From: an uncultured Clostridium sp.
GTDB taxonomy: Bacteria > Bacillota > Clostridia > Clostridiales > Clostridiaceae
DNA length: 51,645 nucleotides
Direction: 5' to 3'
NCBI GenBank assembly: GCA_903789665.1
Contig: CAIFEX010000024.1
Span: 1 to 51,645, forward strand
Below, piece after piece: positions 1-51,645 of this stretch; within the stretch, counting starts at the first letter, position 1, and each line of letters begins with the position of its first letter. The translations under genes were made by a program, and so were the position numbers. The notes beneath the pieces are model-generated. The model did no database searches and was not told the origin of the DNA. It worked only from the letters and a program-made list of their open reading frames with translations.

Positions 1-2
1 AA

Positions 3-278
3 TCTCTAATGGGAACTTTCTCAATTTATTTTGTACTATTTTTATTCTAGCATCAAGGTTACACCCTGGGAGTACCGCTTATCCATATGTTTTTAAGTTC
101 ACTGCTCAATTCCGTAACCAAAGACATGACTATATTCTTTCCCATGACTGTAAATTACTTCTATATCCTTCTGGGATTTGTTATAATATACTTTACCTAC
201 GAGCTGTCCAAAGTTCTAAGTAAGAGAAAGGTCAATGGCATTTCCATGACCGACTCTTTAAAATCGGAATCCGAATAG
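3..278 (+). pseudogene. C-terminal fragment of an FtsX-like ABC transporter permease, cut by the window edge
   Basis: The readable part runs from about position 51 to a TAG stop at 276-278. It ends with a hydrophobic segment (VNYFYILLGFVIIYFTYEL), a basic loop and the tail NGISMTDSLKSESE, which resembles the end of FtsX/MacB-type permeases. In the same frame a TAG at 48-50 interrupts the sequence, and the residues around it (SLMGTF before, GYTLGVPLIH after) look like one broken transmembrane region. The gene therefore either is disrupted or enters the window in another frame. A start at ATG 87 would give only a 63-residue piece with no ribosome binding site. The family call rests on the tail alone and is tentative. 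Confidence 0.4.
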
Positions 279-286
279 AAATAACC

Positions 287-325
287 GGGCGGCTACACGA
301 ACTCAATTGTGCCGCCGCCCTTAAT
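287..325. terminator. GC-rich hairpin between convergent genes
   Basis: GGGCGGC (287-293) pairs with GCCGCCC (314-320). It lies between the plus-strand permease tail and the minus-strand DUF4489-type gene. The T-run is weak (TTAATA), so termination strength is uncertain. Confidence 0.5.
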
Positions 326-337
326 ACAATCATGTCA

Positions 338-862
338 CTAACATGAGCATCCACATGTAGCTATTGCTCCTAGCGTCGCATTGTTGACAGAAATAGTCCC
401 TGCAGTAACTGTAGTAGTAACAACTACGCTGTAAGTGCAGCATCCTTTATCACAACTGCAATCACAATCACAGGTAAAAAATGAAAATGTGTCAGAACCT
501 ACAGCTACAGGCCCGTAAATCCATGATGGTCCGATTGGTATAGGATTAAGTTGATTTTCACATTGTTTATACACTTGAAAGCTCAAAGTACCGTTAATAG
601 CTGCCACAGTAACCAAATTACTTGCAAATTCCAGTTTTACACATGGATTACGCAATTTTGATGTATCTAAAGTAACACTAGCAACTGTAAAATCGCTTGA
701 AATCGTAACAAGCGGCAGTGTAGTAGATCTAGGGCACCCACACTTTATAATAGTTTCACATGTTTTTTTATCATTTTCACGACAATCGTAGTAATCATTC
801 TGCTTATCATTCTTATTGCACGGATCACAATTGTCTCTATAATATCTTGACATAGAATTCAT
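338..862 (-). CDS. Cys-rich DUF4489-type clostridial protein
   Basis: The start is ATG at 862 (MNSMSRYYRDNCDP), because AGGAGGA lies about 8 nt upstream of it. The longer frame to 1012 reads through the leader and the upstream gene's terminator. The product has 174 residues: a charged, Asn/Asp/Cys-rich head, then ETIIKCGCPRSTTLPLV, a beta-rich stretch containing LRNPCVKLEFASNLV, a Cys cluster (CDCDCSCDKGCC) and a C-terminal CGCSC. The CGCP...TLP and NPCVKLEFAS blocks are what I recall of DUF4489 proteins of clostridia, which have no assigned function and are often suspected of surface or spore roles. There is no signal peptide or membrane segment. The gene stands alone, with a terminator on each side. 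Confidence 0.6.
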   Translation of the reverse strand: MNSMSRYYRDNCDPCNKNDKQNDYYDCRENDKKTCETIIKCGCPRSTTLPLVTISSDFTVASVTLDTSKLRNPCVKLEFASNLVTVAAINGTLSFQVYKQCENQLNPIPIGPSWIYGPVAVGSDTFSFFTCDCDCSCDKGCCTYSVVVTTTVTAGTISVNNATLGAIATCGCSC

Positions 863-987
863 AAAAGAAATCCTCCTTTTTATATTCTGGGTAATATAAT
901 ATACAGTATTGTCATTAGCTTCTACTATAATATATGATGTGATTGGAAAAAGGTGATGGCAGTTAAAATTATTTTGAAATTTTAGAA

Positions 988-1024
988 ATAAAAAGAGCCG
1001 ATATGAAATCATCAGCTCTTTTAT
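988..1024 (-). terminator. Intrinsic terminator of the flavodoxin gene
   Basis: On the minus strand AAAAGAGC, a loop and GCTCTTTTTATT form a hairpin with a T-run directly after the flavodoxin stop. Confidence 0.75.
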
Positions 1025-1027
1025 AAA

Positions 1028-1483
1028 CTATGCATTTTTCTTCAACAATTCAGCTGCAAAATTTTCTGCCGCCTTCACGTCGTCTTCATTTGGCCTTCCC
1101 TTGGCCAATCCTCCAAAAACCTTAAAAGGTCCAAATGTATCAAAGCCCTTGCAGGCAAAACTTCCAATTACGTCAAAGCCTTTCTTTTCAAGTTTGTTTT
1201 TAAGTGAGTCATTGAAGCCCTTACTACCCTGTCCGCTGGTGGAAAAAACAAAGGCCTTTTTATTCTCAACATTTTCAAACTGATCCACGAGATTCAATAT
1301 GCTCTTGTGGAATTTCCCGTAAAATATCCCGGATCCAAAACCTATCAAATCATATTTGTCAAGTTCGCTTGTATTTACTTCCTCTGCGCTCATTATATCG
1401 CCCTTCAGCACCTGATTGATCTTCTTTGCAATCTTCTCCGTGTTCTTGTGTTCCACAGACTTGTAAATTATCAAACTATTCAC
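1028..1483 (-). CDS. Flavodoxin-domain protein
   Basis: The 151-residue single-domain protein begins MNSLIIYKSVEHKNTEKIA, matching the first beta strand and FMN phosphate loop of flavodoxins, although that loop is less Ser/Thr-rich than usual. YDLIGFGSGIFYGKFH (about 44-60) is the second FMN-contact region, and AFVFSTSGQG (about 77-86) the third. A GFDTFGPF segment follows, as in the clostridial flavodoxin/protoporphyrinogen-oxidase-like group. It is probably a soluble electron carrier or a flavodoxin-fold oxidoreductase. It is monocistronic, with its own terminator. The partner cannot be inferred from the neighbours. Confidence 0.85.
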   Translation of the reverse strand: MNSLIIYKSVEHKNTEKIAKKINQVLKGDIMSAEEVNTSELDKYDLIGFGSGIFYGKFHKSILNLVDQFENVENKKAFVFSTSGQGSKGFNDSLKNKLEKKGFDVIGSFACKGFDTFGPFKVFGGLAKGRPNEDDVKAAENFAAELLKKNA

Positions 1484-1615
1484 TTTACACCAATCCTTTC
1501 ATAATTATAGTATGTACTTCTACATTTAAAAAAATCGGTCGATAATCTGTAATATCCTAACACTTTTAGGATTCATTACATATTATATACTAATATATTT
1601 TATAGAGGTGATTTT

Positions 1616-2260
1616 ATGAGCAATATAAGGCCCGAAACTTTTGATTTCAAATCAGTTAAAGGTATCACGGCAAAACAGCTGGATGAACATTACAAACTGT
1701 ATCTGGGATATGTAACCATACTGAATAAAATTTGGAACACCCCTTATGCAGCCGCAAACTTTAGAGACAGCAATTCAACTTATTCAGCAATGCGAAGCTT
1801 AAAACGCGGCGAAACATATGCCCTGGATGGTGTGAAACTTCATAATCTTTATTTTGAAAACATGACCGGCGGCAGCAACTCACCACAGGGTCCTGTCTTC
1901 AATGCTATAGAAAACCAATTTTCTTCTTATGATAATTTTATATCATATCTTACAGATGTAGGATTATCAGTCAGGGGCTGGGCAGTACTATCCATTGATT
2001 CTCTGGACAATAAACTCCATATAATAGGAAGTGATTCCCACGACAATGGAGCAGTGTGGCTTTCCTGTCCCATATTAGTCATGGATGTTTACGAGCATGC
2101 TTATTTCATGGATTTTGGAACGGACAGGAAAAAATATATTTCCACATTTATTCAAAATATAAACTGGAAGGTTTTAAACAACAGATTCAAAAAGTACATT
2201 TCCTCCATACAATACATGAATATACAGCCCTTTAGGCAGTGCCCCTTCAGGTATTTTTAA
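1616..2260 (+). CDS. Divergent Fe/Mn superoxide dismutase family protein
   Basis: The protein has 214 residues; TAGAGGTG precedes the ATG. The four metal ligands of the Fe/Mn-SOD fold can be placed: His in LDEHYKLYL (about 25), His in VKLHNLYFENM (about 75), and Asp and His in VMDVYEHAYFMDF (about 157-165). The usual D-x-W-E-H-A signature is D-V-Y-E-H-A here, so the Trp is replaced. The second-shell His/Tyr of the canonical N-terminal HxxxHHxxY region are not preserved. The family is clear, but activity as an efficient superoxide dismutase is less so. The gene ends 8 bp from the convergent rarA stop. Confidence 0.85.
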   Translation: MSNIRPETFDFKSVKGITAKQLDEHYKLYLGYVTILNKIWNTPYAAANFRDSNSTYSAMRSLKRGETYALDGVKLHNLYFENMTGGSNSPQGPVFNAIENQFSSYDNFISYLTDVGLSVRGWAVLSIDSLDNKLHIIGSDSHDNGAVWLSCPILVMDVYEHAYFMDFGTDRKKYISTFIQNINWKVLNNRFKKYISSIQYMNIQPFRQCPFRYF

Positions 2261-2268
2261 AAATTAAT

Positions 2269-3588
2269 TCAGTGTTTACTCTTTATTTTTCTTATATTCA
2301 GCAATCTCTCCTTCACTTTTTTTTCAAAACCTTCATCAGAGGGAAAATAATACTGTCTATCTCTCAAATTATCTGGCAGACATTGCATGTCTGTCGTTTT
2401 TTCTGCAAAATTGTGGGCATATTTGTATCCCTTTCCATACCCTAAATCATGCATCAGTTTTGTAGGTGCATTTCTCAGATGAAGTGGGACTCCCTGGGAA
2501 ATAGTATCAAGTGCATCTTTTTTTGCACTATTATATGCCCTATAGAGAGAATTCGACTTCGGAGCGGATGACATGTAAACTACAGCTTCCGTAAGGTTCA
2601 CACTGCACTCGGGCATACCTATGAAATGGGCTGCATTATATGCGGAAACTGCCACTTCCATAGCTTTTGGATCCGCCATTCCTATATCTTCAGAGGAAAA
2701 ACGTATTATCCTTCTTGCTACATAAAGAGGATCCTCCCCCGACTCCAAAATTCTGGCAAGCCAATAAACTGAAGCATCCGTGTCACTGTTTCTCATAGAC
2801 TTGTGGAGGGCCGAAATGAGATTGTAATGTTCCTCACCATTTTTATCGTAGAGCAGTGTTTTCTTGCCTATACACTGCTCTATCGCCTCTTCTGTGACAT
2901 TTGAAGTGCTTACATTGTCGATACAGCTCATTACGGCAATTTCCAGCACATTCAAAGCGCGCCTGGCATCCCCGTTTGAATATATGGCTATGGTCTTCAG
3001 CATATCATCTGTAATATTTACTTTTAAATATCCAAAGCCCCTTTTATCCTCTATTGCCCTTTTTAATAACTGAACAATATCACCTGTAGTAAGGGGATGA
3101 AGTACAAAAACCCTGCATCTTGACAACAGTGCAGAATTTATCTCAAAAGAGGGGTTTTCCGTAGTAGCACCTATAAGTATTACATCTCCATTTTCCACAG
3201 CAGGAAGAAAAGTATCCTGCTGTGCCTTGTTGAATCTATGAATTTCATCTACGAACAAAATTGTCCTGATACCCATTCTCCTGTTCTTTTTTGCAGCTGC
3301 CATAACTTCCTTTATCTCTTTAACGCCGGAGGTGGTAGCGCTAAAATTTATAAATTTAGCTTTGGTAGCGGAGGCAATTATCCTAGCCAAAGTGGTTTTT
3401 CCGACTCCCGGTGGGCCCCAGAATATCATCGAGCTTATATTATCCGTATATATTAAATTTCTAAGTATTTTCCCCTTTCCAAGTATGTGTTTCTGGCCAA
3501 TATATTCCTCCAAATTATTAGGCCTTATTCTATCTGCCAGAGGAGAAGACACCTTTTTATCAAACATCGACCCCTGTACATAATCCAT
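2269..3588 (-). CDS. rarA: Replication-associated recombination protein A (RarA/MgsA) AAA+ ATPase
   Basis: RarA is the clamp-loader-like ATPase that acts at stalled replication forks. Visible motifs are Walker A GPPGVGKTT (about 58-66), Walker B ILFVDEIH (about 110-117), sensor 1 LIGATTENPSF and the arginine finger ALLSRCR. The C-terminal part has the family's helical/tetramerisation region (DVYWLARILESGEDPLY-like segment, IIRFSSEDIGMADP). I chose ATG 3588, which has AAGGTG six bases upstream. An in-frame GTG at 3597 is possible but would overlap that site. Length (439 aa) is normal for the family. It sits at the end of a minus-strand run with the EamA and ProX genes, 22 bp after the EamA stop. 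Confidence 0.93.
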   Translation of the reverse strand: MDYVQGSMFDKKVSSPLADRIRPNNLEEYIGQKHILGKGKILRNLIYTDNISSMIFWGPPGVGKTTLARIIASATKAKFINFSATTSGVKEIKEVMAAAKKNRRMGIRTILFVDEIHRFNKAQQDTFLPAVENGDVILIGATTENPSFEINSALLSRCRVFVLHPLTTGDIVQLLKRAIEDKRGFGYLKVNITDDMLKTIAIYSNGDARRALNVLEIAVMSCIDNVSTSNVTEEAIEQCIGKKTLLYDKNGEEHYNLISALHKSMRNSDTDASVYWLARILESGEDPLYVARRIIRFSSEDIGMADPKAMEVAVSAYNAAHFIGMPECSVNLTEAVVYMSSAPKSNSLYRAYNSAKKDALDTISQGVPLHLRNAPTKLMHDLGYGKGYKYAHNFAEKTTDMQCLPDNLRDRQYYFPSDEGFEKKVKERLLNIRKIKSKH

Positions 3589-3610
3589 ATCAAACACCTT
3601 AATTCTAAAT

Positions 3611-4474
3611 TTAATCTATTTTTCTAATGCTGCATACGGAATAGACGACTAAAACTGCCCCTAAAACCTGGATTAAAGTCACAGACTCTCCCAGTACAAA
3701 AAAGGAAAGCAGCATTGCAGTAGGTATCTCCAAATTTTCCACTATCGAAACCTTCAAAGCCCCTATATCCTTTATTGCCGCATACAACAGAGTCAGCGGT
3801 ATTATCTCACAAAACACAGCTAGAATCACAATACATACACCAAGTTTAACATTCAGTTCCCTCTCAAGTACGGTCTTTGGAGAAATAAAAACAAGCAAAA
3901 ACAAAAATGAAAAAATAATCGAGTAAAAATTTATGGTAAGTGGATTTAAGCTTTTCATATTTTTTTCAGAATATATATTCATAAAAGCATAAAAAAGTGC
4001 CGATAAAAGCCCAAATATACAGCCTTTTGCAGAAAAGGCAATATTCCTGCCGGCAAGCCCCAAACTTAAAAAGCATCCTGTAAAAGCTGCGGCAAGAGCA
4101 AAAATCTTGCTGAAACCAATTCTATTTCCTTCAATAATACAGGAGTAAAGAAAAACCATTATGGGATAGGTATAAAGTAATATGGTAACCACGGAAACAT
4201 CCAGATAATTAAATGCCCCATAGTAAAAAACCGTCATGAGTGTATTGCCTACTATTCCTAAGACAGCCGTATGACACAGGTTTCTTTTATTTATCCTCAA
4301 AGTATCCCTATCAATAATTGCCATGGCAAAAAACATAACAGGAATAGATACCATGTACTGTAAAAGCATTATACTCATGGAATCCATGCCTTCTGAAAAG
4401 GCAATTTTTATTATAATACCGGAAGAACCAAACAGCACAGCAGATACTGCAGCATATAGATATCCTCTTTTCAT
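3611..4474 (-). CDS. EamA/DMT-superfamily transporter
   Basis: About 287 residues with roughly ten hydrophobic segments arranged as two EamA repeats. The first begins GYLYAAVSAVLFGSSGIIIK; the second begins around KGCIFGLLSALFYAFMNIYSEK. It is an inner-membrane metabolite exporter or permease of unknown substrate. The start ATG 4474 (MKRGYL) is preferred because GGGAAG lies seven bases before it; the upstream ATG 4489 has no such site. It follows the ProX gene closely (about 20 bp), so the two are probably cotranscribed, and a role in amino acid export would fit but is not shown. Confidence 0.85.
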   Translation of the reverse strand: MKRGYLYAAVSAVLFGSSGIIIKIAFSEGMDSMSIMLLQYMVSIPVMFFAMAIIDRDTLRINKRNLCHTAVLGIVGNTLMTVFYYGAFNYLDVSVVTILLYTYPIMVFLYSCIIEGNRIGFSKIFALAAAFTGCFLSLGLAGRNIAFSAKGCIFGLLSALFYAFMNIYSEKNMKSLNPLTINFYSIIFSFLFLLVFISPKTVLERELNVKLGVCIVILAVFCEIIPLTLLYAAIKDIGALKVSIVENLEIPTAMLLSFFVLGESVTLIQVLGAVLVVYSVCSIRKID

Positions 4475-4493
4475 GAAGCATCTTCCCATATAT

Positions 4494-4991
4494 TCAGATT
4501 TTCATGTAAGACACATCATTTTCAGTCCACTTCAGGAATTTTTGGAAATCCCCAGTTGAAATAACCAGCGTTGCAGTATTCACATTGGGATGAAATCCGA
4601 TCTTTTCCCCTTTAAGTATGTCACTGTCAATTATCACCTTTACACATTTGCCGCTGTCATTGACCAAACCAAAGGGACTTACGGAACCGGGTTTCAGGCC
4701 CAAATATTTTTCCAGTCTTTTTTCTGAAGCAAAAGACAGCGGAGTACTTCCAACCTGTTTGGAAAGTTTTTTTAAATCTGCCCGTTTTGAATCCTTCATA
4801 ACCACCAAATAGTGAATATTTCCCTTTCTATTTCTAAGGAAAAGATTTTTTGTATGATTGCCCGGGATATGTACATCCAATTTATTTACATCCTCCACGG
4901 TATAAACCGGTTTATGAGTATATTTTTCATATTTTATTCCTATTTCATTTAAAACATCATAGACCTTCTTTTCACTTTCACTGGCCACCAT
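4494..4991 (-). CDS. ProX/YbaK-family prolyl-tRNA deacylase (PrdX-like)
   Basis: The protein has 165 residues and is a stand-alone editing domain related to the prolyl-tRNA synthetase INS domain. Recognisable blocks are KNLFLRNRKGNIHYLVVM (substrate-pocket strand), ADLKKLSKQVG, the loop GLKPGSVSPFGL and FHPNVNTATLVIS. Members of this group (ProXp-ala, PrdX of clostridia) hydrolyse mischarged alanyl-tRNA(Pro) in trans; which tRNA this one edits cannot be read from sequence. AAGGAAAG precedes ATG 4991. Confidence 0.88.
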   Translation of the reverse strand: MVASESEKKVYDVLNEIGIKYEKYTHKPVYTVEDVNKLDVHIPGNHTKNLFLRNRKGNIHYLVVMKDSKRADLKKLSKQVGSTPLSFASEKRLEKYLGLKPGSVSPFGLVNDSGKCVKVIIDSDILKGEKIGFHPNVNTATLVISTGDFQKFLKWTENDVSYMKI

Positions 4992-5135
4992 CTTTTTTCA
5001 CTTTCCTTTCTTTTACCGCTAAAATATATTTTAATATTACTTATTATGATATCATTAAAAAGCTCATTTTCAAAATATATTTTCCTTATCAAACAATACC
5101 ATATGTATTATAATAGGTAGAAGGAGGGATGAAAC

Positions 5136-6425
5136 ATGAATAAATTAAAATCCATTTCAACTTTTATATTGTGTACTGTCTTTGTATTTGCATCAAATTT
5201 TATACCATCTGAAAAAGTTTCTGCAAATACTTCAAGAATTGGCGGACAGAACAGATATGAAACTTCCATAAATATATCCCAAAATGGATGGACAAGTTCA
5301 AAATATGTAATTCTGGCTTCAGGACAGGATTATGCAGATGCACTCTGTGCAGCTCCTATTGCAAATAAGTACGGTGCACCTATACTGTTGATTCCAAATA
5401 ATTCCCTGGATGAAAATGTAAAAGAAGAAATCACAAGATTAAAGGCAGATCAGATAATAGAAATGGGCGGACCCTATTCAATTTCATACAATGTGGAAAA
5501 TCAGCTGAAATCCATGGGTTTGAATGTACAGCGTCTTGGAGGGGCTGACAGGTATGAAACTTCCGTAATCGCAGCTGAAGCTCTCGGTAAACCAAGTAAA
5601 GTGGCAGTAGCTTCCGGAGAAGGTTACGCAGACGCCCTTTCCATAGCACCAATAGCTGCAAGACAGGGCATGCCCATACTTCTGACAAACAAGAACGCCG
5701 TACCCGAAACCGTTGAGGAATACATAGATAGCAACAAATCCAACATACTGCAAACTTATGTTGTAGGGGGAAACGGCGTGATACCAGGCAGCACTTTGGG
5801 CTCCATACCAAATGTAATAAGAATATCCGGCATCAACAGATACGAAACCAATGTGAATGTGCTGAATAAATTCAAATCCAGCATCGACCTTGATAATGTC
5901 TATCTGTCAAGGGGAGAAGGCCCTGCGGGGAATGAATTTGCAGATGCACTCTCAGCTTCCGCACTGGCGGCAAAGAAAAACGCGCCTATTATTTTAGTAG
6001 AGGACAATTTAAATAAAAATACGAAAGATTTTATAAAAAACAACATAAGTGCCACAGCAAATATTGTAGCTGTAGGAGGTCAGATATCCGTTTCGGATTA
6101 TTTGCTTACCCGTATAGAACTTATAGTACTTATTAACGGCATTGACAGCAGGCTCCAAACTATAGAGGATTCTACAGACAATCCAGATGAAAAGGATGCG
6201 GTTTTTCAGATAGTGGATAATCTAAATGACCTTATTTCAAATAAGCTGGATAACGTAAGCACAATAGTGTCCGATATAAAATCAAACAAGGAAAAAATAC
6301 ATGAAATCTTACAAAATCTCTCAGAAGTAGAAAGAGATGACCTTCAGAACAGAATAGATGCCGATAATATACTGCACCAGTATCTGGATACACTGCAGCA
6401 ATTAATAAATGCATTGCAATGGTGA
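5136..6425 (+). CDS. Secreted cell-wall-binding protein with three CWB2 repeats
   Basis: The protein has 429 residues. A signal peptide (MNKLKSISTFILCTVFVFAS, cleavage probably near VSA-NT) is followed by three putative cell-wall-binding repeat 2 units (PF04122), each starting with an RIGGxxRYETS-type motif: RIGGQNRYETS, RLGGADRYETS and RISGINRYETN. Each also carries a SGxxYADALxxAPIA-type core. CWB2 triplets anchor clostridial surface proteins non-covalently to secondary wall polymers. The C-terminal 110 residues are acidic, predicted coiled coil (LDNVSTIVSDIKSNKEK...), with no enzymatic domain. AAGGAGGGATGAAAC-ATG is a strong ribosome binding site. The gene is monocistronic. Confidence 0.9.
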   Translation: MNKLKSISTFILCTVFVFASNFIPSEKVSANTSRIGGQNRYETSINISQNGWTSSKYVILASGQDYADALCAAPIANKYGAPILLIPNNSLDENVKEEITRLKADQIIEMGGPYSISYNVENQLKSMGLNVQRLGGADRYETSVIAAEALGKPSKVAVASGEGYADALSIAPIAARQGMPILLTNKNAVPETVEEYIDSNKSNILQTYVVGGNGVIPGSTLGSIPNVIRISGINRYETNVNVLNKFKSSIDLDNVYLSRGEGPAGNEFADALSASALAAKKNAPIILVEDNLNKNTKDFIKNNISATANIVAVGGQISVSDYLLTRIELIVLINGIDSRLQTIEDSTDNPDEKDAVFQIVDNLNDLISNKLDNVSTIVSDIKSNKEKIHEILQNLSEVERDDLQNRIDADNILHQYLDTLQQLINALQW

Positions 6426-6428
6426 TTA

Positions 6429-6462
6429 AATAAGCTGCCTGCCTGCTGCAGCAGCTTATCTT
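6429..6462 (+). terminator. Hairpin after the CWB2 protein gene
   Basis: ATAAGCTGC pairs with GCAGCTTAT just after the stop codon. It has no good T-run, so it may be a weak or factor-assisted terminator. Confidence 0.4.
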
Positions 6463-6544
6463 CCAATTAAATAGAAATTGCGTGAAATATAAAGATATTC
6501 TCATGTATTTAACGGTAAAAATCCCATTGACAACATTTTATATA

Positions 6545-6573
6545 TTGTATTTACAACAGTTTTACTTTATAAT
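6545..6573 (+). promoter_or_regulatory. Probable promoter of the Tyr T-box leader
   Basis: TTGTAT (6545-6550), a 17-bp spacer and a perfect TATAAT (6568-6573). The predicted start lies about 20 bp before stem I of the T-box. Confidence 0.5.
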
Positions 6574-6596
6574 AATTTGTAAATATATGAAGTTAT

Positions 6597-6818
6597 GATA
6601 GAAAGAAGTAATAAATTATATCAATAAGAGAAGCAGTGGCGGGTGCAAACTGTATGATAGAATTTATGAAATACATTCTTGAACTGCAGGCTGAAATCTT
6701 CAGTAAGCCGTGCCGTTTAACTTGCGTTAAAAGTAAGAGATAAACAGCAAAGTTTTGTTTTCAAAGTAGGGTGGTACCACGATTGAGTTTCGTCCCTTAA
6801 TCGCAGGTGCTTTTTTTA
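6597..6818 (+). ncRNA. T-box riboswitch, specifier probably UAC (Tyr)
   Basis: Stem I has AAGUAA on its 5' side and a distal GCAG...GGGUGCAAACUG element. Its 3' specifier strand is UGAA-A-UAC-A (codon at 6672-6674). The lower helix pairs AGAA with UUCU. The Ile T-box elsewhere in the window has the same spacing (UGAA-A-AUC-A), which supports UAC over the alternative AUA. The T-box motif AGGGUGGUACCACG is at 6768-6781. The terminator is unusual: GUACC and CGAUU, part of the T-box itself, pair with AAUCG and GGUGC ahead of seven U. It is upstream of the Na+/solute symporter gene. Confidence 0.85.
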
Positions 6819-6858
6819 TTCCCGCTTTAAAAATTTCAAAATTTGCCATTTGTTTAAT

Positions 6859-6907
6859 CAGGGTGGTACCACGACTTTTTCGTCCCTCGGCCAGGGACGT
6901 TTTTTTA
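6859..6907 (+). ncRNA. Second T-box antiterminator/terminator module without a stem I
   Basis: A second AGGGUGGUACCACG (6860-6873) is followed by CGUCCCU...AGGGACG and seven U, a canonical T-box terminator. Only about 40 nt separate it from the first terminator, which is too short for its own stem I and specifier. The symporter start codon follows 39 nt later. Confidence 0.8.
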
Positions 6908-6945
6908 TTATTTAATCAACAATAAATGAAGGAGATCTGTAAAAA

Positions 6946-8367
6946 ATGAATATATCATTGATAATCATAATTCTATATATATCTGCATTATTTATAATAA
7001 GCCTTTTTGCCCGAAAAAAAGCTATAAAGGGAGGCGAAAGTTATACCCTTGCAGGAAGGCAGCTCACCACCCCGCTTGTAACCTGTTCATTGATAGGACT
7101 CGCCATAGGCGGGGCTTCTACCATAGGCGTTGCCGAACAGGCTTACAGCATAGGATTATCCGCAGGCTGGTACAATGTAGCATGGGGTACCGGCGCCATT
7201 TTGATGGGACTCCTGGTAGCAGGGAAATACAGGAAATTCAATGTAGCCACCGTTCCAGAATTACTGGGAAAATTTTATGATAAAAAGGGAAAAACCGTCT
7301 GTGTCATATGCCAGATAATCATACTTGTGGTAATCATGTCACTGCAGTACATTGCCGGCGGATCCATCTTGTCTTCATTGCTTCCAGGAGTATTCACATT
7401 AAAAACAGGCATGGTGGTAAGTGCCTGTGTGTTTATAGGAATAACTTTCATAGGTGGAATGTGGTCTGCAGGACTCTGCAATACCTTTAATGTCCCTATA
7501 AAATATACAGGAATAATACTATGCACCGTTCTGGCAGTGGCCTCTGGAGGAGGATTTGAAAACATAAAACTCAAGCTTCCTCAAAATATAGATTATTTCA
7601 GCCCCGTAAACGGCACCAGCATATGGATAATTTTAAGCTGGTTTCTCATAATGATCACACAGGTTATGTCCATGCAGGGACCTGTGCAATTGGCTTTCGC
7701 TGCCAAAGATTCAAAGACTGCAAAAAAATCCTTTATAATAGCTGGTTTTCTCATGATTCCGATAGGATTTTTATGCGCAATAATAGGTATAGCAGCCAGA
7801 ACTGCCTTCCCCAATGTGAGCGGTACTCTGGCCCTGCCCAAGATGATATTGTCATTGAATCCCGTAGCTGCAGGCCTGACTCTTGCAGCTCTCTGGGCCG
7901 CAGATGTATCCACTGCCTGCAGCCTGCTTTTGGGGGCATCCACACTTTTTACACAGGACATATACAAATCATTTATAAATCCAGGGATGAAAGAGGAAAA
8001 TTCCATTATCATGAACAAGACATTTGTAATTTTAATAGGCATATTAACTTTTATACTAGCTTTGTCGATATCAGGTATATTAAAAGCTATATCGATAGGT
8101 TTGAGTTTAAGCACGGCTTTCACCATAGTGTTTCTGTTTACCGTATTTGCACCGAATTTATGTAGAAAAAGCTCTGCTTTCTATACTACTTTGACAGGCA
8201 TCACAGTGTTATTTTTATGGGAGCTCATACCTTCTTTCAGAATTTTTCCCCATGTGATATACATGGAATGGCTATCCTGTCTCTGTGTTTTCTTTTTAAT
8301 ATCATTGATTGACAAAAGAGCTATAAGCACAACTAAAATCTCCAAATCCATCAAAAATGTCATATAA
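6946..8367 (+). CDS. Sodium:solute symporter (SSS) family protein, candidate Tyr/aromatic amino acid transporter
   Basis: 473 residues with about 13 hydrophobic segments. The early segment carries YTLAGRQLTTPLVTCSLIGLAIGGAS, typical of the SSS/PutP superfamily (Na+ site residues in TM1 and a later ALWAADVSTACSLLLGAS segment corresponding to TM8). It acts in the cytoplasmic membrane as a Na+-coupled importer. The family gives no substrate, but the UAC T-box leader implies induction when tRNA-Tyr is uncharged, so tyrosine or an aromatic precursor is the leading inference. AAGGAGATCTGTAAAA precedes the ATG. It is a single-gene unit ended by a strong bidirectional hairpin. Confidence 0.88.
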   Translation: MNISLIIIILYISALFIISLFARKKAIKGGESYTLAGRQLTTPLVTCSLIGLAIGGASTIGVAEQAYSIGLSAGWYNVAWGTGAILMGLLVAGKYRKFNVATVPELLGKFYDKKGKTVCVICQIIILVVIMSLQYIAGGSILSSLLPGVFTLKTGMVVSACVFIGITFIGGMWSAGLCNTFNVPIKYTGIILCTVLAVASGGGFENIKLKLPQNIDYFSPVNGTSIWIILSWFLIMITQVMSMQGPVQLAFAAKDSKTAKKSFIIAGFLMIPIGFLCAIIGIAARTAFPNVSGTLALPKMILSLNPVAAGLTLAALWAADVSTACSLLLGASTLFTQDIYKSFINPGMKEENSIIMNKTFVILIGILTFILALSISGILKAISIGLSLSTAFTIVFLFTVFAPNLCRKSSAFYTTLTGITVLFLWELIPSFRIFPHVIYMEWLSCLCVFFLISLIDKRAISTTKISKSIKNVI

Positions 8368-8372
8368 AATAT

Positions 8373-8405
8373 TAAAACTGCGGTAAAATTTACCGCAGTT
8401 TTAAT
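8373..8405. terminator. Bidirectional terminator between the symporter and dehydrogenase genes
   Basis: AAAACTGCGGTAAA pairs with TTTACCGCAGTTTT. It has T-runs on both strands and serves the two convergent units. Confidence 0.85.
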
Positions 8406-8413
8406 TGTTTTAA

Positions 8414-9799
8414 CTAATCGACTATATCTCCCGGATTCAGAATTCCATTTGGATCAAATGCCTTTTTTATATTGTTCATAATTTCAATTTCCCTTTCAGT
8501 AAACTGAAGCGGCATATGTTTTTTTCTTGTCTTTCCGGTACCGTGCTCGGCAGTTATGGTACCTCCGTATTTCAGGGCAGTTTTGTACATCTTCTCTTTC
8601 AGTTCCTCATAGTATGAAGGCAGTCTGCCGTTTTCCCCCATGATAAAATTGTGAATATTTCCATCTGCAATATGTCCAAGAGATACTATATTGTTGTTAT
8701 ACTTCTCAGCCAATGCAGTTATATCGTCAAAGAAATCAGGCACGCTGGACGGTGGAACAGCTATATCAAGTGCATCCGATATATTGTCCTTATAAGGTTC
8801 ATAGGCATTGCTCCTTATTTCAAGGATGTTTCTCTGTTCTTTTGCAGTTTCCGCTATAACACTGTCCACTGAATTATATTTTTCACAAATCTCCACGATT
8901 CTTTCACTATTGGAATACAGTTCATCTTCAGTCGGCTCATCAAGCATAAATATGAGATCCACAGGGGCACTGTTGTCTACAGGCCATTTACTGCCAAGCT
9001 GATCTGCAGATTTTTTTGCCACAACCCTATCCATGTACTCCACAGCAAGAGGAGTAATGCCTTCCTGCAGTATTTTGGGAACTGAATCACAGGCTTCTCT
9101 CCTCGTATTAAATGAAACTATGAGAGTTCCAGTGTATTTGTTCTTTGCATAGAGTTTCAAGGTTGCCTTTGTAATAATTCCCAGGGTCCCTTCACTCCCA
9201 ATCATCATATGAAGCAGATCGTAGCCCATATTGTTCTTTATCAGTTTTCCGCCAAGAGTAACTATTTCGCCCGTCGGTAAAACCACTTCCACGGCTTTCA
9301 CATGGTTTCTCATAATTCCATGCTTTACAGCTTTCGTCCCGCCGGCATTCGTTGCAATCATACCACCTATCTGTGCCCCCTCATCTCCCGGGTGTATGGG
9401 GAAAAATAACTTGCCCTCACTTTTCAGTGCTTCCAGCAGATCTGCCAGAGTCACACCAGCTTCAACGGTTATCATCAAATTTTTTTCATCCAGCTCGACA
9501 ACCTTATTGAGCCTTTCAAGGGTTAAAACTATACCTGGTTTTATCGGTATGGCACCACCTACAACTCCCGTGCCGCCCCCTCTTGTAGTCACCGGAATCA
9601 GGTTTTTGTTTGCATATTTCAATATTTGGGATATTTCTTCCGGTGAAGCAGGTTTAACTACTACAGAATCCTCCGACGCTTCGGGTCTCAAAAGTGGTTC
9701 GGTTTCATCATAGAGATAACTTTGCATCTTGGACAGATCATCCAGCACCCAGTTCTCCCCTACAATTTGTTTTAAATTTCTGATTATTTCATCTTTCAT
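8414..9799 (-). CDS. FAD-binding 2-hydroxyacid dehydrogenase (GlcD/LctD-like), partner of EtfAB
   Basis: 461 residues. The FAD_binding_4 domain has PVTTRGGGTGVVGGAIP (about 70-86), HPGDEGAQIGGMIATNAGG and IGSEGTLGIITKATLKLY. The FAD-oxidase C domain has SLGHIADGNIHNF and TAEHGTGKTRKKHM, the substrate and metal residues of the D-lactate/glycolate dehydrogenase family. Last gene of the etfB-etfA operon (26 bp after etfA), the arrangement of the electron-bifurcating lactate dehydrogenase of Acetobacterium, in which NAD+ is reduced with lactate plus reduced ferredoxin. Here no lactate permease or lct regulator is present, and the operon is under two Leu T-boxes, so 2-hydroxyisocaproate is an alternative substrate. 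Start ATG 9799 has GAAGGGGG upstream. Confidence 0.88.
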   Translation of the reverse strand: MKDEIIRNLKQIVGENWVLDDLSKMQSYLYDETEPLLRPEASEDSVVVKPASPEEISQILKYANKNLIPVTTRGGGTGVVGGAIPIKPGIVLTLERLNKVVELDEKNLMITVEAGVTLADLLEALKSEGKLFFPIHPGDEGAQIGGMIATNAGGTKAVKHGIMRNHVKAVEVVLPTGEIVTLGGKLIKNNMGYDLLHMMIGSEGTLGIITKATLKLYAKNKYTGTLIVSFNTRREACDSVPKILQEGITPLAVEYMDRVVAKKSADQLGSKWPVDNSAPVDLIFMLDEPTEDELYSNSERIVEICEKYNSVDSVIAETAKEQRNILEIRSNAYEPYKDNISDALDIAVPPSSVPDFFDDITALAEKYNNNIVSLGHIADGNIHNFIMGENGRLPSYYEELKEKMYKTALKYGGTITAEHGTGKTRKKHMPLQFTEREIEIMNNIKKAFDPNGILNPGDIVD

Positions 9800-9825
9800 T
9801 ATCCATTTACCCCCTTCTATCAATA

Positions 9826-10812
9826 TTAGACTGCAGTTTTATTTTTGATCTCATCTATCAATTTAGGTATTATTTCATACATGTCCCCCACTATGCCATA
9901 ATCGGCCACATTGAATATCGGAGCCGAGGGATCCTCATTTATTGCCACTATGAACTCCGATTCCTTCATCCCTGCCAGATGCTGCGGCGCACCTGAAATT
10001 CCACATGCTATATACAATTTGGGTTTCACCCTGTTGCCACTGTACCCGACTTGAAAGTCCTTTGAAATAAATCCGTCATCTACAACGCTTCTGCTTGCAC
10101 CAACAAGTCCTCCCAGTAAATCCGCCAGCTCCTTAATCATTTTGAAATCCTCCGGCTTTTTCAACCCCTTTCCTGCTGCCACCACCACATTTGCCTCCGA
10201 GATATTGACTTCCTGATCCTTCAATTTACATATAACTTTCACCCTGGGTTTTTGAAGCTTTACCGCATTTATTTTCACAATTTCTCCGCTATTTTGCTCA
10301 TTTCTTTCTGCTTCGTCAAACTCTTTATACCTGACTGTAGACATCTGTGGATAAGTATCTGTTTTTATATGGGCCAGTATATTTTCACTAAAGGCAGGTC
10401 TTATCTGAACCAGTTTTTCGTCTTCATCTATTTTAAGTCCGGTACAATCTGCAGTAAGACCTGTATTTAATGCTGCCGCCAGTCTAGGTGCCAGTGATCT
10501 TCCAAGACTGGTAGCCCCTATAAGAAAGATCTCCGGTTTAATTTTATTGACGACCTGCTCAAGATTCATCTTGTATATTAATTCTTCAGGTCCGTCGAAT
10601 ACATCATCTTCTACGTAAAAGACCTTGTCCGCACCTCTGTATATCAACTCCTCAGCTTTTATTCCCCTTGGGCCGAGAAGTACACTGTATACCGGAACAC
10701 CCAATTTATCTGCAAGCTCCCTGGCTTTTCCGAGGAGCTCATAGCTCACCTTGTGTATATTTCCATTTTTCTGTTCTGCAAAAACCAGTACGCCGTTATA
10801 TTCCTTTTCCAT
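9826..10812 (-). CDS. etfA: Electron transfer flavoprotein alpha subunit
   Basis: 328 residues. N-terminal ETF domain (GVLVFAEQKNGNIHKVSYELL) and C-terminal FAD domain with GGLVGASRSVVDDGF, QVGYSGNRVKPKLYIACGIS and APIFNVADYGIVGD, which place the FAD. It has no extra N-terminal ferredoxin domain. It forms the EtfAB heterodimer that passes electrons between the dehydrogenase flavin, NAD and ferredoxin. ATG 10812 was chosen because AAGGTGG lies before it. The etfB stop is only 4 bp away, so the genes are translationally linked. Confidence 0.93.
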   Translation of the reverse strand: MEKEYNGVLVFAEQKNGNIHKVSYELLGKARELADKLGVPVYSVLLGPRGIKAEELIYRGADKVFYVEDDVFDGPEELIYKMNLEQVVNKIKPEIFLIGATSLGRSLAPRLAAALNTGLTADCTGLKIDEDEKLVQIRPAFSENILAHIKTDTYPQMSTVRYKEFDEAERNEQNSGEIVKINAVKLQKPRVKVICKLKDQEVNISEANVVVAAGKGLKKPEDFKMIKELADLLGGLVGASRSVVDDGFISKDFQVGYSGNRVKPKLYIACGISGAPQHLAGMKESEFIVAINEDPSAPIFNVADYGIVGDMYEIIPKLIDEIKNKTAV

Positions 10813-10816
10813 ATTA

Positions 10817-11617
10817 TCAGTCCACCACCTTTTTTTCTCTAAATATACCAGCAAGTCTCTCAACTGCCTGTGAAATATTTTCCCTGTAAATTTTCCCTTC
10901 CCGTTTTGCCGCCTGCGGTACTTCTATTTTTTTTACCTTTGTAGGAGAACCTTTAAAACCAATTTCGTTTTCACTAAGATTTCCCTCCAGATCCTTAAAT
11001 GTCATAACTTCTATTTCAGCTTTTCTCGCTTTCATCTTGTTTTTAAAAGACGGAAGTCTTGGAACATTTATGTCCTTTGTCACCGTAATAAGGGCCGGCA
11101 GTCTCATGCTTTTCAAATAAGTCCCCGCCCATATTTCAGAACGCACTTTGATTTCATTTTCGTCGACCCCTTCAATTTTACTTATATAACTTCCATGAGG
11201 AACATTTAAAAATTCCGCTATTTCAGGTCCAACTTGTCCTGTATCACCGTCCACAGTCTTCTCACCGGCAATTACAAGATCATACTTCCCTATCTTTTTA
11301 ATTGCACCTGACAATATAGTGGATGTCGCCCTGGTATCCGATCCACCAAATTTTATGTCGCTTACAAGCACTCCTTTTGAAGCTCCCCTTGCGATACATT
11401 CCCTTAAAGCATCTTTTGCACTCGGCGGCCCCATACTTACAGCCGTTATAGTGGTGGAATCAACCTTTTCACCAATCTGTACCGCCGCTTCCAGGGCGTT
11501 TAAATCAAAAGGATTGATCTCTGTACCTGCAGATTTACGATCCACCACTCCCCTTTCGCTGTCGAATTTCACTTTTTCCATATCCGGTACCTGTTTAATT
11601 AAAACTATTATGTTCAA
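10817..11617 (-). CDS. etfB: Electron transfer flavoprotein beta subunit
   Basis: 266 residues beginning MNIIVLIKQVPDMEKVKF, the standard EtfB start. The start is TTG 11617: GGAGGG lies 8 nt before it, whereas the ATG at 11632 is itself part of that ribosome binding site. The AMP/FAD-binding region has AGEKTVDGDTGQVGPEIAEFL, and the recognition-loop region LPALITVTKDINVPRLPSFK is intact. In bifurcating Etfs this subunit holds the second FAD. First gene of the Leu-T-box operon. Confidence 0.93.
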   Translation of the reverse strand: MNIIVLIKQVPDMEKVKFDSERGVVDRKSAGTEINPFDLNALEAAVQIGEKVDSTTITAVSMGPPSAKDALRECIARGASKGVLVSDIKFGGSDTRATSTILSGAIKKIGKYDLVIAGEKTVDGDTGQVGPEIAEFLNVPHGSYISKIEGVDENEIKVRSEIWAGTYLKSMRLPALITVTKDINVPRLPSFKNKMKARKAEIEVMTFKDLEGNLSENEIGFKGSPTKVKKIEVPQAAKREGKIYRENISQAVERLAGIFREKKVVD

Positions 11618-11639
11618 TGTATTACCCTCCATCTTTTTT

Positions 11640-11672
11640 ATACTGATAATGGTATTATACCATTATCAGTAT
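11640..11672 (-). promoter_or_regulatory. Perfect 33-bp palindrome before etfB, possible operator over an internal -10
   Basis: Sixteen bases on each side of one central base are exact inverse complements: ATACTGATAATGGTAT on the left and its complement on the right. It is placed between the second T-box terminator and the etfB ribosome binding site. Read on the minus strand the centre is GGTATAATACC, which includes TATAAT. No T-run follows on the minus strand, so it is not an obvious terminator. TGGT...ACCA half sites resemble operators of FadR-type GntR regulators, but the spacing differs. Confidence 0.6.
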
Positions 11673-11702
11673 ATTATTTAGAAAATTTTTCAAATTTGGC
11701 AT

Positions 11703-11912
11703 ATAAAAAAACAGGCTCCTCCTTGGGGCGAGAAGTCTGTTCGCGGTACCACCCAATTTTATACTCAATTAAATAACGGTTTTTAACCGGTAAAGCCTAC
11801 TTGTAATTTCAGCTTCCAGCTCCAGGACGAGTTCAGCAAACTCTACTTACAGGCTTTCACCAAAAAACCTGCTCTCTTTGAAATAGAAATTATACCTACT
11901 GCTTCCCTTCAC
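11703..11912 (-). ncRNA. T-box riboswitch 2 of the tandem pair, specifier CUC (Leu)
   Basis: On the minus strand stem I has AGCAGUAGGU and the specifier strand CUGAA-CUC-G (codon at 11829-11831). The GAGAGCAGG...GGUGAAAGCCUG distal element follows family form. The T-box AAUUGGGUGGUACCGCGAA is followed by a terminator pairing AACAGACTTCTC with GAGGAGCCTGTT and seven T (11703-11741). It ends about 90 bp before etfB. Confidence 0.88.
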
Positions 11913-11941
11913 AGCTTGTCAATATCTATATAAGTTAATAT

Positions 11942-12147
11942 AAAAAAACAGATTTCTCTATGGGGCGAGAAATCTGTTCGCGGTACCACCCAATTTTGTA
12001 CTCAATCCATTAACGGCATTTGTCGGCACAGCCTACTGTTATTTCAGCCTGCAACTCAAAGGTGAGTTCAACACGCATTATTTACGGTCCTTCCACCTTC
12101 TCCCGCTCTCTCTAAAATACATGACATGTTTACTATTCCTTATCTCA
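11942..12147 (-). ncRNA. T-box riboswitch 1 of the tandem pair, specifier CUC (Leu)
   Basis: On the minus strand the specifier loop has AAUAGUAA opposite UGAA-CUC-A (codon at 12064-12066), between helices AAGG/CCUU and ACAUG/CGUGU. The T-box motif lies at 11976-11991, and a perfect terminator pairs AACAGATTTCTC with GAGAAATCTGTT, then T-run. It is a complete element in series with the next one, with no promoter between them. Confidence 0.88.
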
Positions 12148-12176
12148 GTTTTTATATCAACTTTAAATTATCATTA

Positions 12177-12205
12177 AGTATAATATAGATTATTTTCAAT
12201 GTCAA
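12177..12205 (-). promoter_or_regulatory. Strong SigA-type promoter of the tandem Leu T-box transcript
   Basis: TTGACA (12200-12205), a 17-bp spacer and TATACT (12177-12182) on the minus strand, about 30 bp before stem I. Confidence 0.75.
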
Positions 12206-12254
12206 TATATATTTAAAAAAATTACAGGGCAAACGCATGAAAAGTAATATTTTA

Positions 12255-12623
12255 TTACTCAAGGACTGTTATTTTTCCCTTCTGCTCGCTTTTCCTTATA
12301 GCTAAACCTATGCTTTTTAAATTTTTCCACTCTTTTCTCGTACTAAGCCAGTCTATATCTTCTGTAACGTAATATTCTCTCGTGTCCCTCCTGCTGTGTC
12401 CTTTGTCAAAGGATCTGGTACAGCTGTATGAAATATCTTTAAATCCCGTTTGAAGAGTCCAAATCCACCGCATATAATAACTGATAAAATTATTATATCC
12501 AGAATAATCTTTTGTCTGATATTCTTCAATTAAAACGTCCCCCCAAATATTATAAATATTAACATTTAAATTATAACATAATTTCCTATCTCTCAAATGT
12601 CTTGTCAAATCAAAAGCCTCCAT
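12255..12623 (-). pseudogene. ISAs1-family transposase remnant
   Basis: A 122-codon open frame whose second half (SCTRSFDKGHSRRDTREYYV, then TEDIDWLSTRKEWKNLKSIG and GKITVLE) matches the middle of ISAs1/H-repeat DDE transposases, just before the usual RYYISSL block. The frame stops exactly there with two stop codons, and the first 60 residues do not match. Both the N-terminal DDE part and the C-terminal part are missing. No inverted repeats are visible. The gene is dead. Confidence 0.65.
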
Positions 12624-12810
12624 TTATATCGTAATTAAATGGCGATTTTTTATGGAAAAAATTTATAATTTTGATACATACAGTAAATTATCGTGATTCA
12701 TTCAACTCACAAACTTGAGTTTTTACACACATTAATGATATAATAAAAACTATTAGTAAGTTTTAAATTAAATTTTAAGACTTAATAACAATTTTAAGGA
12801 GGAAAATACA

Positions 12811-13812
12811 TTGAATAAAAGAACCTTATCTGTTATTATGAGTCTTACATTGGTATTGGTAACCTGCGGAAACGTTTTTGCCGTATCTTCTACGACAAGC
12901 GAACTGCAGCAGACTCAGAATGACAAAAGGCAATTGGAATCAAAAGTGGGGGATTTAAATAGTCAGATCAATGGCGTGATACAAAAAATTGATGAAAATA
13001 AAAAAGATATGAACAGAATCGCCAATAATATTAAAAACACACAGGCTAAACTGCAGACTGCAAAAAATAATTCCCAACTTCAAAGAGATCTTTTCAAAAA
13101 AAGAGTACGTGCTATGTATGTAAATGGCACTAGTGGATATTTGGAGATCATACTATCTTCCAAAGATTTTAGTGACTTTTTATCCAGAATTGATACTATC
13201 ACAAAAGTTATAAAATTTGACAATGGTGTCATTGCTAAACTCAAGAAAAATGAACTGGCCATAGAACAGGAAAAGAAAAATCTAAACGATGAAAATATTA
13301 AATTACAGTCTTTAAAAACAAGCAACGAAACTATTCTTTCCAAATTAAACAGCGATATTAGAGAGCAAAAGTCCTTACTTGCTTCAACTACAGTAAAAGA
13401 ACAAAAATTACTCGCAGCACAAAGTGAACAAGCTGCCGCTGCCAGAGCTTCTCATTCTACTACTGTAGCCATGGCCATGGCGGGGAAGCAGGCTTTATCT
13501 CGTGGAAGTACAGGTTCAGCACCTTCTTCTTCCTCAAAAGTTTTGACTATGCAGGCTACTGCTTACTGCGACAATGGATACACTGCAACTGGAGTACCTA
13601 CCAGAAGAAATTCAGGTGGTTATAGTACTATAGCCGTAGATCCCAGGGTTATACCTCTTGGCTCCAGAGTTTATGTACAGGGATATGGATATGCAATTGC
13701 TGCAGATACCGGTGGTGCTATAAATGGAAATATAATAGATCTATATGTACCGACTCAGGCAGAAGCTGAAAGCTGGGGTAGAAGAACTGTTACTGTATAT
13801 GTACTTAATTAA
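12811..13812 (+). CDS. Secreted coiled-coil protein with C-terminal 3D domain
   Basis: 333 residues from a TTG start with AAGGAGGAAAATACA before it. A signal peptide (MNKRTLSVIMSLTLVLVTCG, cleavage near VFA) precedes a long PcsB-like coiled coil (about 30-210). A Ser/Ala linker then leads to a 3D domain (about 245-333) with the three conserved Asp: AVDPRVIPLG, AADTGG and IDLYVPT. The domain has the double-psi beta-barrel fold of MltA lytic transglycosylases; Bacillus YocH-type proteins act as wall hydrolases. It is likely a peptidoglycan-remodelling enzyme. It is monocistronic and followed by a strong hairpin. Confidence 0.88.
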   Translation: MNKRTLSVIMSLTLVLVTCGNVFAVSSTTSELQQTQNDKRQLESKVGDLNSQINGVIQKIDENKKDMNRIANNIKNTQAKLQTAKNNSQLQRDLFKKRVRAMYVNGTSGYLEIILSSKDFSDFLSRIDTITKVIKFDNGVIAKLKKNELAIEQEKKNLNDENIKLQSLKTSNETILSKLNSDIREQKSLLASTTVKEQKLLAAQSEQAAAARASHSTTVAMAMAGKQALSRGSTGSAPSSSSKVLTMQATAYCDNGYTATGVPTRRNSGGYSTIAVDPRVIPLGSRVYVQGYGYAIAADTGGAINGNIIDLYVPTQAEAESWGRRTVTVYVLN

Positions 13813-13889
13813 TTCATATTTCAGTATACATATACAAGATGATAAAAGGTATGGTTCTGGACAAAGGAAGCGTACTCTGTATTACAATT

Positions 13890-13932
13890 GAAAAAGGATG
13901 GTCTGTATCAATACAGGCCGTCCTTTTTTATA
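13890..13932. terminator. Bidirectional terminator
   Basis: AAAAAGGATGG and CTGTAT pair with ATACAG and CCGTCCTTTTTT. It serves the 3D-domain gene and the convergent permease pseudogene. Confidence 0.8.
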
Positions 13933-13939
13933 TTATTAT

Positions 13940-15212
13940 TTATACAGCAGTCTTTTCATCTTTCCCAATATACTTTTTCTCGTACCTCCTGTACATTGCA
14001 ACTGCCACTATTGCAAAGAAAAGAGGACCTCCTATCATCCAGATGGTATCCGTAAGATTTCCATCAACTGCCGGTTCGATTATAGTAAAGAAATTGGCAA
14101 ACCCCACTGTAAAGGTAACTAATATAGTACACAACCAAGTTGAAAATTTACTTTTATAGACTTCAAAAGGTTTCACTATTTCTTTCTTTTTCTTGAAAGA
14201 TATAAATGCCCCGGCCAGGAATATATAAGGCAGTGTCATTGCCACATTGGTCATAAGTACAAGTCTTGAGAAGAACTTTGCAGCTGCAGCCCCGCCAAAG
14301 GATACAAGTGCTACAAATACCACGACAACTATGCATTGCACCCATATAGCATTTATAGGCATTCCATTTTTTATATCTGCCAATTTTCCAGGCCACAGTT
14401 CCTTAGGAGTACCTTCTATAATCTATTTCAAAGGTGAATAACACAGGGTAAAGAAAGCTCCAGTCAGTGCCAGGAACATAGACAATCCCATGAATCTGGC
14501 TACCCAGGCTCCAAGGACAAGTGAAGAAGCTTGGCTCATTCCAAAGCTCTTGCCAAGTTCAAACCCCAGATTCTGCATGACTACATAGGAACAGTTTGCC
14601 ATATGAACTCCTTTCGAAGATAATACGGTATTCCAGTTGGTAAATATGCCACATAAAAATATACCCACTGAATAGCCTACTGTAATAATCAAGGCTGCTA
14701 TAGTAACTCCCTTGGGAAATGTCACTTCAGCATTTTCAGTCTGATCAACCAGTCCCCCTACTACTTCAATACCGCCATAGGCAAATATTGCAAAAACTAT
14801 AAACGATAACATTCCAATCGAAGATGAATATGCCGGATTAGGCGACTTTACAAAAGACGCAGCTGAAACGACCGGCTGTGCCAGATGTCCTCCGTTTGAT
14901 ACAAGTACAATTATTCACCATCCATACTATATAAGAAGCAAACCACATGAATGTACCTATAAAAGCATATTTGGGCCCGACAGATTTTTCCATCCAGGAA
15001 TAAATTCCGCCCTTTTCATTTTTAAATGCAGCACCGTATTCAGCCATCATAAAAGCATAAGGTATAAAAAATGTAAGTCCGGATAAGATATACCAGGTAA
15101 TTGCACCGTACCCCATCAAATAAAATGACCTAGGCATATTGGCAAAACCAAACACTGAAGTAAATATCATCAATATTAAGGCAATAAGTGTAAGTTTTTT
15201 ATTATTATTCTT
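13940..15212 (-). pseudogene. Decayed copy of the adjacent YjeM-like amino acid permease
   Basis: It aligns along its length with the intact gene at 15407-16930. Three lesions are visible. The start codon is lost: the sequence before KKLTLIALIL holds no ATG, GTG or TTG in frame. A 233-bp deletion at 14913/14914 (intact copy 16381-16613) fuses MVN to an out-of-frame stretch. A CAG-to-TAG change at about 14422 follows YSPLK. Three open pieces remain (14838-15173, 14423-14812, 13940-14383). None would be a functional transporter. Confidence 0.9.
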
Positions 15213-15340
15213 TATTTTAAATATTAATTATATTCTTATTATTTGTAATTTTCTGTTTATCCTATCCTGATTATTTTAAAAATATATATCAAAATTGAGA
15301 TAAATTTAACTTTTATGTATATTCATACAATATTTTTCGT

Positions 15341-15383
15341 AAAAAATAGACTACTGTACAAATTTAATCATACAGTAGTCTTC
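15341..15383 (-). terminator. Terminator of the intact YjeM-like gene
   Basis: On the minus strand AGACTACTGTA, a loop, TACAGTAGTCT and then ATTTTTT. Confidence 0.8.
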
Positions 15384-15406
15384 TTTGACGTTAAATATTA
15401 TCTAGT

Positions 15407-16930
15407 TCATACGGCGGTCTTTTTACCCTTTTTAACATATTTTTTCTCATACCTGTCATACATCACAATTGCTACTATTGCAAAGAAAAGAGGACCTCCT
15501 ATCATCCAGATGGTATCCGTAAGATTTCCATCAACTGCCGGTTCGATTATAGTAAAGAAATTTGCAAATCCAACTGTAAAGGTAACCAATATGGTCCAAA
15601 GCCAGGTTGAAAATTTACTCTTGTACACCACAAAGGGTTTTACTATTTCCTTCTTCTTTTTAAAGGATATAAATGCACCTGACAGGAACATATAAGGCAG
15701 TGTCATTGCCACATTGGTCATAAGTACAAGTCTTGAGAAGAATTTTGCAGCTGCATCTCCGCCAAATGACACAAGTGCCACAAACAATACAACAACTATA
15801 CATTGCACCCACATAGCATTTATAGGCATTCCATTTTTTATTTCCGCCATTTTTCCAGGCCACAATTCCTTCGGAGTACCTTCTATAATCTGTTTCAGAG
15901 GTGAATAACACAGGGTAAAGAAAGCTCCAGTCAGTGCCAGGAACATAGACAACCCCATGAATCTGGCTACCCAGGCTCCAAGGACAAGTGAAGAAGCTTG
16001 GCTCATGCCAAAACTCTTGCCAAGTTCAAACCCCAGATTCTGCATGACTACATAGGCACAGTTTGCCATATGAACTCCCTTTGAAGACAGCACGGTATTC
16101 CAGTTTGTAAATATACCGCACATAAATATTCCTATCGAATATCCTACAGTAATAATCAAGGCTGCTATAGTAACTCCCTTGGGAAATGTCACTTCAGCAT
16201 TTTCAGTCTGATCAACCAGTCCCCCTACTACTTCAATACCGCCATAGGCAAATATTGCAAAAACTATAAACGATAACATTCCAATCGAAGATGAATATGC
16301 CGGATTAGGCGACTTTACAAAAGACGCAGCTGAAACGACCGGCTGTGCCAGATGTCCTCCGTTTGATACAAGTACAATTAAAGCTCCAACAAGCAGAAGG
16401 ACATTCAAAAGTACCACTGCAATACCTCCCACTGAAGTCACTTTTGTGATTTTCTCCAGACCTCTCGAGGCCGTAAACGTTACAAATATTATCCAAATCA
16501 TTCCCAGTATTCCTATAGTCTGGGTGGAATTCAATCCAAAAATTCCCCAGGTGGAAGTTACATCTTTTCCCCAGATGGCATTTGAAAATGGAATCCATAT
16601 TGTAGAACATATATTCACCATCCATACTATATAAGAAGCAAACCACATAAATGTACCTATAAAAGCATATTTGGGCCCGACAGATTTTTCCATCCAGGAA
16701 TAAATTCCGCCCTTTTCATTTTTAAATGCGGCACCGTATTCAGCCATCATAAAAGCATAGGGTATAAAAAACGTAAGTCCGGATATAATATACCAGGGAA
16801 TTGCACCGTACCCCATCAAATAAAATGACCTAGGCATATTGGCAAAACCAAATACCGAAGTGAATATCATCAGTATTAAGGCGATAAGTGTCAATTTCTT
16901 ATTCTTGGTTTCGGTTTCATTTGATGCCAT
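15407..16930 (-). CDS. APC-superfamily amino acid permease, YjeM-like (glutamate/GABA antiporter group)
   Basis: 507 residues with about 12 membrane segments. The first helix region has LILMIFTSVFGFANMPRSFYLMGYGA (the GxG-like substrate loop of APC proteins), followed by YAFMMAEYGAAFKNEKGG and IYSWMEKSVGPKYAF. The mid-region LSFIVFAIFAYGGIEVVGGL is the TM6 substrate-site helix. The layout is that of YjeM/GadC-type glutamate:GABA transporters; the substrate is unproven. GGAGGG lies 8 nt before ATG. The RocB-like peptidase gene upstream (17142) is on the same strand, but a 200-bp gap with a 17-bp inverted repeat intervenes, so it probably has its own promoter. Confidence 0.87.
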   Translation of the reverse strand: MASNETETKNKKLTLIALILMIFTSVFGFANMPRSFYLMGYGAIPWYIISGLTFFIPYAFMMAEYGAAFKNEKGGIYSWMEKSVGPKYAFIGTFMWFASYIVWMVNICSTIWIPFSNAIWGKDVTSTWGIFGLNSTQTIGILGMIWIIFVTFTASRGLEKITKVTSVGGIAVVLLNVLLLVGALIVLVSNGGHLAQPVVSAASFVKSPNPAYSSSIGMLSFIVFAIFAYGGIEVVGGLVDQTENAEVTFPKGVTIAALIITVGYSIGIFMCGIFTNWNTVLSSKGVHMANCAYVVMQNLGFELGKSFGMSQASSLVLGAWVARFMGLSMFLALTGAFFTLCYSPLKQIIEGTPKELWPGKMAEIKNGMPINAMWVQCIVVVLFVALVSFGGDAAAKFFSRLVLMTNVAMTLPYMFLSGAFISFKKKKEIVKPFVVYKSKFSTWLWTILVTFTVGFANFFTIIEPAVDGNLTDTIWMIGGPLFFAIVAIVMYDRYEKKYVKKGKKTAV

Positions 16931-17002
16931 TATTTTCCCTCCCTTTATTATAAATAATAAGTAGATATTACTACTTTAGTATTTATTATATCCTCTCCTG
17001 TT

Positions 17003-17042
17003 TTTTTTGCAATACTTAACTTAAATTAAGTATTGCAAAAAA
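17003..17042. promoter_or_regulatory. 17-bp inverted repeat upstream of the YjeM-like permease
   Basis: TTTTTTGCAATACTTAA (17003-17019) and its exact complement (17026-17042) flank a six-base spacer. Neither strand has T after the 3' arm (A-runs instead), so it looks more like an operator or an mRNA hairpin than an intrinsic terminator. Confidence 0.5.
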
Positions 17043-17141
17043 TTTTTTCCATTTATTCTTATTTGATAAACACTGTTTTTGAAATATATTTTATGATATT
17101 ATTCTTTTATTTCAATATTCTATATAATTTATTCTGCTGTA

Positions 17142-18782
17142 TCAGCAAAGCATATTTAGTATAATATATTTATAAATTTTTGGAACCACATTAAACGAAT
17201 AGGGCAAATTCAACCTTTCCGTATATTTATGCAGATCTTTTCCCTCGCCTCCGAAAATTATTACCGGAATATCAATTCTTTTCAACTCGTCTGCAGGAAA
17301 TTTATAAATTGTGTCATATCCAACTATATTTGAAACGAGATCATCCACAGATGATTCTCCATCGTCTATACCAGTATAACTTGCATCCGATATTCCCATG
17401 AAGAAATCTGTTTTTACAATATCCTCGTGGAGTTCATTTTTCGCATATTCAATACTCTTATCGACAACATTCATAAATCTCCTGCCAAGATTGTCCCTGC
17501 TTTTCATATACCTATGGGGATAATAGGGAGGTATAAAAGAAATTATTATCATTGGCTTTTTTTCTCCATACAATTCATAAGTTTCTCTCACTATATTCAC
17601 AGCTATACTTTGATTATCTCTTCTTTCCTTTTTCCAGATATCAATCTTTTGATCGATATAACTGTTAAAATTCTTATATTTTTCTTTAACTTGTTCAAGA
17701 ATATCGCTGTAAGTGACAACACATGGCTTAAAAGACTCAAAATTTAATTTTTGATTGTATTTTTTCATAAATCTGTTTCTCTTGTCGAAAATATTTTCCA
17801 TTACATTTAAAAATGCGGTATTGGCCAAATTTTTCAGGTCCTCAATCAGTTTTTCATATCCTGCTTTAAGAGTCATCACATTATAATATGATGCAGCATA
17901 AAGTGGACTTTGAACCGAATAAAGTTTCTTCAAATCCGTCTGTTTCAAACACATAGGCGGTGGAGTGACAGTGCCGCTTACATTATCCGAAAAACTTCCA
18001 TTACATTCCAGCAGTCTGTTTATTTCCGAAACCAATAGATTGGGATTCAGTCCGTTTAACGATTCACCTACATGGGTTTCTTTTCCCACACAAAAAAACA
18101 AGGGCATAATTTTACCTACGCTGCCTATATACAGTCTTTTGCTGTCGGTTTCCCCTTTTTCGGGTACACTCGGTTCAGATATTATCATGCCGCAGTACCT
18201 ATATTTCCTGCTTCTGCTCAGTTTAAGCAAAAAAGGCACTGCTGAGAGCATTCCTTCAGAATTGCTCTCTTCTCCCGGAACTATCAAAATCATAAGGTTT
18301 CCCTTAAAGTTTCTATTTATACTAAATTCTTTTATCAACTCCATATTAAGCGCCAACCCGAATTTCATATCTGCAGTACCTCTTCCAAATATCCAATTGC
18401 CGGATTTAATATCACTTTCGGTGCTTTCGTCCAATTTCATTTCAGAAATTCTCTCAGTACATTTTTTAATATCAAAAGCCGCAGATCTCAAATGTCCAAA
18501 TTCCTCCACCCCTACTACATCCAAATGTCCTGACAGTATAAATGTATCGTCACTGTATTCTTTCCCATTTACTACCGCCCATACAAAACTTCTATTTAAA
18601 GGATCATCCTTGATGTTTTCAATCCCTACATTATAACTGTTTTCTTTAAAATAAGGAACTTGTGCAAGACTACCATATATCTTATTCGCCGCAATACTTT
18701 CCTGTTCCGTGCCGGATATACTCGGCATAGACACCAGTCTTTCCATGGTATCATATACATTTTTCGAAAATTTATTCTGCAT
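17142..18782 (-). CDS. M20-family metallohydrolase, RocB-like
   Basis: 546 residues, the length of Bacillus RocB proteins. Metal ligands of the M20 fold are visible: ILSGHLDVVGVEEFG (about 83-97), the bridging Asp in FGRGTADMKFGLAL and the catalytic EE in IVPGEESNSEGM. The C-terminal half carries IISFIPPYYPHRYM and FFMGISDASYTG, as in RocB. RocB is linked to arginine catabolism, but its reaction is not established; dipeptide or acyl-amino-acid hydrolysis is a fair guess. The start ATG 18782 (MQNKFSKN) has AAGGTG nine bases upstream. Adjacent amino acid permease genes suggest joint use of an imported substrate. Confidence 0.85.
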   Translation of the reverse strand: MQNKFSKNVYDTMERLVSMPSISGTEQESIAANKIYGSLAQVPYFKENSYNVGIENIKDDPLNRSFVWAVVNGKEYSDDTFILSGHLDVVGVEEFGHLRSAAFDIKKCTERISEMKLDESTESDIKSGNWIFGRGTADMKFGLALNMELIKEFSINRNFKGNLMILIVPGEESNSEGMLSAVPFLLKLSRSRKYRYCGMIISEPSVPEKGETDSKRLYIGSVGKIMPLFFCVGKETHVGESLNGLNPNLLVSEINRLLECNGSFSDNVSGTVTPPPMCLKQTDLKKLYSVQSPLYAASYYNVMTLKAGYEKLIEDLKNLANTAFLNVMENIFDKRNRFMKKYNQKLNFESFKPCVVTYSDILEQVKEKYKNFNSYIDQKIDIWKKERRDNQSIAVNIVRETYELYGEKKPMIIISFIPPYYPHRYMKSRDNLGRRFMNVVDKSIEYAKNELHEDIVKTDFFMGISDASYTGIDDGESSVDDLVSNIVGYDTIYKFPADELKRIDIPVIIFGGEGKDLHKYTERLNLPYSFNVVPKIYKYIILNMLC

Positions 18783-19084
18783 TTCTATTTTCACCTTCAC
18801 TGTATTTTTGGCACAAAAAATCGACTATACATAATTTTTCATAAATATTCTTCTAAAATGCCATCTTAAAATCAATACAATTATTTTGTACCCAATAATC
18901 GTTCATAACTTCACTTGTTTAAATAAATAAATCAAATGAAATTTACAAATATATACTTATTCATAATTAAAAATGTTTATACTAATTCTCTGGAAAAACA
19001 AATACTCTCCCTTTTAAAAAAGTAAAAAGTTTTTTAACAAATTAGTTTATTTTATATTAATTTCTCAAATTTCAATGCTAAAAT

Positions 19085-20398
19085 TTATGAGTGTTTTCCC
19101 TTATTATTCAATATTTTATTCAGAAGAAGTTCATATACCGGCCTGGAATTCAATATGTCTGAAAATATATAGGCAGTTATACAGACTACAGAAACTGACA
19201 GCAAATTATCGAACACCCCGGTCATTTCTATGATAAGTACAATACCTGTGATTGGAGATTTTACAACCGACGCAAAATACCCTGCCATACCAAGTATCAG
19301 CAAATTATTGACATACTGCAAATCAAATCCAAATAAAATATTGATAATATTTCCATAAATATTACCTAAAAGTGCTCCGATGACCAAAAGAGGTAAAAAT
19401 ATCCCTCCTGGAGTGCCTGAACCATATGAGGACATCGTAAATAAAAATTTCCCTATCAATATTATAAGCAGTGCCTTAATAGTCATATTTGAAGCTGCAA
19501 GGGTGGAAACAAGATCATGTCCTCCTCCCAGTACCTGCGGCAAAACAAGTCCCATGACACCGGCTATTAAAAAAGCCATTACAGGTTTATTTTTTACATT
19601 GAGAAATTTTATTCTGTTATAAATATCCTGTGATTTCAAAAGTGATTTGTTAAATAAAGCCCCGCCCAGAGCTAAAATTATTCCAAATACTATTATATAA
19701 CCATAATATTTAAGAGGCAGTATCCTGACGCTACCAAAATTGAATACAGGCGATACTCCCAGAAGCTGCTCAGTTATGAAGTCTGAAATGATAGACGCCA
19801 GAAAAGCAGGAACTAAAATCTTAGGTGAAAAATTTTTGTGTATTTCTTCAAGTGCAAAAATACACCCTGCCAAAGGTGCATTAAAAGCAGCTGCAAGCCC
19901 TGCGCTGGCACCGCCTGTTATCAAAAGTTTTTTCTCAGAATCAGTCCCCTTAAATAATCTGCCAACACCTTGTCCTACTGCTGCCCCTATCTGTACGGAA
20001 GGTCCTTCTCTCCCCAAAGACAGTCCTGCTCCAATAGCTATAATTCCTGCAGCAAATTTCTTTAATATTACCTTATACCAATTCATACTCAATTTTCCTG
20101 CCAAGATACCTTCTACTTGTGGTATACCACTGCCTGCCACCATAGAATCACTTTTAACTATACAGCCCACTAAATAACCCGCTGCTGCAAGTGCAGCAGT
20201 AACTACAGGGAAAAGCCAAAGATTCTTAAATTCCGCAGTATACATAAAATGTGCAAAAGTAAGTGATTTCTCCAGCAGATATCTATAAGATACTGCCGTA
20301 AATCCCGTTAAAATGCCTACTATTGCACTTTCTGAAATTATCTTCAATTTAGAATTACAGTAATTATCCGTTATAATATTTAAAATATTGCCCTTCAT
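19085..20398 (-). CDS. ClC-family chloride channel/H+ antiporter
   Basis: 437 residues from ATG 20398. Selectivity motifs are AGSGIPQVEG (about 85-95), GREGPSVQIGAAVGQ (with the gating Glu) and GTPGGIFLPLLVIGALLG. The internal proton-glutamate region reads FALEEIHKNFSP. Both glutamates are present, which favours a Cl-/H+ exchanger over a passive channel. ATG 20398 overlaps the IclR stop as ATGA, so the two are translationally coupled. AAAGGATG precedes it. There is no C-terminal CBS pair. Confidence 0.92.
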   Translation of the reverse strand: MKGNILNIITDNYCNSKLKIISESAIVGILTGFTAVSYRYLLEKSLTFAHFMYTAEFKNLWLFPVVTAALAAAGYLVGCIVKSDSMVAGSGIPQVEGILAGKLSMNWYKVILKKFAAGIIAIGAGLSLGREGPSVQIGAAVGQGVGRLFKGTDSEKKLLITGGASAGLAAAFNAPLAGCIFALEEIHKNFSPKILVPAFLASIISDFITEQLLGVSPVFNFGSVRILPLKYYGYIIVFGIILALGGALFNKSLLKSQDIYNRIKFLNVKNKPVMAFLIAGVMGLVLPQVLGGGHDLVSTLAASNMTIKALLIILIGKFLFTMSSYGSGTPGGIFLPLLVIGALLGNIYGNIINILFGFDLQYVNNLLILGMAGYFASVVKSPITGIVLIIEMTGVFDNLLSVSVVCITAYIFSDILNSRPVYELLLNKILNNKGKHS

Positions 20399-21150
20399 TG
20401 TACATCCTTTACCTTTACATATCCAAGTGCCGTTGATATTTCCGCAGCACATTTGATTACAGCCTTGACCTTTAGCTTAAGATCCTTATTTAAAAGTCTG
20501 TTTATGGGACCGGTCATGGAAAGTGCGGCAATAACTTCACCATTGACAAAAAAAACAGGCACAGCTATGGCTCCCAGTCCTTTTTCTCTTTCTCCCCTAC
20601 TTATGGCATATTTGTTCTTTCGAACTTCCTGCAAAGATCTCTTTAAAGTTTCACTATAATCTTCCAGCAGGGCATTTATTTTTTCATCAGGCAGGGCAGC
20701 AAGCAGTACCTTGCCAGGCGCACCTTTTTCCAATGGCAGTATACTCCCTATATTCATAACCAGTCTCAAGCTCTGTCTCGATTCCACTCTCTGTACACAA
20801 ACACGCTTGTTATTATTTCTGACATACATGGTAACACTTTCATTAAATTCATCTCTTAATTTCACCATATACGGAAATGCAACCTGGGTAAATTCCTTCT
20901 TCAAAATATTTATACTTATGTTCCCCAGTTGAACAATCGAAGTACCAAGATGATATTTCTTGTTTATAGGGTTTCTCTGCAAATATCCCCTTTTTTGAAG
21001 AGTTCCAATAAGCCTGTGAGCTGTACTTGGAGATAAATTAATTTTATTTGAAATCTCCATCAGCGACAGTTCTATACCGCCAAACATGAAACATTCCAAT
21101 ATATCAAGAGCTCTTTCTATTGATCTGGTACTTGAATTTCCTTCCGACAT
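20395..21150 (-). CDS. IclR-family transcriptional regulator
   Basis: 251 residues: winged helix-turn-helix (about 8-70, RSIERALDILECF, LMEISNKINLSPSTAHRLIGTL) followed by an IclR effector domain (YMVKLRDEFNESVTMYV, LEKGAPGKVLLAAL, GLGAIAVPVF). The start is ATG 21150 with AAGGTGG upstream. It shares an ATGA overlap with the ClC gene, the likely target. The 2-oxoacid oxidoreductase operon lies just upstream but is cut off by a terminator at 21288-21335, so control of that operon is only a possibility. Confidence 0.92.
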   Translation of the reverse strand: MSEGNSSTRSIERALDILECFMFGGIELSLMEISNKINLSPSTAHRLIGTLQKRGYLQRNPINKKYHLGTSIVQLGNISINILKKEFTQVAFPYMVKLRDEFNESVTMYVRNNNKRVCVQRVESRQSLRLVMNIGSILPLEKGAPGKVLLAALPDEKINALLEDYSETLKRSLQEVRKNKYAISRGEREKGLGAIAVPVFFVNGEVIAALSMTGPINRLLNKDLKLKVKAVIKCAAEISTALGYVKVKDVQ

Positions 21151-21287
21151 ATTAATCCACCTTTTAAAAATTTCAGTATTAACTACTCTAATTATCTTTC
21201 TTAAATTTATATAATTAGCATTTTATCCTAATTTTTCAACTATCAATATAACATTCCTGTCTATCCGTGTCAAGCTGACATCTGTTC

Positions 21288-21335
21288 TAAAAAAATAGAA
21301 CTGCTGTACATTAAATTCATTCATACAACAGCTCT
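21288..21335 (-). terminator. Terminator of the 2-oxoacid oxidoreductase operon
   Basis: On the minus strand AGCTGTTGTA, a loop, TACAGCAGTT and CTATTTTTTT, with two G-U pairs in the stem. Confidence 0.75.
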
Positions 21336-21359
21336 CTATTAAAATTTAGCATATCAAAT

Positions 21360-21932
21360 TTATCCTACCAGCTGGCAGTTTCCCTTTGCCGAGCTGAAAT
21401 TTTCAACTAGTTTATACCCTGCTTCCAAGGCACGCTTGTTCAAATCTTCCGTTCCCCTGGGAACCCTATTCAGCACGGCAGCTTCCAGAGATTTCTTTGA
21501 AGCAATATTCAGTACGCTGTTTATGGCCCCCACTGCAATTATATTGGCCGTCATGGATTTGCCTATAACTTCATTTGCAGTTTTAAGTATGGGAATCTAG
21601 ATCACTTTCCCGGCCCTGTTACTGCTTGGAACTATGACCGATGAATCTATAAGCAGTATCCCATCCCTGTCAAGGGAGCCTATATATTTATTACAGGATT
21701 TCTGAGTCAAAGTCAGCAAAAGATTTGTCCTTAAAACTTTCGGAAAATCAATTTCCTCGTCGCTTATAATCACTTCCGCCTTGCTCGAGCCTCCCCTGGC
21801 TTCCGGCCCGTAAGACTGCGACTGGATAACTTTCTTTCCCTCCATTATGGCAGCTTCCGCCAGGATAACTCCTCCTAAAATAAGTCCCTGTCCTCCTGAA
21901 CCAGTCAATCTCAATTCCAATTGGTTACCCAT
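21360..21932 (-). pseudogene. korC: 2-oxoacid:ferredoxin oxidoreductase gamma subunit with in-frame amber codon
   Basis: The full frame is 191 codons, the normal gamma length. It starts MGNQLELRLTGSGGQGLILGG (gamma-domain Gly motif) with GGGAGA upstream, and its end contains MTANIIAVGAINSVLNIA, as in other gamma subunits. Codon 112 is TAG (21597-21599), between GKVI and IPILKTANEV. No frameshift or other lesion is seen. Either the gene is recently inactivated, or the base is an error or strain variant, or the codon is read through. Without it the alpha/beta/delta complex would lack a subunit. Confidence 0.85.
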
Positions 21933-21960
21933 AATTCATCTCTCCCTTATTATAAATTAT

Positions 21961-22776
21961 TTATTTTACGAACCTGTCTATTATTTTTTGATATTCTTCA
22001 GTATATTCAGGTTCTGCAGTATTTTTAAACTCTCCTATCAAAAATTTATCTTCAAGTTCCTCCGGCGAAAGTTTCCCGGCCGCCTTTACGTCCACTGCAT
22101 GGTCCCTCTGCCATTTCATCATATCCACGGCAGAGCCCTTCTTGTTTTTCCTTCCGTAATAGGTAGGACACACGCTGACGCCTTCTACCATGGAAAATCC
22201 TTTATTTTGAATACCTCTCTCTATGAGGGAAATCAGCTGTTTCGTGTGGTAGACAGTACCTCTCGCCACATAAGTCGCCCCCGCTCCAGCTGCAAGTTTC
22301 GGAATATCAAAGGGCCTGTCAACCGTGCCGTAGGGTGCAGTGGTTCCCCTGTCACCTCTCGGCGTTGTCGGGGAATACTGCCCGCCCGTCATACCGTAGA
22401 TGTTGTTGTTGAAAATAACTGTCGTGATGTCGATATTTCTCCTGGCTGCATGGATTAAATGGTTTCCTCCAATAGCCACGGCATCGCCGTCACCCGAAAT
22501 GACTATAACAGTAAGCTCTGGATTGGCCAGTTTGACTCCCGTTGCAAAAGCTATCGCCCTGCCGTGTGTGGTATGAAGCGTATTAAAATCCATATATCCC
22601 ACGGCCCTTGAAGAACATCCTATTCCGGATACAACACATACTTTATTTTTGTCGAGTTTCAAATTATCTATAGCCTGTATAATAGATCTCATCATTATAC
22701 CGTGCCCGCATCCGGGACACCATATATGAGGTAAGTTTCCCATTCTCAAGTAATTTTCCGCAAGCGTACTAGCCAT
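21961..22776 (-). CDS. korB: 2-oxoacid:ferredoxin oxidoreductase beta subunit (TPP-binding)
   Basis: 271 residues from ATG 22776 (MASTLAENYLRMGNLPH), preceded by GGAGGTATTTTAAA. WCPGCGHGI near the start and the TPP/Mg motif GDGDAVAIGGNHLIHAARRN (about 90-110), then FNNNIYGMTGGQYSPTT, define the beta subunit of KOR/VOR enzymes. It decarboxylates a 2-oxoacid on TPP and passes electrons to Fe-S centres. The longer frame to 22830 overlaps korA and lacks a ribosome binding site. The substrate (2-oxoglutarate versus branched-chain oxoacids) cannot be decided from this sequence. Confidence 0.92.
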   Translation of the reverse strand: MASTLAENYLRMGNLPHIWCPGCGHGIMMRSIIQAIDNLKLDKNKVCVVSGIGCSSRAVGYMDFNTLHTTHGRAIAFATGVKLANPELTVIVISGDGDAVAIGGNHLIHAARRNIDITTVIFNNNIYGMTGGQYSPTTPRGDRGTTAPYGTVDRPFDIPKLAAGAGATYVARGTVYHTKQLISLIERGIQNKGFSMVEGVSVCPTYYGRKNKKGSAVDMMKWQRDHAVDVKAAGKLSPEELEDKFLIGEFKNTAEPEYTEEYQKIIDRFVK

Positions 22777-22777
22777 T

Positions 22778-23914
22778 TTAAAATACCTCCCTGATCTTAG
22801 ATAGTATTTCCTGGGGAGTAATAACTTCACCGTTGATCTTCCCTATCTTGAAAATATTTGACTCGTTTTTTACTACTCTCTCCACTTCCAGAGCCAGCTG
22901 CCCGTGGTTGAGTTCGGCCACTATTATATTCTTGGCCTGTTTCCCCACATCCGCAATCTGTTTCTCAGGAAATGGCCAGATAGTCACAGGCCTGAACAGC
23001 CCAACTTTCAGGCCGGCTTTCCTTGCCTGCTTTACTGCACTCCTTGTGCTTCTTGCAGTTCCACCGTAGGAAATCACTACAGTTTCCGCATCTTCCATAT
23101 AGAGTTCATCGCAGGTCACAATATCGTCCAGATTATCTTCAATCTTTCTCAAGAGCCTGCTGCACAGAACGTCCGCCACTTCAGTACTGTTTGTCGTAAA
23201 CCCTGATTCAGTGTGGACAAGTCCTGTGACGTTAAACCTGAATCCTTCCCCAAAATTCGCCATTAGAGGGACAAGTTCCCCTTTTTCCACATGGTATGGC
23301 AAATAGTTCCTGTCTCCCTTTTCAGGTTTCTTACGGTTTATTATCTTTAAATCCTGCTGCCTCGGAATCTCTATCCCCTCTCTCATGTGGGCCACAATTT
23401 CATCCATCAGCAGTATAACAGGTGTTCTGTACTTCTCCGAAAGGTTGAATGCCCTGACAGTCAAATCAAAAGTCTCCTTGACGGAAGAAGGCGATATTGC
23501 TATTACCGGATGGTCACCGTGGGTCCCCCACCTTGCCTGCATGACATCTCCCTGGGACGGTGAAGTCGGGAGCCCCGTACTGGGGCCGTGCCTCTGTACA
23601 TCCACAATGACACAGGGAACCTCTGCCATTGCCGCATAGCCTATATTTTCCTGCTTCAGTGAAAATCCTGGCCCGCTTGTAGCCGTCATGGATTTCACAC
23701 CCGCAAGTGATGCACCTATAGCTGCGGCCATTCCTGCTATTTCATCCTCCGTCTGAATGAACTTTCCACCTACCATGGGAAGTCTTTTAGACGAAAGCTC
23801 TGCTATTTCAGTCGAAGGTGTTATGGGGTATCCCGAATAAAAACGCATCCCCGCTGCAATAGCCCCCTCCACACAGGCTTCATTTCCCTGCAATAGTTTT
23901 ATACTGTTATTCAT
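22778..23914 (-). CDS. korA: 2-oxoacid:ferredoxin oxidoreductase alpha subunit
   Basis: 378 residues. KLLQGNEACVEGAIAAGMRFYSGYP with ITPSTEIAE is the KOR/VOR alpha opening, then a pyrimidine-binding domain (FIQTEDEIAGMAAAIGASLAG, TATSGPGFSLKQE), and a C-terminal transketolase-like domain (GLFRPVTIWPFPEKQI). It binds the CoA/TPP interface with the beta subunit. GGGGG lies 8-9 nt before the ATG. The gene order delta-alpha-beta-gamma, with 1-5 bp gaps, is a single operon. Confidence 0.92.
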   Translation of the reverse strand: MNNSIKLLQGNEACVEGAIAAGMRFYSGYPITPSTEIAELSSKRLPMVGGKFIQTEDEIAGMAAAIGASLAGVKSMTATSGPGFSLKQENIGYAAMAEVPCVIVDVQRHGPSTGLPTSPSQGDVMQARWGTHGDHPVIAISPSSVKETFDLTVRAFNLSEKYRTPVILLMDEIVAHMREGIEIPRQQDLKIINRKKPEKGDRNYLPYHVEKGELVPLMANFGEGFRFNVTGLVHTESGFTTNSTEVADVLCSRLLRKIEDNLDDIVTCDELYMEDAETVVISYGGTARSTRSAVKQARKAGLKVGLFRPVTIWPFPEKQIADVGKQAKNIIVAELNHGQLALEVERVVKNESNIFKIGKINGEVITPQEILSKIREVF

Positions 23915-23916
23915 AC

Positions 23917-24120
23917 TTACTTACCCCCTAAAAAGATTGCATAATCCGGGCACCGAAGCTCACACAGTCCGCACTTTATACATTTATCTTCATCTACAAT
24001 TGAAACCTTCCCGTTTTTCAAAGCCAGTACATTTTTGGGACAAAACTCCACACATATACCGCAGCCTTTACACCACTCCTTTTCCAGTTTCAAATGCACA
24101 CCATTTTTCACACCAATCAA
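23917..24120 (-). CDS. korD: 2-oxoacid oxidoreductase delta subunit, 2[4Fe-4S] ferredoxin
   Basis: 67 residues with two CxxCxxCxxxCP clusters: CKGCGICVEFCP (about 17-28) and CIKCGLCELRCP (about 47-58). It starts from TTG 24120 with AGAGG upstream. First gene of the operon; it ends 2 bp before the korA ATG. It carries electrons from the TPP site to soluble ferredoxin. Confidence 0.9.
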   Translation of the reverse strand: MIGVKNGVHLKLEKEWCKGCGICVEFCPKNVLALKNGKVSIVDEDKCIKCGLCELRCPDYAIFLGGK

Positions 24121-24298
24121 TTTAATTTACCTCTCTTCCAACTTTTTGAAAGTCATTTTACTTTTTATTTCACCATATATATTGAATTCAAAACAACACA
24201 TATTTCTAAAGCACATATACTGTCAAATACGACTTTCAAATACTTTTTTGAATTTTAAAAAATAATCTACAATTGCAAGTTTTATTTTATTTCCACCA

Positions 24299-24357
24299 AG
24301 TGAAAATAACTTTCACTAAATTATGTTTAGTATAGCATACTACTTTTGAATTTTCAA
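24299..24357 (-). promoter_or_regulatory. SigA-type promoter of korDABC with an inverted repeat at its start site
   Basis: TTGAAA (24352-24357), 17 bp, TATACT (24329-24334) on the minus strand. Just downstream AGTGAAA (24299-24305) and TTTCACT (24311-24317) form an inverted repeat around +5 to +25, suitable for a repressor. The leader before the TTG start is about 200 nt with no recognised riboswitch. The rest of 24121-24550 is AT-rich with nothing else I can name. Confidence 0.6.
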
Positions 24358-24550
24358 CTTCATTTACAGTATTTTTATGGGAAAATACAAGTTTTAAATC
24401 ATAATTTCACTGCATTACATAAAAAATGATTGATATTCCTTCATTTTTCTGATTAAATTCATAACTACAAAATTTATTGCCAATTCTTGAATTTTCTTTT
24501 ACATACATTTATAATTTAAGCTATGCAACACATATAAAGAGGAGGGAAAA

Positions 24551-27500
24551 ATGAATTTAACAGAGCTATCCGTAAAGAGGCCGGCTGCCATAACCATGGT
24601 AATACTTTTTCTACTGGGCCTTGGTGTGTTCGGCTATACTCACATCGGGGCAGATCTTATGCCATCCGTCGACGTACCTGTAATTTCCATATCCACTACA
24701 TATGCAGGCGCCAGTTCCGAGGATATCAAGGAAGACATAGTAAAACCCATTGAAAATGCCATATCAGGTATAAGCGGCATCGAAAAAATCCAATCCACAT
24801 CCAAAGAAGGTGTTGGACAAACTATTATAACGTTTAAGAGCAATGTAAACATGAACACGGCTTTTTTAGATGTACAGAAAGCTGTAGACAACGCCCAGGC
24901 TAAGCTTCCCAAAAATGCAGATAAACCGGTTTTATTCAAAATAGATACAAATTCCATGTCTGTCTTGATGTTGTCCTTATCAGGAAATGTATCACAAGAT
25001 GAACTTTACAATGAAGCAAATAATATAGTAGAAAACCTTCAAAAAGTACAGGGTGTCGGAAATGTAACCCTGCAGGGCATACAAAAAAAACAGCTTACAA
25101 TAAAGTTGAATAAAGCTGCCCTGGAATTCAATGGAGTAAATGTAAACACCCTGATTTCAAAACTGCAGGCTGAAAATATAAATATACCGGCAGGACAGAT
25201 AAAACAGGAGAACTTAAATCAGCCTGTAAGAGTTACAAGTGAATTTCAAAATCTAGATGAAGTCAGGAACTTAATAATACCTGCCAAAGATGAAAGTACG
25301 GTCCGCCTGTCTGACATAGCAGATATAAATCTGGAATACCCCGAAGAGAATCAACGCATGAGGATAAATGGTAAAAAAACTATTGGAATAAGCGTCCAGA
25401 AACAAAGTGATGCAAATGTAGTAGAAGCCGTGAACAACATAAAATCAGAACTTGAAAAAATCAAAAAGCAGCTCCCAAGCGGTATTAAACTTGAAACCGC
25501 CTATGACAGCACTACATTTATAAACTCCTCTCTTTCCCAGATAAAACATACTTTAATGGAAGGCATAATTACAACTGCCATAGTATTGCTTATATTTTTA
25601 AGGAGCTGGAAATCATCGCTTATTGTCCTGATAGCAATACCTACTTCCCTAATATCAACTTTCTTTATAATGTACATATTTAAATTTACCATGAATATGA
25701 TGTCTCTCATGGCACTGTCATTGTGCATAGGTATTCTAGTAGATGATTCAATCGTCGTACTCGACAACATACAGCGCCACCTTGCCATGAAAAAGGATCC
25801 CAAATCCGCTGCCATAGACGGCCGCATGGAAATAGGTCTTGCAGCTATTGCAATAACTCTCTGCGACGTGGTCGTATACACTCCAGTAGCATTTATATCA
25901 GGCATGGTAGGAAAATTTTTTAAGGAATTCGGACTTACCATAACTGCTGCTTCGCTGTTTTCTCTGTTTGTATCCTTTACAATAACTCCCATGCTGGCTT
26001 CCAGATTCTTTAAGGGAAAAGAAGATTCCAAAAATAAAATATCTTCCGGAAAGATGGAAAGATTTAAGAAAAGTTGGCTTTACAAAATATTCAATACGAT
26101 TTCGTCTTCCATAGACAATGTGACAATAACATATAAAAAGGCCCTCATATGGTCGCTGGATCACAGAAAAAGGGTGCTTTTACTCAGCATAGCAGGATTA
26201 ATAGCCGTCATCCTGCTTATACCGGCCGGCGCCATCGGCACAGAATTTATACCAACTACCGATCAAAGCATGTTTAATGTGAATATGACCTTTGATTCAG
26301 GTTCCAGCTTAAACCAAATGGATAAAACTGTAAAACAGGTTGAAAATCATCTACATAAAATGCCTGAAATCTCTAGCTACTATTCTTCAGTGGGAGCTGA
26401 CAATGCCAGCCTGATGGGTGGAAATTCAAATTCCGCAAGTATATATGTAAAACTTAAGCCCAAAAAAGAAAGGAAGAAATCTCAATCGAATATAGCAAAA
26501 GGACTCCGAAGATGGGCTAATCTTTCCCTATCCGGTACGGATTTTTCCGTAGTTGAGTCCGATGTTGGAAGCGGAAGTTCCAAGCCCATATCAATTCAAA
26601 TATTGGGCAGCGATACTCACACAATAAATGAAATATCAAACAAGGTAGAAAATATAGTGAAAAACGTTCCCGGGGTCATAGATGTGGATAATTCTTCAAA
26701 AATAAGCGAAAGTGAATTCAGGGTGCAGATAGACAAGCTAGCTGCTTCACAATATGGTATAACCACACAGGATGTATCTTCGGTTCTTAGGCTGGCAATC
26801 GAAGGTTCCCCCGGAGGCATATACAGGACGAATGGAAATGACTATGACATAATGGTCAAATTCCAGGATGGAGATATAAAAACTCCATCAGATATAGGCT
26901 CCGTAAATATACTCAATCAATCGGGCGAATCAATTCCCTTAAATGAAATTGCCACCATATCAAGGGCGGACAGCCCGCAGTCCATATCAAGACAAAACAG
27001 ACAGGATGCGGTCACTATTTCTGCCAACATTCAGGGTAAAACACTTGGAGAAATAAATAAAGTTTTATCTAAAAAATTAAAATCATTTTCCCTGCCGGAG
27101 GGATATGAAATAAAATTTGGTGGAAATCAAGAGGACATGAAAGACAGTTTTACCTCCCTTATAGAAGCACTGATCATTTCATTGGTTTTAATTTACATGA
27201 TACTTGTTGTGCTCTATGAATCATTCCTCACACCTTTTATAAGAATGATATCTTTGCCTTGTGCCCTAATCGGGGCTTTTGGTATACTGGCCATCACCGG
27301 GAAAACTTTAAATATAATGTCCATGATAGGACTTATAATGCTGGATGGACTGGCATCTAAAAACGGCACTCTTCTGATTGACTACACAAATACGCTCATG
27401 AAACGTGGGAAGAATTTGAGAGAAGCCCTGATAGAATCCGGCGAGAGAAGGTTAAGACCCATAATAATGACATCTGCCACCATGATTGTAGGTATGCTCC

Positions 27501-27685
27501 CTTCCGCCCTTTCCATAGGGGAAGGCAGTGAATTGAAATCGAGCATGTCTGTTATAGTTATCGGTGGAATGATTGCTTCCACTATTTTTACTCCTATAAT
27601 ATTGCCTATAGTTTACACATTAATGGACGATTTGAAAAAACACATCTTTAAAAAGAAAAAACATGTAGAAATTCAGGAGGTATAA
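24551..27685 (+). CDS. RND-family efflux permease (AcrB/SwrC-like)
   Basis: 1044 residues. Twelve membrane segments flank two large extracytoplasmic loops. The opening MNLTELSVKRPAAITMVILF is typical of HAE-type pumps. The proton relay in TM4 is intact (CIGILVDDSIVVLDNIQRH, Asp-Asp), and TM10 region MIGLIMLDGLASKNGTLLIDY is present. It exports amphiphilic compounds or lipids. Like Bacillus SwrC it works with an adaptor but without an outer-membrane channel. GGAGGG lies before the ATG, and the adaptor ATG follows 2 bp after the stop. No local regulator is encoded. Confidence 0.93.
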   Translation: MNLTELSVKRPAAITMVILFLLGLGVFGYTHIGADLMPSVDVPVISISTTYAGASSEDIKEDIVKPIENAISGISGIEKIQSTSKEGVGQTIITFKSNVNMNTAFLDVQKAVDNAQAKLPKNADKPVLFKIDTNSMSVLMLSLSGNVSQDELYNEANNIVENLQKVQGVGNVTLQGIQKKQLTIKLNKAALEFNGVNVNTLISKLQAENINIPAGQIKQENLNQPVRVTSEFQNLDEVRNLIIPAKDESTVRLSDIADINLEYPEENQRMRINGKKTIGISVQKQSDANVVEAVNNIKSELEKIKKQLPSGIKLETAYDSTTFINSSLSQIKHTLMEGIITTAIVLLIFLRSWKSSLIVLIAIPTSLISTFFIMYIFKFTMNMMSLMALSLCIGILVDDSIVVLDNIQRHLAMKKDPKSAAIDGRMEIGLAAIAITLCDVVVYTPVAFISGMVGKFFKEFGLTITAASLFSLFVSFTITPMLASRFFKGKEDSKNKISSGKMERFKKSWLYKIFNTISSSIDNVTITYKKALIWSLDHRKRVLLLSIAGLIAVILLIPAGAIGTEFIPTTDQSMFNVNMTFDSGSSLNQMDKTVKQVENHLHKMPEISSYYSSVGADNASLMGGNSNSASIYVKLKPKKERKKSQSNIAKGLRRWANLSLSGTDFSVVESDVGSGSSKPISIQILGSDTHTINEISNKVENIVKNVPGVIDVDNSSKISESEFRVQIDKLAASQYGITTQDVSSVLRLAIEGSPGGIYRTNGNDYDIMVKFQDGDIKTPSDIGSVNILNQSGESIPLNEIATISRADSPQSISRQNRQDAVTISANIQGKTLGEINKVLSKKLKSFSLPEGYEIKFGGNQEDMKDSFTSLIEALIISLVLIYMILVVLYESFLTPFIRMISLPCALIGAFGILAITGKTLNIMSMIGLIMLDGLASKNGTLLIDYTNTLMKRGKNLREALIESGERRLRPIIMTSATMIVGMLPSALSIGEGSELKSSMSVIVIGGMIASTIFTPIILPIVYTLMDDLKKHIFKKKKHVEIQEV

Positions 27686-27687
27686 AA

Positions 27688-28953
27688 ATGAATCCCAATG
27701 CTTTGAAATTCAAAAAAATTATATGGAAAATAGTACTGATCATATTAGCAGCCTTAATGGTTTTTGCCATAGTACACAATATAATTAAGAATAAAAAAAC
27801 AGAATCCCAAAATCAGATTAAAAATGTAAAAGTAACACAGGCAAAGCTGGGTTCTATAGCCACGACCGTAGATTACCCCGGAGAACTGGACATAGATAAA
27901 GAAATTTCTATATCTCCTAAATCACCTGGTAAAATACAGAGTTTAAATGTAAAAGCAGGCAGTTCAGTCAAAAAGGACGACATACTTTTTACCCTCGATT
28001 CAACTTCATTGAAAGCCCAATTGGAACAGCAGCAGGCAAGCGTTGATTCCGCCAACGCCAATTTAAACAAAACCAGAAGTTCCGGAGTAGAACAGCCGGT
28101 GCTTCAGGCCCAGCAGTCCCTTGAAACAGCACAGATAAACTACAACGATGCCAAAACCAGCTATGACAGAATTCAGAACCTGTACTCCGCCGGTGCCGCG
28201 GCAAAACAAGATCTGGACAGTGCCAGTACAAAATTAAAGACCTCCTCTGCTGCACTGTCTGCAGCACAGCAAAATCTAGACCTGCTAAAACAAAAAATCG
28301 GTCCTGAATCCGTTGAAGTTGCACAAGCCCAGGTAGCTCAGGCTGAAGCCGGAACAAAATCAATTCAATCCCAAATTGACGACACCACAGTCAGATCACC
28401 TGTTTCCGGAGTTGTATCTGCCGTCAATATCCACGAGGGGGAGATTTCCCCGACAACACAGCCTTCCGTAATCATACTGGATTTAAGTTCACTTATTGCA
28501 AAGGTAAATTTACCTGACAACATGCTCTCCAAAATTAAAGTAGGACAATCTGTGGATATAACTATTCCCTCTGCAAAAAATAAAAAAATCACCGGTACTG
28601 TAGACAACATAGCTGCCGATATAGATAGCAAGGCTCAGAAATACCCAGTTAAAATAAAAATAAATAGCTCCGACGGCAGTTTGAAACCGGGTATGTTTTC
28701 CAAAATATCTCTTGCCGACAAAAAGAAGGATAACATACTCACAGTTCCCAATGAAGCTATAAAGATTGAAAACGGCGTCTCATACCTGTATGTGGTAAAA
28801 AATAATAAAATAAGGAAAATATCCGTAGATACAGGACTTTCAAATGACAAAAGAACTGAAATATTGTCTTCAAAAATAAATTCGGGAGATAATATAGTAT
28901 CGACGGGATTGACCTTCTTAAATGAAGGAGACAAAGTTAAAATTTTGAATTGA
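27688..28953 (+). CDS. RND efflux periplasmic-adaptor (membrane fusion) protein
   Basis: 421 residues: N-terminal membrane anchor (KIVLIILAALMVFAIVHNII, about 15-34), biotinyl-lipoyl half motifs (ISISPKSPGKIQSLNVKAGS and ITDDTTVRSPVSGVVSAV-like region), a long alpha-hairpin (about 110-235), beta-barrel and membrane-proximal domains (LTVPNEAIKIENGVSYLYVV). It couples to the permease encoded immediately upstream; AGGAGG precedes its ATG. Gram-positive adaptors of this kind span the wall side rather than docking to an outer-membrane channel. Confidence 0.92.
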   Translation: MNPNALKFKKIIWKIVLIILAALMVFAIVHNIIKNKKTESQNQIKNVKVTQAKLGSIATTVDYPGELDIDKEISISPKSPGKIQSLNVKAGSSVKKDDILFTLDSTSLKAQLEQQQASVDSANANLNKTRSSGVEQPVLQAQQSLETAQINYNDAKTSYDRIQNLYSAGAAAKQDLDSASTKLKTSSAALSAAQQNLDLLKQKIGPESVEVAQAQVAQAEAGTKSIQSQIDDTTVRSPVSGVVSAVNIHEGEISPTTQPSVIILDLSSLIAKVNLPDNMLSKIKVGQSVDITIPSAKNKKITGTVDNIAADIDSKAQKYPVKIKINSSDGSLKPGMFSKISLADKKKDNILTVPNEAIKIENGVSYLYVVKNNKIRKISVDTGLSNDKRTEILSSKINSGDNIVSTGLTFLNEGDKVKILN

Positions 28954-29040
28954 TTTTAATGTCACAAATTGACTCTGCATCATATTATAAATTAGGGTTA
29001 GATTCCTGTATCTACATTACTACGAAAAGGAGTTGAGTAT

Positions 29041-29517
29041 ATGAGCAGACACCACAGAAGCCATTCTAGGAGGCACCCTTCGAATATCACAACAGGCATC
29101 AACGACGAAAGTTATTACATTGACGATGAAAGATCATCTTCAGATTATGATCCTGTAGACATAGATGAAAACCATGAAGAAAACAGGGAGATAGGTTCCA
29201 ATAACTGTAACAGTATAAGATCTCTTAATTTCATAGATAATCTAAAAAAATATATAGGAAACAAGGTAACTGTATATACAACAGGCGGAAATTCCTGCGG
29301 ATATAATTTTACTGGAACGCTGCTTGGGGTAAACAAATATTTTATAAGGCTTGAAGAAGAACCGTCGAAACAGCCAAGGATTATTACCGATGATCCATAT
29401 TCCCTGGCAAATAATTGCAATTTGGAATCCGACTCCTGTTCTGAAAATACGGATAAGAATACTTTGGTGGATATACCTATTGATAAAATTGCCGCTTTTC
29501 TTCGCGGTAATATCTAA
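29041..29517 (+). CDS. Hypothetical Ser/Asp-rich protein with a possible Sm-like beta domain
   Basis: 158 residues. The first 60 are His/Arg- then Asp/Glu/Ser-rich and probably unstructured. Residues about 64-110 (IDNLKKYIGNKVTVYTTGGN and FTGTLLGVNKYFIRLEEEP) look like the small Sm-like barrel found in several clostridial and bacillar spore-coat or exosporium proteins, and the C-terminal segment NTLVDIPIDKIAAFL would complete it. I do not recognise a named family. GGAG eight bases before ATG; a strong terminator follows. A spore role is a guess only. Confidence 0.6.
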   Translation: MSRHHRSHSRRHPSNITTGINDESYYIDDERSSSDYDPVDIDENHEENREIGSNNCNSIRSLNFIDNLKKYIGNKVTVYTTGGNSCGYNFTGTLLGVNKYFIRLEEEPSKQPRIITDDPYSLANNCNLESDSCSENTDKNTLVDIPIDKIAAFLRGNI

Positions 29518-29559
29518 AAAATATGCTGGCATAAACAACTGCCAGCATATTTTTATTTT
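29516..29559. terminator. Bidirectional terminator
   Basis: AAAAATATGCTGGCA pairs with TGCCAGCATATTTTT, with T-run on both strands. It is shared by the Ser/Asp-rich protein gene and the VIT-VWA gene. Confidence 0.85.
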
Positions 29560-31982
29560 AAAGCACCAGAGACATTGAATGTTTTCAATACCGCTAACTT
29601 GGCCATATCAAATATTGAATTTCTCTCCTCTTCTATGGTTATTTCCTCCTCTATATATTTTCCATTTTCACTTAAAGCAAACAATGAAGCCAAATTCTTT
29701 TTAAAGGAATTTTTTATTAGATTTTCAAATATAGATTTTGTCTCATCTTTAGAATTAAGTACTTCATACAATTTTTCAACAGTCCTGTCCATTTGAGGTA
29801 TGTATTTGTCCTTCAGCAGTTTTTCCCTCTTCATTTCATTCAATGCTAGTATAGACAGTTTCATTATATCAGGTCTTACTTCAAAATCTATTCTGTCATA
29901 ATTTTTACATATGAATGCCGCTGCCTTGTTCAATTGATTTGTATATATATCCACTCTCTCACTTCCAGTAACAAAAGCAAGTATAACCATGGAAGTGGTC
30001 TCTATCTTATCTTCCATGCTGCTGTCTTCATAGTCTACAAAAGCACCGTCCGCAAATTGATTTTTGGCAATAATTCGAAGAAGTTTTCCTCTCGGATATC
30101 TTTCATCCAGATACCTGTTGTCATCCATATATTCTTTCTCATTTTCCCCGGAACCAAAGCTTCTGTACCAGAATCCAGATTCCACATTTCCGTCTATCTT
30201 CTCACCCAATGTAGTTTCATTCACTTTTATAGGTATTATGTTTTTAAGTTGAATTCCAAGTACCGGTTCCTCTCTAAGTTCCATAAATATAAAAGTCGTT
30301 TCAGGACTTATAAAACCGTTTTGTTTAGAGAGTTCTATAAGTTCCCTTCTCATTTTCTCCTTTTCTTCCCCACGCTGGAATTTCATGTTTATCTTCAAGG
30401 ATCTTATTTTTTTCCTCGCCCATACCTTTTTCAACAGATTGGCATTTTCTTCCGTATTGAAATTGTCTATGTCTATATTCCTTATATACTCTTTTCCGTG
30501 AACTTCACCGCTTAAAGTAATTTTCCCGCATACATCCCCGGAAACATCTGCAAATATTGAAAACGGTTCTCTGTCGTACATGTAGTCAATGGTTCTTGGG
30601 TAAGAAGAGCTCACCTGCAGCTTTCCCCAATCAATCTTTATATTGTCCACCTGTGGATTCTGGATTCTGTTGAATTGTCTGAGAACCACATCTTCAATTC
30701 TCTGCTGTGTATCTATAAATTCAGCTTTTCCATAACTTTCATGGGCCAGTTTATTCAAGAAATAATTGTTCGCAGATGAATCTATACCAAATGTAAATAT
30801 CCTGTTGTCACCTATATTTTCCTTTACATACCCGAGTATTTCTTCCTCTTCATCCACCTGATCGTCTGTAAAAAGCAATATGGTATTCTGAGAACCTTCT
30901 CTTTCCAGGCTGTATTTTATACCGTCGAATATGGCAGCATCCTCTTCTATATCGAGGTCATCTATCCATTTGGAGGCTTCCCTCAATGAATCCGCATCAA
31001 ATCTTATCAATCCATTTTTAGAAAAGCTGTTCAATTTAACCCCCAATGCTATAATGTCAAAAGTATCCCCCTCGGATAAATTCCTCAGACACAACTGAAG
31101 TGCATTTTTTGCCTGTTCCAGCTTTTCTCCCTCCATCGTGTCGGAAACATCAATCAAAAATACATAATTTTCTCTTATTTCATCTTCATATGGATCAAGT
31201 TTCGGTATCATCCTTATATAGACTATTCCTTTTTTCTCATCACTTTTATCGTATTCATATATCATTCCATCTGCTTCAAGAGTTTCCCTCTCGTCTATAA
31301 AGAGCACAAAATCCCTGTCAATAAAATGATGATTTTCATTTAAGCTTATCTTGGCTACTGTATCACCCTCCCTTTCCACATTTATGGTATGATAAGGACA
31401 TCTAAAATCAACTCTGCTTAAAGATTCAACTATTATGTTGATCTTGAACTCAAAATCCCCTCCTACTGTCTTTCTGCCAAATTCGCCTGTAAAACTGTCC
31501 CTTAAAGTTTCAAACCCGGATTTATTTTTTATTATCTTAGGTACTGAAACTGCCGGGATAGTGAGTTTAAAGCTGCTGTCTTTATAATCAAGCTCCTCAA
31601 CATAGGATAATTTTATCTTTACAGTTTCTCCCGATATTATCTTTCCTATTCCTATCTTGAAATAATGCGGGCTGAACTCCTCAAGAGGGAAGATGCTCTC
31701 GCCTCGGGCCCTGGCATTTTCATAAATTTTAAGTGCCTTATCCTTCTCTTCCACCATAGCCTTCAAAGTCCTGCCGCCTATTTCCGCTTCAAACCCTGAA
31801 ATAACTGCCGTAGTTGGCAATGGAAACACATATACCCCTTCTATGTCTTCATGACTGCAGTTCTGGTACAATTGGTTCACCACAATTTCTCCATATCCAG
31901 CACATAAGTTCCCTACAATATTTACTTTTTTAAGCAGGATACCCTCATCTTTCCCTTTATTTTTTTCAGTATATTGAAACAC
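29553..31982 (-). CDS. Large VIT plus VWA domain protein
   Basis: 809 residues from a GTG start with AAGGGGG about 10 nt before. N-terminal VIT domain (about 5-130: EGVYVFPLPTTAVISGFEAE, YENARARGESIFPLEEF) as in inter-alpha-trypsin-inhibitor heavy chains; a VWA domain (about 270-430) with MIDAS FLIDVSDTMEGEKL and LLFTDDQVDEEEE; then a long C-terminal region without a recognised domain. There is no signal peptide or membrane segment, so it is probably cytoplasmic, unlike the animal proteins. VIT-VWA proteins bind other proteins through a metal site. The gene stands alone between a terminator and a 170-bp gap. Confidence 0.88.
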   Translation of the reverse strand: MFQYTEKNKGKDEGILLKKVNIVGNLCAGYGEIVVNQLYQNCSHEDIEGVYVFPLPTTAVISGFEAEIGGRTLKAMVEEKDKALKIYENARARGESIFPLEEFSPHYFKIGIGKIISGETVKIKLSYVEELDYKDSSFKLTIPAVSVPKIIKNKSGFETLRDSFTGEFGRKTVGGDFEFKINIIVESLSRVDFRCPYHTINVEREGDTVAKISLNENHHFIDRDFVLFIDERETLEADGMIYEYDKSDEKKGIVYIRMIPKLDPYEDEIRENYVFLIDVSDTMEGEKLEQAKNALQLCLRNLSEGDTFDIIALGVKLNSFSKNGLIRFDADSLREASKWIDDLDIEEDAAIFDGIKYSLEREGSQNTILLFTDDQVDEEEEILGYVKENIGDNRIFTFGIDSSANNYFLNKLAHESYGKAEFIDTQQRIEDVVLRQFNRIQNPQVDNIKIDWGKLQVSSSYPRTIDYMYDREPFSIFADVSGDVCGKITLSGEVHGKEYIRNIDIDNFNTEENANLLKKVWARKKIRSLKINMKFQRGEEKEKMRRELIELSKQNGFISPETTFIFMELREEPVLGIQLKNIIPIKVNETTLGEKIDGNVESGFWYRSFGSGENEKEYMDDNRYLDERYPRGKLLRIIAKNQFADGAFVDYEDSSMEDKIETTSMVILAFVTGSERVDIYTNQLNKAAAFICKNYDRIDFEVRPDIMKLSILALNEMKREKLLKDKYIPQMDRTVEKLYEVLNSKDETKSIFENLIKNSFKKNLASLFALSENGKYIEEEITIEEERNSIFDMAKLAVLKTFNVSGALK

Positions 31983-32156
31983 TATACGCCGACCCCCTTT
32001 TAAATTTATTCTATTTTACTGCAGATGCAGTTATACACTTCTCAATATCAGTTACTGTATATAATATCCAACTTTGTCTATATTATTATATCATATTTGC
32101 CATATTTATTTTAAAGCACCATCAAAATGAAATCGGTTTAAAAGGAGGAGCACATG

Positions 32157-33227
32157 TTAAATATTGTCCGCTATAGGGTACTTTCCATAAGTTCTGGCAG
32201 CATCCATAAGGAATTCTATATTTTCCCTAGAAGTGGCCATAGGAACTTTGCAGCCGGTGCTTAAAATAAATCCCCTGGGATTGTCATAAGCTTTTTTGAT
32301 ACATTCTCTTGATTCCTTAAAAATATCATCTTTCGTACCATTGCACATTGTCTCTATGGGTTTTACATTTCCCATTATGCCAACTCTGTCACCAATGGAT
32401 TTTTTAACCTCTGCCAGATCCACCACATTATCCACACTAAAAACTTGAATTCCGGTATCCGCTATGTCTTTTAATATTCCCCTGGTGTTCCCACATATAT
32501 GAACCGTCGGCGCACTTCCGAATTTTTCTATTATCCTGTCAACACATTTTTTCAAATAGGGTTTGACAAAAGTTCTGAATTGTCTAGGACTTATAACCGT
32601 AAGAGAAGCCACCGGTTCAGAAATACATGGCTTTACACCTATTCTGCAAACTGCATCTATATAATTGAAAATGCTCTCGGTAGCCAGATTTAAAAGCTTA
32701 TGCACCCATTCGGGGTTTCTCAACGTATCTCTCAGAAAGACATCTACGCCCCTCAAAGATGCCGCCGTAGTGAAAGGTCCTCCAAAATCACTCGAAATAT
32801 CAACCTCACTGCCTATTTCCTGTTTTATAAATTTTGCAGCCTCTAAAAACAGCGGCAGCCTTCCATCTTTATATGGATTTACAGGTTCAAGCTTATCTAT
32901 ATCCTCATATTTTTTTACCACCGGTACATCCACATAGGGCATGTCATTGTCAGGATATGCCAGAACCGTACCCATAGCCTCTGCAATGCCAAATAGGTTA
33001 GGACCCCCTCCGGCAGAATCAAAGCCAAATGTTCTATAAAGATTTATTTCATTTTTAGCCAGCAGCTTATAATCATGGCATAATTCGGATACCTTAACTC
33101 CGATAAATTTTGCTCCCACTTCACCTACAAAGGGACAGCATTGAATACGATCTGCTTCTTCCCCGGCACTTATGGCCTCTGCCCTTTCCCTCGGTGTCAT
33201 TTCATCCTTATGACATATATTTTCCAT
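32157..33227 (-). CDS. Uroporphyrinogen-decarboxylase-family protein (MtaA/CmuA methyltransferase-like)
   Basis: 356 residues with the UroD TIM-barrel: SSDFGGPFTTAASLRG, VHICGNTRGILKDIADTGIQ, FSVDNVVDL and ILSTGCKVPMAT. The His-x-Cys in HICGNT and the later Cys in STGCKVP form the zinc site of the MtaA/CmuA corrinoid methyltransferases rather than of true HemE. It would transfer methyl groups between a corrinoid protein and a thiol such as CoM or another acceptor. No corrinoid protein or activator is encoded nearby. ATG 33227 is supported by GGTGGAG upstream; the GTG at 33239 overlaps that site. Confidence 0.85.
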   Translation of the reverse strand: MENICHKDEMTPRERAEAISAGEEADRIQCCPFVGEVGAKFIGVKVSELCHDYKLLAKNEINLYRTFGFDSAGGGPNLFGIAEAMGTVLAYPDNDMPYVDVPVVKKYEDIDKLEPVNPYKDGRLPLFLEAAKFIKQEIGSEVDISSDFGGPFTTAASLRGVDVFLRDTLRNPEWVHKLLNLATESIFNYIDAVCRIGVKPCISEPVASLTVISPRQFRTFVKPYLKKCVDRIIEKFGSAPTVHICGNTRGILKDIADTGIQVFSVDNVVDLAEVKKSIGDRVGIMGNVKPIETMCNGTKDDIFKESRECIKKAYDNPRGFILSTGCKVPMATSRENIEFLMDAARTYGKYPIADNI

Positions 33228-33271
33228 TATTTTCTCCACCCCACACTAATTTGATTTGTCACACAGTTCAC

Positions 33272-33301
33272 ATTATATTCTAGTTATAAGTTAAAATTCA
33301 A
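33272..33301 (-). promoter_or_regulatory. Probable promoter of the UroD-family gene
   Basis: TTGAAT (33296-33301), 18 bp, TATAAT (33272-33277) on the minus strand, about 45 bp before the start codon. Confidence 0.6.
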
Positions 33302-33383
33302 ACAACAAAAATAAATAAATCTTATTCTTTGTATCTATCCTATAATATTTACAAATCAGCAAGTGCACAGTCAAAAAGGGAAG

Positions 33384-35015
33384 TCACTGTCCGTCCTGAT
33401 TCCCAACCCCACGTTTTTTCCACTTTACAAAATAGTCTTCCAATATGCTGTGAATAACTTCTCCTATCTGTGAATAGGATTCATCATTTAAATTTGCAAG
33501 AGATATTCTTACAGACCACTCAGGACCGTGAAAGCCGCTTCCACCTAAAAGTACTATGGAAGATTTTTCTGCCAGCTTCAATAGGATATCCACAGGTTTA
33601 TAATTGTCTTTTAAATAACTGGCAAATTCTTCTCCATAGTTGTTTTGAGCCCATTTTAAAAGGTCAAACTGGGCATAATAGGAAGCATCAAAGGGATCCT
33701 CATTTAATTTAAGTCCAAGTCCGTCAAACAACAGCTTTTTACGTCTGTGACATATTAAATTTGTCAAATCCTTATATCTGTTTTTTTTATCAACCAAAGC
33801 AAACAGTGCGAAAAAAGCCATTTGAACCTGCTGGGGTGTGGATAATCCTGCTGTATGATTAAGAGCCACCTGCCTGCTGTCGGCTACTATCCTATCTATA
33901 AAAGGTATTTTTTCGGGTTTTATTGAAAGTGCCGCATATCTTCTCCTCACCCTCTCCTTTTTATCGTCATCCTGCTGGCTCAGCAATTTGTCAAATACAT
34001 TGTCTTCATAAAGTGCAATGGTTCCAAGCCTGCATCCTGTCGCTCCAAAATATTTTGAAAAAGAATAGACCCCTATGGTATTGTAAGGCAAATCAGCCAT
34101 CAATGAATGAAAATTCTCTACAAACGTTCCATACACGTCATCTGATATAATCATCAAATCAGGGTTATCCTCTTCCACGATTTTTTTCAGCCCATCTACT
34201 ATAACAGGTTTCATGGCGATAGAAGGGGGATTGCTTGGATTCACTACAAACAGTGCTTTTATATCAGGATCTGAAAGTTTTTTCAGCTCTTCATAAGAAT
34301 ACTGTCCCGTAGTTTCATCCGCCACCAATTCCACAACTTCAAAATCATACCTCGGCAAATGTGGGATCTCAAGGTACGGCGTAAAAATAGGTGCCATAAT
34401 TGCTATTTTATCCTTTTTGGACAATATATTATTTGCTATAAGGCTGTCAAAAATATAGCACATGCCCGCGGTGGCCCCTTCTACTGCAAACAGATCAAAT
34501 TTCCTTTCCAATGGCTCATTATAACACAATTCCTGAATGAGATAATCGTGCACCACGCTTTCCACGTGCTTGAGCATTCTGTCCGGCTGCGGATAATTAT
34601 CTCCAATTATACCATCTGCAAGTTCATATATCCATTCATCCTTATCAAATCTCTTTATTGTAATACCGTAATTTATCATTTTTTCAAGGAGTTCTATCCC
34701 CGGCATATTTTTATTTTTTCTTATGAAATTTAAAAATCTAACAGCGATTCCACTCCTTTGCGGCATGCCTCCAAGATCATTTTCACTCCATACCCTTCTG
34801 CTCTCCTGCAGTGCAAACTGGCCAAAGGTAAAAAAAGCTTCCCGCGGTGCAGCCGCAATCCAATTCGGGTTTCCTCTCCCTGCATCTAAAAGGGAATGTG
34901 CCCCCGCTTCCTTAGATTCCTCGGCCAGGCTCAACAATTTATTTTTAAGCTCAAAAGGGCTCACTTTTCCATATATGGCTTCTATTTCTTTACGTTGAAT
35001 ATTATAATTATCCAT
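33384..35015 (-). CDS. aspD: Bifunctional aspartate transaminase/aspartate 4-decarboxylase
   Basis: 543 residues, the size of AspD enzymes and longer than ordinary class I aminotransferases. The opening DAGRGNPNWIAAAPREAFFTFGQ is characteristic. PLP-binding parts include FVVNPSNPPS, MIISDDVYGTF and the Schiff-base Lys in YSFSKYFGATGCRLG. It converts aspartate to alanine plus CO2 (EC 4.1.1.12), which with an aspartate/alanine antiporter can generate proton-motive force. No such antiporter is in the window. AGGAGAG precedes ATG. It lies 27 bp after an Lrp gene on the same strand, so regulator and enzyme form one unit. Confidence 0.93.
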   Translation of the reverse strand: MDNYNIQRKEIEAIYGKVSPFELKNKLLSLAEESKEAGAHSLLDAGRGNPNWIAAAPREAFFTFGQFALQESRRVWSENDLGGMPQRSGIAVRFLNFIRKNKNMPGIELLEKMINYGITIKRFDKDEWIYELADGIIGDNYPQPDRMLKHVESVVHDYLIQELCYNEPLERKFDLFAVEGATAGMCYIFDSLIANNILSKKDKIAIMAPIFTPYLEIPHLPRYDFEVVELVADETTGQYSYEELKKLSDPDIKALFVVNPSNPPSIAMKPVIVDGLKKIVEEDNPDLMIISDDVYGTFVENFHSLMADLPYNTIGVYSFSKYFGATGCRLGTIALYEDNVFDKLLSQQDDDKKERVRRRYAALSIKPEKIPFIDRIVADSRQVALNHTAGLSTPQQVQMAFFALFALVDKKNRYKDLTNLICHRRKKLLFDGLGLKLNEDPFDASYYAQFDLLKWAQNNYGEEFASYLKDNYKPVDILLKLAEKSSIVLLGGSGFHGPEWSVRISLANLNDESYSQIGEVIHSILEDYFVKWKKRGVGNQDGQ

Positions 35016-35042
35016 AATCTACTCTCCTATTAATTCATTGTC

Positions 35043-35480
35043 TCAATTAGAACGAAAGTCTATTTTTTCCTTTACCACAGATGAAAGTATTATAAATGTC
35101 TCTGTATTGCCAAATCTCTGTATCCTTTGAATAAGCCTCTCCAGGCTCTGAATATCATTCAGCCGGGCCTTCATGATTTTACAATATGGACCTGTAACAT
35201 GATGGCACTCAACTATAGAATCCTCTTTGCTTATAAATTTCATGAACTTCTCTGTATTCTCCACTTTCATGTCCAGATTTATAAGTACATTTATATTTTT
35301 CCCAAGTTTTCCATAGTCTATAACAGCCTTGTATCCCGATATAATTTGAGAATCTTCCAGCCTTTTCACCCTTTCCGCCGCTGCCGGAGGGCTAAGGGAC
35401 ACCTTCCGAGCCAATTCCTTCATAGATATTCTTCCATCTTCAACAAGAATTTGAATTATTTTATAATCTGTAGCATCCAT
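35043..35480 (-). CDS. Lrp/AsnC-family transcriptional regulator
   Basis: 145 residues: helix-turn-helix (DATDYKIIQILVEDGRISMKEL, LSPPAAAERVKRLEDSQII) and an RAM/ACT-like ligand domain (INVLINLDMKVENTEKFMKF, ECHHVTGPYCKIMKARLND). AGGTGG lies before ATG. It is transcribed with aspD, 27 bp apart, and is likely to sense an amino acid and control that operon. Confidence 0.92.
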   Translation of the reverse strand: MDATDYKIIQILVEDGRISMKELARKVSLSPPAAAERVKRLEDSQIISGYKAVIDYGKLGKNINVLINLDMKVENTEKFMKFISKEDSIVECHHVTGPYCKIMKARLNDIQSLERLIQRIQRFGNTETFIILSSVVKEKIDFRSN

Positions 35481-35628
35481 TCACATTCCACCTATCCAAA
35501 AGTTCTTTCCGATCAACTTTATTTTATCATAATAATCTGTCTAAGTATATGTATATAATATTGTAATAAATATATTTTGCTTATTTTAATTAATCATTTC
35601 AGGTAAATTTAATAATTTAAAACTGTTT

Positions 35629-35667
35629 TCAAAAAAAAAGGATTTGACTGCTGTCAAATCCTTTTTT
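35629..35667. terminator. Bidirectional terminator at the end of dapB
   Basis: AAAAAAGGATTTGAC pairs with GTCAAATCCTTTTTT around CTGCT. T-runs occur on both strands. Confidence 0.85.
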
Positions 35668-35678
35668 AACATGTACGG

Positions 35679-36476
35679 CTATATGTTTAGAACATCTTTC
35701 ATACCATAGGCTCCAGGTTTTTTCCCTTTTAAAAAAAGTGCAGCCCTGCAGGCTCCTCTTGCAAAACACTCCCAGTTGTATGCATGGTGTGTAATTTCAA
35801 GTCTTTCTCCCATAAGCCCAAACATAACCTTGTGGCTGCTGGATATGTCTCCGGCTCTTACAGAATGAAAGCCTACAGTTCCCTTAACTCTTTCACCTTC
35901 CCCTCTTCTGCCAAAAACAGCTATATCCTTTAGATTTTTTCCAAGTGTATTGGCCATAATTTCTCCCATTTCCTCAGCGGTTCCACTGGGAGCATCTTTT
36001 TTATACCTATCATGCATTTCTATTATTTCTATGTCCGACATATTCCCTATTGCCTGTGCTGAAATTTTCAAAAGCTTATACATAAGGTTTACCACCATAG
36101 AAGTATTGGCTGCAACTACAAGAGGTATATATTTTGAAATTTCCCTTATCTCTCCATACTGTCCTTCAGAAAATCCGGTAGTACCGCAAACAACCCCTTT
36201 TTTATACTTCAATGCTTTTCTTATAACCTCCATGGAAAATTCAGGTATAGTATAGTCTATTATAACGTCACACTTTTCTATAACGGCCTCTAAATTATCA
36301 TCCACTTCAATCCCCACGGATCTGCCTAACCCTGATACCAACCCAACATCTTTTCCTATATAATCTCTTCCAGTTGGAGCCACAGCTGAAACCACATTCA
36401 ACCCATCAGTATTGATGACCATTTTCACAATAAGCCTTCCCATTTTTCCTCTAGGTCCTGTTACCAGCACATTCAT
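35679..36476 (-). CDS. dapB: 4-hydroxy-tetrahydrodipicolinate reductase
   Basis: 265 residues from ATG 36476. Rossmann NAD(P)H motif MNVLVTGPRGKMGRLIVK; catalytic/substrate motif IIEMHDRYKKDAPSGTA, in which the usual HH pair reads HD; VVCGTTGFSEGQ; and the C-terminal SHKVMFGLMGERLEITHHAYN. It reduces the dihydrodipicolinate precursor in the diaminopimelate/lysine pathway in the cytoplasm. It is the last gene of a minus-strand run, 90 bp after the DUF166 gene. Possible GTG/ATG starts at 36494-36500 are less likely because no ribosome binding site suits them better. Confidence 0.9.
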   Translation of the reverse strand: MNVLVTGPRGKMGRLIVKMVINTDGLNVVSAVAPTGRDYIGKDVGLVSGLGRSVGIEVDDNLEAVIEKCDVIIDYTIPEFSMEVIRKALKYKKGVVCGTTGFSEGQYGEIREISKYIPLVVAANTSMVVNLMYKLLKISAQAIGNMSDIEIIEMHDRYKKDAPSGTAEEMGEIMANTLGKNLKDIAVFGRRGEGERVKGTVGFHSVRAGDISSSHKVMFGLMGERLEITHHAYNWECFARGACRAALFLKGKKPGAYGMKDVLNI

Positions 36477-36565
36477 CCATAATTCAACTCCCATCCTCAT
36501 TTACTTTTAATTCAACTTTATAGCATATTTCTACTAAAAGCAATACATGGGAGCTAAAATTTTCT

Positions 36566-37420
36566 TTAAATTCTCACTATTTCGGCCTTTTCCAGTGCAC
36601 TATAATGAGTGTATCCTGCTATATGCAGGGGTGTATCTCCCAGTTCGGCATCCACATGCATGTCTCCAAGGCAGGGATAACTGTGCCAGTATTTGGCCAG
36701 AGCCCTTCTAGCCTCATCCCCAAGCTTTTTGTTCTCAAGGTGTCTGGCTATATTATAGCCATTTCCACAGGGGGCAGATATAACAACTTCCGCCCTTTCT
36801 ATTACGTCTCTACAATTCACAAACAGCCTGAACTGCGGTTTTCCCATCTTAAAAGTATCTATAAATTCATTTATAACTGGAAATTTTCCATAATCCAACG
36901 TACAAAAGGGCTTTGGAAATGCATACTGCAAATGATTTCTTTTACATTCCTCCGCCAGTCTCTCTCTTGTCCACTTAGACATCCAGCTTCCACTTTCACA
37001 GGCTGCAATGAGTGCTTTTCCTCCACTATCATGCAGTAATTTTGGAATCTCAAGCACTATATCCTCATGTATTCCGAGCAACAGGGCTAAATCATGTTTC
37101 TTAAATTTATCGGGAAGGTAATCCAATGGAAAATCCTCGAACTTTCTATACAGATCAGGAAGTTTCACTATTTCACTTATATTTTCCCTAAAGTTCAGTT
37201 TATACCTTCCCCTGCACCAGATGCACTCCTTTCCGCATACTGTACATACTTTCCTGGAATCATCTATATTTGGTATAAATTTTGAATTTGCAAATCTGCT
37301 GTCGGTTTTTATATAAAATTCATTTTCGGGCAATTTATTACTTTTTTCAGAACAGACTACAAGTATCCTTATCGTCTTTTCCCCCTTTATTTTCTTCAGT
37401 CTTGAAATATGTTCCCGCAA
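36566..37420 (-). CDS. DUF166-family protein with Cys motif
   Basis: 284 residues. Cys motif CTVCGKECIWC (about 60-70, CxxCxxxCxxC), then LGIHEDIVLEIPKLLHDSGGK, PKPFCTLD and EVVISAPCGNGYNIARHLE, which match DUF166 proteins (mostly archaea and anaerobes; some mis-annotated as thymidylate synthase). The Cys are suited to an Fe-S cluster or Zn. It follows the YjiM-like gene by 3 bp, so the two probably act together. The start is a weakly supported TTG at 37420 that depends on coupling; a ribosome binding site (AAGGGGG) appears about 35 nt inside, ahead of an in-frame ATA, so the true start could be there. Confidence 0.75.
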   Translation of the reverse strand: MREHISRLKKIKGEKTIRILVVCSEKSNKLPENEFYIKTDSRFANSKFIPNIDDSRKVCTVCGKECIWCRGRYKLNFRENISEIVKLPDLYRKFEDFPLDYLPDKFKKHDLALLLGIHEDIVLEIPKLLHDSGGKALIAACESGSWMSKWTRERLAEECKRNHLQYAFPKPFCTLDYGKFPVINEFIDTFKMGKPQFRLFVNCRDVIERAEVVISAPCGNGYNIARHLENKKLGDEARRALAKYWHSYPCLGDMHVDAELGDTPLHIAGYTHYSALEKAEIVRI

Positions 37421-37423
37421 GCA

Positions 37424-38572
37424 TCACAGCATTTCTATAAATGCAGACACTCTGGTCTTTATCTGTCCTATGTCAGTCTGTGAATAATCCGTTTCAATGC
37501 TCATATATGGAACATTTTTTTCCTCTGTAACAAATTTTTTTATTCCATAAGACTCCACACTGTACGTATGACAGGCCTGCAGTATCACATCAATCACACC
37601 ATCAACCTTGTACTCATCAACAAGCTCCGATATGAGTCTTTTCCTATTGTCATTTGGAGTCATACAGGAACAACCTATATTGAGATATTTTTCAGTAAGA
37701 GCATCTATGGGATCTTTACTCTCGTCTACCAACCTGCTTGTCTCTTTTATGCCCGTGCAGTTTTCATAACAGACAACTACTCCTCCATTTTTCTCTATGG
37801 CATTTATTATCTTTTCAGTTGATTCTCCCAAAGGACACCCAGTTACAAGTATTCTTTTCGCGTTTTTGGAAACCTTTTCTTTGCCGCTATTTTGTTCTTC
37901 TATGACATCATCTATCAATTTATGAATTTCATCTATTTCCGCACTCTTATCCCACTTGAAAGAAGCACCATTTAAAACTTTAAACATTTCAATTCCCGTT
38001 ATAGGAGGCGGATCCATTTTTCCCAGTGCGGAAAACTCCATAAGAGCTTTTCTCTCCCTATTTCTGGTTCTTATGGATTTTTGAATATCCTGCTCTGTTA
38101 TATTGACACCAAATTCTCCCTCCAATTTGGCTTTAAGCTTCAATATCTCATTTTTCCACAGCTTAAAGGAATCTTCACCCATATTGGTTTGAGGCAGCTG
38201 CATGACATGTACATTTTTTATTTTGGACAAATACTCATACATTTTCTTTTTTCCATCACAGGTAGTTTCCCCCACTATTAAATCTGAAAAATAAAAATAG
38301 GGACATTTGTCGGTTATTGCAAATCCATAGCTGGATTTTATAAGCGGGCACAAATTTCTGGGAAGATATTTCTCTGCATCCTCTATGGTTTCATCACTTT
38401 TAGCACAGAGGGATACAGCTACTGCACCGGAGGCATTTATGATCTCCCATGGAGTAAATGTACAGAAAGTGCCCACAACTTTTTTGCCCTCATCTTTTAA
38501 ATTTTTTATTCTTATAAATCCTTTTTTTCTGGAATCACTGAAATCATCAAACACTTTTGGCAAATCATTCAT
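37424..38572 (-). CDS. 2-hydroxyacyl-CoA dehydratase D-component/double-cubane (YjiM-like) protein
   Basis: 382 residues from ATG 38572, with AAGGAG nine bases before. Conserved Cys positions of the double-cubane-cluster reductase group can be placed: GTFCTFTPWE, PRNLCPLIKSSYG, VGETTCDGKKKMYE, VTGCPLGESTEK, CYENCTGIKET, IGCSCMTPNDNR and LQACHTYSVESYG. Proteins of this type need an ATP-dependent activator (HgdC/YjiL family), which is absent from this window. Related enzymes reduce small or activated substrates; the substrate here is unknown. The adjacent DUF166 gene (3 bp) is the nearest candidate partner. Confidence 0.8.
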   Translation of the reverse strand: MNDLPKVFDDFSDSRKKGFIRIKNLKDEGKKVVGTFCTFTPWEIINASGAVAVSLCAKSDETIEDAEKYLPRNLCPLIKSSYGFAITDKCPYFYFSDLIVGETTCDGKKKMYEYLSKIKNVHVMQLPQTNMGEDSFKLWKNEILKLKAKLEGEFGVNITEQDIQKSIRTRNRERKALMEFSALGKMDPPPITGIEMFKVLNGASFKWDKSAEIDEIHKLIDDVIEEQNSGKEKVSKNAKRILVTGCPLGESTEKIINAIEKNGGVVVCYENCTGIKETSRLVDESKDPIDALTEKYLNIGCSCMTPNDNRKRLISELVDEYKVDGVIDVILQACHTYSVESYGIKKFVTEEKNVPYMSIETDYSQTDIGQIKTRVSAFIEML

Positions 38573-38621
38573 AATCAAAATCTCCTTTATAATTATATTT
38601 ACAGTTCAATTTTATCATGAA

Positions 38622-39698
38622 TTATTGTACAGTTTCAATAATTCCGCCGCCAATTAAAATATCACCGTCGTAAAATACCACAGATTGACCCTCTGTAATA
38701 GCCCTCTGTCCCTTTAAAAACTCAACCTTCACTTTTTTATCGCCTTCCATGGATATGTTTGCTTCCGCAGGTACGGCAGAATATCTTATTTTAGCTTGAA
38801 CTCTCATAGGTTTTTCCAGTTTTTCAAAGGGAATAAAGTTTATGTCTGCGGCAATCAGACTTTTTTTGAATATGTCCTCTTCTTTTCCAAGTACAACTTC
38901 ATTTGCAGTCGGGTTTATGCCTATAACGTACATTGGAGTCCCAAAAGCTATACCAAGACCTTTCCTCTGACCTATCGTATAATATACTATTCCTCTGTGT
39001 TTTCCAAGTACATTTCCCCGTTTATCAACAAAGTTTCCTTCTTTCACTGCTCCGGGCACAGTCCTCTTTATATATGAACCATGGTCATTGTCAGGGATAA
39101 AACATATCTCCTCGCTGTCCTTTTTATCATGAACCGACAGGCCTATTTCCTTGGCTATTTTACGCACTTCCCTTTTAGTATATATCCCACACGGCATAAG
39201 AGTGTGGGACAGCTGAAATTGAGTCAGATTATAAAGGGCATAGGTCTGATCTTTTCTCACATCTTTTGACTTTATAAGCAGATATCTTCCATCCACCTTT
39301 TTCACCGTAGCATAATGACCTGTGGCAACATAATCTGCCCCCAATTCCATTGCTCTTTTTAAAAGTTCCTCAAATTTTATATATTTGTTGCAAGCCACAC
39401 AGGGATTGGGAGTTCTGCCTTTTATATATTCATCTACAAAATAATCTATCACATTTTTCTTAAATACATCCTTGAAATTCATAACATAATACGGAATATG
39501 AAGGTGATACGCCACGTTTCTGGCATCCTCCACTGCACTTAAAGAACAGCATCCACCTTCCATGCCCTGATAATAATCATCATCCTGCCATACCTGCATA
39601 GTCACTCCTATGACTTCATATCCTTGCTTCTTTAAAAGGTACGCAGCAACGGAACTGTCTACACCGCCGCTCATGCCCACTACTACTTTGTTACCCAT
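38622..39698 (-). CDS. mnmA: tRNA-uridine 2-sulfurtransferase
   Basis: 358 residues. PP-loop [19 protein letters not shown] at the start; catalytic Cys in [14 protein letters not shown] (about 104) and in [14 protein letters not shown] (about 200); [16 protein letters not shown] marks the beta-barrel domain. It thiolates U34 of tRNA Lys/Glu/Gln with sulfur from a cysteine desulfurase. The neighbouring nifS, 8 bp upstream in the same operon, supplies that sulfur, a common clostridial pair. AGGTGATAAT precedes ATG. Confidence 0.95.
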
Positions 39699-39706
39699 AT
39701 TATCAC

Positions 39707-40876
39707 CTATCTATGTTCTTCCTTCCATTTTTCATTGTTTTTTCTCAAATTTGAAACCGTATTTTCCAGAACGTCCCCTACATAATCCACATCATCTTCA
39801 GTAGTTCTGGCCCCCAATGTAAGTCTTATAGAACTCTTAGCACTGCTCCCGGGAAGTCCTATAGCTGTAAGTACGTGGGAAGGTTCTACCGCTCCCGCCG
39901 AACATGCACTTCCCGTAGAGGCGTATATGCCCATGCTGTCTAAGGTCATCACCAAAATTTCCCCATCTACAAAGTCAAAAGTCACATTCACATTTCCCGG
40001 GAGTCTGTTGGTCCTGTGCCCATTTAACCTGGAACGGGGTATTTTCAAAATTCTACTTATAAGTCTATCCCGTAAATGTATCAGTCTTCTGTTTTCATCA
40101 TCTCTATTTTGAGCTGCAATTTTCAATGCCTTGGACATGCCAACTATACCTGCAATATTTTCCGTTCCAGCCCTTTTACCTCTTTCCTGGGATCCCCCAT
40201 GAATTAGGCTGTCTATTTTAGTCCCCTTCCTTATATATAATACTCCCACGCCCTTGGGTCCATAAAATTTATGAGATGACATGGAAAGCAAATCTATATT
40301 CATATCCTGCACATCTATTGGAATATTTCCAACTGCCTGAACTGCATCTGTATGGAACAGTACGCCTCTTTCCCTGCACAATTTTCCTATATCCTTTATG
40401 GGTTCTATAGTTCCTATTTCATTATTTGCAAACATCACGGACACAAGTACAGTATCTTTTCTTATAGCTTTATTCAGCTCCTGCAGACTGACCGTACCAT
40501 ACTCATCCACCGGCAGATAACTTATTTCAAATCCATGTTTTTCTAAATATTTGCATGTATTTAAAATAGCATGATGCTCTATTTCCGTAGTTATTATATG
40601 TTTTCCTTTTTTTCCATTGGCCATTGCGATTCCCTTTAGAGCCCAGTTATCCGACTCAGAACCTCCACTTGTAAAAAATATCTCGTCTTTATCAGCATTT
40701 ATGATCTCTGCTATACCTTCCCTTGCCCTGTCTATTGCCATTTTAGTTTTTCTTGATATATAATAAATCGAAGAAGGATTGCCAAAATACTCAGTAAAAT
40801 ATGGATTCATTTCCTCTAAAACCTCCGGTTTAACGAAGGTTGTAGCTGCATAATCCATATACACTTCTCTCTTCAT
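39707..40876 (-). CDS. nifS: Cysteine desulfurase (NifS/IscS family)
   Basis: 389 residues from ATG 40876, since AGGAGGGACAATCG lies directly before it; the frame extending to 40915 has no site. PLP Lys is in [16 protein letters not shown]; substrate-loop Cys is in [33 protein letters not shown] and [15 protein letters not shown] support the family. It makes persulfide for tRNA thiolation with mnmA downstream and for Fe-S proteins. An IS200-like relic lies 75 bp upstream. Confidence 0.94.
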
Positions 40877-40950
40877 CGATTGTCCCTCCTTTTGTGGTAA
40901 AAAATTTTTAAACAATATTCTGCTGTAATGCTGTAATATAATAATTTTAT

Positions 40951-41200
40951 TTGTGAACTGCCGCCACTTACAGAAGTGGATGGCTTCTTAGTCAATATTC
41001 CTAACGAAACAAGTTTACCTAAGCTTTAAAGGTCGAACCAACCTCAGTGATTTTCTATATATTTTTTAACTACAGCTATTAGAGCACCACATAACTAATA
41101 CTAGATGATAATTCAGTAAAGAATACTGAATGATTATTGCTGTCAAATTTCATTGATTATAGTCTATCACGTTTATTGCCTATCGGCAAATGCTATTCAT
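40951..41200 (-). mobile_element. Degenerate IS200/IS605-type element (TnpA remnant with end hairpins)
   Basis: On the minus strand the region has: a hairpin TTGCC/GGCAA (41176-41189, left-end type); a start MKFDSNNHSVF (ATG at 41153); then, after a frameshift, LNYHLVLV, the usual start of clostridial IS200/IS605 Y1 transposases; a deletion; then ALIAVVKKYIENH-stop (41044), the Y1 catalytic-helix end (normally YIENQ); a GTTCGACC/AAGCTTAGG-type tail; and a hairpin CCACTT/AAGTGG (40964-40979, right-end type). Only 110 of some 400 bp of tnpA are left. The tail resembles the omega-RNA-like 3' ends of TnpB-linked elements. Confidence 0.6.
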
Positions 41201-41274
41201 TTTCTGCCTCTGGAGGTAGGAGAATTCCACACATTATGTTAAAATATAATTAGTTCACGAAAGGATTTTATGAT

Positions 41275-41676
41275 ATGAAAATAGAAATAATAATATATGG
41301 AAATAAAAACTCCATTTTATCAGGAATCAACTACTGCAGCTGTGGAAATTCAAGTTGTTTCAAATGCCCGATTTCTTCAAGTTGTAAATCCGCCAGAGAT
41401 GGAAATTCGGCGGGAAAGTTGATTTCGAGGAAAACCTGTGATCTATACCGGAACTTAAAAAATTTTCTAGAAATAAGCGATGTGGCACAAAACATAGAGT
41501 TGAAATTCATAGAATTAAAAAATTTCGTCTTTTCAACCGAAGAGGAGCTTAGAGTAAAAAGCACCATAGAAAAAGGATTTTCTCCGCCCATAACTGTAAT
41601 AGACGGCATAATAAGATACTACGGTGGAATTTCCAATATACTCATTTACAGGGACGTAAAAGAACTTTTAAGCTAA
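41275..41676 (+). CDS. Hypothetical Cys-rich protein with possible thioredoxin-like fold
   Basis: 133 residues, AAAGGATTTTATGAT before ATG. The N-terminal YCSCGNSSCFKCPISSSCKS carries six Cys within about 20 residues. The end, FSPPITVIDGIIRYYGGISN, looks like the cis-Pro loop and last strand of small thioredoxin-like proteins. No membrane segment. I do not recognise a named family. It is flanked on both sides by mobile-element remnants. A metal-binding or disulfide role is inferred only from the Cys. Confidence 0.55.
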   Translation: MKIEIIIYGNKNSILSGINYCSCGNSSCFKCPISSSCKSARDGNSAGKLISRKTCDLYRNLKNFLEISDVAQNIELKFIELKNFVFSTEEELRVKSTIEKGFSPPITVIDGIIRYYGGISNILIYRDVKELLS

Positions 41677-42387
41677 GCCATAATGCGCAGGGCGGCGGTT
41701 TTATGTCATTCTATGAGTGACTTCAACTTAGTAGGCACACTTGATATAAAAATTTTAATACGCTAAAGTGGAATGACGGGCCGAAGTGGAGGCCTCACTG
41801 TGCATGGATTGCAGAATGTGAGGCACCAGCTTTTGGGCGGCAATCGGTGCATCCAACTGGACGGCGGTATACTTCCGAATTTCCCTCAGGTCATTCGCCG
41901 CTTCCGGGGAAACACGGAGTTCAGCCATTTTCCTTCTATACCCTTATTCTTCGTAAAATTCAACGTAAAATTTAACGCACTCCGAAATGATACCTAAACA
42001 CGGTATTTCCCATCCGCCTATCTTATATCCATCCGGATATTTCCCCTTTTACAGACAGAGCATACGGACACAAAAATACCCGAAACAACACATGAAATTC
42101 CTCTATCCATCTCTATCGTTTCAACCGATAAAAGGACGTACGGCTAATCGCCGTCAACGACAACAAGATAGAAATCATCTACAACAACATCGGTACGATC
42201 AACCCGCAGGAATAGCAGAAAACCGGTTCACAAAACTGAATAATTAAGCCGAATGCCGTTACAATAACGCCGCCCACCATGAAAAAAGCTACTTCCTTTC
42301 AGATCTTGCACGAAAGCCCAAAGTTTAAACAACATTATGATGTCTTTGGGCTACTTTATGTTTTAAAAAACAGATTGATTTTATATG
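41677..42387. other. Non-coding island of mobile-element debris
   Basis: Besides the ParE fragment, the plus-strand frame 42132-42215 reads IAVNDNKIEIIYNNIGTINPQE-stop, which resembles the tail of large serine recombinases. A hairpin AGCCCAAAG/CTTTGGGCT lies at 42315-42352, with a weak T-run, before the arcD stop. No intact gene is seen. The patch is more GC-rich than its surroundings. Confidence 0.4.
41757..41930 (-). pseudogene. Truncated RelE/ParE-family toxin
   Basis: 57 codons with AGAAGGAAA before ATG 41930. LRVSPEAANDLREIRKY and APIAAQKLVPHILQSM match the first half of ParE toxins (usually 90-100 aa). The rest is replaced by unrelated sequence ending in a stop, and no complete antitoxin is visible upstream. 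GC content is higher than in the neighbours. Read as a relic of an acquired toxin-antitoxin module. Confidence 0.65.
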
Positions 42388-43821
42388 TCAAATTATTAAT
42401 TTTCCCGTTATCATCATGCAAAAAGTTATAACTCCGACAATTATGAGTATTACTGCTATAATATTTTCAATTTTTGTAAAAACAATTGTATTTTTTTCTT
42501 TTTTTGCTTTATAAAATACAAAAATTCCTACTGAAAAAAGTATACTAAGAAGTAATATATATTTTAAGCCAGCTGCGTACATTAACCATATTGCATATAT
42601 AACTGAGATTATTGATATAAACATATCTCTTTTTCTTATTTTATTATCCCTTATAGTGTATGTTTCCCTAGTTATAGTTAATTTTAATGAATATAAGGCA
42701 CTAAAAAGATACGGGACTAATACTGCAGCACTTGCAATAGAATACAGCACTTGATAAGTACTATTTGAAAAAAAAGCACATATTAAAAAAAGTTGAATTA
42801 ATAAACTCGTCATGAAAAGCGAACTTGATGGTGTACCATATTTATTTTCTTTTTTGAAAAATTCAGGAAAAGCTCCTCCCTGAGCTCCTGAATATGCTAA
42901 TTCAGCACATATTAGAGTCCATCCGAGATATACACCTAATAAGGATATTATCAAACCTAAATTTACAACTACAGCACCCCATTTACCAACTATAAATTCT
43001 AAGGCATATGCCATAGAAGGACTTTTTAATTGAGCCAGCTGAGACTGCTTCATTGTACCAAGTGCCAACAATGATATTAAAACATATATGATAAGAGTTC
43101 CTAAAAGTCCTATTATCGTTGCTTTACTTACATCTTTTTTTACTTTAGCCTTGTCAGAACATATCACTGCACTTTCTATCCCAATAAATGCCCATAATGT
43201 TATAAGCATCGTTCCTTTTACCTGTTTCAATACACTTCCTAGATTTGTGTTCATATTTCCCCAAAAATCCAAAGTAAATATATTAACTTTAAACATAATT
43301 AAAGATATTATTATAAACACAATTATTGGTATTAATTTGCCAATAGTCGCTAAAACATTTACAAATGCAGCTGTCTTTACACCCTTCAGTATAAGCGCAT
43401 TAATACTCCATATTAATACAGAGGCACATACAATGGAAAGTAAATTATTCCCATTGCCAAATATAGGCATAAAATATCCTATTGTACAAAAAAGCATAAC
43501 CATATACGAAACATTTCCCAGAATTGAACTAATCCAATGACCCCATGCACAATTAAACCCCGCATAATTTCCAAAGCCTTCTTTGGCATAACTATAAATA
43601 CCACAGTCTAAGTCAGGCCTTCTGTTAGATAAATTTTGAAATACAAAGCCAAGAGTCAGCATTCCAATTCCTGTAATAATCCAAGCTATGATAATTGCAC
43701 CTGGACTTGCAACTTTTGCCATATCTCCGGGAAATGAAAAAGCTCCCCCGCCAATTATAGATCCTATAACCAATCCAGTTAATGGAATAAATCCTAATTT
43801 ATTTTCCTCTTTAACTTCCAA
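42388..43821 (-). CDS. arcD: Arginine/ornithine antiporter-like APC transporter
   Basis: About 477 residues with 12-13 membrane segments. KLGFIPLTGLVIGSIIGGGAFSFP is the opening of the basic amino acid antiporter (ArcD/YdgI, APA) family; later segments include LWAFIGIESAVICSDKAK and LGWTLICAELAYSGAQGGAFP. It would exchange arginine or citrulline for ornithine. The start is probably TTG 43821, since AAGGAG lies nine bases before; the ATG 43842 lies upstream of that site. Together with arcC and the ornithine carbamoyltransferase it forms an ADI-type cluster, but arginine deiminase is not in the window. Confidence 0.85.
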   Translation of the reverse strand: MEVKEENKLGFIPLTGLVIGSIIGGGAFSFPGDMAKVASPGAIIIAWIITGIGMLTLGFVFQNLSNRRPDLDCGIYSYAKEGFGNYAGFNCAWGHWISSILGNVSYMVMLFCTIGYFMPIFGNGNNLLSIVCASVLIWSINALILKGVKTAAFVNVLATIGKLIPIIVFIIISLIMFKVNIFTLDFWGNMNTNLGSVLKQVKGTMLITLWAFIGIESAVICSDKAKVKKDVSKATIIGLLGTLIIYVLISLLALGTMKQSQLAQLKSPSMAYALEFIVGKWGAVVVNLGLIISLLGVYLGWTLICAELAYSGAQGGAFPEFFKKENKYGTPSSSLFMTSLLIQLFLICAFFSNSTYQVLYSIASAAVLVPYLFSALYSLKLTITRETYTIRDNKIRKRDMFISIISVIYAIWLMYAAGLKYILLLSILFSVGIFVFYKAKKEKNTIVFTKIENIIAVILIIVGVITFCMMITGKLII

Positions 43822-43876
43822 AACAATACACTCCTTTCTCATACTTCTACTTCAATCAATTCAAGTCTTTTTATAA

Positions 43877-43908
43877 TATTACTGCCAGATAATTATCTGG
43901 CAGTAATA
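43877..43908. promoter_or_regulatory. Perfect 32-bp palindrome between arcC and arcD
   Basis: TATTACTGCCAGATAA and its exact complement. It lies just after the arcC stop. There is no long T-run, so it is either a weak attenuator/mRNA-processing hairpin or an operator for arcD. Confidence 0.5.
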
Positions 43909-43911
43909 CCT

Positions 43912-44880
43912 TTATGCAAACCTGGCATTTATATTATAGATAGTTGTTCCAGCTGTTCCTTCTATAGCTTCTCTTGCTTTTTCAAGCGAAGTAATAATTG
44001 TTTTCCTTCCGGGCTTCTTTTCTACGAATGCAAGTGCTGCTTTAATTTTGGGTAACATTGATCCTGGTGCAAAATGTCCTTTTTCAATATAATTTCTAGC
44101 TTGAAGCGATGTCATATTGGTTATATTTTTTTGATCAGGTTTTCCAAAATTAACTGCTACCTGTTCAACTGCCGTTAAAATAAGCAATATATCTGCATTC
44201 AGCATTTCAGCTACTTTTTCAGAAGCAAAATCTTTATCGATTACTGCTGGAACCCCCTTGAGAATTCCATCTCCCTCATCAATCACGGGTACGCCACCTC
44301 CGCCTACTGTAATAACTACACACCCAGATCCAACCAAAGTCTTAATTTCAGATTCTTCAATTATAGCTTCAGGAATGGGTGAAGGCACTACTCTTCTCCA
44401 CCCTCTATTGGAATCTTCCTTCATGACATATCCCTTTTCATCCATAAGCTCTCTTGCCTGTTCCTTTGTAAAAAACGAGCCTACAGGTTTGGTTGGATTC
44501 TTAAATCCTGGATCATTCTCATCTACCAAAACTTGAGTAATTAATGTGGCAACTTCCTTTTTCAACCCTCTTCTCTGCATTTCTCCCTTTATTGATTGTT
44601 GAAGCTGATAACCTATATAACCCTGGCTCATAGCCCCACATTCAGGAAAGGGCATGATTATATTTTTATCACTAATTGATGCTGCAGCCTCATATGTGGC
44701 AACCAACTGCCCAACCTGTGGGCCATTGCCATGCGCTATTACAACCTCATGCCCTTTTTCTATAAGATCAACAATGAATTTTGAGGTTTTCTTACATGCC
44801 TTAAGTTGTGCTTCAGCCGACTTATTTTCAGGATCTGACTGCAGTGCATTTCCTCCAAGAGCTACTACTATTCTTAACAT
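43912..44880 (-). CDS. arcC: Carbamate kinase
   Basis: 322 residues. Amino-acid-kinase fold with VVALGGNALQ, VIAHGNGPQVGQL and ITVGGGGVPVIDE; FAPGSMLPKIKAALAFVE matches the catalytic end. It makes ATP from carbamoyl phosphate and ADP. GGGAGGG before ATG. Twenty bases separate it from the ornithine carbamoyltransferase upstream, which supplies carbamoyl phosphate. Confidence 0.95.
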   Translation of the reverse strand: MLRIVVALGGNALQSDPENKSAEAQLKACKKTSKFIVDLIEKGHEVVIAHGNGPQVGQLVATYEAAASISDKNIIMPFPECGAMSQGYIGYQLQQSIKGEMQRRGLKKEVATLITQVLVDENDPGFKNPTKPVGSFFTKEQARELMDEKGYVMKEDSNRGWRRVVPSPIPEAIIEESEIKTLVGSGCVVITVGGGGVPVIDEGDGILKGVPAVIDKDFASEKVAEMLNADILLILTAVEQVAVNFGKPDQKNITNMTSLQARNYIEKGHFAPGSMLPKIKAALAFVEKKPGRKTIITSLEKAREAIEGTAGTTIYNINARFA

Positions 44881-44900
44881 ATCAACTTTTCCCTCCCGAC

Positions 44901-45899
44901 TTAATCTCCAAGTGTAGCAACCATAATTGCCTTTATAGTATGCAGCCTGTTTTCCGCTTCATCAAATACTACTGAATGCTCGCTTTCAAATACTTCATCC
45001 GTAACTTCCATTGAATCAAGTCCAAACTTATCATGGATTTCTTCTCCTATTTTTGTATTTAAATCATGAAAAGAAGGCAGGCAGTGTTCAAAAATTACTT
45101 TTCTATTTCCCGTTTTCCTTATCATTTCCATATTTATCTGATAGGGTTTCAAAAGCCTTATTCTATCTGTCCACACTTTGTCGGATTCTCCCATAGAAGC
45201 CCACACATCTGTATAAAGGACATCCGCATTTTTTACTCCTTCATCAATATCATCAGTTACAGTTATTTCAGCTCCCGTTTTATTCGCCACATTTTTGCAT
45301 TTAGCCACTAATTCTTCTGATGGGAACAATTCTTTAGGACTAACTATTCTAAAATCCATACCCATTTTTGAAGCACCAATCATAAGTGCATTTGCTACAT
45401 TATTTCTACCATCTCCAGCATATATAAACACCATCTTGTTATAAGGCTTGTTTAAATGCTCTTTTGCAGTGAGAAAATCCGCCAATACTTGAGTGGGATG
45501 ATCGGCATCTGTAAGCCCATTCCATACCGGAACTCCTGAATATTTAGCCAAGTCTTCAACTGTTTTCTGTGCAAATCCTCGATATTCTATCCCGTCATAC
45601 ATTCTTCCAAGTACCCTTGCAGTATCTGTTACAGATTCTTTTTTACCCATATGACTTCCTGTAGGTCCCAGATAAGTTATATTCGCACCTTGATCCTTTG
45701 CTCCCACTTCAAATGCACATCTTGTTCTAGTGGAGTCCTTTTCAAATAGCAAAACTATATTTTTACCTTTAAGTTTTTGTTGTTCTGTCCCCGCATATTT
45801 AGCTTTTTTAAGTTCTGCAGCAAGATCAAGCATAAAACTTATTTCTTTAGTTGAAAAATCCATTAAAGTCAGAAAACTCCTGTTTTTTAAATTATACAT
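44901..45899 (-). CDS. arcB: Ornithine carbamoyltransferase
   Basis: 332 residues. Carbamoyl-phosphate site [30 protein letters not shown] and [10 protein letters not shown] identify it. ATG 45899 has AGGAGG eight bases upstream. In this cluster it probably runs catabolically, cleaving citrulline to ornithine and carbamoyl phosphate for arcC; arginine deiminase would have to be encoded elsewhere. Downstream of a two-component system but separated from it by a terminator. Confidence 0.95.
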
Positions 45900-45969
45900 T
45901 TCCAATGCCTCCTAAAATTAATTTCAATTTATTCTAGAATGTTACTCTCAAGATAATTCACGATAATTC

Positions 45970-46013
45970 AAAAAAGCTTTTAAAATAAATTAAAAGCTTT
46001 TTTATCAAATTTT
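45970..46013. terminator. Bidirectional terminator after the response regulator gene
   Basis: AAAAAAGCTTTTAA pairs with TTAAAAGCTTTTTT. Confidence 0.8.
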
Positions 46014-46021
46014 TATACTTT

Positions 46022-46858
46022 TTAATTATCTTGACATCTAAGTATAAGGCCTTCAAAAAATTTATTTATAGAGATCTTCCCTTCTGACTTTCTCTTGCCA
46101 TTTATGAAATCCATTTCAGCTTTCACATTAGTGAAGTCAAAAAGTACATTTGCATAGGTATGAAAAATATCATCAGTATAATCTTCTATGCCCATATTAG
46201 CTATATTCCTAAGTCCAACTTTTATAGCCCTCCTTATTCTCTGCTTTATAACACGAGAATTATTCCCCAAATAATTCTTAAGTTTATCTAAATTACATTC
46301 CTTAAAACTTTTATTATTTTCAATAAGATATAAACATAATTTTATTATATCTTTGCTCCCTTTTTCCCCTAACATTCCAAGCATTGATAAAATCCGTTTT
46401 ACTTTAATCTCGTTTTGGTTTTCGTTCTCATCCCTATTACATTCATTTTGATTCTTAAACATCTTTTTTATATTATAAAGCATATTTTCCATTTTAACTT
46501 TTTCCGCTACCTTTAAAATAACCTTTTCAACTTCAATTTTATTTATGGGCTTGTTTATAAAAAATTCTATTCCAGCTTCATAAGAATCTGATCTCAACTT
46601 ACTATCCATTACTTGAGATATCATAATAAAGTAAATATTATCTTTTAATTCTTTTAGCTGTTTCACAAGAGTATTACCATCCATTACAGGCATAAGAAGA
46701 TCTACACATACAATATCAGGTTTAAGTAAAAGTATCTCATTAAAGGCTTCTTTACCATTGCATGAACTTCCAATGACTTCAAAATTTACAGTTTCTTCTA
46801 CTATGCTAGTCAATATTTTTACTATATTTATGTCATCATCTGCAATATAAAAATTCAT
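46022..46858 (-). CDS. Response regulator with YcbB/GlnL-type DNA-binding domain
   Basis: 278 residues. CheY-like receiver (NFYIADDDINIVKIL; phosphoacceptor Asp in VCVDLLMPVMDGN; FINKPINKIE), then a linker and a C-terminal helical domain (about 155-275: LKNYLGNNSRVIKQRIRRAI) of the YcbB type found in Bacillus GlnL. GlnL controls glutamine use; here the downstream arcB-arcC-arcD cluster is a plausible target. It follows the kinase gene by 5 bp. Confidence 0.88.
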   Translation of the reverse strand: MNFYIADDDINIVKILTSIVEETVNFEVIGSSCNGKEAFNEILLLKPDIVCVDLLMPVMDGNTLVKQLKELKDNIYFIMISQVMDSKLRSDSYEAGIEFFINKPINKIEVEKVILKVAEKVKMENMLYNIKKMFKNQNECNRDENENQNEIKVKRILSMLGMLGEKGSKDIIKLCLYLIENNKSFKECNLDKLKNYLGNNSRVIKQRIRRAIKVGLRNIANMGIEDYTDDIFHTYANVLFDFTNVKAEMDFINGKRKSEGKISINKFFEGLILRCQDN

Positions 46859-46863
46859 TTCAA

Positions 46864-48123
46864 TTATCCCCCTATCTTGTCCTCTTTTATCTTTATAGTA
46901 AATTTAGTACCTTTTCCTTCTCTGGATACAACCGATATAGCTCCTGAGAAAATGTCAGTTACTATACCTTTTACATGAGTAAGACCTAGTCCTCTATATA
47001 TATCCCCAGTTTTTCGGTCAAACTTCGTTGAAAACCCCGGGTTAAAAATATAGCTTAAATTCTCATTTTTTATTCCCGAGCCATTATCCAAAATTGTGAA
47101 AATACATTTCCCTTTCTCTTTTCTGATTATAATTCTTATACAACCATTTCTTCTTCCATCCATGGCTTCAATACTGTTATATATTAGATTCCTTATAACA
47201 GAAACTAGATAAAAATGCTTTTCTACATTAAAGTTGTCATACACTTTAAAATCTAAACATATGTCCAACTTATTTCTTCTTATATATTCTTTTACATCGG
47301 CTTCAATAAACCGTACAATATCTTTGATATTCATTTTAGTATTATCACTCCTTTCATCCAACATTTCTTCTAACCCTTTTATAACATTTATATAGTCTTT
47401 TTTTATCTCATGCACATCTTTCGCTACATCCAAAGATACATTCTCAAATTCAGTTGGATAGTCATTTTTAGATAGAATTTTATAAAGATAAAATGCTTTC
47501 TTCATAACATCTTCAATATCTCTTTTATTTTTTTCCATAAAATACACCTCACTCTTAACTTTTGAAGTAATAAGTACAAGTTTCCTGTATCTCTTTTCAT
47601 GTTCTTCTTTTGTAAGTAAAAAATTATAATATCTAAACAACAATATTACACTTGTTACAATCGCGGATCTTATAAAAGCTATAATGGCTAAAGTTTGAAA
47701 TATGTTATATTTATATCCTTTAAAATTCATAAGTACACTTATTTCTAAAACATTGGAAACAAAGTCACTTGTAACAATAGAAACAAAAAAATTGGTTAAA
47801 TTAGTATCTGTCCTTTTCCAATACAAAAAATAGTACACTATTCCATAAGTGAAATAAAATAAAACATCGCTAAATACAGAATATATTACTTGATTTAGAG
47901 CAATATCGCTTATATAGAGCATAAATCCTCTATATAGAGGTGAAACTATTCCAACTATAAAAGTGAGATAAATTGGATTAAACTCTCTATTAAAATAGAG
48001 AAGAGTGGGTAGTATAATTACAGATAACGTTATTGTAAAATAGGGAACAAATAAATTTACATATACCTGCGAACCAAGAGCAATACAAGTAGCAACAATG
48101 AAAATAGTCTTAAATTTTTTCAT
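46864..48123 (-). CDS. Sensor histidine kinase, GlnK/YcbA-like
   Basis: 419 residues. N-terminal half has six hydrophobic segments (about 5-180) resembling a membrane sensor. Kinase half: phosphoacceptor His in KDVHEIKKDYIN, N box RNLIYNSIEAMDG, G1 LDNGSGIKNEN, F box FNPGFST and G2 GLGLTHVKG. Pairs with the response regulator 5 bp downstream, as in the GlnK-GlnL pair. AAAGGAGGGAATTGTGAT-ATG. The ligand is unknown. Confidence 0.9.
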   Translation of the reverse strand: MKKFKTIFIVATCIALGSQVYVNLFVPYFTITLSVIILPTLLYFNREFNPIYLTFIVGIVSPLYRGFMLYISDIALNQVIYSVFSDVLFYFTYGIVYYFLYWKRTDTNLTNFFVSIVTSDFVSNVLEISVLMNFKGYKYNIFQTLAIIAFIRSAIVTSVILLFRYYNFLLTKEEHEKRYRKLVLITSKVKSEVYFMEKNKRDIEDVMKKAFYLYKILSKNDYPTEFENVSLDVAKDVHEIKKDYINVIKGLEEMLDERSDNTKMNIKDIVRFIEADVKEYIRRNKLDICLDFKVYDNFNVEKHFYLVSVIRNLIYNSIEAMDGRRNGCIRIIIRKEKGKCIFTILDNGSGIKNENLSYIFNPGFSTKFDRKTGDIYRGLGLTHVKGIVTDIFSGAISVVSREGKGTKFTIKIKEDKIGG

Positions 48124-48401
48124 ATCACAATTCCCTCCTTTTATTATAATTTCAATATCACTATAGATATTATCTATTATAAAAGGTTGTTCATATTTTC
48201 TATATCAACGCTATAAAAGAGTTACTACATTATTAAACTATCTTCAATTAAAAATTTAAAATGCACGTTTCAAAATAAATCACTATAATTCAAAAAAACT
48301 TATAATAATATAAATACACCGAAAAAAAATTTACACTTTCTAGATGTAAATCATAATAAATATATGGACAACAGTCCTACTATTTTATATAATTAAATAT
48401 A

Positions 48402-48523
48402 GGTAGCAGAGTAAATATTATGCATTAAGTGTTAGAGAATGGGAGGTTGTCTCTAAACGAAAAGCTTGAATATTTTATACTATTGATTTAAAGCTTATGA
48501 TATGATATTGCTTCCGCTGTTAC
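48402..48523 (+). ncRNA. Tetrahydrofolate (THF) riboswitch
   Basis: The conserved blocks of the folT-type THF aptamer are visible in order: UGCAUUAAGUGU, GAAUGGGAGGUUGU, AAACGAAAAGCUU and the closing CUUCCGCUGUUA, with UAGCAG/CUGUUA as P1. It sits before the folate S component gene. Confidence 0.8.
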
Positions 48524-48595
48524 ATTAAAGGGGATTTTGTATTTTACCTCTTCTCTCTTTAATGTGACTACATTAAAGAGGAAAGAGGTGTTTCT
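48519..48595 (+). promoter_or_regulatory. Expression platform of the THF riboswitch
   Basis: ACATTAAAG (48520-48528) next to P1 can pair with CTTTAATGT (48555-48563), which can instead pair with ACATTAAAGAGG (48567-48578) in a long hairpin closed by ACCTCTT/AAGAGGT, then GTTTCT. This is a mutually exclusive pair, suggesting ligand-controlled attenuation. An eight-codon ORF in this segment is too short to call. Confidence 0.5.
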
Positions 48596-48657
48596 ATGAA
48601 AAGTTCAATTAGCCTTGTGTAAAATAATTTCAAATACGTACACGGGAGGTAATGAAC

Positions 48658-49449
48658 ATGAAAAATAGGATGAATACAAAATTTCTTGTCACTACTGCCG
48701 TATTTATCGCAATTGCGCTGGTCTTGAGATCTTTTTCCATATTGATAGCTGCAGGCGGTATACTCACTATGAGGATAAGTTTCAGTGCTATATTTTATGT
48801 AATGCCCGGTCTTTTGTTCGGTCCGCTCTATGGAGGTATTGCAGGGGGACTGGTAGATATCCTTGGATATATGATAGCTCCGATGGGGGCATACATTCCC
48901 CTGCTTACCATAACCAACATAATTGCCGGGTTTTTGCCAGCTGTTTTATGGAAACGTATAAAAAATACTGATGAACGTAAAATCGCAAATTCCTATAATG
49001 TGTTTTTTATAATACTGTTTTCAATAGGTTTCATAAACTTTGCAGTTACACAATTTATGCCCCAGTCCGCTCTGGCAAAATCACTTACATCACTGGGTCC
49101 GAAATCCAAATATCTCAGTTTGGGCTTTATGATCATCGGTGCCATAGCCATCATGCTGTTTTTCGTAAATATACTCATCAAAAAGAACAGTGGAAAAGCC
49201 CAGGATTTTGTAAACAGCAACTATTTCAAACTGGTAATATCTTTAGGACTTTCAGGTATCCTTGTATCTACTGCAAACACCTTTATTTTAATGATATTCA
49301 CTCCGGCCCTCATGTACAAAGGATTTGTATTTTTATGGGCACCTAGAATAGCACAGGCCCTGGTTATGACTATAATCAGTTCCTACATAATATGTATATT
49401 GCTATACTCTTACGAGTTATTTGAGGGCAGAATAACAAAAAAGGCCTGA
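48658..49449 (+). CDS. folT: ECF-type folate transporter S component
   Basis: 263 residues from ATG 48658 (GGGAGG eight bases before; the ATG at 48652 is too close). RISFSAIFYVMPGLLFGPLYGGIAGG and GYMIAPMGAYIPLLTITN are typical of FolT S components, followed by further membrane segments. It is longer than most FolT (about 170-200 aa). It binds folates and uses the ECF-AT energising module encoded elsewhere. The THF riboswitch upstream confirms folate as ligand. Single-gene unit with a terminator. Confidence 0.88.
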   Translation: MKNRMNTKFLVTTAVFIAIALVLRSFSILIAAGGILTMRISFSAIFYVMPGLLFGPLYGGIAGGLVDILGYMIAPMGAYIPLLTITNIIAGFLPAVLWKRIKNTDERKIANSYNVFFIILFSIGFINFAVTQFMPQSALAKSLTSLGPKSKYLSLGFMIIGAIAIMLFFVNILIKKNSGKAQDFVNSNYFKLVISLGLSGILVSTANTFILMIFTPALMYKGFVFLWAPRIAQALVMTIISSYIICILLYSYELFEGRITKKA

Positions 49450-49453
49450 AATA

Positions 49454-49498
49454 AAAGGAACTGTCCCATGAATGTTTATGGGACAATTCCTTTTTTCA
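49454..49498. terminator. Bidirectional terminator between folT and ilvB
   Basis: AAAAGGAACTGTCCCAT pairs with ATGGGACAATTCCTTTTTT. Confidence 0.85.
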
Positions 49499-49500
49499 GT

Positions 49501-51174
49501 CTACTTTATGATTTCCGTTATAGCAGCACCTGGAGGAACAATTGGGTGAACTCTTTCATTCCTGTTTATGTTGCATTCCACTATGACGGGCTTATTTAAG
49601 TTCAGTGCCTTCATCAAGACTTTCTCAACTTGCTCGTTAGATTCTATTTCAAAGGTTTCTATACCATAGGCCTCCCCCAATTTCATAAAATCAACTTCTT
49701 GTCCAAGCTCTGTACTTGAAAATCTCCTGTTATAAAACATGTCCTGCCATTGATATACCATGCCTAGAGCATGGTTATTCAAAAGCAATTGCACAATAGG
49801 CAATTTATATTTTGCAACAGTGGCAAGTTCCACCGAATTCATTTTAAAGCTGCCGTCTCCCGCCACATTTATTACTTTTTTCCCGGGATTTCCTATAGAC
49901 GCCCCTATAGATGCCCCCAATCCATAACCCATAGTTCCGAGCCCGCCTGAAGATACGAACTTTCTTGGTTTTAAAAATTTAAAATATTGGGCAGTCCAAA
50001 TTTGGTTTTGTCCTACTTCTGTAGTTATTATGCAGTCTCCCTTGGTGATTTTATAGAGGCAGTCCATTATATGCTTGGGACTTAATTTGCAGTCTTCTCC
50101 AAAAGGATCACTTTCCCCATCTTTCCACTGTTTTATCCTATTCATCCACTCCTTATGGCTATTATATTTTACCTTTTTATTTATTATTTCAAGTACTTCT
50201 TTCACATCCCCTTTTATGGAAATATCTTCACTTATATTTTTGCCAAATTCTCTTGAATCTATGTCTATATGAACTATTTTAGCCTTTGGGGCAAATTCCT
50301 CCACTTTGCCTATGACCCTGTCACTGAACCTCGCTCCTATAGCTACAAGCAAATCGCAATTGTTCACGGCATAGTTCGAACATGGACTGCCGTGCATACC
50401 TACCATTCCCATGTAATTTTTATGATTTCCCGGAAAGGCACCAATTCCCATAAGAGAACAGGTAATAGGCGAATCTATTTTTTCAACCAGTTTTACAAGT
50501 TCTTTGTATGCTCCTGATATGACCGAGCCGCCCCCTGAATATATAACCGGTTTTTTACTGCTATCTATCATTTCAACTGCTTCATCAATCTTGTCTATAA
50601 ATCCTTCCTGACTAAAGTTTGTCTTATTTTTAGATACAGTTAAGGTACTCATTTTGGGTTTATATTCAACTTCCGATTTTTGTATATCTTTAGGTATATC
50701 CACGACCACAGGCCCTGGTCTTCCACTAACGGCTACCTGAAATGCTTCTCTTACAATATTTACTAAATTATTCACATCTTTAACTATATAGTTCTTTTTA
50801 GTTATAGATGAAGTGATGTTTCTGATGTCTACTTCCTGAAAGGAATCCTTCCCCAATAAATTCAGCGGCACCTGACCGGTAAATACCACAATGGGGACAG
50901 AATCCCTGTAAGCTGTGGCAATTCCAGTTACCGTATTAGTTGCACCTGGACCTGAAGTCACGATTACCACCCCCACCTTTCCTGTAGATCTGGCATATCC
51001 ATCTGCAGCATGAGTAGCCCCTTGCTCATGAGCAGTCATTATATGAGTTATACCCTTTGAATCATATAGTGCATCATATATCGGAAGGACGGTACCTCCA
51101 GGATATCCAAAGACAGTATCTACTCCCTGTTCTTTCATACATTCCAGCAGCACTTCTGCACCTTTTAATTTCAT
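49501..51174 (-). CDS. ilvB: Acetolactate synthase large (catalytic) subunit
   Basis: 557 residues of the acetohydroxyacid synthase family. Catalytic Glu is in TAHEQGATHAADGYAR; FAD/quinone region ITSSITKKNYIVKDV; TPP-Mg motif VAGDGSFKMNSVELATV with LLLNNHALGMVYQWQ. It makes acetolactate or acetohydroxybutyrate for Val/Leu/Ile synthesis. No ilvN small subunit is next to it in the window. AGGGGG about 11 nt before ATG. Controlled by an Ile T-box. Confidence 0.94.
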   Translation of the reverse strand: MKLKGAEVLLECMKEQGVDTVFGYPGGTVLPIYDALYDSKGITHIMTAHEQGATHAADGYARSTGKVGVVIVTSGPGATNTVTGIATAYRDSVPIVVFTGQVPLNLLGKDSFQEVDIRNITSSITKKNYIVKDVNNLVNIVREAFQVAVSGRPGPVVVDIPKDIQKSEVEYKPKMSTLTVSKNKTNFSQEGFIDKIDEAVEMIDSSKKPVIYSGGGSVISGAYKELVKLVEKIDSPITCSLMGIGAFPGNHKNYMGMVGMHGSPCSNYAVNNCDLLVAIGARFSDRVIGKVEEFAPKAKIVHIDIDSREFGKNISEDISIKGDVKEVLEIINKKVKYNSHKEWMNRIKQWKDGESDPFGEDCKLSPKHIMDCLYKITKGDCIITTEVGQNQIWTAQYFKFLKPRKFVSSGGLGTMGYGLGASIGASIGNPGKKVINVAGDGSFKMNSVELATVAKYKLPIVQLLLNNHALGMVYQWQDMFYNRRFSSTELGQEVDFMKLGEAYGIETFEIESNEQVEKVLMKALNLNKPVIVECNINRNERVHPIVPPGAAITEIIK

Positions 51175-51292
51175 AATAAATAGCCCCCTAATTGTTAATT
51201 TTTTAACATAGTTATTTTAACTTCTATCAAACTAACTGATAATTCTGTAAATTTTTAATACCATTTTTTAAAAACTTTTAAAATAAAGTATA

Positions 51293-51503
51293 AAAAAAGC
51301 CACACTACTCACCCGGGGCGAGAGTCTGGTTCGCGGTACCACCCAATTTTTACTTGATTCAAATAACGACCTTGCCGGCGCAGCTTACTATTGTTCATAT
51401 TCAGCTTACAACTCAAGGGTGATTTTCAATAATCCACAATTCATGGGCTTTCACCTTTTCCCACTCTCTTTGGAAATTTGAATCATTTACTCTTCCCTAT
51501 CAT
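51293..51503 (-). ncRNA. T-box riboswitch with specifier AUC (Ile)
   Basis: On the minus strand AGAGUAAAUG is the 5' specifier-loop side and AUUGAA-A-AUC-A the 3' side (codon at 51421-51423). Lower helix AGGG/CCCU. T-box motif GGGUGGUACCGCGAA lies at 51329-51344, followed by a terminator with seven T. Confidence 0.88.
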
Positions 51504-51534
51504 AGTCTTTATGTTTAAAATTTTATTATATATG

Positions 51535-51563
51535 ATAATAATACCTATTGATTAAAATGTCAA
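51535..51563 (-). promoter_or_regulatory. SigA-type promoter of the ilvB T-box leader
   Basis: TTGACA (51558-51563), 17 bp, TATTAT (51535-51540) on the minus strand. Confidence 0.75.
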
Positions 51564-51645
51564 TAGCTTTTTTCAATTTTAATAATATAATATGATTTAA
51601 TTGTGATAATGTCTTAGTATACCGCATTTGATTATGTCCCAGATA

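What the first reader, a model, noticed from the sequence alone, without database searches (positions are those of the whole stretch)
8414..12205. Two tandem Leu T-boxes control an etfB-etfA-2-hydroxyacid dehydrogenase operon
Both leaders read CUC in the specifier position and both have complete terminators, in series from one promoter. Etf-dehydrogenase operons of this type are known for lactate, which has no link to leucine. Leucine starvation control would fit an enzyme that oxidises 2-hydroxyisocaproate (the leucine fermentation product) to 2-oxoisocaproate, so that leucine can be recovered by transamination. I know of no described Etf-bifurcating enzyme under Leu T-box control. This is the strongest candidate here for an undescribed system.
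Basis: partly seen in the sequence, partly recalled or inferred. Interest (0 to 1): 0.75.

Follow-up and report, generated by a model that had tools for sequence, protein, structure and literature searches.

The report
Leucine-starvation switch on hydroxyacid-oxidising enzyme operon
A Clostridium operon for a flavin enzyme related to lactate dehydrogenase sits behind an RNA leucine sensor copied from the leucine-synthesis operon, which suggests that the enzyme recovers amino acids from their hydroxy-acid forms.

Summary
Two T-boxes in series (window 11958-12155 and 11721-11921, minus strand), both with specifier CUC (Leu), a strong promoter and two terminators precede etfB-etfA-glcD. (1) Promoter plus both T-boxes (505 bp, 11703-12207) are identical to the leader of this genome's own leuACDB operon; two sister species keep a single Leu T-box at this place. 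(2) T-box control of this GlcD family is conserved: each of the 10 genus genomes (13 searched) with the operon has one, and orthologues and paralogues carry Leu, Ile or Phe specifiers that largely follow the GlcD tree. (3) The genome has a separate lactate operon, and this GlcD differs from LctD at the side-chain pocket: one residue is Ala in Leu-labelled, Ile in Ile-labelled rows, Glu in LctD. Best reading: Etf-linked (R)-2-hydroxyacid dehydrogenases that turn 2-hydroxyisocaproate (and Ile/Phe equivalents) into oxo acids for transamination when the matching tRNA is uncharged. Substrate, direction and electron bifurcation are inferred; EtfA lacks the LctC-type N-terminal extension. The listings and passages I saw describe no such system, but two main T-box surveys were not held.

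The parts
12177..12205 (-). promoter-like site TTGACA-17-TATACT
   Evidence: 11 of 12 consensus bases
11958..12155 (-). first T-box leader, specifier CUC (Leu) at 12066-12064
   Evidence: RF00230 110.7 bits
11946..11979 (-). terminator of first T-box, 13-pair stem then U run
11721..11921 (-). second T-box leader, specifier CUC (Leu) at 11831-11829
   Evidence: RF00230 124.6 bits
11709..11742 (-). terminator of second T-box
11703..12207 (-). 505-bp block (promoter through last U run) identical to the leader of leuA-leuC-leuD-leuB at G000:C7:31377-31881
11639..11673 (.). 35-nt near-perfect palindrome between leader and etfB; single copy in the genome, not seen in the relatives held
10817..11617 (-). 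etfB (TTG start after GGAGGG); b-FAD motif DGDTGQVG
9826..10812 (-). etfA, 328 aa, no LctC-type N-terminal extension
8414..9799 (-). glcD/lctD-type FAD-dependent (R)-2-hydroxyacid dehydrogenase, ATG start

Best explanation
When tRNA-Leu is uncharged it binds both T-boxes, each forms its antiterminator, and RNA polymerase reads through both terminators into etfB-etfA-glcD. Two switches in series should make the response steep, and the identical leader ties the operon to leuACDB. The enzyme oxidises the (R)-2-hydroxy acid of leucine, 2-hydroxyisocaproate, to 2-oxoisocaproate and passes the electrons to EtfAB; an aminotransferase then makes leucine. Related operons and paralogues do the same for isoleucine (2-hydroxy-3-methylvalerate) and phenylalanine (phenyllactate), each under the matching T-box. 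Shown here by sequence: T-boxes, specifiers, promoter-like site, terminators, copied leader, conservation, specifier diversity, pocket residues. Inferred: tRNA response, substrate, direction of reaction, electron acceptor.
For: Two complete CUC T-boxes. Exact 505-bp copy of the leuACDB leader; each T-box is 82-85% identical to the corresponding leu T-box of two sister species but 66-71% identical to the sisters' own etf leader, so the leu leader is the donor. T-box before etfBA-glcD in each of the 10 genus genomes that have the operon (13 searched): Leu in 4, Ile in 6. Further glcD units: Leu in L101-L103, L211 and, below the gathering score, L150; Ile in L131 and L138; Phe in L104, L155, L164, L184. 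The labels need 2 changes on the tree, the least possible, against 9.3 in shuffles. Separate lactate operon with LctP and lactate racemase in the same genome. Pocket: mouse LDHD, more efficient with 2-hydroxyisocaproate than with lactate, has Val101 and Ser365 (PMC10589216, passages); here Val79 and Ala343; A. woodii LctD has Leu80 and Glu344 (PMC9232219, passages); residue 343 is Ala in 8 of 8 Leu-labelled and Ile in 8 of 8 Ile-labelled tree rows. Two genes of the aminotransferase family that includes branched-chain aminotransferases (PF01063).
Against: No substrate, expression or binding data. Only 20 of the 83 GlcD rows in the tree carry a T-box label; the sister group L105-L112 has none beside glcD. 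Phe labels sit at two distant places in the tree, and the Phe rows differ at residue 343 (Gly in L104, Ala in the other three). No aminotransferase gene in the operon. The genome also has leuACDB. A weak promoter-like site lies after the second terminator. Pocket enrichment is post hoc: 4 of 7 fixed Leu/Ile differences lie within 2 residues of a pocket position (p 0.0013), 4 of 16 non-overlapping columns (p 0.038), and exact pocket positions 1 of 7 (p 0.14). Many labelled rows are from near-identical species, which inflates the tree statistic.
Confidence: 0.6

Rival explanations
1. It is an ordinary Etf-linked (R)-lactate dehydrogenase; branched-chain amino acid starvation induces it to supply pyruvate for acetolactate and related precursors.
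For: Best solved relatives are A. woodii LctD and LctB; branched-chain amino acid synthesis consumes pyruvate; Leu and Ile T-boxes both fit; G003, G004 and G011 have no 37-39% LctD-like protein, so the T-box type might serve lactate there.
Against: Phe T-boxes on L104, L155, L164, L184; this genome has lctP-larA-etfB-etfA-lctD elsewhere; pocket differs from LctD; one genome holds an Ile-controlled and a Leu-controlled paralogue (L096 and L103, both G005).
Confidence: 0.13
2. The complex oxidises another 2-hydroxy acid (2-hydroxyglutarate, malate, glycolate) and the T-box is only a general amino acid stress signal.
For: The family includes such enzymes; NCBIfam's best match is GlcD, below its cut-off.
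Against: The specifiers seen on glcD units are Leu, Ile and Phe, all with hydrophobic side chains; the side-chain pocket is Val/Tyr/Ala/Phe here, whereas D2HGDH has a charged one (PMC10589216, passages).
Confidence: 0.1
3. The complex works mainly as a redox valve, for example reducing 2-oxo acids or cycling them with an NAD(P)H 2-oxoacid reductase.
For: A PanE-family gene follows glcD in L096 and an Ldh_2-family gene precedes glcD in L109; a lactate cycle of this type was proposed for C. ljungdahlii (PMC5640608, passages).
Against: Consuming 2-oxo acids during starvation for the matching amino acid would be counter-productive; neither neighbour gene was found beside the window operon.
Confidence: 0.07
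4. The identical leader before etfB is an assembly error.
For: Two copies identical over 505 bp in a 63-contig draft; reads not available.
Against: The flanks diverge at both ends of the block; a wrong pairing of flanks would still leave this block before etfB; two sister species have a Leu T-box there anyway.
Confidence: 0.05

Closest known systems
Acetobacterium woodii Ldh-EtfAB (LctBCD, 7QH2)
   Same: etfB, etfA and dehydrogenase subunits; His/His/Glu metal site, Arg and catalytic His conserved; EtfB b-FAD motif, EtfA Arg205 and Asp189 equivalents conserved by alignment
   Different: EtfA lacks the N-terminal extension; EtfB Arg87 equivalent is Ile; RPAFGGN is RPAFSEN; side-chain pocket V/Y/A/F instead of L/L/E/Y; T-box control
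Tandem Leu T-box of leu operons
   Same: promoter plus two CUC T-boxes; identical to this genome's own leuACDB leader; tandem CUC T-boxes also before leuA in L222-L227
   Different: controls a flavoprotein dehydrogenase; PMC12452182 (passages) lists tandem T-boxes at leu and ilv genes, and the words lactate, electron transfer and FAD do not occur in its main text
Mouse LDHD, general D-2-hydroxyacid dehydrogenase
   Same: same enzyme family; Val101 equals Val79 here, small residue at Ser365/Ala343; accepts D-2-hydroxyisocaproate (PMC10589216, passages; alignment)
   Different: mitochondrial enzyme, not part of a bacterial Etf operon, no amino acid control (recalled)
C. ljungdahlii lctP-larA-lut operon (PMC5640608, passages)
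   Same: Etf plus candidate (R)-lactate dehydrogenase
   Different: has lactate transport and racemase genes; I take it to be the 37-39% identical paralogue type, which I checked only in G000

Membership tests
T-box riboswitch (RF00230) | Rfam model score over gathering threshold | tested here: met
   124.6 and 110.7 bits, threshold 93
T-box riboswitch (RF00230) | specifier codon in stem I, UGGN antiterminator and terminator | tested here: met
   CUC, GGUGGUACC and two terminator folds
T-box riboswitch (RF00230) | read-through on uncharged tRNA-Leu | not testable with these tools
   needs experiment
Leucine T-box regulon | leader shared with leucine genes | tested here: met
   505-bp exact copy of the leuACDB leader
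Ldh-EtfAB (LctBCD) confurcating lactate dehydrogenase | LctD catalytic and metal residues | tested here: met
   R329, H376, H383, E418, H419
Ldh-EtfAB (LctBCD) confurcating lactate dehydrogenase | EtfA N-terminal Fe/S extension, needed for Fd:lactate:NAD activity in A. woodii (PMC9232219, passages) | tested here: not met
   window EtfA residue 5 aligns with LctC residue 71 and CarE residue 68
Ldh-EtfAB (LctBCD) confurcating lactate dehydrogenase | EtfB NAD-site residues R87, F89, G91 (PMC9232219, passages) | tested here: not met
   I, F, G here; Arg is present in L098 and L100
Ldh-EtfAB (LctBCD) confurcating lactate dehydrogenase | lactate as substrate | not testable with these tools
   pocket residues differ
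Bifurcating Etf | b-FAD motif in EtfB (DGDTxQVG) and EtfA Arg next to b-FAD | tested here: met
   DGDTGQVG and IRPAF
Bifurcating Etf | bifurcation or confurcation activity | not testable with these tools
   needs enzymology

The most novel reading that the evidence does not exclude
A family of Etf-coupled (R)-2-hydroxyacid dehydrogenases in Clostridia forms an amino acid salvage route: each paralogue is specialised for the hydroxy acid of one amino acid (Leu, Ile, Phe), is switched by the T-box for that amino acid, and can change T-box specifier and pocket residue together in evolution; in this genome the leucine version was recently put under an exact copy of the leucine-synthesis leader.
Probability: 0.45. 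Interest if true: 0.75.

Novelty: new variant of a known kind. Interest (0 to 1): 0.62.

Why it matters
Genes of this type tend to be annotated as glycolate oxidase or lactate dehydrogenase (recalled practice). If the reading is right, T-box specifiers predict the substrate of an enzyme family without an assay, reveal a salvage route from hydroxy acids (which lactic acid bacteria and amino acid fermenters are known to release; recalled) back to amino acids, and correct metabolic models of acetogens and chain elongators. The exact copied leader is also a very fresh case of a complete riboswitch cassette placed before a new operon.

Tried and rejected
Considered and set aside: lactate-only function (see rivals); 3-isopropylmalate as the substrate (a leuB-type gene stands in the leu operon); a leader that merely resembles the leu leader, or an independent tandem (it is identical over 505 bp). 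Continuing gene conversion, rather than one fresh copy, could also keep the two leaders identical; I cannot separate the two. The palindrome at 11639-11673 is single copy in the genome and absent from the other loci held; left unexplained. IS-mediated transfer of the leader: a weak ISAs1-family match (33.9 bits, cut-off 70) lies upstream; a 45-50 bp end that recurs at three other places stops 17 bp before the copied block, and one of those places is just upstream of a T-box with specifier UGG, but nothing shows that it carried the leader. Pfam gave no name for the gene between etfA and glcD in L132 and L136 or before etfB in L155 and L164, nor NCBIfam for L136; 'YkvI-like' in my notes is recollection. 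Structure prediction and fold search were not run; without ligand they would not settle the substrate.

Literature: listings (0 papers; 6 papers, one opened, where T-box occurs only in the reference list; 0; 13, two opened; 7, none opened; 6, one already opened; 441, 12 listed, none opened; 2, none opened; 14, 10 listed, none opened); passages of PMC3766115 and PMC2494555. In what I saw there is no T-box-controlled Etf or 2-hydroxyacid dehydrogenase operon. Vitreschak 2008 and Gutierrez-Preciado 2009 are not held, supplements were not available, and T-box databases were not searched, so it may be listed there.

Rows dropped: the tree used 83 of the 85 GlcD pieces; L185 (distant) and one piece under 400 aa (L150) were left out. 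L145 and L162 were left out beforehand as repeats of L108 and L113, and L121-L129 as repeats of L092-L107; L214-L221 were not added. The first T-box scan of L121-L185 was by regular expression; a profile scan of 113 loci, repeats included, added L150. Loci cut by contig ends may hide further T-boxes.
Full report
Observation. Rfam finds two T-box leaders in series on the minus strand, 11958-12155 and 11721-11921, both over the gathering score. Both read GAA-CUC, a leucine codon. I checked the register on T-boxes of tRNA-ligase genes of the same genome: pheS reads UUC, serS UCC, ileS AUC, alaS GCU and leuS CUU (genes named). The best promoter-like site (11 of 12 consensus bases) lies at 12205-12177 and none lies between the two T-boxes; the scan gave 10 sites against 5.3 by chance, among them a 9-of-12 site at 11702-11673, after the second terminator, that would bypass the switches if it were used. 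Both terminators fold better than shuffles (z -4.74 and -2.44). The genes that follow are etfB, etfA and a GlcD/LctD-type dehydrogenase.

The leader is a copy. The genome gives 31 T-box matches, 25 over the gathering score; two on contig C7 have the same scores as these two. Contig C7 carries the same leader in front of leuA-leuC-leuD-leuB (leuA named, the others by eye from their translations). The leaders are identical over 505 bp, window 11703-12207 against C7 31377-31881, from the -35 box to the last U run; beyond both ends the sequences diverge. Of eight further tandem T-box loci that I fetched from the genus, six are CUC pairs before leuA (L222-L227) and two are AUC pairs without a leu gene match (L228, L229). 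The first T-box of the window is 83-85% identical to the first leu T-box of G002 and G007 and the second 82-83% identical to their second, whereas both are 66-71% identical to the single T-box before etfB in those species. The upstream neighbour gene is conserved in G007 (76% over 1112 bp). So an older single Leu T-box was most likely replaced in place by a copy of the leu leader, so recently that no base differs, unless gene conversion keeps the two alike. A weak ISAs1-family match and a repeated end stop 17 bp upstream of the block; whether they took part is unknown. The assembly is a draft of 63 contigs and I could not see reads, so a long read across the junctions is desirable.

Conservation in the genus. 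Of 13 genomes searched, 10 have an EtfB about 70% identical or more beside a GlcD of 72% or more. Each of the 10 has a T-box over the gathering score upstream of etfB. The specifier is CUC (Leu) in G000, G002, G007 and G010, and AUC (Ile) in G003, G004, G005, G006, G008 and G011. G005, G006 and G008 also have a glcD without etf genes nearby under a Leu T-box (L103, L101, L102), so one genome holds an Ile-controlled and a Leu-controlled paralogue. G010 has such a glcD under a Phe (UUC) T-box (L104).

Wider survey. One scan of the genome collection gave 65 loci; a search of 225 genomes of the order found 19 with a GlcD match at E <= 1e-145. T-boxes were sought by pattern, by a profile on 113 loci and with Rfam on selected loci. 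Further T-box-led glcD units: L211 (Leu, with etfBA); L131 and L138 from Oscillospiraceae MAGs (tandem Ile, directly before glcD); L155, L164 and L184 (UBA6113 and two Sedimentibacter; Phe, before a gene without Pfam match where tested, then etfB, etfA and glcD); and L150 (Leu, 73.3 bits, below the gathering score, glcD frame interrupted). Together 9 Leu, 8 Ile and 4 Phe units among 84 GlcD rows (83 of the tree plus L150). L212 keeps an antiterminator but no recognisable stem I.

Tree. In a maximum-likelihood tree of 83 GlcD rows (20 with a T-box label) the three labels need 2 changes among labelled rows, the least possible, against a mean of 9.3 in shuffles. Near-identical species make any label cluster, and the 63 unlabelled rows are not counted, so this overstates the case: the Phe rows sit at two distant places with unlabelled rows between them. 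The eight Ile rows form one group (100/99), including the two Oscillospiraceae rows, which suggests transfer between families together with Ile control. The Leu rows fall in two places: six in one group of seven, and two (L097, L211) at the base of the Ile group, which suggests a Leu to Ile switch on one branch.

Pocket. [quoted passage not shown] PMC9232219 (passages) lists Leu80, Arg328, Leu332, Glu344, Asp346, His377, His384, Tyr386, Glu422 and His423 for A. woodii LctD. By the alignments (numbering worked out by hand) the window enzyme has Val79, Tyr333, Ala343 and Phe385 at the LDHD side-chain positions, where LctD has Leu80, Leu332, Glu344 and Tyr386. Catalytic and metal positions are kept. 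Between the eight Leu and eight Ile rows 7 of 461 columns are fixed differently; 4 of these (81, 343, 344, 378) lie within two residues of a pocket position (p 0.0013; the margin was chosen after the fact), 4 of 16 columns that merely do not overlap (p 0.038), and only 343 is a pocket residue itself (p 0.14). Residue 343 is Ala in the Leu rows, Ile in the Ile rows, Gly in L104 and the T-box-free sister group, Ala in the Sedimentibacter Phe group, Ser at the LDHD position and Glu in LctD.

Lactate is served elsewhere in this genome. Contig C13 has a lactate permease, a nickel-dependent lactate racemase, etfB, etfA and an lctD-like gene in one cluster, which resembles the C. ljungdahlii operon described in PMC5640608 (passages). 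A GlcD of 37-39% identity, the level of the C13 protein, occurs in 10 of the 13 genus genomes; G003, G004 and G011 lack it and have a T-box-led and a T-box-free member of the present family. I checked the lactate context only in G000.

Electron transfer. The EtfB motif for the bifurcating FAD and the EtfA Arg and Asp of LctC are kept, but EtfA lacks the N-terminal extension of LctC and CarE; deletion of the Fe/S part in A. woodii drops Fd:lactate:NAD activity from 12.3 to 0.1 (PMC9232219, passages). The NAD-site Arg87 of LctB is Ile here, though Arg in L098 and L100. Pfam named no ferredoxin domain in the longer C13 EtfA either. Whether this complex bifurcates is open.

Model. Uncharged tRNA-Leu opens both T-boxes; EtfAB-GlcD is made together with LeuACDB; (R)-2-hydroxyisocaproate is oxidised to 2-oxoisocaproate, the direct precursor of leucine, and an aminotransferase (two PF01063 genes in the genome) completes leucine. 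Ile and Phe versions do the same for their acids. The T-boxes, the copy and the co-distribution of specifier and GlcD group are shown; the chemistry is inferred.

Known and new. PMC2494555 (passages) already concluded that T-boxes can be duplicated and inserted before operons of related function and can change specificity, so the evolutionary process is known. PMC12452182 (passages) lists tandem T-boxes at leu and ilv genes. In the listings and passages seen no T-box before an Etf or 2-hydroxyacid dehydrogenase operon appeared; most listed papers were not opened, two main T-box surveys are not held and T-box databases were not available. I therefore call it a new variant of a known kind.

Noticed in passing
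window 6586-8367: A Tyr (UAC) T-box with a second antiterminator motif at 6862 precedes a sodium:solute symporter gene convergent with glcD; the pair is also in L092, L093, L101-L103, and L211 has three antiterminator motifs. It may import an aromatic amino or hydroxy acid.
   Followed up: partly
window 11639-11673: 35-nt near-perfect palindrome just upstream of the etfB ribosome-binding site, single copy in the genome and absent from the other loci held.
   Followed up: partly
window 12219-12623: Weak ISAs1-family remnant whose 45-50 bp end recurs at C3, C29 and C39; on C3 it also lies just upstream of a T-box (specifier UGG, Trp).
   Followed up: partly
window 49501-51512: T-box with specifier AUC (Ile) before an acetolactate synthase large subunit gene.
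   Followed up: no
window 48405-48521: THF riboswitch upstream of the 265-aa reading frame at 48652.
   Followed up: no
L212:2804-2843: T-box antiterminator and terminator before glcD without a recognisable stem I, so apparently a degraded T-box.
   Followed up: partly
L132, L135, L136, L140 between etfA and glcD; L155, L164, L184 before etfB: A 380-415 aa hydrophobic protein (by eye) is encoded with the Etf and GlcD genes; no Pfam match in the four tested, L132, L136, L155, L164. Possible transporter.
   Followed up: partly
L096:5935-6837: PanE/ApbA-family gene right after the Ile-controlled glcD; some members of that family are D-2-hydroxyacid dehydrogenases (recalled).
   Followed up: partly
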